From: Prosopocoilus inquinatus
Lineage: Eukaryota; Arthropoda; Insecta; Coleoptera; Lucanidae
Direction: 5' to 3'
Assembly (NCBI GenBank): GCA_036172665.1
Contig: CM069877.1
Location: 28,111,001-28,175,000, forward strand
DNA: 64,000 bases
In this document: positions 1-64,000 of the stretch, in pieces
Layout: the number at the start of each line of letters is the position of its first letter
Position numbering within the stretch: position 1 is the stretch's first letter
Position numbers and translations under genes: made by a program
Notes under the pieces: generated by a model
What the model was told of the DNA's origin: nothing
The model's input: only the letters and a program-made list of their open reading frames with translations
The model's database searches: none

Positions 1-570
1 TCTCAAAGATTTGTATAAGAAAGTGATTACGTAGTGCAGTTTCTAAACACATCTAACTCTACATTACATGGCAGAGTGACAGAGCGATTTTTCTTTTTTA
101 ATTTCTCATCTAATGCGATGCCAATGGGGTTGTAAAAATGTCGCTAAAGTTACGGTTTTCTAGGAAGTCGGTCGGCTGAAACTGACTGCGACCGATGTAC
201 GCTCTTAACTAAAAACAATGAAAATCGAGCGAAGTTTAGGAAACCATTCTTACTTAATTTTTCGCTGTTGGTTAAGCCTCGGTTTCCTAGGATTATGGTG
301 CCGTAATATAGCGGCCGTAATGTGACGGTGAACGACGTTATGTAGAGTGAAAAATGACGTACGTTGACGTAAATTAAGCAAGAAAACGCGACGATGTGTA
401 TTTATTTTATATATTGCATAATAGTCCATTTCGATTTGAGGTACTAACATATTTAGAAAATGAGGAGTCACCAAAAAAGGATGCCAAACGTTTAAAAAAC
501 CTTTTCCCGTTTTTTTATGACGATGACATTTCAGCCCGACCGACTCTCCTAGGACACCCCAGCTAATGCC

Positions 571-690
571 CGATTTTTTCATCTCCTGATAAATTTATCT
601 GTCAGGTATTATCCTTGGAAACCATTGTATCGGTGATAGTTTCCGAGGATACTACCTGGCAGATAAATTTATCCGTAGGAGAAGAAATCG
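571..690. repeat. Imperfect palindrome
   Basis: The arms carry GATAAATTTATCTG and its complement around a short loop near 630, with flanks also pairing (TCTCCT/AGGAGA). Likely a MITE end or small foldback relic. The rest of 1-570 shows no supportable gene. Confidence 0.6.
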
Positions 691-917
691 AGCCTCAAAC
701 ATGCATACAAGCGACTGAGATCAGAACAGCGACAATTGACGGTCTACGCAACACATCAGCGTCAATGTAGCCTAGATTGGAAGGAATTTTTACAACCCTC
801 TTGGCATTGCTGGCTGTATATTATGCTGATTGAACGCGCTCTACAAAATCACAGTCGGCTACATGAGAAATTTAAAAATCACTCTCTACTGTCATCTGAA
901 AATTGTTTGATCACGTG

Positions 918-1640
918 TAGTGTCCGACCGAATATTCAGTTTCGGTTTCGTGGTTCGGTCAAAGTTTCGGTTTCGGCCAAAAAACAGCCGAACCTTCGGC
1001 TACAACCGAAACTACATTTATTTTCTTTTTTCTGCTTTAAATGCATATTAATCTCAAACTTGATTAATTTTTGGATATCAAATAAAATAATACTCAGTTT
1101 TAACAGTGTAAATGTCAATTTTGACAGTGAATTAAAGCTGTATTAACTCATATTTGACCGCATATTTGAAATGTGACCGATTCCAATTCAAAAAACTGAT
1201 TCAAAATTCCCCAGTTTGAAAAGGCAGATCGTAATATTAACGCAATCTTTACCATAAATTTCAAATTAATCAAGTGTGAATTTGCTTTACAGGACGTGAA
1301 ATCTCTAAAATACCAAAGTTTTTGATTCTGACCTAAATTCAATTTTAATAAGATACACATTTGAATTTTGTCTATGAGCCATAGCTGGAAAAAAAATCTC
1401 TCTTGACTTTTGTAAAATATGATGATGAAAATTTTAAATTGTTTTTGTTTCTGTCTTACAATATGATTTTATTTAATTTCAGTTATTAATAAATAAAACT
1501 ATTAATTTAGACTTTAGTAAAACTATCTCTAACTACTTTCGAATAAGATTCGGTTTCGGTTTCTGTTTCGGCCGAAACTGAGACATTGGCCGAAATTCGG
1601 TTTCGGTTTCGGCGAGAAAATAGGTTTCGGTCAGACACTA
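918..1640. mobile_element. Non-autonomous hAT-type MITE with 8-bp TSD
   Basis: Terminal inverted repeats begin TAGTGTCCGACCGAA and end with the complement TTTCGGTCAGACACTA. They are flanked by exact 8-bp direct repeats ATCACGTG (910-917 and 1641-1648), as expected of hAT transposition. Subterminal regions are arrays of TTCGGTTTCGG. There is no transposase. A second copy lies at 54025-54681. Confidence 0.88.
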
Positions 1641-1734
1641 ATCACGTGATATATTCAGTTTTTAAAATTTATTAATAATACTAAAATACGTAAGTTATCT
1701 TTAAATTTAAACAAATAGCGAAATAAATACTTAC

Positions 1735-2517
1735 TGTCTATTCCATTGTATTCGTCATACGATCGTTTCTTAAGCGAAGGTGACATACTATTCAATGGAA
1801 TCTTATCAGCCTCAGGTTTATTGGGAACACGTTCGTATAACAAACTACCATCAGGTGCTTTGGGAGGTTTGGGAAAGGCTACGCGTTCAGGTTTGGGCAG
1901 GTCCTCTTTGTCGGTTAGGATCAGCCATTGGGGGACAACACTTCCGGGATTTCCCAACTTCGTCGCTATACTAGTAACACTGCCTCTGTTTCGTTTACGA
2001 TACACTAGCAATTGTTTCAATTCATGTATGGTCTTTCCAGCCATTTGAGCACTGCATTCCTGTTTGACGGCCTGTATGTTAATGGCAAAAAACGGAGCCC
2101 TTGCCGCATGTCGTGGGCGCATTATATGTTTACACAACCGTCTGCTTATTCGGGTTAAGGGAGTAGTACACAAGTAAAAAGCGGTGCGCGTTTTCATTAT
2201 GGGTCGCGGTGATCCGGAACGTATCATCATCCCGTGAGCGGTCGCGTAATGTCTTCCTAGGTGCGCTTTTAACTTAAACTCTTTTCCACAACCACCAATA
2301 TGACACCGATGAGGTCTGTGAGAGAGAACTGAAGATATTCGGTCTTCATCCAAGTCGCTGCCCGATTTTTTCTTGCCGGTGATGTCGAATTCGCCTTCGC
2401 CAAATCTCGTGGGAATTTTCAGTCCACCGTAACGTTTCCAGTATTGCCAACACGCTTGGCATAGTCGACATTGCATGTGTGATGGACCCCAAGCATACCA
2501 CTGACTCGATACAGTTA
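1735..2517 (-). CDS. MTA1-like: MTA1-like exon 5 (GATA finger second half, C2H2 finger)
   Basis: A 783-nt exon after a TTTCAG acceptor (2518-2523), with a GTAAGT donor at 1734-1729. It continues the GATA finger ([15 protein letters not shown], cysteines 405 and 408, then WKRYGGLK). It then encodes a C2H2 finger (C460, C465, H478, H483) in [20 protein letters not shown], a Lys/Arg-rich [20 protein letters not shown] block shared with MTA family members, and [11 protein letters not shown] near the end. As I recall, vertebrate MTA1-3 lack the C2H2 finger, and its presence is an insect-type feature. No stop codon precedes the donor, so at least one more exon lies to the left. Confidence 0.95.
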
Positions 2518-5500
2518 CTGAAAACATACAAATGTTAACAAATTTCAGAATTCATAAAATTTCAGTTCAGTCTGTACTTTGGTCATTTCAGTTATTAGTT
2601 GTTTACGTTTTTAATAGATTGTTTATCAACTATTTATACCCATTCGCAAAATGCCATAGATTAAAGATTTTACCAAAGTTTTAAACTTGTTAATTTTGAA
2701 AGCTTTTAAATTTTTTAAGTGTTAACTATGAAGTCGCCTTTAATCACTACCATTTTCAGAAAGAATGATTACAGGAAACTGTAGTTTGTCTAAATTTTCG
2801 ACTGTATCAGAATAGATGGTTTATTTAAAAATTTCAGTCGTATGCCACCAACGGATTTTGTTAAGGATAAACTACAAAAACTTATCTGCACGAGAGTTAC
2901 GATTGACAACACTTACGTTTTTAGCTTCAGAAGATTCGCATAGCGGTGTCTATCTTTTTAGAATTTTCAAATCTAATCCTGAAGGGTGTATTAATTATAG
3001 CATTTTCCGCTGGCTGCATTAGTGTGTACACTGAGTCTATCTTGATCTCGTTTTAATACATTTAGCTGAACCGAGATGGAAATACACTCAGTGCACATTA
3101 GTGCAGCCAGTGGAAAACGCTATTAGAATTATGGCCGTTTTCATAATCAGACTTTAAGGTATATTTAATTTAAAGTCACTTTAAGAATAGGGAAACAAGT
3201 GTACTTTTTAGGTTAAAGTAACTTTAAATTTAAAGACCTATTGTGAAATCAGTCTGATTATGAAAACGGCCGTAAGTAATTTTTCTCTTTTTAAAGTTAC
3301 TTTAAATTAAAGTTTCCTCTATTCGAATTATGAAAACAGCCTTGCTCAGTCTGGAGTTTCTCGTTTTTAAAAAAATAAAATGTCCAAAACCTGTGTTTTT
3401 TCTTGCTTATTATTTTACTGTTTTACCTCTGTGAAGTTGGCACCCCATTTTTCAAAAAAGTGATTTTTTATAGGAGTTCTGATAGCACCCCAAAGAGTTC
3501 TGGAGTTCTATGTCAAAATTAAAAAGAGTTCTAGCGGATTAAACATAAAAAAATGACTTTTAAAATTTGGGGTGCTAAGTTCACAAAACGGAATTTGAAA
3601 ATTGGCTATAAAATGTTAATTGTTGGAAATAATTAATTTCACCATTAAGACTTTCTCTAGAACTATTGAGGTGCTATCCAGAACTCTAAACGGAATCTCG
3701 AAATTTTGAAATTACTATGTCCCCCTTATTCTACAAAAGATCAGAACACGAAGAAACATTTTATTTTTGGGTGCAGAGACCTATAAATGCTAAATAATTA
3801 TTAGTTTAAGTACCATACTACTCTTAAAAGAAAAGAAATTCAAATTAATTTTTTTTTTCATTTTACGCTTTGACAACACTTCAATTCGAGAAACGAAAAA
3901 TCGCTGGAACTTTTTTACTTTTGATTTTAGCGCTTTGGTCTTTAAGGATAATCGTGAGCACTTGTGGGGTGCTACCCAGAACTCCAAGCAGAACGGAAAA
4001 ATTTTCGAGAAAAATTTCCATTTTGCACTTTGACAAAATTTCATATCGAGACACGAAAAATCGCTGGAACTTTTTTACTTTTGATTTTAGCGCTTTGGTC
4101 GTTAAGGATAATCGTGAGCACTCGTGGGGTGCTACCCAGAACTCCATGCAGAACGGAAAAATTTTTGAGAAAAATTTCCATTTTGAACTTTGACAAAATT
4201 TCATATCGAAACATGAAAAATCGCTGGAACTTTTTTACTTTACTTACTTTTTTACTTTACTTTACTTTTCCTGGTGCTACCCAGAGCTCCAAGCAGAACG
4301 GAAAAATTTTCCAGAAAAATTTCCATTTTGCACTTTGACAAAATTTCATATCGAGACACTTACAAATTAAAAAAAAAAACACTTCATGATAATTCTCGCC
4401 GGTATTAAAAAGAGGACAATACTCTTCTTGGTAAAAGGTAATGTAAAATTTCACTTTCCAATAATCTGTATTGGATCTTTCTCTTACCTATCCTTAAGAG
4501 CTGATTTAAACCTTGACTTCCTTGTATGCGAATACTTTAAAGAAAAGGACAAACGTAATACCACAAAATATAACCGACTTTTAGGAATTTCGGTTCTCTA
4601 TTGAGAGTTTTCGATAACACTTCACAAGTTCTAACGATAAACTTTCAGGACCGAAACACTAAAATCAACCAGCTCTAGCGATTTTTCGTATTTTGATTAG
4701 AATTATTGATGACAATGTAAGACAGATGTGTTTTGAGAATCTCGAAGAGTTCTCACGATTACCTTTCATCACCTAAGCGCTAAAATCAAAAGTAAAAAAG
4801 TTCCAGCGATTTTTCATGTTTCGATATGAAATTTTGTCAAAGTTCAAAATGGAAATTTTTCTCAAAAATTTTTCCGTTCTGCATGGAGTTCTGGTTAGCA
4901 CCCCACGAGTGCTCACGATTATCCTTAACGACCAAAGCGCTAAAATCAAAAGTAAAAAAGTTCCAGCGATTTTTCCTGTCTCGACAAGAAATTTTGTCAA
5001 AGTGCAAAATGGAAATTTTTCTCGAAAATTCTTCCGTTCTGCTTGGAGTTCTGGGTAGCACCCCACGAGTGCTCACGATTATCCTTAATGAGCAAAGCGC
5101 TAAAATCAAAAGTAAAAAAGTTCCAGCGATTTTTCCTGTCTCGATATGAAATTTTGTCAAAGTGCCAAATGGAAATTTTTCTCGAAAATTTTTCCGTTCG
5201 GCATGGAGTTCTGGATAGCATCCCACGTGTGCTCACGATTATCCTTAAAGACCAAAGCGCTAAAATCAAAAGTAAAAAAGTTCCAGCGATTTTTCCTGTC
5301 TCGATATGAAATTTTGTTAAAGTGCAAAATGGAAATTTTTCTCGAAAATTTTTCCGTTCTGCATGGAGTTCTAGGTAGCACCCCACGAGTGCTCACGATT
5401 ATCCTTAACGACCAAAGCGCTAAAATCAAAAGTAATAAAGTTCCAACGATTTTTCGTTTCTCGAATTGAAGTGTTGTCAAAGTGTAAAGTGAAAAAAAAA

Positions 5501-8500
5501 ATTAATTTGAATTTCTTTTCTTTTAAGAGTAGTATGGTACTTAAACTAATAATTATTTAGCATTTATAGGTCTCTACACCCAAAAATAAAATGTTTCTTC
5601 GTGTTCTGATCTTTTGTAGAATAATGGGGACATAGTAATTTCAAAATTTCGAGATTCCATTTAGAGTTCTGGATAGCACCTCAATAGTTCTAGAGAAAGT
5701 CTAGAACTCCAGAACTCTTTGGGGTGCTATCAGAACTCCTATAAAAAATCACTTTTTTGAAAAATGGGGTGCCAACTTCACAGAGGTTACTGTTTTCAAT
5801 CATCTTAGAAATTATCAAAAAATAAGGTGTCAATACAAAATATTTCATGTCGAAGCCATTTTAGATTCGAAATCACGTCGGAACACTGTTAAATGCACGC
5901 AATGTTTGCTCGTGAATGTTTGTTAAGTGGAGACAATATAATCGCAAGCGTTTGGAAACATCTGCAAACGTTTACTGAAAATGCCTTTTTTTCATGGATA
6001 AGCGGCTTAACTAAAATAATAGGAGTAATAAATTGCAAATAGTTATTAAGATTCCAGGAATCCCACCCAGGATTCCGTAAAGGGATGTTTGGGATTCCTC
6101 CGCAAATAAAAACGGAATCACACCACAAAAAATATATCATATAAATGTAGCATAATGTGGGTATTGTGATGAAACATTAGATATCTCATATTTTAGTGCT
6201 AAGGGGGTCCCTTAGAAAAAAATATAAGGTGAAATTGTCTCATTTGAAGCGATACATGCACATTCTAGTAGATTTAGATTCACCCTTAATCATTTGAACT
6301 TGTTGGTTACAATATTTGAAAATAAACATATTTAAATACATACCGCACAAATATATCGTATCACTTGTGTTTTTCATTGGTAAACATTTTTATATTTGTC
6401 TCTGTTATAAATGGTGGCAGGTTACAGTTCTGAGAAATTAATTAATTTGATTAGCTAAACTAGAACTCTTAAATAACCTTTCTTTTTGTAAGAATTTGTA
6501 GTAAATATAAACTCTCCGTACTGTAAAATGATTTTAACAAGCGATTATTCTGAAAATTTAGCTATACTGTTCTCAAATATGAACATTGAAGTCCCTGTTC
6601 GCAATTCTAGAAATTTGTATTGATTGAAGACGGGCCTACCTAAAGATATGCAGCCACAACTAACGATTCTCAGCAGTTGACAGTTTCAAGAATTCTAGTC
6701 GGATTAGAGAAAGCGGGGATTAAGAAATAGAGCAGGACAAGGACGTACAAGGGCAACAAGCGCCTTAAACCTCCAATTTTTTCGTTTAAGTGCCCTGCGT
6801 ACCCGATATTGCACGACAAAAATGCTGAAAATTTAATTATACAAAGCAATGAATGATCTAATTACCACACAAACCATAAGAAATCGTCTTCATGACATGG
6901 AAAATGACCCAAGAGTACCCTATCAAGGTCCCTTAAACACCAAGGAGCGTCACCTACCAGGATTGCGATTTGTCAGAGAGAGCGGTGAATGAAATGCTTA
7001 TAATTGGGCCAAAAATTTGTATACAGATGAAACACAGTTCTATTTAGACAGATGCATACCAGTATCGAGAATAATGCAATTTTAGAAATAAGTCAAATTT
7101 CGACAGCGGTTCCATTGCGGTCTGAGGAAGCGTATCTTTAAATGCGCGTACGGAGTTAATGGTTGTAAAAAATGGTAATGTGAATGCTGATAGGTACATT
7201 AGGGAGTTTTCTGAACCACGTGTTGTACCCCACGCAACATTCATTGGGTCGTATGAATAAAAATGAAGTATCTACTAATGCTTCAAGTATTAGCATCTTC
7301 TACATAGTACTTACTCCGACGCTGTAGTATCTACTAACTTCCGGCAGCACTTACTTCGTTTTATAAAGACAGTACTTCAAATCGAAGTAAATACTTCTCT
7401 AAATTTAGAATTCGGAATAAATAAATTCATTATTTATTGTCAAATATTTTTTAATTTTATTGTTCATCCTGAAGTAGCTGTCAAATGTATAGCGAAACAT
7501 CTACATTTATACTGCTTTTCTGAATCGTCCCATTAATTATTACAAATTTTTCGATAATTTTCAACAGGCAGGAAAATATATTTTTTGATATACTTTTTTA
7601 ATATTTACTATTTATACATATTAAAAAGTTCAATTTCTTATTTATAATAAATCGAAACTCTAGATCAAAATTAACTGACCGCTATACAGGGATTTTTTCT
7701 TTTGTTGTGTCGTTATGCAAACTTTTGTAAAAAAAAAAAAAACAGGTCAATGCATTATATAGACGGCTATGAGCAACAGGTATACATCACAAAAAAATAA
7801 GATGCGTTGTTCCTTACATTGTACCTCGTAATAAGAGTGCGAATGTTCATTGAGTACACAAAATACCTTCAAATGAATTTTATCAAGCTCCAGAAGTAGA
7901 AACAAATTGCTGTTAATTTGACATTAATAACTGAAGATTTTTCACAGCTGACTGTTCTTTGATTAGCTCCTAACTTTTTCTTTTCCCGATGGAACATCGT
8001 AACGACCTAATGAAAATTTCATATCCTGTAAAAATTTAAGAACCAAAATGCAAAGCAGTGGCTTTCTCGAATTACTTAAGATCGCATTACGATTTATAGG
8101 TTTACGAAGTAAAAAACAAAAAGAAATGTTATCATGGAAACCAAAATTATCAAGTGATACATATTCAAACTCACAATGATCTGTAAATTCCAAGTATGTA
8201 AAAACATATAGCTTGTTCTATTTAAAATAAGAAAGTTGATGTCACTTTCGGAGAAATCAGAAGTCGTACGGTGGCCAATGCTACATCAAAAAATTCAGCT
8301 TTTTATTTAATTTCTGGATCCCGAATTTTATGTAAAATATAAAAATTCTATAAGAGTGAACACATAGCGTGGCATCCTATATTGTGTATTCGACAGCTTT
8401 CTTACATTTTTTTTTCTTATTTTGATCTCTACTATCACCTACAAAGTGTACAAGTGTACAAGTATTTTATTATCACCCTGTATAAATGTGGATTGTTAAC

Positions 8501-11500
8501 TAGACAAAATCGTAGCTGAAGATGTCAATCCTCTCTACGTGGGTGGATAGATTACCGACTATTTGATTTCTGTTGATAATCCATTAATCGAATGACCAAC
8601 AGTTCCAACGTAACTTTCATAGAGCAATACGGCTAATAGAAATTCTCTTATAATCTCACAGAAGAAAATTAATTAAACAAAAAGAAATAATGAATTTTCA
8701 AAATATTTTTTAAATTGATCTCCGCCGCGTTCAACACTTTCTTGCTACAAGGTAATTAGCATTCATTTTTAAATTTGTAAGTAATTTTAATTTAATACGT
8801 CTTGTAGCATATTTTATCTTGCACCCGGTATAGAAATGACAAGTTCAGGCTTTGTATAACTAGATTTATGGTAATTATTTTACACATTTATACTTATCTA
8901 AATATTTTGTAATGCAGTGTAATTTCTTTTGTAATAATAAATTTTTCTATAGGGCATCTGTGCCATTTTTCGCAAATGCTACGAATCGAAGTACGCAAGC
9001 TGAAGCTGCGATGGGACCAACTTCGCTGACACTGAAGTAAATACTACAATTTTGAGTTAAAACTGAAGCATTTAGTAGCCGAAGTAAATAGTTCAGAGTG
9101 AAGTAAACACTTCGATAATTTCCACACGAATGCTATTTGGCGTAGTATCTTCCGGAAAATAATAGTACTTACTTCAAAGTGTAGCATCTTCTCAAAAACT
9201 CAAGTAAATACTACGAAGAAGATACTTCAAACTGTAGCTTTAGCATTTACTACGTTTTTATTCATACCACCAATTGGTTCAGACTTCCTATTAATGCAAA
9301 ATAACGCACGACAGTCATTACTGAGATTGTACAAGAAAACATTAATGAAGTCGGAATGAAGATTTTAGACCGCCCTGCTAGAATCCCAAATCGAAATAGA
9401 ATTGAGCATGTTTGGGACCATATCGAGTTCTCAGCCTCCAGCAATCAATTCGCACTAACAGTAGCTGAAGAACGGCACCATCTAAATCAAGACTATACCT
9501 GAAGTAATATTTAGTACTAAGACGAATGCCAAGCTATTACACAAGCTAGAGGCGGAAATACTCTTTACTACTGTTCTTTTTAATTAATATTATTTAACCT
9601 AATTGTGTCCTTCGATATAAAATTAGTGATTTCTTAATAGTAATGGGTAAATTTAACTAGAATAGAATAAGTAACGAAAATGACTAGAATAAATAATGAA
9701 TAATAAAAATGAATATTAACCACTACAAAATAAATTACGCCATTTAAAGAAAAAAAATCAAGTGATGCGATAATTTTTTTGCGGACTGAGTGTATTAAAG
9801 AAGCATTCAGTCAAATATACATGGGCTGCTGGAAAATTTTCTGGAATATAGTAGGTCTAAAATTGTTAGCGTTTATCAACAGTCATATTTGAAAAATTTG
9901 ACGTTTCTCGCCTATAATTCTATTGACAGTTCCTATCCAAGTGAACTAGTTTTGTTTGTACAGCATTTGAGAAAAAGTAATTTTGTGTAAACATGGAAAT
10001 CTCGCGTGAAAATTTTCGTGCTATGATTTTTTACGATTTCAAATGTGGTCTAACGCCGAAACAATACCTCTATCGGCTTCATTTGGCTTTTGGAGATGAA
10101 GCACCATCAAAGAGTAGTGTTTATAATTGGTTTGCCGAATTCCAGCGTGGACGTACCTCTCTCGGTGACGAATTTCGTGAAGGTCGTCCATCAACATCCG
10201 TTGTTGCCACTAATGTAGACGCTGTGCGTGAAATGCTTGAACGAGATCGACATGTCACATACCGTGAGATTCAAGCATCCTTACGCATTGACATGAAAGC
10301 AATACACCAGATTTGGATTGGATTGAGTTGGATCCCACACAATTTAACAGAAGCGCAAAAGCAGGGTCGTGACAAATGGTGCGAAGAAATACTCAAGAAA
10401 TTCAATGGAGGTCGTATAACATCGTTACTGGTGACGAAACGTGGATCTATTCGTACGAGCCAGAAAGTAAACAGCAATCTACCGTTTGGGTATTTCAAAA
10501 TGAACCAAACCCAACAAAAGTTTTCCTTCACGCAGAGCTGCGAAGCAAATGATTGCTTGTTTCTTTGGTTTAACTGGACATGTAGCAACCGTGGCTTTAG
10601 AGGATCGAGAAACCGTGAATGCTGATTGGTATACTACAATTTGTTTGCCGGAAGTCATCGATCATATAAGAAGAAACAATCGAAATCGACGAATTATTCT
10701 CCATCATGACAACAACAGCTCTCACTCAGCCCGTCAAACAGTTGATTTTTTGTCCAACAAAAATGTTGAATTAATGACTCATTGTCCATATTCACCTGAT
10801 TCATCACCTAATGATTTCTTTTTGTTCCCAAATATCAAAAATAAAATGCGTGGTGAGCGATTTTCGTCGGCTGAAGCAGCGGTTGAAACATTCCGGACAC
10901 TGGTTTCTGAGGTACCATCTTTAGAGTGGAAAACGTGCTTTAGAAATTAGTTCTAGCGTATGCAAAAGTGTATTGACGTCAAAGGCGAATACTTCGAAAA
11001 ACAATGATATCGTTTACCAAATTTCATATGCGTTTTTTCATACCGTTTACAGAAACTTTTCCAGCAGCCCACGTAATATGAAGTTGCTTCAAGTCACTTG
11101 CGTGAACAATTTGAAATTCTTGACGTTTGGTGGTCCTTGACATTCACTAAGTGAAAACTCAAACATACGTTTAAAACGAATTTAAATTTCTTATTTGAGA
11201 GAAAAATTAGTGGCAAATCAAGAAGAGGCAGGTCTTAAATGGGAATGATAACATAATGAAAACTCTCTAAAAAGTACATATGTCATCGACATGGCTTTCA
11301 CTATCTAGGGAAAATAAAATCATAAAATAAGTCTTAAACTTACCGTTGCAGGATTCACACGCCTTTCCTCCGAGGGATACCGCTGGATCCGAGCTGCCGT
11401 TACTGCTGCCATTTACAATCCCTTTATTATTATTGAGCGCCGCGGGATTGGACTTATTACTACAGGACGACAATAGTAATACAAAAAGGCAAAGTAATGA

Positions 11501-14500
11501 AATGAAAATAGAAATAGAAGAACATATTCGCAACTTACTAGTTAGGAATGTAGACTTGCTTGAGCTTGGATTCGGCTTCCACCGCTTTCACTCTCTTCTG
11601 CTGCACGTACCTATCCGTCGTTTTCCACATATAATAGTATTCAATGATGTTCTTCAATGTCTTCCACGGCAGGAAGTCTTGGCGAATGTCGTTAAAGTCC
11701 TTTCCATATTTGTCGAGAGCTTCTTCGAAGAGATTAGCCTCCGAAGCACTCCACTCTTCCATTTCGTCCCGACAAAGGACGGGACCACTAGATGGCACGA
11801 GGGAGCACAGCGCGGCAGCTAAGTCGTAATTGTGGCGATGCAGCGTATCCATTGCATGGAAAAGGGTGATGTCACGACTCGCCGCGGCCGCAGACATATG
11901 AAGGGATGGTTGTTTGACACTTGAACTACAGTCGAGGGCGCGAGCGAACGTTCCGACTGACCGCGAAACCACTAAAAACTGATCTATTTGTCTATCTGTT
12001 AAATCGTGTTCTGGAGTCCAGACTAATGTTTCTAGTTCCGACAAGTTGCGACCGTCACTTTCACCTTCCCGCAATAAATTAGTCACATCACTCTGGTAAC
12101 GACTACCTACCCTAATCTCGCCCTTGTCGGCCAGCAAAGTTTTCTGGGTCGGATCAAACACTAGACAGTAGAAGAAACTATCGTCCTTATTCAAATACGA
12201 GTGTAAGGACTCAGTTTCGTTTAAAAGAGTCACAGAACACTTGCCGCGGATGTGGGTAGCCGGCAGCGTCTCCACCTGTCTAGAAAGGAACAGTTCCCTA
12301 TGTTTCATTTGATGCCGCTGCTTTCCGGACATAAACATATCGGCTCGACCGCCTGAATCACTACATGGACTTCCCGTATTCGTCTCGTCTAAGGCACCTA
12401 TACACATAAGAAATTACAGTTATTATATTATCAACATTATTATTAAAGGTGGGCGATACGGGAAATATGTGTATCAAATTTCGATACGGTTTCTGTATAC
12501 CTCTCTCCAATATTTCGATACGTATCGATATATTGGCACGTACCATACTGATACGTATCGGTAGCCGATATTCTATGCGTATCGATATTCATTACATCGA
12601 TTTGTTCAATATTTCGATACGTGTCGATCTTAAATGTATTTCGAAATGTGTGGATATCTTGGTACATAATAAAAATTGGGTTAAATCTCCTAACCACAAG
12701 AAGTTTTTTAATACTATATACGTAAGCTAAGCTAAGCTGCCATCTTCAGTAGACGGTACATCCATCTTCGGTAGATGTACCATCTACTGAAGATACCAGC
12801 TTAGCTGCCGAAATACGTATATAGTATTAAAAAACTTCTTGTGGTTAGGAGATTTAATCCAATTTTTATTGTACTGCAAACCACAGTCTCCAATACATTT
12901 GAATATTGGTATATATCAATCCGATATTTCGATACATATCGATTCGTATCGAGTATCGGCTACCGGTTTAAAACAAAAATTATGATATATTTTTTATAAA
13001 CACTTTATTCATTGACAAAAATATTAATTGTTCATCGTGTTTGGAGGTTAAACTTGTCTTTGGATCTTCTTCTACAAGGCCATCTTTATTAAAAATTCGT
13101 TCAAAAGGTATTTTGCTAGATATTTTTTAGCAAATTTAGGTAAACTTGGAAACACAAAAATCAAAAGTTAAAAATAAAATTTAGATCAATAAGTACAACA
13201 ATAGGTGCTTTCTTTCGCTCACAAAATCGTATCCCAAACGTGTTATGATTCTTCTTTTCTTTGAATCTCTCTATTTTTTAAACTGGATTGAATTATGGTT
13301 ATTTACAAATGAACTGTCAATCAAAAATTCAAGTCAGGTATTTTGTTGCAACAACTACGAAATTCAGGTCCAAATTATTCGAAACAAGATTCAAACTTTT
13401 TAGCGAAAGAAAGCACCTATTCTGTATAAAAAGCGTAACGGAAATGACGTACTGATTGCTATAAAGAAGTATGTACTCTTAATTAATTCGAAAATTTTTA
13501 GTTTTAAAAGTTGTATGCTCATATGTTTAGGAATAATTCATCTAATTTAACCGAATTCGTAAGCAGGATGTACACGTTGGAAAGTTATGACTTATGAGAC
13601 ACACTACACCTATATTTAAATAATAAACTGAAAAAAATAAGCTACTGAGTTAAAACACAGGATTACAACTAATTAAAGGTCTACCATAGTGATTTCATAA
13701 ACTATAAGAGATGACAATAAGTAAACAAGATATTAGGGATTTTCGAAATTGAGAATTTTCAGTTTTTTTGAAGATATTTAAGAAATTAATGTAGACAGAC
13801 GAGATTTTTTTGAACATTTTTATAGACCCCACAATTTAAGATATAACATCTCTTAGGCCTCGTATACAGTTGAATACAAAATCGCACAACTTTCACGATC
13901 ATGTTTTGCGATTGTTTCGAAACAATTCCTCGAGTATTCAAAGACAAAAATCGCAAAACTTTTGTTAACCATTTTAAATGGGAAACTTAAGACAATGTTG
14001 CGCAACATTTGGGCACGTTGGGAGAAGAAGAAGATCAGAAATTAGATAAATCTCGTCAATCAATCACCTTCGTATATTGTCGGCTCTGATGATTTTCTTT
14101 TTTAATTAAGTATGTGGTCCCCTAAAAAACTAACTAAAGATTTCCATGCTATGCCCTGCTTGTAGGACGTCTCTTTAATAGATTATAAAAATATATATAA
14201 TTGTTGTTGCCGAGTTGCAAAAAAAATAATTGTCTTAAAACCCAACTTCACCGAGAAAATAAATAGTTCACGTATCCATTATCATCAACGTTTTGGTTTT
14301 CTTTTAGTTTAATTTTTTTACTGAAAATGAAAACAGTGCCAAGCAGTGATTCTACAGACAACAATTCCATGTCGCTATAGCCATGGCATAAGCACATACC
14401 AAAGGTTGAAACAAATTTGACAGCAGTTGATCGCGGTCTGAGCTTAACCAATTTGATGTAAAATGATGTAAACTGCCTTTGACTCAATTATTCAGATATT

Positions 14501-17500
14501 GACAAAAATATTTTTTGTCACATTTTGTTTTGGATCCAACACCCAATCTGGTATTTCCAATTTTAAAATGTCCTGGAATCGTTCTTTGAAATCACTGTGG
14601 ATGTTCTCCAAATGTTGGCAGTAAACAAGCAAGTCGTTGTTGTTGAAAGATGTTGCTGATAAATTAAGGAAATTGTGAAACTCACGTCTGCCGATATTTT
14701 TCTTGTGTAAGAGCAATTTGGCTACGAAAGCAGCAACGACATTTTTTTGTTTTAATCAAGTTCAAGTCGTCACCTTGAAGTTGGAGATTGATATCATTAA
14801 ACAATTTATACAGATCTGTCAAGTACGCAATATCATTCTTTGATGCGATGAGGCTGTCGTGCAACTCTGTGTGGTTGTTTTCCAAGAACTCTATCACAGA
14901 GTCAAACAGATTGTAAAATCGAGTCAAACAAGTACCTCTTGATAGCCAACGCACTTCTGTGTGAAGCAGCAATCGGTTGAAATCTTCGTCATTAGCAACA
15001 CAAAGCTGATTAAATAATCTGTCATTTAAAGAGCTGTTTCGGATTGTATTGACTGCTTTGATGACATGTTGCAGTGATTGAAACAGTCGTTCATTCAAAT
15101 TTCTCGCAACCAAATGTTGTCGATGAATAACGCAATGTACAGCGAGCACATCTGGAACTTTATTTTTTAAGTACGCTATGAAACCTTTGTGACGCCCTGT
15201 CATAGCCGGAGCGCCATCCGTAGCAGCTGATATAATATTCTTCAAGGGAATTTCTTTCTCATCACAAAACTTTTCCAGTGTATTAAATATGGTTTCTCCT
15301 TTTGTATCTGTCTCTAAATTTCTAGCAAATAATAGTTCTTGACATGTTTTCTCATCTTTAATAAACCTCACGTATGACATCAACAATGCTTCATTACTTG
15401 GTAAAGTGGACTCATCCAACTGAATTGAGAATTGACTAGTCTTCAGATGATTACACAATGACTCTTCAATATTTTCAGCCATCTCATCAATTCGTCTTTG
15501 CACAGAACTGTTGCTTAAAGGAATTTTTCGGACAATATCTACCGCTGGTTTATGAAGCACAGTTGTTATTACTTCTTTTATTGCTGGTAAAATTATCTGT
15601 TCTCCAATAGTGTGTGATTTGCCTGTTTGAGCAATTAACAAAGAACGAAGCTCGAAGTCCGTCATCGTCTTGCTTAGAAGCCGCTGAAAAAAGTTTTGAT
15701 ACAGTTGGCTGAGCTATATACTTCTTTTCCATGTCTTGAAAATAGGCCACATTCTTGTCTTTCTTATCTGAATGCATTTTATTCAAATGATCTTGTAGCC
15801 TAGAAGGCTTCATCGCTTCATTCGAAAATGTTTTTTGACAAACAAGGCACATAGGCGAAGATGGATTTGTGGGATTTTCAATAAATCCGTATTTTATATA
15901 TTCCGTATTGTATTGCCGTTTCTTCTTTTTTGCTTCAGACATGGTTTTGTCGTCACAAAAACGTAAGTAAAAAATCGAGTTTAAAAAACTTGCTAACGAT
16001 TACGCGTTGAGAGCGAAAACGCTAATGAAAATAAAAGAAACATACGCGCTTTTATATAGATGCAATAATGCAAGTTAGAACAAGTATCGATGATTCTGCC
16101 GCTTCGTACAGGATTGCACAAATCGCGTTGTTTAACAAAAACTTGTCAAAACTTGATTGCTCACGAGCTACCTACGAAAGCCATGATAAATTATTTATTT
16201 AATACAATCAAAGTGAGCAGGAACGTAATAATCGATGTAGTGTAGTAGACTAGTAGGTAGGTTTTGATTTTAGTTAATATACTTTAATTAAAATATTAAA
16301 AAAACACAAATCAGCCATCGCCCCCCTAAACCGCTTCAACACCCCCCAATTTTCTCTGTGCCCTTTACCGCCCCCCTGTAGGGCTCTAGTGCCCACAAGG
16401 GGGCGTTATCGCCCACTTTGAGAAAGACTGCAGCATGAGGATATGAGAAATTGGATAAATTATAATGAATCAATAGGGTAACTAAACTAATCCATAAAAT
16501 TTCAAAAATTTCCCATACTTTCCGAATTATACCAAAAAAATTAAAATTTGACAAATTTAATCAAAAATTTTCCAGCTCATACCGTTTCTTATGGAACGTA
16601 AAGTAGGCCATGACATTTAAACTCGCTTTTTCTTCTACTTTTCATTGATACTTGCACTTGCAATAATTATTTCCAGAAAAAGTATTAAAAAACGCGAAAA
16701 TAAAATTTTACTTTAAATCATGGCAGCAGGCATGAAAAAACAACGTAAAAAACAAAATTTGATTTCTATCTGTCAAATTAATCAAAGTTGCTAATTATAT
16801 TTTACATATCGCCTTATCTTATACCATATTATTAAAATATATTAACAAGACTGCATTTAGTAACCTATAAGGTTTGATATAACAAATTATTCTATTCTTG
16901 CCAAAAAAAAAAAAAAATATGAAAGCGGGACCTAAGTATTTTCTTTTGTATCCTGAAAGGATACTAGCTGATTCTAATGGTCGTTTTCATAACCAGGATA
17001 ATCAGACTTTAAGGAAGCTTTAATTTAAAGTCACTTTAAGAATAGGGAAACAAATGCATTTTTTTAGTTTAAAGTAACTGTAAATTTAAAGTCCTATTAT
17101 GAAATCGGCCCTAAAACCTTTAAAAATTTGAAGATCAGTCTAAGAAATACGGTAGTTTCGTAAGTTAAAAAGACTAGAAAACTAGCACATTAGGGATCGA
17201 TCACAGAGGAACCGTAGACATTTTTAGAATAAATTAAAAATAAAATTTAAAGATAAAGTTTACGAGATCCCCATAAGGAGTCTTTAATTAGTTGTAACCC
17301 TGTATATAAAACAAATCTTTCCAAACTGTTGCACGACTTTGTATTTAAGTACGTAGTACCTAGGCCTTTTACAGTTTACGAGATTCCCAAAGGGGATCTT
17401 TCATTTGTTGAAACCCAGTATAGAAAACAAATATAATAAGAATTCTACATGTAGTCTTTCCTTTATATTTTACATTTTAAAAAATCACAATAGTTTTGTT

Positions 17501-20500
17501 TTTATTTTTGCTTAAAAACTACGAGAAATACCAGCTGTTTCAAATTGGGTGTGCACTGAAATGATCTCCTAAACGTAAGAAATACGTTACCGTGCTGCAT
17601 AAGGAATGCAGGCAATTAGCTCCGCCTTTGGGTTCTTCTCTATTTAATTCTAATCTACTAGTCTTACTTCAAAAATAATCTTCCCGACGAAGCAGAAACA
17701 ATTATTCAATTAGGAAAAATTCTCCAAAAAAATATCTCTGGCAGGCAATCTGTGAATGTGAATTACGGAGCAGCCCGTTTATGACTTCAGGTACGTGACT
17801 TCGGGTACATGCACACATTTACCCGTCTGAACGATTAGAAAAAAAAATTTGTTCTCCTTTATTAAAAAGAATTGTTTACCTACATTGTTTTGGTCAGATT
17901 AGGCAAGTTGCCATTAATCAAACTAAAGAAGGCTACAGAATAATGCAATGGATATTCTAACGATTTTGTACTCAAAAATGTAAATCCTCCAAATTGTCCC
18001 TGTCGAAAAACTTGGGCGAACAGAAAAAGGAAACTTAAGAAAACTGTTACAGTCGATTTTGTTATTACGCATTTATTTCCGATTCGGCTAAGAACTGGCA
18101 ACGTTGCTACTGGACGCCTACCGGCAACGCTCGGCGTTGTGTCATCTGGCAACGCTGTAACATTCGCGGCAGGAAGCGATTCTTTCAAATTAATAATTTC
18201 TTATTGGTGTTTAATCTCCGTCTTCTGACGTCATAATTTTCCCATTGGATTGGCCATTTTGTGTAGTCTATAAAACGGAAATCATCTTCTTCAGCGGCCA
18301 TTGTGTATTACGGGCATTCATTCATTCTTCTGACTCGTGCGAGAGCAGACGCATATTCAGTGCTATCGACGGTTTGTGTTTGTTTAAACAAAACCACTTT
18401 TCTACGGATTTTCCGGAAGCAAATATCTCTCCCGAGTCTTGTGGAACGTTTATACGTTCACGTCCAACGAGTTTGCTAAGTAGCAGGTATGTTTAATTAA
18501 TTCGTTCGTTACACGTGGTTAATGGTTGTTCTTTCCGTTCCCTTTCAGAGTCGTTTGTTTGTTGTTGGTTATTGTTACTGATTGCCTTAGTATTAGTACT
18601 GAGCGTTGGTATCAGTTCCCGAATGGGTATGTGAACATTTCGAATACGAAACGCACCTGTGTTTGAATCGCTGGACTCCGTTGCGACATTAGAGCGAGAC
18701 AGACATCTGGAGTTGGACCGCCGTTGGCAGCATTGCTGATTGAAAATCGTCTTGGAACGAAGCGGCGCCTACCAACTAGTGGCATCTTACGCTTCTCGCA
18801 GGAACTGGAGCTCAGCTGAGCGACAAAGAGTGACGTATACCATTATTATTTTGATTCGAATTGCATGCCGACTATTTTACCGGACACGAAAGCAACTTAC
18901 GTATTTAATAGTTCGTAACTTAGTTTAATATTTAAGTAACGTCTACGTAAATTTCGTGGTGTCTTTGGAGCACCGATTGTGAGGTCAGATCTGTCCATCC
19001 CGCGTATTATGGTTATCATTTAAAGTTTTGATAGGTTACAGTTTAAACATTGTTAAATTTTGTTCAACTAGTGTATGTGTGTGTTAATAAACACCGTATC
19101 ACTGAACGTGTTTTGCTTATGTTAATCTCCTACTTTGAACGCATCAAGAGAGGAAAAAATCTCCTGGAGAAAATTGAGAATACTTCAAGCGCGCACATTG
19201 AGGCCTTGGGAAAGCATCAAAGTGTGTTTGACAATTGGGAAGGTAATTCCCTGGCGCCCTATTTGTTTATATTTAGTTACCCCGCCCATTCTCCACCAAG
19301 TTCAGCCGTGGCAACCAGTTGTCCAAAGACAACGCTATCTGTTACCAGTATTACGATGTTGGAATCCAGGAGTATTAGCTTTTAAATCTTTTGGTGGTAA
19401 CAAAACAAGAAAACATGTACACATGTGACACTTAAAAATTTTTTGAAAGCTTTCAGATTTGACAGTTTTGTAAAATCTGTGAAGTAGTATTGCAAAGTAG
19501 TCGTATTTGAACAGTACAGTTTTGGACAGACGGAAATTACAGGTGGCTGTAATTGTCTATTTTGTACCTTCAATTGTAGATGAAGGTTTCCCATAAAAAT
19601 TAGTTCAGATGCACAAAACTTATCTCCGATAAATTGTTGATTATAGTAAGAGCAGATTGTACTAAATATAGCAAAATTTTCATGTTATAAAGTGTTTTTT
19701 CCACGAATTCTATTCGTTTTTGTTTTACTGCTATTTGAATAAGCGACAATTTAATCATGCCTGTATGAAGGAAGCGTTGATAATTATAAACGACATTTTT
19801 TAAAATGTAATTATTAAATGACAATCCAATTTTCTTCTGAGACGTTTGGTCGTTTTGCCGTGAAAGTTTCTATGTAGACAACGATACAAACGAGAAAATG
19901 ATCGCAGCTTATGAGAGACGCTTTCTGTAAATAGCTTTTCAACTCTTTGAATTCAGAGTATTTTGGAGTCAGGAAACAATGATAAGGAGTATTTAATAAT
20001 CTCCGACATTCTCTGCAATGCAACATTAATTAATTCACAGTGGGGCCTGTCTCTCACATTTTGTAATAAACTTGTTAACAAATTTAATATCGTCTAAAGC
20101 AAGGATTCCCAACCTTTCTTGAGCATCGACTCCTTATAAGAAAATAAAAATTCCCATCGACGCCCTTTCAAATCTTATTAATATTCCTGAAATAGTAAGT
20201 GTAGATATACAGACTCTCTATTTAATTTTTTAAATTATAAACTGATCGTGTTTTGTCTTTACTTGATCAGCTTGACTGAATTATCAGTTTGATTTCCCTT
20301 TGTTTTATTATTGACTTTATTGAATTCATTTTTTAATATAATCAATTCTCACAAACAATTTATCACTGTGTTTTTCTTTTGTAAGAATTTGAAAACTTCA
20401 ATACGTTTAATGTAAAAATATTTAATTACATTTCTTTATCAAGTAGATAATAAGTACTGTGGGATCTGCTTCGACAGTGCTTTCCACGGGTAAAAGATAA

Positions 20501-23500
20501 TATGATTTCCTATATTTCGCGTACTTAATGCTATACGATATCTTATAAAATCTTTGTTTCATTTTCTGCTTAATCTGGAACGTTCTGTCGATTCAGCATT
20601 CTAGTCTCCGGTACAAGGCCATGAGAAGATCAGAAAAAAAACAAGGCAAAATGCGTTACGCCATCTGTTTTTTTTTAAAGCGTCTATTGTAGAAGCTCGT
20701 CACAGGTAAGCGGAGGGAAATCGCGAGATAATTCATAAAATACGTTAACATTTGAATTAACAGACAGTTAATTCGCGGACCTCTTCAGCTTCAGAAAAAA
20801 CTCGCGTCTCTTTCTCGTACCGGGCATTTCTAAATTGAATTTTTATATAAGTTCCTTTTATTAAAATCAGTAATTTTAAAAGTTTGAAATTTGCAAAGGG
20901 AAGGCAAAAATTTTCCTCGCAAAGTGAATATTTGTGTATTTAAAACCGTTCCGAACGAGTATTTTATTTGTTTTCTAAAAATAAAATAAATAAAAAATCA
21001 TGGTGTTTCCTTAAGTTCTGGATTGCAAGAAGAAGTTCAGTTCAGTTTGGTAAGCTCACATACCGTTTAAAAACTAAGCACTGCCATTGATGGTGCAATC
21101 ATTGTCTCTCCCCCTTTATATCATTATTTTTCAAATTTTTGAAAAGATCTGTTTCCTTGTATCTATACTGTAGTTATTATTTTGGTAATTTTGTTTTGTT
21201 GTTGTACTATTTCTTTAGTTCTCTTTTAATAGACTTTTTATATTTACCAAACTCTTTTATTTACTAATTTCTAAACTCACTTTCTTTACCCTCATCAAGA
21301 ATTCCGCAAGGAGAGACACAACGAATGGAAAGAAATTTGACAATCTTCAGGCAACTAAAACGGCACTGTTTCGACTTCTCCGAGAAGACACCGCTGAAAG
21401 TATATTTTTGGCCTTTTTTGTTTAAAGAGTAGGTTGGGTTTTCTAGAAAACGCAGGGGTGGTTTCATACTGTTCAGGGTGATAGCGTTTCGAGTAAAATT
21501 TTAGGTTAGAAAAGCTCCAAAACTAGCGCTAAACGTAGTACGTCTAAACTACATACTTACGATCAATAGATGACTATGCTTATGTTCAAAATTGTTTTCA
21601 AAAACTTTTTGTTAACCATTTCTATTCAACTTTGTTCGAAATTGTTTTTTTTTGTAACTTTATTTCTTAAATCTTTTTTGCGATTTCCAATTTCCCCTCC
21701 CTACAAAGATGACAAAGTGACACGATTTATGGGGTAACAGATGACGTCACAAAAGTCTTTTTTTTAATTCAAAATTGTTCTTGAACGTTCTGAGACAAAT
21801 TAGTTTTCAGCTGTTTTGAATCTGTCGGAAATAGAACATACGAATTAATTACCGTTGCGGATTAACAGATGGCGTTACTTTTTGCGAAACTTCTTTTTGG
21901 TATAAACCTACAGCGAAACGTTGAGTGTGTCCTCATCATATTTCTGTCCGGTTCAAAATTAAAAAAAAACTTTGTACACTTGCTTGCAATAAAATCGCGT
22001 ACACCTTCATAATCAAGTAGCCGAATTTTTACCTATTTCTTGCTTGGTAAATGGGTATTTTGAGAATTTTGTCATGTTTCCAAACGTACACGTTAGGAAC
22101 TGAGATTGAAATGAATACTATTTGACCAGGTATGAGTCAGACAGTATGATTTGTTCAATAAATATTACGCTATTCCATAAATATGGCCCATAAATATAAT
22201 TTAATCGAAATAGAATTGTCGATTGCTTATGTTCTGCTATTAATATAATTTTTTAACACTTGACAAGACTCTTCAAAGTTGAATTTGTAATTTTCGACGT
22301 GTTGGTGGCAAGAGTATTGGAAAATTTGTTAAAACATGGAATTCCTTGCGGTTTATATTGGATTTCTCTTAATTCAGAAGGGCATTATCCGAGTCGTGAA
22401 CCGTTATTTTTGGACATCTATCTAACCATTTTTTCTATTTGCATATATTTCTTTTTCCCACATATTATTTGTGCATCATAGTATTTTTATCTAAGCTATA
22501 ATCATTCGCTACTACTGAGAATCACTCTTCGTCTTCTAATTTACTCGTTTTCTGTCAGTCTAAATTTTAATTGTTTGACACTGACAAATTAAATCTCAAG
22601 ACCGACTTAATACAACGAAAAGCAGGTGTACGCGATTCTTTTTGCAAACCACAGTACTTACAATTTTCATCGAACAAGAATCAATTTCATTGATGATGAT
22701 AAAGTTAAAAAATACTAAAATAAAAATTATACAAAACTAATAAGTCAAACTGCCGTAAAAATTGACAAATTTTGTCATGATCCAAAGAATAATCTATAAA
22801 TATTAACAAACAGGGTGATCAGTTGATAATTAAAAAGCAAAAAATAAAGTCGTTAGTTAAATAGTTTAAAAATAAAAACAAAACAATTAAAATCTATTAA
22901 AAGAAAAAAACAAAGCTCGATCAATTGATTATATTGAAAATTAAATGAAATAAAGTCGAATGATGATCGTTGACGAAGATGAGTCTAAAAGAAAAATTCT
23001 ATAAAAATAACTTAAAATCAAGAGAATCAAGAAAAGGAAAAAGATGACCGACGTTTAATTGAAAAATAAAATAAAATGAAGACAAATATAATAATAGGTT
23101 GTCACAATTTAAAAAAGAATTAAATCTGCATACAACATTTGGTTTCCAAGTGTGTATAAATATACAGGGCTTGCCATTTCAGAAAACAAAATGTTTGTCA
23201 AAATGAAAATGAGTTTATATCTCGGTTGTTCGATGTGCATTTGTTGTTCGGTAAACGTCAGTAAAAATTTCCAATTAGTGTGCATAAGTTTTGTAGCAAA
23301 CATTTCTTTCCAAGTTCAAAAATAAAAAAGTTAAAAGGGGTGGGAATTATCACGTAGTCACCCTGTGCAACTGTCCCTCGATGCACATAGTGCATCCCAA
23401 TCGAAAACGCTTTACGTAAGTATTGATCTAAATTATTATTTAATTCGAAATAAATATTTCGCTTAGCGTCCATCAGACACAGTGATAATTAATCTACTGG

Positions 23501-26500
23501 GTGTTTGTTTACTTTGTGCAAATATTTAAACCTGTAATACATCACTATAAATGGCAACGATTGCACTTATATGTCCTTAATAAAAAGATAACAGTTTCCG
23601 AGAAAAATGCATTGGCAGATTTTCACCAAACCGTTTGAGAACTGCTGGCCTAGCTAATCAGTGGATGGCGGCCTAACTATCGCGTACACGACCGCCTGTT
23701 AACGATGTAAATCATCCGGTCAATCAAAACATTTTAAACGCGTTCAGAAGGTGCCTGGATTTATTAAAATAAATAAATGTAACTTCACTCCAAGTAATTA
23801 CAATTTTAATTATTTTCAAATTAAAAATTAATGCAATTCAAGAAGCTGCGAATATCGCATGTGGTTCGCTGTTGCTGAACAAGGTTAAAACAGAGGTACA
23901 AATAAATTGTAATTTCACATTCCATATGAATTTTAATAGACTTATCAAAATTTGACATTTACTTTTTTCCATGGACTATAAGTAGTACTTTCATAGATAG
24001 ATAAACAAAAGTTGATTTACGTAAAAGAAGAAAAGACATATTTAACTCTCTGGGCTAATTGATGCATAAACTTTCGGATTTATTCATTGATGGTTGATAT
24101 CGTAAAACAAATAAATGCAACATTACTTAGCTCAGTTAATTAAAATTTAAAATGAAATAATTAATAAACAATATCAGTGATTATTATTATGAAACACTGC
24201 GTTGATGATTGGGTGCGGTATCAATGGGCGTATTCATATTGACTACAGAGGAAGGCGTCACTGACCTTGCTAAATATTTCTTTCTTGCACATTTCAACAG
24301 TTTCAAACAAGTGATACGTCCGAAATTGTTTGGTTATGATACGGTAGCCACCAAAAACACCTGCAGAAGGTAGGATATCATATACTTATAAGGAGGTTTT
24401 TTTATTTGCACACAGTAAAAAAAAAACAACCTGTATATCTGCATTTTGACAAAAATAATGAAAATGGGATACATTATCAATTTCTAACATCTAATAGTTC
24501 ATATATATTATTTCATTCTTCCCCTAAAATTTTTACTAAATGTTGAATTTCTTGCATAGAATTCCTACATTTTCTTAAGGTGAGTCCACACTAAGCAAAT
24601 TATTGTGCAACACCTGATTTGTACAGACGTATGGCACAAGAGTTGCGGCCATGATTGACGAACTTATTCAATGTTCGACTCTTGAGGCAATACTTCAAAG
24701 AAAATGAGGAAGAACATTTGGTCAACAGTATCAAGATTTATCAAAGAAAAATGGTAAATGGAGAATATTTTTTTTCCTATACTTTGATGTTTGAACTTTT
24801 AATTACACACAATACTGTACGTAAGTCAAAAAGTCATCGATAAATACTTATACTGCTCATACACACGAAAAAATTGTAGTTAAATAGCGTCAAAAAGGAA
24901 CCAGATACCAAATATCATACAATTGTAGGGCAAGACACTGCTTTTATCGTAAGATTTGCAGGTGTTCAAAAAATATTTGCTACATTTTTGTGTCTGGGTT
25001 CTATTTTACTGCCAAATACTACAATAATTGTATTATTTTTTACTACACATTTTTTTTCTGTTTAATTATTTTTACTATTAGAAAATTAATTGAAAAGTAA
25101 GACGGCATGTACATTCATAAACAAAAATTGCATCACTTTATAAGCATATGCAAATTAGAAGAACTTTATCGGTCAGGACGTTCGAATTTCACGTCACCTT
25201 GAAGGTCATTCGGCGAACACTTAAAATCGATGGCTCCGTAAAACGAGTAGTAATTTTTGATTGCAAGTAGAACATGATAAGAAAAGCATTTTAAAAATAA
25301 ACCATAGGCGCTTAAGAAAATAATTAAAGTAAGTTATCAGAAAACTTCGCGGAAAAATTAGAAAAGGTCCAAATTTACTAATCCCCAAATGGCAAATGCA
25401 AGTCGATTTTGATACATAATATGTACCAAATGAGGCCAAGAAAGAGAAGTAAGATAAGATCATTTTTCTTTCAACGGCTTTAACTCGTGCATTTCATCTT
25501 CATTTGCGCAACGTCGTTTGTGTGTTGCCAATATTTTATTAAGTAAGATTAGATAACTCATTAAATACGTAAGTAAAGTTACATATTTTTAGATTATGTA
25601 AACGAATGATATCGCTTTGCCGAGAAACGTTGTAATCAATTCTTTTCTTTTGTTAAAAAAACCGAGTGAATTTTTAAACGTCACATCATCTGGTGTTGTG
25701 AAATTTTGTCAACAATGTACGTATGGCGCAGATTAAACGTACATTGGGGTGCGTTCAAAAATGGAGAGTGTAGGGTAGAGTGTTACCCTGAGGGTAATGA
25801 CGGCTGATTCGCCCAGAGCGTTGCGAGTGGCGCAATTTTTTATTACTACTTTTATTACTATTACTACATGAATATTGCAGATACAGATATCGTTTAATAT
25901 TTAAATCTTATTGATATCAACCTTTTTCCATATTTAATTTTGTTGGTTCCAAAAACAAATCACATCAAAATCTTAAAAAAATTAATTATATTCAGCAGGG
26001 AGAATAAATTTATTTTATTTTATAAGGTATTCAATTTGTCTCGCCTCACATCTATCATGCACCTATGCTTTTACATATTGCACATATCGGGCGAAATTCA
26101 CCTCACTCTTGACCGGGGAGTTGGGAGCGCACACCGAGCGCTACACCCTTGCGATTTTAGAACGCTTCAAGGGCGAGGTGCGTCTACTTTGAAATTGAAT
26201 TTATGAACGGTTTTAGTGCACCCCGGTATAACTCTCATCCGTTAGGGTGTCATTTATGAACGCACCCCTGCGTTTCTTGCAGTGTTGCCAACTTAAAAAA
26301 AAATCGTTAAATCTGGGGATAATTTCAAACAAAAGCGAAAAATTGACTATGACTAATATGACAGAAACAGGATAGTTATTTAATAAACTAGTTTGTTAAT
26401 GAAGGCGATTAATAAACGAAACTGTTTAAAGCACGAACGAGCGAGAGCGAGTGAATGCCTTTAATAGTTGAGCTTATTAATCGCCCATTAATAAACTAGT

Positions 26501-29500
26501 TCATTACAATATTTTTTCGTTGATCGTGAACTCTTTTTCTTTGTGACAAAATTATAATTAATAAATCGCAAAAAGAGTGTATTAATGACGTCTATTAATA
26601 CATCGTTTTTTAAACAAAATAATTCATTAATATCGAAATTAATAAACGGTCAACGAAAAACGTTTTCTACAATCAAAGAAGATAATAATAAGGAACATTT
26701 AAGGCTAATAATAATTTGAGCTTGACAAAAACCAATAAAAAAAGAAAAACAAATCACCATCATAAATCATAATACTTACAGACGAAATGAAAATTTCTGA
26801 AAACAGAAAGTAGGAGAAAACAAATGACGGCAGCAATTATTTGAGAAGAAGAAAGAAGTGTAAAAAATTTTTGATTAATTAATACATTTTCAGATAAAAT
26901 AACATCTTACGATCGCTTTTTGACCTGACATTGCAATAAATTGGACAAGTCGCTTTTGTTTGCAATGGGAATGTCGAGCTACGTCTGTGCTGACGAAGTC
27001 CCAAGCAGGGCTGAAACAGCTGTACAGAGGCTGCTCGAGGTTTTCACTGCAATCAAAAACGATTTGCACAATTTTTTTTTAATAAATTTTCGATTAATTA
27101 AGAAATCTAGAACGAAAAGGAAACAAATAAGGATCGTAATTTTGACGTAGGGAAACCACAAAAAGAAAACAAATGAAAATCGTAATATTTACGAAAGAAA
27201 AAAAAATAATTTCAGGAAAAAAAAGAAAAGAAAGAAATTACTATTAATTCAAAACTACTGCGCGACCGTCTTTTCAACAATAAAACGGCAACAAAGACGA
27301 AAAATCTTAGAAACAATAAATCTTCAAACAAGTGACAATCGCGTTATTGCCGAACTAATTTTGGTAAATCTAACCAAATCGCTACCATCTTTCTATTTTC
27401 AATGACAATTTTTTATTTCAGGTTCTTTTTCTTTTTTTTTTCTTATTATTATTAAACACCTTCATAAAGTAAGAGCTTCAAAATTTGATGAGTTGGCAAC
27501 ACTGCTTCTTCTGGTTGCGGAAAAATGCAACAAAAGTTCAAGGTTAGATTGTTTTAATATTTCTCTCTCGTTTGTTTTAACAGTTAATTGCAGAAAAATC
27601 TTCTATAAATTTACTTATATATGTTAATAATTATTTTAAAAATAATTATACATATAATTATTAATAATAACAAAATAAAATAATAATTAATAATTTTTAA
27701 AATAATTATTTTTAATTATTATTTTAAAATAATTATTAACATAATAAATAATTATAATTATATACCGGTTACTTCAAATTGGGTGTGCACTGAAGGGATC
27801 ACTTAAACCGTAAGAGATACAAATTCGGTTTAATGGAAGAAAAGTTGTACGAATCAATGTATAATTCGTATCCGTTGACAGAATAATTTTTTCTTATTTC
27901 TTCCTGAGATATCAATGAAAATATAAAAAAGTCGATTTTCTTTTTTCCTCTGTATCTCTTTTATTATACATAATTTTGAAATTCTGATTTAACTTTCTAA
28001 AGGCGGAATAGAGGTGACAGAATTGAAGTCAAACGTCTTTCCACGACCATCATCAGTTTCGATTTTTTAAATACAACTTATACCTTTTCATTATTCTATT
28101 CGATAGGATTTTTTCTCCCGATTGTAATGGTATATCACACTTAATAGTTGATACTAATCTGAAGCTTAAATAATACTATATATATTATTATATATACTGG
28201 GTGTCTCATAACCTACGGAGGAGATTAAAAGGGTGGCTAGGGGAAATCAAATTAAAGCTTCTTTCTTAATAAATTTTTGATGAAAAATCAATAACTAAAG
28301 AGTTACAAGAGTATAATGTGAAAAAAATTAACAAGCAAAAGTTACTCACTGTAGTAATCTTTTACGTTTTAAATTCAAATTTGAGGCATTTATGAGTTAA
28401 TTGAACATTGCTTTACAATAAGCAACTATTTTAAAAAATGAAGTCACGTTAAAGTTACGGTTATTTCATTTTTTCTTTTAATGCACAAAAACGGGTTTTC
28501 ATGTCGTTGTACACCGCCTACTAATTAAAAACAAAACTAGGAAACAGATTAACGTAGACATTTTCTGAATGGTGGTTTAGATAAATTTAGAGTTTGTTTA
28601 ACAATAAAGTTGCATTTTGTGAAATAATTTTTATTAATTACGAACCTATAGGTGTAAATTAAAGAAGAAATTGAGAAAGTTAAACTGCTGTAACTTTCCT
28701 ATTATTGGGTTTTGGTCACAAGCGAATTAAGAAAAAAGCTTTATTTTGATCTCCTACAGCTGCCCTTTCAATCTCCTCCATACGTTGTGAGACACCCAGT
28801 ATATTATTTAATACATAATTGCAAATTTTTAGTTCATTTTCTTAGCTATAGTGTAAACTATAATAAGATATTTAAAGTTTTTCTGTATTGTAATTTTAGT
28901 AATGCACTTTTGACTCGCACTGTTGGTTTAAAAGAAAAAGTTAATACTAATTATACCAAAAATATTTGGATATTACTGAATAGTGCCTTCTACAAAGACG
29001 TTGGCAGCTAGAAACGAATATTTTTGTGATAAATTTGAAATATACTTTCTATAACAATGTTTTTTTTTTTAATTTCTTTAGCTCTCAGTGGCTCTCAATA
29101 CTTCACTACCTTTACATTTTTTTTTAACGGTTAAGTCCAAAAATAGTACTAGATTTTGTCACTCGTTTTGACGAAGTAAATTAGTTGTTGAAGTTTGGCA
29201 CGTTATATCGGGACCACCCTGCATAATTTAAACAGTATATTATTTAATACATAATTGCAAATTTTTAGCTCATTTTCTTAGCTACAGTGTAAACTATAAT
29301 AAGCTATTTAAAGTTTTTCTGTATCGTAATTTTAGTAATGCACTTTTGACTCGCACTGTTGGTTTAAAAGAAAAAGTTAATACTAATTATATCAAAAATA
29401 TTTGGATATATCTGAATAGTGCCTTCTACAAAGACGTTGGCAGCTAGAAACGAATATTTTTGTGATAAATTTGAAATATACTTTCTATAACAATGTTTTT

Positions 29501-32500
29501 TTTTTAATTTCTTTAGCTCTCAGTGGCTCTCAATACTTCACTACCTTTACATTTTTTTTTAACGGTTAAGTCCAAAAATAGTACTAGATTTTGTCACTCG
29601 TTTTGACGAAGTAAATTAGTTGTTGAAGTTTGACACGTTATATCGGGACCACCCTGCATAATTTAAACAGTATATTATTTAATACATAATTGCAAATTTT
29701 TAGTTCATTTTCTTAGCTACAGTGTAAACTATAATAAGCTATTTAAAGTTTTTCTGTATCGTAATTTTAGTAATGCACTTTTGACTCGCACTGTTGGTTT
29801 AAAAGAAAAAGTTAATACTAATTATATCAAAAATACTTGGATATATCTGAACAGTGCCTTCTACGAAGACGTTGGCAGCTAGAAACGAATATTTTTGTGA
29901 TAAATTTGAAATATACTTTCTATAACAATGTTTTTTTTTTTAATTTCTTTAGCTCTCAGTGGCTCTCAATACTTCACTACCTTTACATTTTTTTTTAACG
30001 GTTAAGTCCAAAAATAGAACTAGATTTTGTCACTCGTTTTGACGAAGTAAATTAGTTGTTGAAGTTTGGCACGTTATATCGGGACCACCCTGCATAATTT
30101 AAACAGAGTAAAGTAGGCTTTGTATTTTGGACATTGAAACAGTGACTAGCATTAAGATAAATAATAAAGAGGAACTAAGAAGGTGAATATTAGATTCTTG
30201 CAGAAATGTTTCGCGAAATCAAATTCGACACACTAGATAACACATAGGATTAAGAACGAATATGTATCTTGAAAACAGCGGAGGACATTTCGAGTTTTTA
30301 CTTTAATTTATTTATTCACTTTATTTATTTCACAAATTCGTTTTCTTCTTTTATAATTTTTGTTCAAGTTATTTATTTTGTTCTTGTAATTTAATATGTT
30401 TATACTGTTATTAACCATCTAATATCATTTAATTAAGATTTATTGATTTTTTCTCTTTCAACAATTGAATATTAGTTGTTAATACTTATCAAATAAACAA
30501 AAGCAGTTAGGAATAAATTTACTTATTAAGAAAAACATGGCAAAACTGTATCAGTTTTTTTGGCATATTTTAACTTTACTTGAAAAAAGATATTAAGCAT
30601 TATCCATCACTGAAATTACCAGAAAAAATGCTATCGAGTAGAATAATAAAAAGATAAGAAAATGAGCCAAAATTTGAAAATTATGTATTAAATAAAATTT
30701 CCATATAAATTCTGAATTCTTATTTAAGCTTCAAATTATTAAGTATGATATATCATTACAATCAGGAGAAAAAATTCTATCGAATAGAACAATAAAAAGA
30801 CATAAGTTGGATTTAAGACGAAACGTTTGACTTCAATTCTATTACTCCTATTCGAAGCAGAATCAAAAAGTGCCTGTAGAAAGTTAAATCAATATTTCAA
30901 AATTATGTATAACAAAAGAGATACAGAGGAAAAAAGAAAATCGACTTTTTTACATTTTCATTAATATCTCAAGAAAAAATAATAAAAAAATCATTCCGTT
31001 AATGAATACGAGTTAGGCATTGATTCATGCAATTTTTCCTCCATTTAACCAAATTTGTATGTCCAATGGTTTAGGAGATCCCTTCAGTGCACACCCAATT
31101 TGGAACAGCCGTTATATAATTATAATTATTTTTAAAATAATTATTAAAATAAGTAAGTAAATTCATAATAATAATAAAAATTTTTAACTTTAGCTTCCTA
31201 TTTAAATTTGTGTGATTTATTTAGGGAATTATAGGGAAATACTGTACGCCGTAAAAGGAATTTTTGTTCGAGTTGATTGGCAACACAGGTTTTTTGACAG
31301 ATCCAGCATAATCTTGCTCTATCCTCCTATCATCCTGCTGTTTTAAACTTCATTTTTTATTAAAATTATCTTTTCAAAGCTAAAACAGGTATTATCTTTT
31401 GCGTTATTTATAATTCTGAAAATCTACCACCACAGTTATTTATGTTCATTTCTTTATTCTATTAAACTAGCAACTAGTTAGTAACGATTGGGGTCAACTT
31501 TGAAATTTTTTGTCGTCTACTAGTTGTGTAACACATTATAACAATCTGTAAATATCCGCCTATCAACAAAAAAAAAATTGTAGACTGGTCATAGGGGCAG
31601 TACCAACATTAGAAAAGGGGTCTGCCGGGGGTTGCCGTCGCCGATTCGCTGCAGGTACAATTCGTTATTGGAAAGCTCGTCGCTGGAAAATTCGCCGTCA
31701 TCGATTAAATTTTTAAACAAGGTACATATCCAAATAATAATAATATGCGATAATTATGCGTAAATAAAATACAGAAACTAGCATTTTTAATGGCAAATAA
31801 AATAATTTCTTATTCATTAAATGTGATACATGGATAAAGAAACAGATAAGAATTTTTGCTCTTGCAGGAAGTATTTCTTGTTCTAATGTTTGTAAAATTC
31901 CTCTAATTTTTTTAATATTTTCATATTCTGCTCAAAATTATATACATTTTTATATAAATCAAAAGTCGACTGTTTTCGAGATATTGATTCACGAATCATT
32001 TAAAATTATAAATTAAAAAAAATTGGGGATCCCATTAATAAAATATTATAATTATGATTATGTGCACTAACAGCACCAATTTGTTCGTAATTTTGTGTCT
32101 TACGATAGTTTTGGTTTGAAATGGAAAAATAATAGTGAAGTCCGTTTTAATTTACTTGAAACGTACCGAAATTATAGTTATTTTCATTCAATTCGTAGGT
32201 ATAACTTGGATATTATCTAAAATAGTGAGAGTGTCTTAAAGCTCATCAGGCTAAATAAAGCAGTAACATGCAACGGCGAATTGGGCGGACGGTAAATTGG
32301 CTCGATGGCGAATTGGTTGTACGACGAATTGGCGACGGTGAATCGGCGACAGCGAAACATCCCATCCCTTAAAAAAGGACCGCCGATAATTTTATATGTT
32401 TATTTTCTTACATACCTAATGTAATTGTCTACCCCTATCACATGTTGCTAATGCTTTTAACAATGTATTAAACACGTAATGTTATATCTGCCTACTCAGT

Positions 32501-35500
32501 TGCAAATGTGTTTATTTTTTCCCGTTCTTTTTTAAATTACATCATTTTGCTTTAAATTAAATATTTCGAAATGCTTGAAACCGTCGCAAAGAAAAAAAAT
32601 AATTAAATTAATAAATGTCGACCGAGTTGTCAACGCTTCTATTTATTGTTGTTTGATTTATATTTATACAAAATTTTAAATATTAAAAGTCAAACTCCCC
32701 GAAGAAATTTTGACTTTTAAAAAACTTCTTTATTTATAAATTTCTGATAAAATGATAGAGAACAATTTTATTTCAGAATTTTGTTCTCCGCCGATTGGTC
32801 AAATAATATACAGCATGTTCCGTTTTAAAAAAGTGTTCTTTTCCCTCTATTTCATAAACAATATGTTCAATTGTTCTTTTGAGTGCGTTGTTGTAATCAG
32901 GGCAAAAAGTACTGCTAGTCTGCTAATTTAACCGTATCTGTAAAGTTAGCAGTAGTGCCGAGTTATTTTTAAACAGGTGTATAACAAAATACCATTACAA
33001 GCCGCGGGTTGGGGTGCCGAGTGTCGATGTGTCGCGGTCAGACGTGCAGGCGATTGTCGCCTATTATGCGAATGCAGTGTTTCCTGGAAGGCACGCCATC
33101 TCTACGAAGTATTCCAGAGTGGACGCGAAAAGGTCTATACATTTCTGAGGCATACGAAGTAGCTTTATAAAGGGGATCAGGCGCGGACTTCGAGCTGTTT
33201 TTATTTCATCAAGCGATACGTACGAGCAGCTTAAGCGAATAAGATGGAATGTAACTGTGTCAAAAAGAAATGTTATAAGGTATTATTAGTGTATTCTGTG
33301 TGAAACCGATTGTGTTTTTAATAGTGTTTGAAATGAAATTAGTCAACGAGTATTATTTGCGAACCCATAACAATATTATAAATCTATCGCCGTAAAGTAC
33401 GTATTCAATTAGGTCTATTCTGTAAGCATTTCATATCAATTTCATATGTAACAAGTATAACAATTGATTTCTTAAAAACCGTATTCTCTTCAATTGATTA
33501 TTACGGCCGCGGCATACTAAAGTGTCATTCGTGGACTGCTGTGGTTCCTATGGTTATATATCAATTAATTCTCTTCAATTATTGTTAGGTATCAACTGAA
33601 ATGTGCTGATGCTTACAGAATACACATGAATGTACAAACAAGGATGCGAATGCGTTTCGTCCCTCAAAATCGAGATTTTCATTTAGAGAAGGTAAAATTG
33701 GAAAATTTTTACTTTGATCTTCGTTAACTACTACTCCCGCGTTACTTTATCGATTATTCTTGCATACCTTTAGAGACCTTCAAGCTATCGATTTTTTATT
33801 ATTATTAGAATTTTTTTTTTGCAGTTGTTTATTGGTATTGATTTTAGTTTTAAATCCCACAATAAAATGTCAAGTTCGAACATTCAAAAGAAATTAAACT
33901 TAATTAAATATCGAGAAATGTTTCACTATTTATTATCTTGTTTCGGCATTTTAGAGAGCGAATCTATTTTCTATTTTTATTTAAATTTTAATGTAAGGGT
34001 AAAATTTCTAAGTCTGATGTATAAAACGATGTTTCAAAGTGACAATCCTGAGACAAGACTGCAAAAAATAAAGAGGTCTTTTTGTTACTTTGTTTATGTA
34101 CAGTCGTTGTACTTGATCTAGTTGTCTTCTCGTTTATGTTTTTATTCTGTATTAACACAGTTCGTGTAATTATGGACTCCAACAATGGGTATTTGGAACA
34201 GTTATTTTCTTTTTCCTCTTTAGGGGTTTTAAGCACTTTTAAGCGTACGTGGGCTGCTGGAAAAGTTTCTGGAAACGGTATGAAAAAACGCATATAAAAT
34301 ATGGTAAACATTATCATTGTTTTTCGAAGTATTCTCCTTTGACGTCAATACACTTTTGCATACGCTCGAACCAATTTCTAAAGCAAGTTTTCCACTCTAA
34401 AGATGGTACCTCAGAAACCAGTGTCCGGAATGTTTCAACCGCTGCTTCAGCCGACGAAAATCGCTCACCACGCACTTTATTTTTGATATTTGGGAACAAA
34501 AAGAAATCATTAGGTGATGAATCAGGTGAATATGGACAATGAGTCATTAATTCAACATTTTTGTTGGACAAAAAATCAACTGTTTGACGGGCTGAGTGAG
34601 AGCTGGCGTTGTCATGATGGAGAATAATTCGTCGATTTCGATTGTTTCTTCTTATATGATCGATGACTTCCGGCAAACAAATTGTAGTATACCAATCAGC
34701 ATTCACGGTTTTTCGATCCTCTAAAGCCACGGTTGCTACATGTCCAGTTAAACCAAAGAAACAAGCAATCATTTGCTTCGCAGCTCTGCGTGAAGGACAA
34801 CTTTTGTTGGTTTTGGTTCATTTTGAAATACCCAAACGATAGATTGTTGTTTACTTTCTGGCTCGTACGATATATCCACGTTTCGTCACCAGTAACAATG
34901 TCATAAACTAAATTTGAACGACCTCCATTGAATTTCTTGAGCATTTCTTCGCACCATTTGACACGACTCTGCTCTTGCGCTTCTGTTAAATTGTGTGGGA
35001 TCCAGCGACTGCAAAGCTTTCGTACGTTCAAATGATCATGCAAAATCTGGTGTATTGCTTTCATGTCAATGCGTAAGGATGCTTGAATCTCACGGTATGT
35101 GACATGTCGATCTCGTTCAAGCATTTCACGCACAGCATCTACATTAGTGGCAACAACGGATGTTGATGGACGACCTTCACGAAATTCGTCACTGAGAGAG
35201 GTACGTCCACGCTGGAATTCGACAAACCAATTATAAACACCGTTCTTTGATGGTACTTCATCTCCAAAAGCCAAATGAAATAGACCACATTTGAAATCGT
35301 AAAAAATCATGGCACGAAAATTTTCACGCGAGATTTCCATGTTTACACAAAAATACTTTTTCTCAAATGCTGTACAAACAAAACTAGTTCACTTGGATAG
35401 GAACTGTCAATAGAATTATAGGCGAAAAACGTCAAATTTTTCTAATATGACAGTTGATAAACGCTAACAATTCTAGACCTACTTGATTCCAGAAAATTTT

Positions 35501-38500
35501 CCAGCAGCCCATGTATTCCTTTTCACAGCAGGCAAAAACAACACATTTAAGTCACCCTCCCCCTCAGCTTTCAAAAATCAAAAAATTAACGAAAGCAACA
35601 AATCCTTTTTTCTACATCTAAACTATTGTGAAGTTATAAATAACTTTCAGTTCGAGAAATTCCATAATACGCTATTTGTATTTAATCATGCCAAATCGTA
35701 AGTTTGAGGTTAGAACAGAAATTCAAAGGGGAATTTTTGGCGAGATACTAAAACACACCGGTACAATTATATTCAGTCACGTTTTATTACTTTACACCTC
35801 GTACTTCGTACGTTCGGTTACCATGTAAGAAATTTATTGAAACCCAATTGTAATGAAACATCAAAAATTATTTTGGTTAACGGCGGTCATGTAATGGAAA
35901 GCGACTGTCTATTAACAGAAAGTAAAACCAAGGATCCGACAATATTTTTAAAATCCTTGACTACCTTTGACCAAAATAATTTTTGATGTCAAAGCATTTT
36001 CAGTGTGTCTGAATTACAAAATTTATTTATTATACAATTTTGAATTAATTTTTTTTTATATTTTTGTAAAAAAATTACCAATATCTTCCATTATCAACTG
36101 CTAGATGTGTTATGTTTACGAAATTAAAGTATGTCGAGGTTAGGCTGGAATTTAGGATAATTATTAAAATTTACAGCACAAGTATTGCATAATACCTGAG
36201 AAATCTCATGGTTTTTATAAAGGTATGTGAGTAGCTAAGACATTACATGCGTACTTTACATGGTGGCGTTATGTATACATCAGGAAAAAAGTGTACTCAC
36301 TAGTTTTTATATCAGTTTATAACATAACAGAATGCGTCTCCTGAATTAAAGAAAATACAACATACAGCTGAAATTCACCGAAAATGTAAAAGAAAAGATA
36401 TAAACAAAAGTAGAAGAACACGGATTCACAGATTCAGATATTTTCCCAATGAAATGAAAATGGGAGAATGTTTTCTTTGTTTCGCCCTTCTGATCTTAGC
36501 ACTCTTTATAACATGTGATCATCAAACCCCGGCGAATTAGGTTGAAGGTCTCGTTAAATATACGAGGAACTACTAACATGCTGAAGCAGTCATAGTCGTA
36601 AAAGGCACGAACCTTTAACGCAACTCCAGTGTAAAAGCCAAACAGTAAAACCTTAAGCTTGATTCTCACTGCAAGCAGTCTGCAATGCACGGGCAAGGAA
36701 CGGGCTCTGCACGTGCTCGACAAATGTTGTAACCTATGAATTCAATGCTTTTCCCGGGTTGCATTCTCATTATGCAGGCTCCGGCCCGAGAAAGCACGCT
36801 CCTTGCACGCGGGGTTTCTTTTTAACTATATTTGCCGAATATGTACCGCGCCGATTTTGCGTGTTGCAGAGTTTAGATTAGTATTATATGAAGCATGACA
36901 GAAATGATAAAACGTCAGCAAAAAATTAATTGTTCATCTGAAATGGATGAAAAATTAATAGGTTGCATTATTTGCCGCGCACGTGCAGACCCCGTTCCTT
37001 GCCCGTACATTGCAAGCCGCTTGCAGGATAGTGAGAATCAAGCTTAAACCATAAGCCCGATTAAGTCTATGTGACACGCAATAACCACTATAATTCTGAT
37101 CGACTGGATATAAAAACTTGTTTATGTAACTGAAAACATTCCAAATACACACCCGTTCATTTTGCAGTGACGGCGGTATAATAACTGATATGAATTCGAT
37201 GTATTATGCCAATCTTTTTAAACGTCACATTAAAGAATTTTAACGTTTTCATAATTATTAATTTAAAAAACGCTAAAGGTAATGTAATTCTATTACGCAC
37301 GTAATTTATACCAGACGCTTCCTTCTAATGCGATGAACGCGAGTATAAAGAGTGTCTCACGCATAAGTATAAACCGTACAGCGGAGATGTTGAAATATGC
37401 GCCTCTGCTTTGCTTATCTTCACACTGGTTTTTACCAGATATCCTACAAACATCTTTGATTTAGCGACTAAGAAGTTCCATTGCCCAAGTAGACCAAGAT
37501 GTTTGGGGGATGTCTTTTCTTAGAATGTTTTGATATGTGCCTGTTAAGCTAAATGTCATTCTGATTAATAAGATGTTCGAAGAAGGACACCTTCAAGATC
37601 TGCTAAGGTGGCGGAACTTTACGAGCACGTATTAGCTATGAAGGATCTAATTATAGTATTCATTTTGAAGAACCGTACCTTTAACGAAATTAGAACGTAC
37701 TTATCATACCTAACATTGTTAGAAGGAGAATAACATCCTTTTCGAGCACTTTCTATCATTTTTTGATCGTATTAGTCCGAGCTACCGCTTTGTGAAATTA
37801 TAACACTCGAGTTCCGGACACCCTGTATCCATATACAGGTGAAGACACCCTATATCTGTACAGGGTTTCCATAAATTCCGTGGGCATGGCTTCACCACAG
37901 AATCCTGTGCTCAAAATAAGGGGATTTAACCAAACTTATCTCTATCAATAATGTACTCGTTAAGCCGGTATTCTTCTTCAAAGTTCTTGAAGGGAAAGTT
38001 AATTTTTCTTATAACAAATCGACTAAACCGTAAGAAATATCAAAAATTGCAAAGACACGAAAAAGCTTCCTACCGAGTGCTTTCTAAAAATTTATTAACT
38101 AAAGTTACCTTCCTAACCTAAAAAAAAGTTATTTGATATGGGTGCATCTTTCACGCAAGCGGTTCACTGCAAGTGACTAAAACCACCTGTAAATGTAACT
38201 TACGTACCTTCTTGTAGGACCTCATGCCAAATATCATCCAAATCAGTTCAAACGTTCTTTTGTTATAAGAAAAATTAACTTTTTCTTCGAGAACTTTGAA
38301 GAAGAATACCGGCTTAATGAGACCATTATGGATATACAAATTGAATCCGGCAACTAGGTAGATAGGAGTTGGGAATTCTGTAGATAAGTTTGGTTAAATA
38401 GTTTTATTTTGAGCCCAGGAATCTGAGGTTAAGACGAGTCCACGAAATTTAAAGATATCCTGTATATTAAAAATAACAATTTACAGTAACCACTGGCAGT

Positions 38501-41500
38501 AGCTTACGAAGTACCACCCATTATCCATTATACAGTATGTTCGGCGATATTAGTCAAATGAATATCGGTGTGTATCTCTCATTTACAACGTCACGTTTAA
38601 TATCGATCGGAACGAGGGGGCGGTCTGGCTCACCTACGTCGGACAACAAGCGTGTTCAGCGACCAAGTTCGGTCGGACTTCGCCAGGACCCACAACAGGT
38701 GTACCCCAGTCGTAATCGAGGACCGCCGCTGGTGACGATAAGACCGGTGCGTGTCAAGACCGGCGATGAAACGACGAATAATGGCACTGCCACATGCAAT
38801 CGTCTCGTATTAATTATTTAGCGAATAATTAAGCGCTTTTTGTTCATACTCCAACAACAGTCAATAATATATTTCACGCAAACACAAAGTGAACAATATT
38901 TTTCCGGCTATCAAAGCCAGACATGGATTTATGATTTATCTTGTTCCGATGAACGCGTTAACAAACATTCAAACAGGCGTCAATTCAAATTGTAACTTAT
39001 TAGTTAATTAAACATGCGATCGTTTGAATGTTACTGCTAATACAGAAAAGAATGTCATGAGATATTTTTTAAATAAACATATTTTTTAATTTAATTTTTT
39101 TAAATAAACATTATTACTACATATTCATAAATAATAAAATGAAATATCGTGGAAACATGTCGGACTAGTATGCTGTTTGAGAGTCTAGGAAGTCTTTGGA
39201 AATGTTAACATACCATTTCAGAAATAAAACAGGCAACGGTATACTGAAAATCCGGTGTCACTGCAGCTGCTACAGTCTGACATGTGACATTATGGTCTAT
39301 AATGTAGCATTGAAGTGGACTTAAGACGTAACAATTATTGCTATCAATCAAGTGACCTTGCAAAATCGGTATTCTATAAACAGTTTCGTAACAACTTGCA
39401 AGCCGTATAAAATGTGATATCAAGTTAGTATGAATTGTTATGAAACCATATCAAGTTCTTTTCAATTATTGAAGACCATATCAATTGATATGCGTATCAA
39501 TGTTACAGAAAGGTCTATTCTATAACATTGGTATGGACTTGATACGTGTCAATTATTGCTATGTATCAAGTGACTTTGCAAAATTAGTATTATGTAAACA
39601 GTTTCAGTAACAACTGGCAATCCGTATCAAGTTTGGTGTCAAGATAATATGCATCTCTCTTCAAGTGGCAGTTGGAAATCGACTTGAAAGGCATTACCGA
39701 GGCAGTTGAATATATAGACCGTAAATACCTTACGATGTTTACGATAAAGCGTACAATATTGCAACACAAATTTCGACATATATTCGAGAAATGGTAATTA
39801 GTTTCAGTTTCCAAGCTTGCATTGATGAGTTTTGTGAAAGAGTTGCTGCGGTTATCGATTTTCAAAAAATACTTGTAACTTACAAAAACTGCTGCAAACG
39901 AAGTGGAAGACCTTCTCTTAGAACTTTTGATATTGTTGAAAATGTAAGACAGCGTATGGATGATAAATCTAGAAGTCATACGTCAATTATCTCAAGAAGC
40001 AGGTTTATCATACAATACCTGTCAAAAAGTTCTGAAGAAAGACCTGCACATACATCCACATAAAATACAAGTCTTCCACGACCTTTTGCCCCCTGTGGAT
40101 TACCAGAGACGAACTTTATACTGCCGTTGGTTTGTTCAGGATCTAATGGATAACGATGATTTACTGAATCGGACATTCTGTTCAGACGAGTCATGGTTTC
40201 ATCTTTCCGGATATGTCAAATAACAGAATTTCAGTTGTGGAATACGGATAATCCTCATTTACAGAAGCTCCTTTACACCAAAAAAAGTTGGAGTATACTC
40301 GTCCTAACTAAATGTTCAGACAGACAATTATTTTTAAAGTATCTGTTGATTTTTCTGGTTACAATTAAATTATAAAAGAAATATATTAAGCAGATTTATT
40401 TTATTATTTATGATTTATTTTTCTAATTCATATTTCGACTATTAACTTTTAAATTATTTATATGGGGTCTAGTTATTACAATTTGTAACGTTCGCTTTTT
40501 CACTACTTTACATTCCTTCATTTTTCTTTGTGAAATCCGTAGTTCAACTTGTTATTTCTCGTGACTGGTAGTTTCAATTTTAAAGTAGACGTTGTCATCT
40601 AAGTGGCGAACCTTTCTTAAGTCATACTCTGTGGTCATTCCACTCTAATTTTCGGAAACTAATCTTTAGATATCGCCAGCGCTCAAATAAATCTATAATA
40701 AATCAATACATATATTTATCATTGCTTTCTTGACGTAACGGAAATTACTTAGGGTAAGCAGTTTGTCATTTATGCGAAGTTGCATGAGGATTTTGCTTGA
40801 TTTTGCATTGTCTTCTATGAAGGAATGGAGCTGGAAAATTTTGCGTTGTCTTGACGGAACGAATATTGGAGCCGGGAATATTTTCTGAGTTTGTCGTTTG
40901 GATGAATTCTGCGTTGCCGTTAAGGGATGGAGCCGTGAAGATTTATATATTTATACAAGTATCGAATAAGATGAGTAAGAAACTCATTTTTATTATCGTA
41001 GCGTATACGAAGTTTCACTTAAAGTTAATTTTTTATTGTCAAAGGACATTTATCGTACCGTATATGAAGTTTCCTTTCAAGTTTAAAGTTTTTTATTGTC
41101 AAAGGACAATATATCGTACCGTATGTGAAAACTTTCCATTAAAGTAAAAAGCAATATTATATTATTATATGGGTCACTGTGTGTACGTACAGTGTACAAT
41201 TAGTTATAGTTATTTTTGCATTAATCAGATTAATCACTATGTTATGTTGTTGTATATTTTCTAATTATATCATTTTTCATCTGTAATTCTAATTTCTCAA
41301 TTAATGTTAAGAAAATTTGCGTAATTTAATGTTAAATGTCAGTAGAGTAAAGTCGGCATATATGGAATACCCATTCTTTGGGCCGTCATAAATTCTGAAC
41401 TAAGATACTAAATACTCAAATATTTTAATTACAAATACTTTATGTTGTTTTCCAGCGGTTGCCTATAATAAATTTAAGAAGTAGATATTTTTTGGGAAAA

Positions 41501-44500
41501 TTATGTAACAAATTAAAAAAAAACTGCATTTTCATGATATGATATCTTTCAAAACGATAAATTCACAAAATCATGTACTGTAAAGTTATGAAAACTTACC
41601 GGCTAAGAATCTCTGTAATAGTAATCTACAATACCGTAATTCATGTTAATGCCAGAGTCGCTTAACAGATGGCGCTTCTTATTTCAAGGATATTAGCGTA
41701 TTAGCCGGTCTATTCTATATATACCGACTTTACTCTATTAATTTCATTTCTGTTTTGGCGAACTGTGTTAGTAATTACAGTTTAAAGAGATGACTTGACG
41801 CTCAATAACTTTCGTATGGTTACGTTATGTTTTTTTCTTTCACGTATTATGCAACTTTTCTTAGAAAAAAAAAAAGAATTATCCCTCCGAATTCACATCA
41901 GCCTCCAACTATACTGAGCTATGGCAACCAACTAACAACAAAAAATTTACTAAAAATATGGCACACCTAACAAAAACGTACGTGAAACTAAGTAAGTAAA
42001 TGAAATTATAATTCGGAAATATGTCGCAATGAAAATCTAAAATCGAAATCGATAATGATAATCGGCGATGTAATAAAAAAAATGTACGGAGAAACTACAA
42101 ACATTTAGCACCTCATTTAGCATTCTGTCTACTTCTTTCACCACCACCTCCAACGCGCATACCTTTACACTCTTCTGCTAACAAGGCAGTTCTTCAAATT
42201 CGTTTGGTTTTTAAATTTGGGTGATCTTTTATACAATAATTAAACGTCTTCACTCTAGCACGTTTAGTTCCACCACTTGTAACTTTTGGCATTTTAAAGA
42301 AATTATAATAAAAATATATTTATTTTAACTTACTTTTTACTTTAATTATGCCACCGTAGTCCACGTTGTCTACGTATCGACAACACAGTCAATTCCGCTG
42401 AAGTGACACTGTCATTATTTCTTTCATGTCAGATTTTGACTTCCTTCAAAATACCTACACGTAACTTAACGGAAAAAAACATAGCCCTCTAGAATCTAAA
42501 AAGAATGTGAACAGCTAATATGTAAATATAAGTTTTTTATTGACAGATAACTTTATGAAAAGTATAAACTGTTTACGTTGCTACGTATACACTCTATGCA
42601 CAGATAAAGTTTTCGAGAAACGATTTTTCGAAGTTATGGTGAATTTATCTCTACATAAAGTTATGTATCGTTTCAGAAACCGGGCGTAAGAATTGTAACA
42701 GAGAGACAACAAAGAATTCTCATAAAAATTTGCAAAAGACAAAGAACAGAATGAATGAAGAATCTGGTCTACCAGTATCTAGGGAATGTTGCCGACAATG
42801 GTTACGCAAATCCGGCTAGTGTTTTTACAAAGTAAATTTCATTTATTACATTCAATATTCGTTTAACAAATTTTAGTAAGTTTTGTTTTTGAAAAGGCAA
42901 AAGAAAAACCACTGTTAACCACGACACAAAAGAAGAACGTCTGTACTAGACAAAATCTAAACCAAGGACCAAAGAAATGTGGAGCCAAATAATTTTTAGT
43001 GATGAATCACGGTTTGTTGTTTGCATTAGTGATTGTCAGAAAAGAGTAATGAGAACAAAAACTGAGGTTTTGTATGAAGACCGCCTCAAACGAACTGTAA
43101 AATTTCCACAAGGGGTTATGATTTGGGGGATGCATGTCCGGAAAAGGTTTAGGCAAACTTGAGTTTATTAATGGTACCATAAACGCACAAAAATTTAAAA
43201 TATTTTAGGATAAAACATTCTCCCGACTGCAAAATTGCAGTTCGGAAGAGAAAATTTCATTTTTCAACAGGACGGAGCTTCGTGTCATACGGCCAAATTC
43301 ACAAAAAAATGGTTTAGAGGCCATGTTATTAAAGTGTTGGCTTGGCCCTAAAGTAGCCCCGACTTAAATGTCATCGAAACCTTATGACATGACATGAAAA
43401 AGATTTTGCGAAACAGTCCCCAACGAACAATTCCCGGATTAACGGCTAAAATACAGGAAATATGGAATTCTTTAACCCCACAATATTGTTAATCCTTAGT
43501 GGAAACCATACCAAAAAGAATCAAGGCTATTATAATAGTAATTATTCTCACAAACCAATTTTAATACAAGGTTTCAAGGGATGGATATTTGCAACCCGAT
43601 GAAGCCACAACTCACATAACACGGGTTACTTACGCGAGTTTAATGATAATCATCACATAAGCTTATACTTATATCGAATATCCACTACGTTCTCTTGATT
43701 TAAGCCTTGAATTTCTTGTTTATTTTCCCTTATTTGAAGAACATAGTTTTTAAAAGTCCAGTTCATAACGTTCAAGACTTACAACAACGTATTTTGTAGT
43801 TATGTGCTTCTACAACTCCAGGAACATTGCAAAACATTTTCACCAATATGAAACGTCGCCGTGTAAACTTATGATTGCAAGCTGAAGGCAACCATTTTCA
43901 GCAACTTCTCTCTTTTAGATTTTCTCACAGCTTGTAAGGCACTTTTCAGGACTACTTAAATTTTTAAACCAGGAATTCCTACATTCATGAACATCACACG
44001 CCCTCGATTTGTTGTGACAGTCTGTTTCAAAGAATAGTGGGCGTGACAGCGGCGTTCGACAAACAGTTTAAAGTTTTTCTTACAGGTTAAAGTCAATAAC
44101 AGTTAGATTGATGGCAACAGTTGATAAAATAATTTAAAAAATAACTCGGTATAACACTTACGGTGGGTTTCACAAGAAATTGTTAATCAGCGATTAATTT
44201 AATTATCTTATTACGGAACGTCATTTGACGAAGTTAACAATAGATTTTGACAACCAATTATATTGTTTCACCCAACCAATCGCAGGCTTTAATCACGCTG
44301 TTAAATTAATCAGCGATCAAATAACAGGGGGTTAGAATATCAAGTTTTGCATTATCGACTGAAAAAAAAGATTAATTCACATCCAAACAAACACTACAGG
44401 AACTGCATCAAAGGATTCGTGATGCTGCACAAACAATAATAATGAGAAATGCTAAGAAATATTTAAAGAATCATCAGAAGACTAAAAAAAATACACTGAA

Positions 44501-47500
44501 ACAAACAGTTAAAGTTTCGAACATGTATTACAGCTCTGTGTTGTAGCTGTTCAATTTATACTTACTTGGTTTTAGATTGTAGTTGTCTGATTTTGAGGTA
44601 ATTTTAGATATTTAAATAATTCATTACAATGTAAAATGAGTTGGTGTTCAATAGTGCTGTTGAAAACCGTATGTATTCGTTACTGAGTAACTTATTAGGA
44701 GCAAATCCCGCTTCAATTTGTCTATCCTACTGCAATGTCAGGTCAAAAAAAGATCGTAAGATGTCGCTATTTTATCTGTTCATTACTGAGTAACGGGTAT
44801 AGCATGAGACTCGAAGTACCGATTCGTTACTTGTTAAAACATTTCGTTACAAACAAAATTATTATAAAAGTAATCTTATTAGGTATTACGACTTTAAGTT
44901 GAAAATTATATTGATGCACGTTATCTGATTATTTAATTGTAGTATAACGAGTAACGAATACTTTGTAACGAGTACCGAAATTTAAAGTAACGAATACGTG
45001 CGGGTACAAACTTTTTCGTTACTTTTGCAGCACTAGTCTTTAATCTTGTAGTCTGCTCGTTTGCGTCTTTTAATTCGCGATTTTTCTATAAATCTTTTGC
45101 AAATTTACCGACTTTTTTTAAAACAAACTTCTTCATCAATTTTTTACTTAAGAAACCTAAGAATAGCTGAATAAAGTATTATAAAACTGTCAATTATTAT
45201 TATGTCAAGTTAGATTTCCAAATGATTTAACAAATCAGCGCATATTGTCAACAAAAAAAGGAGGTTTCAAATCAGTACAAGTACATACACAAGGTGCAGC
45301 ATTGCCTGTTTGCGATATTTTTAAACACTCATATCTTAAAAACCACGCATCGCAAAAAAAAATTAAAAACTTATTTAGTACACAGAGAAAAATAATTCTT
45401 TGATTTTAAAGAAACTATATCTTTCAATAGTGGCAAAGACGTATTTCTTTCAGGATAATAAATTATTTTAATGTGAATAATTATTAGTTTTAACACAAAT
45501 ACGACATACTTGAATGTAATAGCATTTATTCCAATAAAATACAAAATTTATATCACTGAACAAAAAATGTGAAAGACAAATTTCTTCAATGTAAAGATTT
45601 CTTTTTCCCAGTGTCTTCTCTATCAGCACCGATGCCGATGGTGCGTGCGACCATGTCGAATCATACTGTATAATTAAATTTTGACAATAAAGTCACCGTT
45701 ACGTTATAAATGCCTCGTTATAAATTAGAAAAGGCAGTTAATATTTCAAAACGGAAGGGGAAACATACAATTTCAAAAAATATATGCTTCAATTTAAATT
45801 TTTAGTTTTTCAATACGGCGCATCTCCTGCTCGTTTTCATAACGACAGCATTTATAACGTAACGATGTGTTTGCGCAAACTCTAAAGTATCTTGTCAATT
45901 TAGATTTTAAGGCTATTTCCTTAAAATTGCTAAGAAATGAGGTCATGACAGCTCAATGTATTCCTAAATATGAGGCAAGGAAAAATGAAGACCTAAAAAA
46001 CGTTATCAAAAACAAATACACTCCCGGACAAAATTAACGCACCACTTAACTTTTTTAATAACTCATAGATTAGAATGATTTTTGACGTACTAATTTTTTA
46101 CAAGTAAACTGTGAACCTCCGCTGCCGTTTTTGTCACAGTTGTCCTAGGTTTGCTGTATTTAGAATTCGCAATTTTCATTTTATGTGATTCTTACCTTGG
46201 GAACTTTTCGTAATTCGATTCGAAGTCTTCTTGTCAACGTAAATTAACTTTAGTTCTAATGGTTTTTGTTATCAATCCATCATTTATGAATATCCTGGAG
46301 TACCAAACAAACAAAAATGAATGGTACAAGCGGTAACTCTTTTGGGTGGGAAATACTCAATACGTCAGACTGCTAATCGGCTTGGAAGACATCATTCCAG
46401 GGTTAGTCGTATGGTAAGCCGCTTTAACGAAGTTGGATTTCACTCTCGAAGACGAAAACAAGGTCGAAAAAGGTCTACAAGTCACACAGAGTTAGTCTCT
46501 ATATGTGTGAAGTCTACGAATGAAAATTATTATCTGGAACACATTGTAGTTGATGAGGTTATGCCATTTACTCCCTTTATTGGACCTATTTCATGTTTAT
46601 GCAAGATAATGCTCGACCCCACGTAGCTATATTCAATACTTGGTACGGATTTAAATCCCATTGAAGACTTATGGGCACCTTAAAAAGGAAGGTTCGAAGT
46701 CGTACATCTGCACCTATCACTCCTGACCAACTGGTAATTGCAACGCTTAAATAAAGGGAGAATGTTCTCCAGGGTTTTATTGAAAATTTAATCTGAAGCA
46801 TACCAAAGCGTACGGAGACAGTAATTAGGAGCAGAGTTGGGTATACAGCGGATTTCTTTCTTCCGTTCTTACAATTTGAACGTTTTGAAACAAAAAAAAA
46901 ATTCAACTCAAAAAACAAAGATTTGAAGTCAAAAATATTTGGAATTGGCGTCATGGTATAATACTAGTCTAATTTATGAGTTTCACCGTAGTTTTGATTT
47001 TAACTTCTATACTGAAATTAAGTACGTTTAATAAAGTAGTGCGTTGATTTTGTACAGGAGTTTACGTTATTTTAAACGTAGTTCCGATTTTTCACCGTTC
47101 TGGAAATACATCATACTCGAAAAAAAATCTTTAATCGTATAACCACAGTTATCATAGCTTTGAAATTTCTTCCCATCTAATGCCTCTTTAGGCGGACCAA
47201 AGTTATTGTAATCGCTTATCGCTACGTCGAGAGAATAAGGAAGATATGGTAGGAACTCAAATCTTGGATGGTTGCCACGGTATGTAGCCGCGCTGCAAAA
47301 AAAAGCCGGTACTCAGAGATCCCATTCCTTTTGCTTCTGATGGCAGGCTGAAGACTCTTCTTTAGATATTATGAATATACAGTATGTCCCCTGATAAGTA
47401 ACACAAGAGAAAAAAACTTTTTTACTGATTTCTCAGAAAACTTTATACATAACAGAAATTTCCAGTTTTGGATTTTTTTAATCGTATTAAGCAGTCACAG

Positions 47501-50500
47501 AAACATCTGACGTATTTGTCATTTCCATTAAAACATGAACAAGCAAGGATAAACTGCTAAATGGCGTTTTGATAACTAAAAAATTCTGGTCATTTATTCC
47601 TCCTGTATTACCTATCCGTGGACACACTGTATAACACTAATAACTAATAATAGAAACCACACTAGATATGTAGCCCTCCAAAAATACACAACATTATTCT
47701 CTTGACCAACGTTGGAGAGAAATCATCCCGCTTTTAAACTTGTTGCGCCATTCATACGGAGGCTGCCGCAACATACATAAATTTTCATATTGTACCGTAT
47801 GTCCAAATTAATTTTTGATAAAGGCAGGCCAGGAAATGTAAATGTATGCAGTAACCTACACCACCAAGCAGTTGTCAGTTCATTGTCAAGTATCAAATTT
47901 ATTTGGTTATATGGTAGCTTCATTCGATAATGGATATCAATGTCTTTCATCCCTTCACTGTACAAAAAACGAATAACATCACGCGTCTCGAAACTGATCG
48001 ACTGCTTCAAATGGAAAGGTCTATTTTAGATAGTCTGTTGCTTAACGCATTGTGCTTATGGATTTTTTAAGAAGCTTAAAGCCTCCACTTACAAATAAAA
48101 TTGCCTTAATAATAGCCGTAATATTATTTTCTGAATATTAGGTTGCAGAATTTAAATTTTGAAGAAAACTCAAAACCCTTCAAAAAAATGGTGCAATTTA
48201 GATATACTGCCGTCGCCAAAAAAAAAACGTGTACACTTTTCTTGATGTAAATTTAACGGTACTAACACTTTTGTTGGGTAGCTGTAATTATAAACTGTCA
48301 TTTAAGAACGGCAAACAAATTACCTTTTTTAAATATAGATTAATTTTCCATTTTTGTCTTAAATATGGCTAATATTTTCCAAACTGAAATAATGACTGAA
48401 CTTAATTATTAATTATTGTCTGTCATCCGTAAGCATCAGTTTACAATTACAGCCACCCCACAAAATTCTTAACATTATTAAATTTACGTCATAAAAGTTT
48501 CCACTTTTTTTGCGGCGACAGTAGCGACTTATTAGGGTGTATAGGATTAGATGTGCATGTATTTGCAAGTTTAGTGTTTAGGTGAATAACCCTGTACACA
48601 CACGAGGAACATCAAGGTAAATTCCCCTCTACAAATAACTAAACTCAATATGGGCAACGCCTCAGCGAGCGGATATTTGTTCATAATTGCTTAGGATGTC
48701 ACCGATATTACGTTAAGCATCCGGTTAATACCATACTGTTTTAGTTATTGTTAAAACAATCGAAGTCACATTTTAAACGGCCGATAAGATATACGATGAT
48801 ATCACAGAATGAATATTACAAGTTGGTTTCAAATGAAAAGACTTTCGCGGAATACGTAATCAAATAAAACTTCCTCTAACCTTATTAAATTTACCAATAC
48901 TTTACAAAAACTATTTAAAATTAGATTTGCTGTTTCATACTCTATGATTCATAGTAAATAATGTACAGCGTGTTATAACAAATTTGAATTTGTTGCAACA
49001 TGTATGTTCTAATTCGAGATAGTTAGGACAGTTAAGTGAGTCTGCGGTTCAGTTCCCGAACTACTTCTCTGCTAACGAGACCCCAAATAATGCCGAAACA
49101 GCTGAACGAAAGATGTTCGAGAAATCTATTGCAATCAAAACTGACTTAACAAACAAATTGTTGAGTTTTTTTAAATCAAAATTCAAAATGATCATGAAGG
49201 TCATACCGATTTGCATCGGTATGACCTGAACTAAAAAACCTCCTGATTCAATTTTATCGGTTTACAATCGGTATATTGAATGTGTTAATAAAACGAAGTC
49301 GGAATTGCACTAAACAAATCAATATTTTCACGCTTATTCTAACTCAGAGCGTGTTTGTAAACTATGTTTTTTGGGTAATTAATGATTTTTAAATGTAATA
49401 ATACTAAAAAATTTTCTGGGCGGTTGTAATTACAAACCGTCACTTACGAATTAATTAAGATTTTGAAGTAAAACGTGAATGACATGTCAGCTGACAACAC
49501 AAACGCGCAGATATTAGCAAAGGCATGACTTTCTCTGATTACGTTTACGTAAATGTCAAAATGTGTAATTTTTTTTAATCTAAAAAAGTATTGTCAAATT
49601 TATAAAGGCTAGTTTTAAACTTCTACTGATATCAATAGAAAAACGAATGAGCGTAAGCGAGATATAAACCGAAGTTTTAAATTTGTAAACGAAACGACGC
49701 TCGATATATTTGCACAAATTTTGAATCGAAATTAAATTCTATGGAAATTAGTCTAATGAATGGTTTTCGAGCTAGGCGTATTTAATGTAAGTTCAATTTA
49801 ACAACGCAAATAATGCCCGTTTTCTGGAAGGATACGTAACTTTATGTAGAGATAAACTCAAGATAAATTCACCATAACTTCTAAAATCGTTTCTCAAAAC
49901 TTTATCTGTAGGTAGAGCGTATTACGTAGCAACGTACACAATTTATACTTTTCATAAAGTTATCTGTCAAGAAAAATTTATGTTTATCTAAAGTTGTTTG
50001 TTTGGCAAAAAATAAATGTAATTTTAAGTAGAAAACATCCAATCAACACGCGTCCGCTTTGCTGGTGTTTAAAAGACGGCGATTTAAAGGTGTGTATACA
50101 CAGTTTCAGACATAGGACCAGTTGTACATACAAAGGAGGTTTAAACTGATGTTCAACTGAACCAGGTTCAAAGTGAATAAAATCGCGTTTAAATCGCCTT
50201 CGTACAACCTGTTAAAGTAAATATTTACAAAATATTGACTCTCAAGTAAATAAAATAAAAGTTGTTCAATTTTTAAAGATGCCCTTGATACATTATTTAC
50301 CTTTTCAAATTTTGCAATCACATTCTCAAAAATACTAAAAGTTTCAGGACTTCTTATTAGTCTTGACCTCGACAAAAAAATTAAGTTAACACTTTTAGTG
50401 TTCAAACTGATCTTAATTTGAAAGCTAAACTTCACCCTAATAGGTCATAAAATTCCCATTTGCCAATAGTTACTGAGACACCAATTATGTTTGCCAAAAG

Positions 50501-53500
50501 TTACTCACAATCAGATGCTCTATTAAGTTCGGCAATTATTGACTTTTCTCATTCCGGGCGATTCTAAATTGAACTCCCCGTTCAGAACAATAGTCTTATC
50601 TTTTTTACACAGTGTTTTTTTAACTGTGGGCATAGGGATTTACGAGCTAAAAATTTTGCCTCGTGTTAACTTATGTTCTGAAAATTTTAAGCTTATTTCA
50701 CTTTCTAATAATCAGTTACATAATTTATTACAAATTACACATTGCCAGAATAACAGATGCATCTTTAAATTATTTTAATATTAAAAGTGGAAATTTTTAA
50801 TGAATCGAGTAAGTCAACGTTAAAGAGAAATTAGTCGCTGCCGTCTAAATGTATGTCTGACGAATTAATTTTTTATTTTAACCTACTCAATTCAAATTTG
50901 ATCGTTAATAACTTCATCTTTACATATTCAAATAATTAAATTAATGACGCGCCTCTTTATTCTGATAATGTTTATTTTGTAATAAATTATGTAATTATTA
51001 GAAACAAAAATTTGATTAAACTTTTATTATTGTAAGAATAAGTTAACATGAGGCTAAATTTTTAGCAAGTAAATTCCTATGGCCACCGTTAAAAAAAAGC
51101 TCTGTATATTTAGTTTAATATGCTATTTTGCTGTCTGAAAAACGAATTAACATTGTATACAGGGTGTAACAAAATTACAGGCCGCTAATTGAGGTAATAT
51201 TCTACAAAATAAGAAAAAGTTCATATAAACATCTACACAGGTTGTACAGGGTGGCCCAACGATGCGTATTTCTTGTATGAGGCCTATAGGAAAAAAATAG
51301 GAAAAAAATCGATAAGTTCGTGGAAACTAATTTTTTTAAATAGAAAACCCTGTATATTTTTAGATATTTGGATGCGCCGCAATGAGCAGATTACAACGGT
51401 ATAAAGATATATTGATTTCATTGAAGTATTTTCGTAAAATAAATTTTGTTCTTGAAGAATTCTTAAAAAAATCAGTCAGTTTGAATATGAATTTCTGAGA
51501 TAACACAGGCGAACAAAAATCTAAGACGATATTTTTGGGACTTTGGCCTTTATGAAAATGTGAACAAAATTAAGAAATATTATTATACCGAGCGATCGAT
51601 ACTTACGAAACATTCGGTATCTTATTTTTTTAATGCAACGGCCTACTTTTTATTTAAGATAACACTTAAATGTAGCTTTCTGTTGATATAAGGATTTTTA
51701 ATAATTTCGTAATTAAAAATTTTCTTTTTACAAATATTTCAATGGTCTGTTTTTAAATTATTTTTGGTAAATAAATCCTGTCGCGGGGATATTCAAATTA
51801 GAGATCTTTGAAAGTAGAATCAAATGATCGAAAAATGACTTCGAATGATTGAATTTAGGTAGGAAAGTAGCAATACTGGGTGTATAGTTTAAAACGCCGA
51901 CCATTGAAATACTTATGCAAAAAAAATTCTAGTGACGATATTATTAAAAATAAAGGTATATAACTTTATATCAGCAGAAAGCTGCATTTAAGTGCTATCC
52001 ATTTCTGAAATAAAAAGTAGGCCGTTCCATTAAAAAAAAATGACGTACCGAATGTTCCGTAAGTATCGATCGCTCGGCATAATGAAAAAGATATCTTAAT
52101 TTTGTTCACATTTTTATAAAGGCCAAAGTCCTAAAAATATCGTGTTAGATTTTCGTTCGTCTGTGTTACCTCAGTAATCAGAAATTCCTATTCAAACTGA
52201 CAGAATTTTTGAAAAATTCTTCAAGAAAAAAATTATTTTACGAAAGTTATTCAATGAAATCAATATATCTTTGTACCGTTGTAATTAGCTCACTGTGGCG
52301 CATCCAAATATCTAAAAATATACAGGGTGTTTCTTTTAAAAAAAAATAAGTTCATACGAACCACCATTCTTCTGATCACTCTGTATACTTCAAAATAATT
52401 TTACAATATGTCGCGTATTGTCTAGTATAAAATTCTTTATAGATTTCTTTCCTAATTTTTTTCCCATAAGCCTCACAGAAGAAATACGCATCGTTGGACC
52501 ACCCTGTACATGGGAAGTCGCAATATTACTTAGGTACTTATTTGAATTTTTACGAAGTAACTTATATTAAAAAATAATGACTCAGTTTTTTGGGAATTCC
52601 AATCATTTTTAACCTTTTTAAATAAAATATCAAGTTTATTTTTATTCGCATCACGTTCACGACTTCAAAGTAATTATATCTCTAAAATATTATTTTTTTT
52701 TATTTTTGGTAAATAAATCTTGGTGTTCAACGAAAATGTCTACAATAGCTAACTTTTCCATTTGAGATTTCACAAGGTAACTTAAATTAGAAGTATCATT
52801 AGTTAGTATAAGAACCTTTTCCGCTCGAGCTTACGGCAGAATCAGAAAAACAAATTACTGTTTGGTTTTCGAGATTTTCAATTTATTTTTATTTTCTAAC
52901 GGAATATCGACTTTCATTGCATGGCAGCCAGGATATCTAATTAAGTTCAAATTTTTAGGAATTGATTCAACTCAAATACTTTTATTAAAAAAAAAAATCA
53001 AGTTCAAATTAAAAGGCTAGAGTTTTCTCTTGAGTTCGAATGTTCAAGTCTCAATTTGTTTTACTGTACGGTCTGTTTTTAATTGTTGAGAGTAATAATA
53101 CTTACAAGTTTTGAATTAATTAATGAAATAATAATAATAATAATATTTATTTAACCAAAAGCACAAAAAAACTCAAAATTTAGGTTGAATGGCATGGTTG
53201 GTTTCAGATCGGCTGAAAGTCATCTGATTTACAAACCAACCGCGAAGAAACTAAACATTTAAATGTAGTAACAAAATTAATTCATAAACCGCTTCGTGTG
53301 AGCTAGGCAACATTTCAATGATGAACTCCAATAATATTATACTTATCACCAAGGAAAAGAATTCAGGCCACAAATTTAGTACTTGGACTGTATCAGCCTC
53401 ACCCGTAACGTGCGAACGCTCGCATTGCACTCCTTCCCCTTCTACTCAATAACAATTCTATGCATCGTATAGTACATTCGACGTAAAAAGCGTCCAACAC

Positions 53501-56500
53501 TAAGTGGCATGAATTCTTTCCCTGCTTATCACTCTTAATAAAAAAAAGAGGGTATAGTTGTTTAATACAGTCTATATTCCACATGCAAACTTTAGTCAAT
53601 GTTGAGCAGAATGTAATAATGAAATAGTACAATTAGAAATATTTCAACATGTATTGTTGCTACACATTTTTTCACTCTATTTACACAATATTAATAGAGT
53701 GTGGTAAGATGTAGCTTTTAATATCCACAGTACTAAACGCTGCACAGATGACATAGCTAATCTGAACAGAGCTGGGACTGTGGAGTTATAATATATGGTC
53801 TAAACATCTTTAACATAAAACCAGAATCTAATTTTACTTAAAGTGGTGCAAGCTAATAACGCGAATTAAAAATATCACTGCATGTATTCTACGTATCATT
53901 TATGGTGAGCGTCGTTGTACACCAAATTTGACAAGCTTTCTACAGTTTTTTTATAGTTAATGTTCCAAGTTATTTCATATCACCTGATTAAAACGTAAAT
54001 GCAACTTACAAGTAAAGCTATCAGTACCATCGAACCGAAGATTCGGTTTCGGTTTCGTCCACAATTTCGTGATTCGGTCAAAGTTTCGATTTAGTCAAAA
54101 AACAGCCGAACCTTCGGTTACAACCGAAACTACGTTTATTTTCTTTTTTCTGGTTTAAATGCATATTAATCTCAAACTTGACTAATTTTTGGATATCAAA
54201 TAATAATAGTGATCAGGTTTAATAGTATAAATGTCAATTTTGACAGTAAATTAACTCATATTTGAACGCATATTTGAAATTTAATCGATCCCAATTAAAA
54301 ATCTGATTAAAAATTCCCCAGTTTGAGAAGGCAGACCGTAATCTTAACGTGGTCTTAATATGCCACAAAATGTCGAATTATAAAGTGAATTTGCTTTGCA
54401 CGACGTGAAATCTCTAAAATACCAAAGTTTTTGATTCTGATCTAACTTCAACTTTAACAAGATACACACTTATCCGTGAGCTATAGCTGGAAAAAATTTT
54501 GACTTTTGTAAAATATGGCACAGACGAAATCTTTAAATTGTTTTTGTTATTATCTTGCAATATAAGTTTGTTTAATTTCAGTTATTAATTAATAAAACTA
54601 TTAACTTAGACTTTAGTAAAACTGTCTCTAACTTCTTTCGAATGAGGTTCAGTTTCGGTTTCGCCGAAAAAATCGACACTAAATATCAGTACAAAATTTA
54701 GTTGAATAAAAACTAAACATTGTGTATTTAATGTATTTTCTGACATTTTGGCATTTCGAAAGTAACTTTGGATAATGATAATGAATTTGACGTCAAACAT
54801 TTTTCTCAATTTGAATAAAGATTCAATATTAGATTAGACTTTAAGTTAATAAAAAAAGAAGAAGTCTTAGTACAGGCAACCAAATAAACACAGCCGCTTG
54901 TATGGTCGCCTATACTACTTCACAATTCGGTTAGATTATGCGATTCTTTCATTTTTTTTATATTCAAAACATTTTCCATTTTTTTCTAATTTTAGAATAC
55001 AATGTTACACTCAAATTTCCAGTTTTTCAATTAATTTCACATTGCATTAAAACAAGCAAATTCCCTACCTTTTCCCAGAGAAAATGCGACACGTTTTCTC
55101 CGTTTTCCAGGTTTTCCCGGTGAGTGAGAACCCTGATAAATCTATTTAATATTTCACCATTCAACACTCATCAAATCAGTTTTAAAGAGAGTTTCTTTTT
55201 TTGAGTTTTTATGATTGCAAAAAATACTTTGACTCGGCAATAAATCTCATAAATTTTCTTTGATTACAGGTCTCAGTCTTACTCTTTTTGTTGAACGCCG
55301 TACTGAAATTCATAAAAGTCGCTACTAGAAATGTGTATTTTGTACCATTTAACAATTGTCGCATCTTTGCAAAAAATCATTCACATTCGTTTTTTTTAAT
55401 CGGTTCGTCGTTATCGTACTTTTCCATTGACGCCTATCCAATAGTGGAAATGCTCTTCTCGTGCTTTTGCGCCCAGGCCTGACCCAGGACACAAAAATCG
55501 ATTTGAATTGAATGGAGATACTTCATCAACATAATTTTTCTCACAGTCACTTTCACAGCAATTTTTGAATTGTATACTGGGGAATATTTTAATAATATGC
55601 TTATTTTTAAGGAAAGCTCGTATTTTAGGCAAGAAAATGTCAGAAGTAAGTTTGTACTTGTACTGTCGCCACCCAAAAAAATGGGAGCACTGTTCTTGAC
55701 GTAAATTTAACGACACAAACTTTTGCTGGACAGCTGTAATTATAAACTCTCATTTAGAAAAGACTAACAAATTAGCTTTTTTAAATACAAATTCATTTTC
55801 CATTTTTTACTTTAACTGCTAAACGGCGTTTTGATATCTAAAAAAATCTGGTGATTTATACCTCTTGTATCACCTATCCGTGGACACACTGTATAACACT
55901 GATAACTAGTAATAGAAAGCCCACTATATACATAGCCCTCCAAAAATACACAACATTATTCTCTTGACCAACGTTGGAGAGAAATAATCCCGTTTTTGAA
56001 CTTGTTGCGCCATTCATATGTAGGCTGCCGTGGGATACATGAATTTCCATATTGTACAGTATGTCCGAATAAATTTTTGATAAAGGCAGGCCAGGAAATG
56101 TAAATGTATGCCGTAACCTACACCACCAAGCAGTTGTCAGTTCATTGTCAAGTATCAAATTTATTTGGTTACATGGTAGCTTCATTCGATAATGGATATC
56201 AATGTCTTTCATTCCTTCACTATACAAAAAACGAATAACAGAACACGCCTCGACACTGCTCGAGTGTTTCAAATGGAAAGGTATATTTTAGACAGCCTAT
56301 AGTTTAACACATTGTGCTTACGGAATTTTTAAGAAGCTTAACGCCTCCACTAACAAATGAGTTGTTACAAATAAAATATATAATATAAATAATAGATATA
56401 ATATTATTTTCTGAATATAGGTTGAGGAATCTGAATTTGGAAGAAAACGTATGCCTCTTAAAATTTATACTTATCATAAGAAACAAAAGCGCATCACAAA

Positions 56501-59500
56501 TTGGACAAAGAAATATAATTTTTGTTTTGGAATGGCCGTTCGTGATATAATTCAGTTCAAAATATCAGCATAATGACGTTTAAAAATCAAGACCGCCTGG
56601 AAAAGTGCTCACAAAAGCTCTAAATAACTGCTTTAGTTAGCAAAAAAAAAAACAATAGAAATTCGAATACTGAAAACCCTAGAAACTGGATTAATAATAT
56701 AAAACAAAATTCCAGGCCGCCTTAATATTTTACTATTTAATTTTAACATTAATTTGTTGATATGAGCACAAATAAGAAAATAAAGATCTTTCATATCATC
56801 AAATAGTATAATATAATAATAAATATCATCAAAGAACTGAAAATGTAAATTTTCTAAAATCTCGAATATCTTCCTTATTTATTGAAACAGAATCATGAAA
56901 TTCGATATTTTTATGTTAAATTCGACAAACAATTTAATAGGCCCGAAGAAATAGGTTAGGATTGATAGTTTCGCAGATACGACTGTCAACTGTCTTTTTT
57001 CTTATGGAGGCTATCTTGGGTATTCATATCACGTGATACAAAATCAAAATCTGAATACGACCATACAACACACTTTTGTTTTAAAATAAAATAAAAAGAT
57101 ACTACAAAAGATTTTGAAAAATAAATATCTAGTAGGCGGATACGTGTAAACATTCAGAACTAAAATTATTATTAAATTAATAAATCTTATTCAATTATGG
57201 TTCTTATATACATATTTACATTAAAAAAAAATTACTTTTTAACAAAAATTCTTAGTAATCTAATATTTTGTTTTAATACAAAAGCATAAATGTTCGTATG
57301 GTCGTATTCAAAAAAATATTTCATAAAAAAAGAAACAGTTGACAGTCGTATCTTCGAAACTGTCAAACCTAAATAAATAGTGAGAAAACCCCTCGACCAC
57401 ATTAATTCACTGAAAGCGAATACGTATTTCGGTAACGATGTTACCATCTTCAGCGCTGAACTGATATTCAGAATATCAGTTTAGCGCTGAAGATGGTAAC
57501 ATCGTTACCGAAATACGTATTCGCTTTCAGTGAATTAATGTGGTCGAGGGGTTTTCTCACTATTTATTTGGATTACAGCCACAGGTTTTGTGTTGCTTTG
57601 TGATTATTGTCAAACCTAACCTATTTCTTCGAACTGCATTACGCAATACATCGAATTTAATATAAAAACACGAATTTTATGATTCTATCTACAGAAATAA
57701 AGAAGATATTCGAGATTTTGGAAAACGAGAATTTTCAATTTTTTGCATATTTTTTTAGACCTCAAGACAGCGTAACTTTTCTGTAATTTAACCATCTTTG
57801 TATCTCTTATCTTTAATTACGAGCCGCCCTGTTGCAAAAACGAGTTGGCCTAGCTACACAAGTTTGTAAGAATCTAAACAAACTATAGGAAATTTTGTTG
57901 ATAATCAGATAATTTTTCGGCATGGTTATAGATCTTTGTTAACTTACTCGTTTTCATGTATTTCACGTGTCGCCCATTGAATCGAGGGGGGGGGAGAACT
58001 TCGTAAAAAGCAAGTGAAGTCTTTAAACGATTTAAAAGCCCCAATTCAAAATATTAAAATATTTGGAATAATTTCACTCCAATTTTTCCAAACCTTAATT
58101 ACTAGTTTACCTAAACGTTAAAAGCTAATATTAAAAATAAAGGAGACGTAACACAATATTAAACGTACTATTAAAACGCGTTAAAAATCATGAATGTAAG
58201 TATTTATAATTAATTATTCTTAACAGTATCGGTTTATGTATAAGGTAGTATTATAAATCTGTTTTAGTTATGAAAATAGTTTATTGATGTATGTGCCTTA
58301 CAATATTTTTTTTTGTTAGTGAAATGTTTAAAAAACTAGGTAGGTCAACTACTTTGCAACAGAGCTCGTAGTTGTAACCCTGTAGACTTTTTGTTTTCTT
58401 TTTCTGTGTACTACCTGTGGTTGACGTGTCGTACACTTTTTTGAATCACCCAGTACTATCGCCGCAAAAAAGGTGTACACTTTTCTTGACGTACATTTAA
58501 CGTTACTAAAACTTTTGCTGGGTAGCTGTAATTATGAACTGTCATTTAGGAATGACAAAACAAATTAGCTTTTTTAAAGACAAATTCATTTTTCATTTTT
58601 ACCTTAGCTGTAGCCATGGTTAACACAAGCTAATATTTTTCAAATTGAAATAATGACTGAACTTCATTAATTATTGTCTGCCATCCGTAATTGTCAGTTC
58701 ATAATTATAGTCACTCTGCAAAATTCTTAGCATTACTCAATTTATGTCAAAAAAAATTGTCCATTTTTTGACGGAGACACTAGGTATATTCGAAACTATA
58801 ACAAAAGATTAGGTAGGATTAAAGGAAGTGTTCATAGATGGCGCCACAATAATTTTACATGTAAGAAGAAAATTAGTAAACCGAGAAAAAGATAAGTGAT
58901 CCGTTAAACGAATGCTTGGAACTATTTGTAATTAAATATTTTATTTCCTGTAGATAATAGGGTTCTGGTTTTTATTTTAAGGAGTAGAATATTTAATTAA
59001 CGCTTCACAATGTGTCAGCGTACGACTATCGAGAGCAACGCGAAGGTCGGTAGTACATTAACGCAACGATAATTCGCGGCTTACAAAATGTCCAGTTCTA
59101 AAATAAAAATAAGGTCGTTGGCTCGATAGATCGCGGTAAAAGTAACAACCTGGTGAAAAGTGATCAAGTAGGCAGGTAAGACTTAAACGTTAGTTTACGG
59201 GTCTCACGTTTTTTTTCATTTGCTGAATGCAATTTGGTAAATTAGGTTTTACTACAAGTGTCCATCTGCCGGTAAACAATAGAGTGGAATAGCATTGGCG
59301 TTGGCTCGGCCAGTTTTTGCGTGTAATTATAAAAGTACAGTCGTGGGGAAAGAACAAGCATCTCGCAGTTGTCATAGCGACGCGGTCTGATCAAGTACAG
59401 TTGCGGCAGGATTTCGCGAAACAACGAGCCACGGTCGGTGACAAGACAGGTACAGTGGTGTACAGTCAACGAATATCGATCGCCTAATCAAGTCTTTTAC

Positions 59501-60332
59501 CCCCTCCGCTCATTTAGAATGCGTGAAAAGCCAGGAATGTCGACCCTAAACGACAATTAAAAGAATCAGGGGATGACCGGGAGCGGTGCCACGGACACTT
59601 TATCGCCACTTACATTGGTGTTTGTCGGCGAGTTGGATCAGCGGGGCAGGTAAATCCCGTCGACGATAGAAGCACATCACTTTCGCCTCTACGTTCCCCG
59701 ACGCCGTTTTATTTAATTCTTCTATGCGTCGAATTTGATACGGAGACGTCGATGACGTCTCGAAGTATACATAATCTGCAACAAACGTTAATGTAAAGCG
59801 AGGGAAGTCGCATATAACTTGGTGTACCTATTATAAAAGTAAACGAAACAAAAGAATTAATTTTTTAGGTTGCATGCACACAAAGCTGCAGTTGTCTTTC
59901 GAGTACACACTCACACACATGTAAATAGAGGGAATATTATCAATGTCTCTGCAGCAAGAGTTTTATCAAATGTATTTAGAAAAACGGCCTCGCTAATTAA
60001 CGAGTATTATGTACTGTGATATCGATGATAGGTCGAACGGACAGTTATCAAAATCGCGTAGATAAAATTTGGTTCTACAAATTGGGCATCACCTGGTGTC
60101 AAATAAAAGAAGCCCATTAGTTAAATTTTCTGTCATTTATGTATCTATTGTTTACATTAGCGGTTATAGAATTAGGCTAAAAATCGCTGTTGCATCGGCT
60201 CACGAACGCACGGGAGAACGGCCGAAACGAGAGCGCGACCGTCGAGGAAGACTTCCTCCTCCTCCTGAGTACGCGATGCCGGTTTAAATAAAAACGGTAC
60301 TCACCTCCAACCCTATACATGTTGGCTGTCAT
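1735..60332 (-). CDS. MTA1-like: MTA1-like NuRD subunit, whole gene (5 exons, 3' end outside window)
   Basis: Metastasis-associated protein, a nuclear scaffold of the NuRD complex that recruits class I histone deacetylase through ELM2-SANT and RBBP4-type chaperones through its C-terminal part. The coding sequence is the join, on the minus strand, of 60332-60305, 59775-59614, 12397-11539, 11459-11344 and 2517-1735 (1,948 nt, about 649 residues). Every junction has GT at the donor and AG at the acceptor, and the phases (1,1,2,1) match. Approximate domains: BAH 1-147, ELM2 148-258, SANT 268-320, GATA finger 384-408 (four Cys), C2H2 finger 460-483, and a family-typical [11 protein letters not shown] block near 640. 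The C-terminal exon or exons lie left of position 1735, because exon 5 ends at a GTAAGT donor with no stop. Gene span is at least 58.6 kb. Identification rests on extended matches to the MTA family recognised by eye; the splice structure is inferred, not observed in RNA. Confidence 0.93.
2997..3125. mobile_element. Short palindromic MITE
   Basis: About 36-bp inverted arms (TTTTCCGCTGGCTGCA and its complement) close to each end; total about 128 bp. Palindromic and non-coding. Confidence 0.7.
3131..3343. mobile_element. Palindromic MITE family (GGCCGTTTTCATAATCAG)
   Basis: The arms start ATGGCCGTTTTCATAATC and end with the inverted copy near 3274, followed by a further partial copy to 3343. 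The internal motif CTTTAAATTTAAAG recurs. A related copy is at 16978-17112. Confidence 0.7.
3425..5787. mobile_element. Foldback (FB-like) transposon with 160-bp internal repeats and 9-bp TSD
   Basis: The outer inverted arms (ACCTCTGTGAAGTTGG at 3425 and its complement ending at 5787) lead into arrays of a roughly 160-bp unit. There are about three units in the left arm (3870-4350) and about four and a half, in opposite orientation, in the right arm (4790-5480), around an unrelated loop of about 0.4 kb. Exact 9-bp direct repeats TACTGTTTT flank it (3416-3424 and 5788-5796). The repeats create long shadow ORFs on both strands that are not genes. The left arm has about 160 bp absent from the right. 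This architecture matches foldback elements; the superfamily is inferred. Confidence 0.9.
6640..9540 (+). pseudogene. Tc1-like transposase relic, split by an inserted element
   Basis: Degenerate plus-strand Tc1-type transposase. The left part (about 6690-7240) reads [28 protein letters not shown] and [12 protein letters not shown], including the DE of the catalytic region. The right part (9279-9520) continues [11 protein letters not shown], a broken form of MQDNARPH, then [15 protein letters not shown]. Several frameshifts and stops. About 2.0 kb of unrelated sequence separates the halves at the point where the protein is continuous. Confidence 0.8.
7240..9278. mobile_element. 2-kb terminal-inverted-repeat element inserted in the Tc1 relic
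   Basis: The ends are inverted copies of GTATGAATAAAAA followed by subterminal arrays of AAGTATCTACTA-like and GAAGTAAATACT-like motifs (7255-7400 and 8985-9255). The interior is AT-rich with no convincing ORF. It is bounded by the two halves of a transposase, so the insertion is supported by continuity of the host. The exact ends and TSD (TA is possible) are uncertain by about 10 bp. Confidence 0.75.
9820..11073 (+). mobile_element. Mariner element, copy A (inactive)
   Basis: About 1.25 kb with terminal repeats CATGGGCTGCTGGAAAA and CGTGGGCTGCTGGAAAA (inverted) and TA on both sides. The plus-strand transposase starts at 9993 ([19 protein letters not shown]) with mariner helix-turn-helix, [14 protein letters not shown] and EFREGRPS. 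It is broken near 10310 by a deletion of about 13 residues (the LHDHL region), and the frame shifts to 10549-10950, which carries ILHHDN and [14 protein letters not shown] (two aspartates of a D,D34D-type triad). A stop interrupts the C-terminal WF motif at 10948. Non-functional. Confidence 0.92.
11344..11459 (-). CDS. MTA1-like: MTA1-like exon 4 (linker and first half of GATA finger)
   Basis: A 116-nt exon. Its acceptor is CTGTAG and its donor is GTAAGT (11343-11338). It completes Tyr350 of the YIPNYNK motif, runs through a Ser/Asn/Gly-rich linker and ends in CESCN, giving the first two zinc-binding cysteines (C384 and C387). The intron between exons 3 and 4 is only 79 bp. Splitting the GATA finger between exons 4 and 5 gives the C-x2-C-x17-C-x2-C spacing typical of MTA proteins. 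Confidence 0.93.
11539..12397 (-). CDS. MTA1-like: MTA1-like exon 3 (rest of BAH, ELM2, SANT)
   Basis: An 859-nt exon, residues 64-350. It starts at a GTATAG acceptor and ends at a GTAAGT donor (11538-11533). Recognisable blocks: [20 protein letters not shown] and [12 protein letters not shown] in late [18 protein letters not shown], then [20 protein letters not shown] in ELM2; [19 protein letters not shown] and [20 protein letters not shown] in SANT; then [18 protein letters not shown]2-SANT of MTA proteins wraps and activates HDAC1-type deacetylases. Residues 64-92 are a less conserved linker replacing part of the vertebrate BAH insert. The frame is intact, with a base composition near 50% GC, unlike the flanks. 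Confidence 0.97.
12661..12876. mobile_element. Palindromic hammerhead-bearing insertion (copy 1)
   Basis: Inverted arms of about 90-95 bp (TTAAATCTCCTAACCAC and complement, then AATACTATATACGTA) around a short loop (12756-12780). The right arm carries a near-complete hammerhead motif; the left arm is degenerate, with the GAAA box replaced by extra GCTTA units. It shares overall layout and motifs with the 57372-57607 element. Confidence 0.75.
12783..12825 (+). ncRNA. Hammerhead ribozyme motif, slightly damaged
   Basis: Core: CTGAAGA (12787-12793), stem II CAGC-TTA-GCTG (12798-12807) with two outer pairs mismatched, GAAA (12810-12813), then palindromic TACGTA (12814-12819). Stem I pairs CTA (12784-12786) with TAG (12822-12824). 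Predicted cleavage lies after 12821 (A17). In the opposite arm the stem II positions are GG, which would restore full pairing, so the mismatches are decay. Confidence 0.7.
13204..13417. mobile_element. 214-bp MITE, TA target
   Basis: Termini GGTGCTTTCTTTCGCT and the exact complement AGCGAAAGAAAGCACC, flanked by TA dinucleotides. Non-coding. Confidence 0.75.
14250..16430 (-). pseudogene. hAT transposase relic with BED zinc finger (ZBED5/SCAND3-like)
   Basis: Minus-strand fragments in order: 15942-15660, a BED-type finger ([21 protein letters not shown]-x4-H); 15665-14690, the transposase core with [33 protein letters not shown] and HCVIHRQHL; 14716-14492 and about 14487-14250, C-terminal pieces in other frames. 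At least three frameshifts. The upstream terminus starts CAGTCTTTCTCAAAGTGGGCG at 16430, typical of this hAT group. The other terminus was not located. Similar proteins are domesticated in vertebrates, but here the frame is broken, so this is a relic. Confidence 0.85.
16978..17112. mobile_element. MITE related to 3131-3343
   Basis: Shares GTTTTCATAA, CAGACTTTAAGG and AAAGTCACTTTAAGAATAGG with the 3131 copy, same orientation, with degenerate ends. Confidence 0.65.
17535..17600. repeat. Solo terminus of the 27.8-31.1 kb long-TIR element
   Basis: GTTTCAAATTGGGTGTGCAC and following bases match the ends of the element at 27768-31113. Only one end is present, so this is a truncated copy. The stretch 17600-18050 shows nothing I can support. 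Confidence 0.6.
18090..18500 (+). promoter_or_regulatory. Candidate plus-strand promoter with short first intron
   Basis: A GC-richer patch in the giant intron. In order: three GGCAACG elements (about 18096-18157, RFX half-site-like), a palindromic CRE TGACGTCA (18226-18233), two ATTGG boxes (18244-18253), a TATA-like CTATAAAAC (18267-18275) and an initiator-like TCATTC near 18314. A GTATGT donor follows at about 18488 and a CCCTTTCAG acceptor near 18549 would give a 60-bp intron. The downstream ORFs (18740-19385) are unrecognised. It could be a nested gene, an LTR-like promoter or an MTA enhancer. No transcript evidence. Confidence 0.35.
19390..25740. other. Intronic AT-rich sequence, mostly without recognised features
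   Basis: Several ORFs of 60-85 codons occur but none resembles a known family. Two items stand out: a GGATTCCCAACCTTT end at about 20100, like hAT termini, and a CAGGG-type MITE at 23160-23365. Otherwise I see nothing. Confidence 0.6.
23163..23366. mobile_element. Probable CAGGG-type MITE fragment
   Basis: The right end reads ACGTAGTCACCCTGTG and the left end TATACAGGGCTTGCC, an inverted CAGGG pair typical of TA-targeting MITEs in insects. The ends are poorly matched beyond about 6 bp. Confidence 0.4.
25746..26268. mobile_element. MITE with GGGGTGCGTTCA termini
   Basis: Inverted termini GGGGTGCGTTCAAAAATG and GGGGTGCGTTCATAAATG (complement of 26251-26268), with subterminal ACCCTGAGGG-like matches. 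The interior is non-coding. The G-rich start recalls Harbinger-type MITEs, but the target duplication is not clear. Confidence 0.65.
26370..26665. repeat. TTAATAAAC-rich inverted repeat region
   Basis: Repeated ATTAATAAACKAGTT and TTATTAATCG motifs in both orientations, plus an inverted pair TTCGTTGATCG/CGGTCAACGAA (about 26516 and 26648). Non-coding. Confidence 0.5.
26890..27080. repeat. Dispersed repeat, family of the 63-kb cluster
   Basis: Shares CATCTTACGATCGCTTTTTG, GTCGAGCTACGTCTGTGCTG and GAAACAGCTGTACAGAGGCT with 62.95-63.85 kb (partly in opposite orientation). A short ORF here (26941-27150) is a by-product. Confidence 0.7.
27600..27765. repeat. AT-only low-complexity tract
   Basis: Runs of AATAATTAT in both orientations, almost free of G and C. 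It abuts the long-TIR element, whose other end (31115-31160) is also AATAATTAT-rich, so it may be part of that element. Confidence 0.7.
28197..28799. mobile_element. MITE with CTGGGTGTCTCA termini
   Basis: Inverted termini CTGGGTGTCTCATAAC and CTGGGTGTCTCACAAC with GGAGGAGATT shared just inside; flanked by TA (28195-28196 and 28800-28801). Nested in the larger inverted-repeat element. Confidence 0.75.
28800..30106. repeat. Three tandem copies of a 435-bp unit
   Basis: Units start at about 28800, 29236 and 29671 (TATATTATTTAATACATAAT) and end GGGACCACCCTGCATAATTT. The copies differ by a handful of substitutions and T-run lengths, indicating recent amplification. Each unit contains the same small non-conserved ORF fragment; I see no gene. 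Confidence 0.92.
31605..32375. repeat. GGCGAATTGG-type repeat element with inverted ends
   Basis: The left end carries GCCGTCGCCGATTCGCTG and AATTCGCCGTC. The right end carries at least four near-copies of GGCGAATTGG within 75 bp (32276-32350), in opposite orientation. The GC-rich ends enclose an AT-rich core. Likely a MITE with subterminal repeats. Confidence 0.55.
32970..33290 (+). promoter_or_regulatory. GC-rich patch with TATA-like box, candidate promoter or exon
   Basis: A CpG-rich segment (33000-33160) in AT-rich intron, followed by CTTTATAAAGGGG (33163-33175) and a plausible leader ending in a short ORF start at 33244 ([12 protein letters not shown] before a weak GTATTA donor). An unrecognised 61-codon ORF (32977-33162) lies upstream of the box. 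It could be an MTA enhancer or a nested gene start. Confidence 0.3.
34248..35513 (-). mobile_element. Mariner element, copy B (inactive), opposite orientation to copy A
   Basis: About 1.27 kb with the same CGTGGGCTGCTGGAAAA termini and TA at both ends. The minus-strand transposase starts at 35340. This copy lost about eight residues after FKCGL (the TPKQ region) but keeps [20 protein letters not shown] and GDETWIY. The frame shifts near 34790 to the 34772-34314 frame, which carries [13 protein letters not shown] and [14 protein letters not shown] and ends normally. So each of the two copies is broken at different places. Confidence 0.92.
36657..37043. mobile_element. 387-bp MITE with TTAA target (piggyBac-type)
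   Basis: Inverted arms of about 70 bp (GCTTGATTCTCACTGCAAGC, then GGGCAAGGAACGG) with TTAA on both sides (36653-36656 and 37044-37047). TTAA duplication is characteristic of piggyBac-type transposition. Non-coding, with higher GC ends. Confidence 0.78.
37861..38462. mobile_element. CAGGG-type MITE, TA target
   Basis: Ends CAGGGTTTCCATAAATTCCG and the inverted CAGGATATCTTTAAATTTCG, TA on both sides. The arms of about 200 bp include AAGCCGGTATTCTTCTTCAA and its complement. Confidence 0.75.
38537..38821 (+). CDS. Unrecognised GC-rich ORF, possible exon
   Basis: A plus-strand ORF of 94 codons whose second half (38610-38810) is clearly more GC- and CpG-rich than its surroundings and reads as a plausible Pro/Arg/Thr-rich tail ending CNRLVLII. 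No family is recognised. The minus strand also stays open for long stretches here, so the open frame alone is weak evidence. It could be the last exon of a nested gene, a regulatory CpG patch or a retroelement fragment. Confidence 0.25.
   Translation: MFGDISQMNIGVYLSFTTSRLISIGTRGRSGSPTSDNKRVQRPSSVGLRQDPQQVYPSRNRGPPLVTIRPVRVKTGDETTNNGTATCNRLVLII
39290..39650. repeat. Two imperfect tandem copies, about 230 bp apart
   Basis: CAATTATTGCTAT, CAAGTGACCTTGCAAAAT and GTAAACAGTTTC-like strings recur in order at about 39330-39400 and 39555-39625. Non-coding. Confidence 0.6.
39785..40330 (+). pseudogene. Tc1/mariner-type transposase relic
   Basis: Frame 1 carries [20 protein letters not shown] (39890-39955), continuing after a frameshift as [35 protein letters not shown] and [14 protein letters not shown] (39970-40220), which includes the first catalytic Asp. 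It then decays at a second shift (NPHLQK, LYTKKSW). The C-terminal half is missing. Confidence 0.8.
41000..41148. repeat. Short tandem repeat, about 2.5 units of about 60 bp
   Basis: TTTTTATTGTCAAAGGACA followed by ATCGTACCGTATRTGAA recurs, with a partial third unit. The ORF across it is a by-product. Confidence 0.7.
41345..41735. mobile_element. 391-bp MITE, TA target
   Basis: Termini GAGTAAAGTCGGCATATATG and the inverted GAGTAAAGTCGGTATATATA, with TA on both sides. Non-coding. Confidence 0.78.
42533..42680 (+). repeat. 150-bp repeat, inverted copy at 49845-49985
   Basis: TTGACAGATAACTTTATGAA, AAAGTTTTCGAGAAACGAT and TCTACATAAAGTTATGTATC match the complement of 49845-49985. It lies directly upstream of a Tc1-like relic and may be its terminal region. 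Confidence 0.75.
42680..43570 (+). pseudogene. Tc1-like transposase relic
   Basis: Fragments in order: [17 protein letters not shown] (N-terminal), [15 protein letters not shown] (42977, first Asp), [45 protein letters not shown] (second Asp, about 43255-43315), [11 protein letters not shown] and IPKRIKAII. Several frameshifts and stops. Typical Tc1 family order and spacing. Confidence 0.85.
44652..45035. mobile_element. hAT-type MITE with TAGTGCTG termini and a nested repeat
   Basis: Termini TAGTGCTGTTGAAAA and the inverted TAGTGCTGCAAAAGT, with repeated CGTTACTGAGTAAC-like subterminal motifs. The flanking 8-mers GTGTTCAA and GTCTTTAA match at six of eight positions. 44695-44790 inside is a copy of the 63-kb repeat, inserted between two copies of TTACTGAGTAAC. 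Confidence 0.65.
46019..47062 (+). mobile_element. Tc1-like element, internally decayed
   Basis: Ends CACTCCCGGACAAAATTAAC and the inverted AACTCCTGTACAAAATCAAC, flanked by TA. The N-terminal helix-turn-helix is intact (46321: [29 protein letters not shown]). The middle of the transposase is deleted. Then [24 protein letters not shown] in another frame (about 46590), [13 protein letters not shown] remnants and RVRSRTSAP follow. About 1.04 kb in total. Confidence 0.85.
47550..48180 (-). repeat. Dispersed repeat R620, copy 1, with conserved helix-turn-helix-like ORF start
   Basis: A segment of about 620 bp, closely similar to 55812-56440. The minus-strand ORF 48010-47723 begins [20 protein letters not shown], resembling the N-terminal HTH of mariner/SETMAR-type transposases, then reads [19 protein letters not shown] and departs from that family. 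Likely a decayed transposon. A MITE follows directly at 48208. Confidence 0.65.
48208..48523. mobile_element. MITE family M-CGCC, copy 1
   Basis: Ends match inverted CTGTCGCCGCAAAAAAAGTG with TTGATGTAAATTTAA just inside; about 316 bp. The interior motif AGCTGTAATTATAAACTGTC is shared with copies at 55661 and 58453. Confidence 0.75.
49198..49227. repeat. Perfect 13-bp hairpin
   Basis: AGGTCATACCGAT, loop TTGC, then ATCGGTATGACCT. A second, weaker ATCGG/ATTCAAT pairing follows to 49279. Function unknown. Confidence 0.6.
49845..49985 (-). repeat. Inverted copy of the 42533-42680 repeat
   Basis: The complement matches 42533-42680 at most positions, with an extra TTGAGTTTATC insertion. Non-coding; the stretch 50000-51150 shows nothing else I can support. 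Confidence 0.72.
51247..52506. mobile_element. 1.26-kb foldback MITE with CAGGGTGG termini
   Basis: Termini CAGGGTGGCCCAACGATGCG and the inverted CAGGGTGGTCCAACGATGCG, with TA on both sides. The whole element is one long inverted repeat (arms about 600 bp, around 85-90% similar by eye), also carrying internal TATACAGGGT-type ends. A truncated CAGGGTGTAACAAAATT end lies just left at 51163. Confidence 0.85.
53129..53155. repeat. (AAT)n microsatellite
   Basis: About eight AAT units interrupted once. The rest of 52520-54010 is AT-rich intron in which I see no other feature. Confidence 0.8.
54025..54681. mobile_element. Second copy of the 918-1640 hAT MITE
   Basis: Same orientation and internal order as 918-1640 (TTCGGTTTCGG ends, TAAATGCATATTAATCTCAA in the interior) but more decayed, with small deletions. 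Flanking 8-mers GCTATCAG and AATATCAG share six positions. Confidence 0.8.
55661..55811. mobile_element. MITE family M-CGCC, copy 2 (truncated)
   Basis: Left end CTGTCGCCACCCAAAAAA and AGCTGTAATTATAAACTC match the family. It ends abruptly where the R620 repeat begins at 55812. Confidence 0.7.
55812..56440 (-). repeat. Dispersed repeat R620, copy 2
   Basis: Direct copy of 47550-48180. The minus-strand ORF 56272-55874 again reads [20 protein letters not shown] and continues 37 codons further than in copy 1. The open frame is shared over about 90 codons in both copies despite nucleotide differences. Confidence 0.68.
57415..57457 (-). ncRNA. Hammerhead ribozyme motif, minus strand
   Basis: Mirror copy in the other arm: CTGAAGA (57453-57447), identical stem II and loop, GAAA (57430-57427), TACGTA, and stem I GCG/CGC. 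Predicted cleavage lies between 57419 and 57418. It would be transcribed together with the MTA1-like pre-mRNA, which also runs on the minus strand. Confidence 0.82.
57483..57525 (+). ncRNA. Hammerhead ribozyme motif, plus strand
   Basis: Core CTGAAGA (57487-57493); stem II GGTAAC-ATC-GTTACC (57495-57509), six perfect pairs; GAAA (57510-57513); TACGTA (57514-57519), which can form a two-pair stem III with a four-base loop or pair between two molecules; stem I AGCG (57483-57486) with CGCT (57522-57525). Predicted cleavage after U57521. All invariant hammerhead positions (CUGANGA, GAAA, UH) are present. Activity is not demonstrated. Confidence 0.82.
58453..58792. mobile_element. MITE family M-CGCC, copy 3
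   Basis: Left end CTATCGCCGCAAAAAAGGTG and TTGACGTACATTTAACG; right end TTTGACGGAGACACTAG; about 340 bp. The interior is shared with 48208-48523. The flanks 57800-58450 and 58800-59600 are AT-rich intron with nothing else recognised. Confidence 0.75.
59614..59775 (-). CDS. MTA1-like: MTA1-like exon 2 (N-terminal half of BAH domain)
   Basis: A 162-nt exon between a TTGCAG acceptor (59776-59781) and a GTAAGT donor (59613-59608). It encodes residues 10-63, with [31 protein letters not shown] and LADKH, the hallmark BAH stretch of MTA proteins. The phase is 1 at both ends: it completes Asp10 and leaves one base that makes Cys64 with exon 3. The exon is clearly more GC-rich than the surrounding intron. 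BAH modules bind nucleosomes or partner proteins. Confidence 0.94.
59776..60304 (-). other. MTA1-like intron 1 (529 bp)
   Basis: GT-AG intron on the minus strand between the start exon and the BAH exon. It contains a GC-rich stretch (about 60180-60290) with several CG dinucleotides and a CTC run, probably part of the promoter-proximal CpG-rich zone. No gene seen. Confidence 0.85.
60305..60332 (-). CDS. MTA1-like: MTA1-like exon 1 (start codon, 28 coding nt)
   Basis: Reads MTANMYRVG plus the first base of an Asp codon, then a GTGAGT donor (60304-60299). The peptide matches the conserved MTA amino terminus (M-x-A-N-M-Y-R-V-G-D-Y-V-Y-F-E), and the split Asp codon is completed exactly by exon 2. 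The first ATG was chosen; an internal Met at residue 5 is also possible. The 5' UTR continues to the right. The coding part is far too short to be seen as an ORF and was found only by family homology. Confidence 0.92.
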
Positions 60333-60720
60333 CTTGAAAAGCAAAAACAATAACTTTTCTGCGGTTCAACTACATTAATGCAACGCACATTTTTCAACTG
60401 CCGCAGAAATCGCCTCAGTGTTCTACCACAACACACGACACCACCAAGCTTACGGACGCCATTTTCTCAAACTCCCTGTTGGCGTCTGGGCCATAAAGAA
60501 CGAACTGGAGCAAAAATTTCGCAGCGCTTTTCGTAAGAAGCGGACGGTAGCTGCATTACGGCAAAAGAATAAAAGAAAGTCATGGGTAAAAAAAAGTCGC
60601 GAAATTGTTAAAAAAAATCGAAAAATGTTAGAAATGTCTGTGGATTTCACGCCGTGAAAATTAAAACGGCCGACGTGACGTAAGTAAACAAAAATTGACA
60701 ATTACAGTTTCCTAATTTAT
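60333..60720. promoter_or_regulatory. Probable 5' UTR and promoter of MTA1-like
   Basis: Sequence immediately upstream of the MTA start codon on the minus strand. It is richer in CpG than the intron and has no obvious TATA box, which fits a dispersed housekeeping-type promoter. A 79-codon plus-strand ORF (60418-60657), rich in Lys and Arg, overlaps it. I do not recognise that ORF and suspect chance in A-rich sequence, though a divergent transcript is possible. The position is inferred from the exon only. Confidence 0.45.
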
Positions 60721-61009
60721 AGGTTATGTTTTAATGTATTATTGCCAACTGTAAAACTATATTGGATGGCTGCGTTCATCAAGACTAGACGCTCGCCGTT
60801 TCGTTGGACAAACGGTAGCGCACTAATTTTGAATTGCTTACCAACAAAAATTTTTTTATAAGCGTCCACCTTTTGGTTTTTGTTCGGCTGTTTTATTATA
60901 CAGCTCGAGAAAGTGCAGCTAGGTAGTATGTCCGCGGTATGTTAGTATGTTTTATATTTCTGGAATTATGTAATTTTATTCCCTTTTTTTATCTATCTCA
61001 TTTAAAAAT

Positions 61010-62100
61010 ATTTTTAATTTGACTTTTCGTCTATCGGGAATGTCTTTAAAAATATTTTATCCAACATGTGATACCAGAAAAATTAGCCGTTTTAGAGATA
61101 TTTCCATTTTTTTAAGAAAGTTCAAAGTTGCAGTAACTTGTTTATGATACTGCCATCTTTGTGTAACAAAATCCATAATTTCAATTTTTGACCTGTAGTA
61201 TGCTATAGTCATAGGCTTTCAGGACATACTTAATTTTATACAAAATTATTTACGGGCTGGTTGAAAAGTAACTTCTATTCGAACTAATTTCAACTGCCGA
61301 AAAGTCGTTTTTTTTTTTTAATAAAACACTCAGTATATTTTTACACCAGAAGAATCAGAATTAAATGTTCTTTCTAACTGTATTAGCATTCCCTGTACCC
61401 ATCTCTTACCTTTCTCTTTCTATTCATGATTTTCTCTTTGATACATGAATTTTTTCACTTTTCAGTATTATTCCTGAATAGTGCGCTAAGAAATTTACCA
61501 AATTTCGATTTCATTTTATAAACTAAAAAACAATATTTAAATACATATCTATCACCGTATTTTTTAATTACATATACCGCATGTATTAGAATTCTTGGTA
61601 TGACTTTTCACAAATTTATAAAGAGAAGTTTACACTTACAAAATAAAATTTTTAGGAAAACTAATAAATAAATAAAAAGTATTAAAAAAGTAATACAGAA
61701 ATTGTTATAACATATTTACTTAAACATGACAATTTTTTGTATTTACTTCTGGAATTGTCGATTTTTTTATCATCAAATACATGTATCTGTGTTTGTTAAA
61801 TTATTATTTTTTAATTCTTACTAGATGGATGATTTTTAAAAATTACAATTTCTCTAGTTTTCATAGCCTACTATTTAAAAACAATACCGAAAAATGGAAA
61901 AAATTAGGTTTTAAATAAAATCATCAGGCCAAAAACTGGCATCGTGGTTTTTGTCGCACAAAGATGGTAGTATCATAAACAAGGTGCCGCAAGTCTGAGC
62001 TTTTTTTAAAAACTGGAAATACCTCGAAACAATTTATTTTTCTTGTATCACATGTTGCACACAATATTTTTAGAATTTCTGGAAGATTCCAAAAATGCAT
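61010..62100. repeat. Degenerate inverted repeat upstream of MTA1-like
   Basis: 61130-61165 (GTTTATGATACTGCCATCTT, then TGTG) pairs with 61960-61990 (CACAAAGATGGTAGTATCAT), and ACATGTGATAC/GTATCACATGT pairs further out. The long AT-rich interior has no gene. Confidence 0.6.
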
Positions 62101-62390
62101 TGAGAAATTGACTATTCCATTTAAAATAAGCAAATTTTCAGCAACTTCCGGTACAAGCGGAGGTGCCCTAAAGTTGGAAATGTTATATTTTAATTAATTA
62201 TCGCTAACTTTGACTAAATGTTTTAGATAATTATTGAAACTTATTATTTAATCGAACAAGATATTTGTATAATTCCGTCCCCTGGTCGTCATCTTTTATT
62301 TTTTTATTTCGCATAATATATAATCTTTTGATCAACTTTTGTTTTTTTTTTCATATTTCATATTTTTCATATTTTACCTTACCACTAATA

Positions 62391-62470
62391 TTTTATCGAC
62401 CCCCTAGGAGACTCCCAGCCGACCCCTACAAATGCATCGACCTCTTTCCAGTATTTATTGACCCCTGAAG
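62391..62470. repeat. GACCCC-periodic fragment, possible hAT end
   Basis: ATCGACCCCC, CCGACCCCTAC, CATCGACCTC and ATTGACCCCTG recur every 20-30 bases, as in termini of some hAT elements. Low certainty. Confidence 0.35.
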
Positions 62471-62939
62471 CTGCTTTTCTTGCTTTGGAGATTTGACAGA
62501 ATTGGCGACTAGGGAGGGGGTACGAAGTTTGACGTAAACGCGCGTGCGTTTTAAAGCCAAATTCATTGCTAGGCGTTTTGCGTTAGCGTTAAAATTCTAC
62601 ACGATTCTATTGGCCCAATTTAAAATTATATGTTTTGTTTAATTAAACTGACCAATCAAGTATCTACACCGTAATGCAGCGACGAAAAATTGTCTAGCAA
62701 TGAATCCAGCTTAAAACTGCCCAAGAAAAGTTGAAAACACTTGAACATGCTGTTTGGATATTCGGCTGTAGGAGAAGTGATTACGTGATCGACGAAAACC
62801 AATGACTGTAATCTCCAAAGTAGGAAAAGGAGCTGAAGAGGTAGACATCTGCCCCCTTGCCTTGGGAATCTCTGCTTTATACCATCCGCGAGAGAATTTA
62901 CATTTAGGTCCGATCTTTCCAACCTCCTAATTAATACGT

Positions 62940-63930
62940 TTATTTGATGAACATATAAAATAGTGACATCTTACTATCGCTTTTTGACCTAACATTGCAG
63001 TAGGATAGACAAATTGAAGCGGGATTTGCTCCTAATGAGTCCCCCATGCAAGGCGGCCATGCTTGCTGTCAAAGCATAATGAAAGATTTTAGAAAAATTT
63101 TGTGCAAATTGTTTTTGATTGCAGTGAGAACCTCGAGCAGCCTCTGGACAGCTGTTTCAGCCCTGCTTGGGGCTTCTTCAGCAGAAACGTAGCTCGACAT
63201 TCCCACTGCAGACCAAAAACGACTTGCCCAATTTATTCACAAATGCGATGTAAGAATGATGAACATATAAAATAGCGACATCTTACTATCGCTTTTTGAC
63301 CTAACATTGCAGTAGGATAGACAAATTGAAGCGGGATTTGCTCCTAATGAGTCCCGCTTCAATTTGTCTATCCTACTGCAATGTTAGGTCAAAAAGCGAT
63401 AGTAAGATGTCGCTATTTTATATGTTCATCATTCTTACATCGCATTTGTGAATAAATAATTCGACGAATCACCATGACAACTATTGATAAAATTCAACTT
63501 ATTTGCCAAGTAACGTTAATGGGAACAGATAAAACAGCGACATCCGACGATCGTTTTTTGACCTGACATAGATAGGATAGATAAATTGAAGCGGATTTGC
63601 TCCTAATAAGTCCCCCATGCAAGGCGGCCATGCTTGCTGTCAAAGCATAATGAAAGTTTTTAAAAAAATTTGTTGCAAATCGTTTTTGATTGCAGTGAAA
63701 AACTCGAGCAGCCTCTGTACAGCTGTTTCAACCCTGTTTGGGGCTTCATCATCAGAGACGTAGCTCGACATTCACACTGCAAACCAAAAGCGACTTGTCC
63801 AATTTATTCGCAATGGCGATGTAATAGTGATGAGCAGAGAAAACAGCGGCATCCTACGATCCCTTTTTGTCCTGACATTGCAAAAGGATAGATAAATTGA
63901 AGCGGATTTGCTCCTAATAATGGGAACGCA
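62940..63930. repeat. Cluster of the CGCTTTTTGACCT dispersed repeat
   Basis: Two long direct units (about 62955-63245 and 63530-63830) share CATCTTACTATCGCTTTTTG or its variant, AATTGAAGCGG, CCCCCATGCAAGGCGGCCAT and CGAGCAGCCTCTG; a third partial unit follows at 63850. Related fragments are at 26.9, 44.7 and 49.05 kb. No coding potential recognised, so this is a non-autonomous element of unknown class. Confidence 0.8.
63231..63458. repeat. 228-bp near-perfect palindrome
   Basis: Arms 63231-63336 and 63352-63458 are inverted copies (ATTTATTCACAAATGCGATG to AAGCGGGA) around a 15-bp loop. It is built from the repeat cluster's own unit and lies between its two direct copies. Confidence 0.9.
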
Positions 63931-64000
63931 CCAAAGAGGTTTTTGACCGTTGGGAATTAAACTACTATCAAAAATATCTGGCTCGCGGTCAATAAAAGAC

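Follow-up and report, generated by a model that had tools for sequence, protein, structure and literature searches.

The stretch of DNA analysed here, hereafter referred to as the window, comprises 64,000 nucleotides (28,111,001-28,175,000) of contig CM069877.1 of the lucanid beetle Prosopocoilus inquinatus. Near its end lies a near-perfect palindrome of 235 bases (57373-57607), which carries a hammerhead core on either strand, a 12-bp target-site duplication (TSD) and a tail; its arms were delimited by the repeat finder at 57366-57469 and 57471-57574 and are 97% complementary. The features of the palindrome, with arm positions given as those of the pseudo-LTR (pLTR) of a Penelope-like element (PLE) discussed below, and those of a second element in the window are as follows.

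56818-57755, no strand assigned: older inverted-repeat host element, interrupted by the insertion
57361-57372, no strand assigned: left target-site duplication, TGTCAAACCTAA, from repeat finding; paralogues show the empty site
57373-57468, minus strand: tail-less arm of 96 nt, PLE pLTR positions 96 to 1, its outer end at the putative proximal start site
57415-57457, minus strand: the same hammerhead core on the opposite strand, from the strict scan
57469-57471, no strand assigned: centre CAG, putative junction of two cDNA 3' ends; the centre differs among copies
57472-57607, plus strand: tailed arm, PLE pLTR positions 1-136, with 97.8-99.3% identity to the full-length pLTRs adjoining GIY-YIG
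57483-57525, plus strand: minimal type I hammerhead core, predicted cut after 57521, from the strict scan
57493-57603, plus strand: 36-codon frame and stop, its ATG overlapping the start of stem II
about 57568-57607, plus strand: tail of 38-40 nt between the two putative start sites
57608-57619, no strand assigned: right target-site duplication, TGTCAAACCTAA
62945-63457, minus strand: retrozyme-like 312-bp repeat, head-to-head copy, with a core at 63181-63175 and a predicted cut after 63147

Judged from their translations, gene fragments and mariner-like frames of the window have an insect-like appearance. Elsewhere in the window, two mariner-type transposase remnants of one family were read from the translations on opposite strands (9981-10950 and 34314-35388), and two arrays of a 160-bp tandem repeat lie in opposite orientation (3855-4359 and 4747-5495). 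The 36-codon frame within the palindrome has its stop just before the end of the tail and is possibly an upstream ORF of the PLE RNA.

The insertion site of the palindrome is the right arm of the older inverted repeat, and the arms of this host repeat align across the site once the insert is left out. A search for paralogues of the host repeat gave 890 candidates, of which 40 were scored and five fetched; all five align through the site without the insert, three of these alignments having been inspected by eye. The first-pass annotation, made from the letters alone, had described a fresh insertion with a 12-bp target duplication and a tail, interrupting an older inverted repeat whose pairing is restored on its removal, and the repeat finding, the TSD and the empty site bear out this description.

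The hammerhead core on the plus strand consists of CTGAAGA (57487-57493), one extra U, a 6-bp stem II, GAA, AUACGUAU as stem III, U57521 at position H17 and a 4-bp stem I. The strict scan of the window identified cores on both strands of the palindrome, in agreement with the first-pass annotation, and an independent minus-strand core at 63181. Such motifs are rare by chance, as a mean of 0.01 hits per 64 kb over both strands was obtained with the strict scan in 100 first-order Markov copies of the window, and six hits with a looser scan in 400 such copies. The covariance-model check which that annotation had put forward went the other way, with none of the Rfam hammerhead families reaching its gathering score in the 64-kb window and no match at E<=10 over 57300-57700, one of two stretches searched at that level. 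MicroRNA matches in the Rfam search lie below the gathering scores and look like hairpin artefacts, and a search of IMG/VR with a degenerate hammerhead pattern found nothing. The motif is supported as real by another PLE locus, which has a different minimal hammerhead motif with a one-pair stem III downstream of its GIY-YIG match (L033:2130-2185), and by the diverged copy L006, in which a U-A pair of stem II is changed to C-G. PLE hammerheads are described as minimal variants in the accessible part of one account (PMC7761336), and that of PAc, a PLE of Anolis, as protein-assisted (PMC11167929). The computed cost of the hammerhead fold over the best ensemble is 6-8 kcal/mol in the PLE RNA; within the palindrome the fold is 73-76 kcal/mol worse than the hairpin, and on this folding model a palindrome transcript would hide its ribozymes inside the hairpin.

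The 136-nt arm is the pLTR of a PLE with reverse transcriptase (RT) and GIY-YIG endonuclease in the same genome. The core 21-mer of the arm has 845 exact occurrences in the 650-Mb genome and its reversed control has none, while a search with the element gave 779 candidates, 40 of which were scored and showed 95-98% identity, besides the window copy. The arm adjoins GIY-YIG in 25 of the 30 loci fetched out of 150 GIY-YIG matches listed, with full-length arms at the identity to the window arm given above, and has no match in the other five (L032, L033, L035, L036, L041). Both further copies and a PLE sharing the palindrome sequence, for which the first-pass annotation had suggested a search, thus exist in this genome. 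A 788-aa ORF in the long copy L061 comprises RVT_1 and GIY-YIG and has 220 matches among the public proteins, the best with 58% identity; named insect examples include Tribolium castaneum (51% identity over 56%). The frame begins after the tail, contrary to a reading in which the main PLE frame starts at the hammerhead ATG. The first 100 core 21-mer sites all lie on contig C1 and, with the limit set at 6 kb, group into 55 clusters. Minus/plus neighbours number 36, with a spacing below 130 bp in 17 cases, and plus/minus neighbours are lacking.

The insert resembles the endonuclease-containing PLEs in its arm, in the inverted pLTR, one side of which bears a tail of 30-40 bp, in the minimal type I hammerhead motif of the pLTR, which is predicted from the motif scan and has no Rfam match, and in its TSD, though this is longer (12 bp against 8-10 bp in Adineta, according to the accessible part of PMC3846280). 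The ORF for RT and GIY-YIG is absent, in accordance with the earlier remark that the insert has no RT, and the insert is classed as a truncated PLE product rather than an autonomous PLE. It does not have the form of an animal non-LTR retrozyme, in which units about 170-400 bp long, with a type I hammerhead, are repeated in tandem, because its arms are two inverted ones with ends away from the cut site; the retrozyme label attached to it earlier fits a different element of the window, at 62945-63457.

PLE insertions in this genome, whether mini or long, are head-to-head pairs of one tailed and one tail-less arm. On contig C1, where 33 of the 55 clusters were fetched, this tail rule holds in 24 of 25 two-ended insertions with a TSD; the outer end of the tailed arm lies at 134-136 in these 24 and that of the tail-less arm at 94-104 by alignment, except for L064, where the TSD places it nearer 86. 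The exception to the rule, L087, has a TSD, a tailed arm and a second arm ending at 36. Two loci with a short second arm and no TSD (L082, L092) and those showing only one end in the fetched stretch (L083-L086, L089, L090) stand outside the count. Among the long copies (31 loci, L031-L061), all ten distinct insertions with both outer ends in view obey the rule, L057/L058 and L059/L060 being the same two insertions seen twice. Loci L001-L030 had been ordered by their similarity to a query with one tail and the centre CAG; they provide no test of the tail rule and bias the count of centres. The TSD measures 12-13 bp in 44 of 63 cases, with a range of 10-17. Of 65 rows, all but three were scored as tailed plus tail-less, the exceptions being L087 and two loci in which extra matches spoiled the ends (L006, L093) and which are one-tailed in other alignments. 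An optional tail was already known from rotifers, as stated in the accessible part of PMC3846280; its near-strict occurrence on one arm, in larger numbers, is new.

In the 20 mini insertions on C1 (L062-L078, L088, L091, L094), 33 of the 40 arms end at positions -4 to 5 and the remaining seven at 22-40, 79 and 117. The predicted cut falls after arm position 50, and none of the 40 arms ends at 50/51, the nearest case being one inner segment of the complex locus L093 that begins at 52. The templates were therefore mostly uncut at that site, in agreement with the ribozyme mutants of PAc, which had no effect on insertion in vitro (PMC11167929). The ribozyme does not define the insertion ends and is carried along. 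Seven of the ten long copies have arms with unequal inner ends, the tailed arm being longer in L031, L043, L051 and L061 and the tail-less arm in L053, L055 and L059, and in the other three the arms have a common tip (exactly in L057, with a gap in one arm in L040 and L052). The tips of L043, L080 and L081 differ by only 11-28 nt. Such equal or near-equal tips indicate that the tips are correlated, and the two arms may have had a single RNA as their source, or may result from a fold-back followed by deletion. In L075, L080, L081, L088, L091 and L094 the tail-less arm covers RNA positions missing from the tailed arm, the two arm segments of L091 being without overlap, and fold-back pieces occur at the junctions of L052, L059, L066 and L068.

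The central junctions are diverse, with 23 distinct types in 34 scored copies, 30 of which had been ranked by likeness to the window copy. A microhomology joint, CTGATATCAG, is found in six C1 copies and an ATTGAAT junction in seven of the 34, and owing to such recurrence the copies need not all be independent events. Where the centre is a single base, it is G or C in all ten cases, and at 18 of 32 arm ends the added bases begin with C, whereas the PLE base upstream of AATATCAG is T. These centres fit a copied cap, as might result from run-off at a capped RNA. Since 33 of the 40 mini arms end at -4 to 5, the template 5' end at AATATCAG is probably the start of the PLE RNA, although an Inr-like TCAGT follows within a few bases on its downstream side. 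The mini copies, including the window palindrome, are likely dead-end products, as they should be dead on arrival without sequence upstream of the RNA start. An ATC variant, present at 68 sites, occurs in 19 neighbouring minus/plus pairs and one plus/minus pair and is often common to both arms; this sharing argues weakly for a single template RNA, since subfamilies that differ in age would produce it as well.

We consider it quite probable that the window palindrome is a minimal insertion of the genome's own endonuclease-bearing PLE, generated by two-sided primed reverse transcription. The PLE protein would cut both target strands about 12 bp apart, and each target 3' end would prime reverse transcription on the PLE RNA, one primer starting at a distal site (arm position about 136) and leaving the tail, the other at a proximal site (about 96). 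Both cDNAs would run off at the RNA 5' end, their 3' ends being joined through microhomology or one to few added bases, sometimes after a short fold-back, and gap filling would produce the 12-bp TSD. The palindrome would be ORF-less because initiation took place inside the 5' pLTR copy, so that only about 136 and 96 nt were copied, while initiation in the downstream pLTR would lead to the long head-to-head PLE copies. The one-tail rule speaks for a pair of cDNAs in each insertion, primed separately. We regard the arms as such a pair, which may derive from a single RNA molecule, and fold-back as an addition that sometimes occurs at the joint. Two primed cDNAs are joined as an inversion in LINE-1 twin priming also; the PLE insertions differ in that their outer ends lie at fixed internal start sites and their arms usually overlap on the RNA. 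PAc cuts and extends both strands in vitro and has two internal start sites 30-40 nt apart, with the main one 85-92 nt past the ribozyme cut in the numbering of that study (PMC11167929); the corresponding distance here is 86 nt.

The main rival to the two-cDNA model is fold-back with deletions, in which a single cDNA, once extended to the end of its template, would fold back and prime its own copying, the hairpin then joining the other target end and later undergoing central deletions. A related self-priming idea, found in the accessible part of PMC3846280, supposes an antisense template. Self-priming would account for perfect arms around a small centre, for the fold-back pieces in L052, L059, L066 and L068, for the equal tips of L057, L040 and L052 and the near-equal ones of L043, L080 and L081, for the short second arm with a TSD in L087 and for a variant often common to both arms (the 19 to 1 excess of minus/plus over plus/minus pairs for ATC at 68 sites). 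However, the tail-less outer end is nearly fixed (94-104, with L064 nearer 86), resembles a start site and has the spacing known from PAc. As the tail could not be copied from a tail-less cDNA, self-priming requires the tailed arm to be made before the other. It is the tail-less arm, however, that extends further at the tip in L053, L055, L059, L075, L080, L081, L088, L091 and L094, and a simple fold-back needs an extra deletion in each. In addition, the tailed arm to which the fold-back piece of L068 is attached has an end of its own at position 1, and a centre of 0-1 nt would hardly accommodate a loop. Self-priming is considered unlikely.

The first-pass annotation had favoured a miniature, non-autonomous palindromic hammerhead element multiplied as a unit in trans, a view consistent with the many copies with like ends and with the recurrence of some centres. 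The evidence does not support such a line: the arm ends at what is probably the PLE RNA 5' end and lacks the upstream sequence in which a promoter would lie, the 23 distinct centres in 34 scored copies are as expected of separate PLE events, the long PLE copies have the same arm and ends, and the hairpin would hide the hammerhead. This explanation is regarded as very improbable. A DNA transposon of the fold-back or MITE type, carrying a hammerhead by chance, would show inverted arms and a TSD, as observed, but its ends should not be unequal, with one tail, nor its arms equal to the pLTR of an RT element; the rarity of the hammerhead motif by chance and the different motif downstream of GIY-YIG in the PLE locus L033 also speak against it, and hardly any weight can be given to it. 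Two-sided priming on the PLE RNA remains the preferred reading of the palindrome.

The second hammerhead-bearing element of the window, at 62945-63457, is by its anatomy a putative retrozyme, combining a 312-bp period with a type I hammerhead core; its Rfam score for Hammerhead_HH9 is 14.5 bits against a cut-off of 52. An older copy of the repeat lies at about 63523-63918, and a long inverted repeat (63216-63472) that matches Rfam MIR821 below the gathering score coincides with the head-to-head copy. The genome search with the 312-bp repeat gave 970 candidates, 40 of them scored, with full-length matches mostly at 98-99% and several in tandem. The retrozyme unit has no match to the PLE reference copy, and its matches in L032 look like a retrozyme insertion adjoining a PLE fragment.

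Insertions of this retrozyme were examined at 24 loci (L101-L124), 13 of which have both outer ends and a TSD and were counted as 14 insertions. All 14 are head-to-head with a signature of two start sites, one outer end lying at unit position 7-17 and the other at 182-190, with TSDs of 12-14 bp; some share junctions and are non-independent. L122 (220-985) holds two insertions side by side in one target, with outer ends at 184 and 190; it was counted as two, each obeying the rule, because the 12-bp TSD occurs a third time between the two pairs. The 12 other scorable loci have ends at 7-17 and 182-186. Loci with one arm (L104, L108, L121), the window copy itself (L101, no TSD, ends at 41) and seven loci without a TSD, most with an end outside the stretch (L113, L114, L116, L118, L119, L123, L124), were left unscored. 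An arm of up to 3.7 units in L110 implies that the template was multimeric or circular. L103 and L110 have a common 17-nt centre, and L109 and L120 a common 41|155 junction, at different target sites; some retrozyme junctions may thus have been inherited, or an inverted repeat within the unit may favour them. A candidate start-site motif common to PLE and retrozyme (TCACTATTT in the window copy) was equalled in a fraction of 0.10 among 3000 random placements, and other copies have a G variant in which it is lost.

Several of these features have counterparts in known systems. The Adineta endonuclease-containing PLEs, as far as the accessible part of their description extends (PMC3846280), have a pLTR adjoining an ORF for RT and GIY-YIG, a head-to-head inverted copy with an optional 31-bp tail on one pLTR, a TSD and a palindromic junction, as does the family described here. 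Unlike those elements, the window copy is without an ORF and consists of the pLTR arm pair alone, ending at the probable RNA 5' end, and TSDs in its family are mostly 12-13 bp rather than 8-10 bp (PMC3846280, accessible part). PAc of Anolis likewise has an ATG where stem II of its hammerhead begins, and two start sites 30-40 nt apart at a like distance from the cut (PMC11167929). Extension of the target strands was seen for PAc and would be expected here; its ATG starts the main ORF, in contrast to that of the window PLE, which opens the 36-codon frame, the 788-aa frame following the tail. The accessible part of an account of animal non-LTR retrozymes (PMC7229834) describes a type I hammerhead with a very short stem III, as present here, and the 312-bp tandem element fits it; the window palindrome differs in not being tandem and in having ends unrelated to ribozyme cleavage. 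The accessible part of a Drosophila virilis paper (PMC12910113) holds no structural detail for comparison.

PLEs have been proposed as mobilisers of animal retrozymes on the basis of shared features and co-occurrence, according to the accessible parts of PMC7229834 and PMC7761336. The signature in 14 of 14 retrozyme insertions, of which no account was found in the open literature, supports this suggestion. On balance, we lean towards the wider view that hammerhead retrozymes, like the PLEs themselves, are inserted by PLE-type machinery through two-sided target-primed reverse transcription, with one complex using two RNA start sites, one per target strand and perhaps on a single RNA; genomic retrozymes would then be satellites of PLEs. 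The hundreds of copies of one PLE in this genome constitute a large natural experiment on PLE insertion, with readable start sites, junctions and TSDs. The like signature in the retrozymes makes the idea of their mobilisation by PLEs testable, with one protein and two RNAs.
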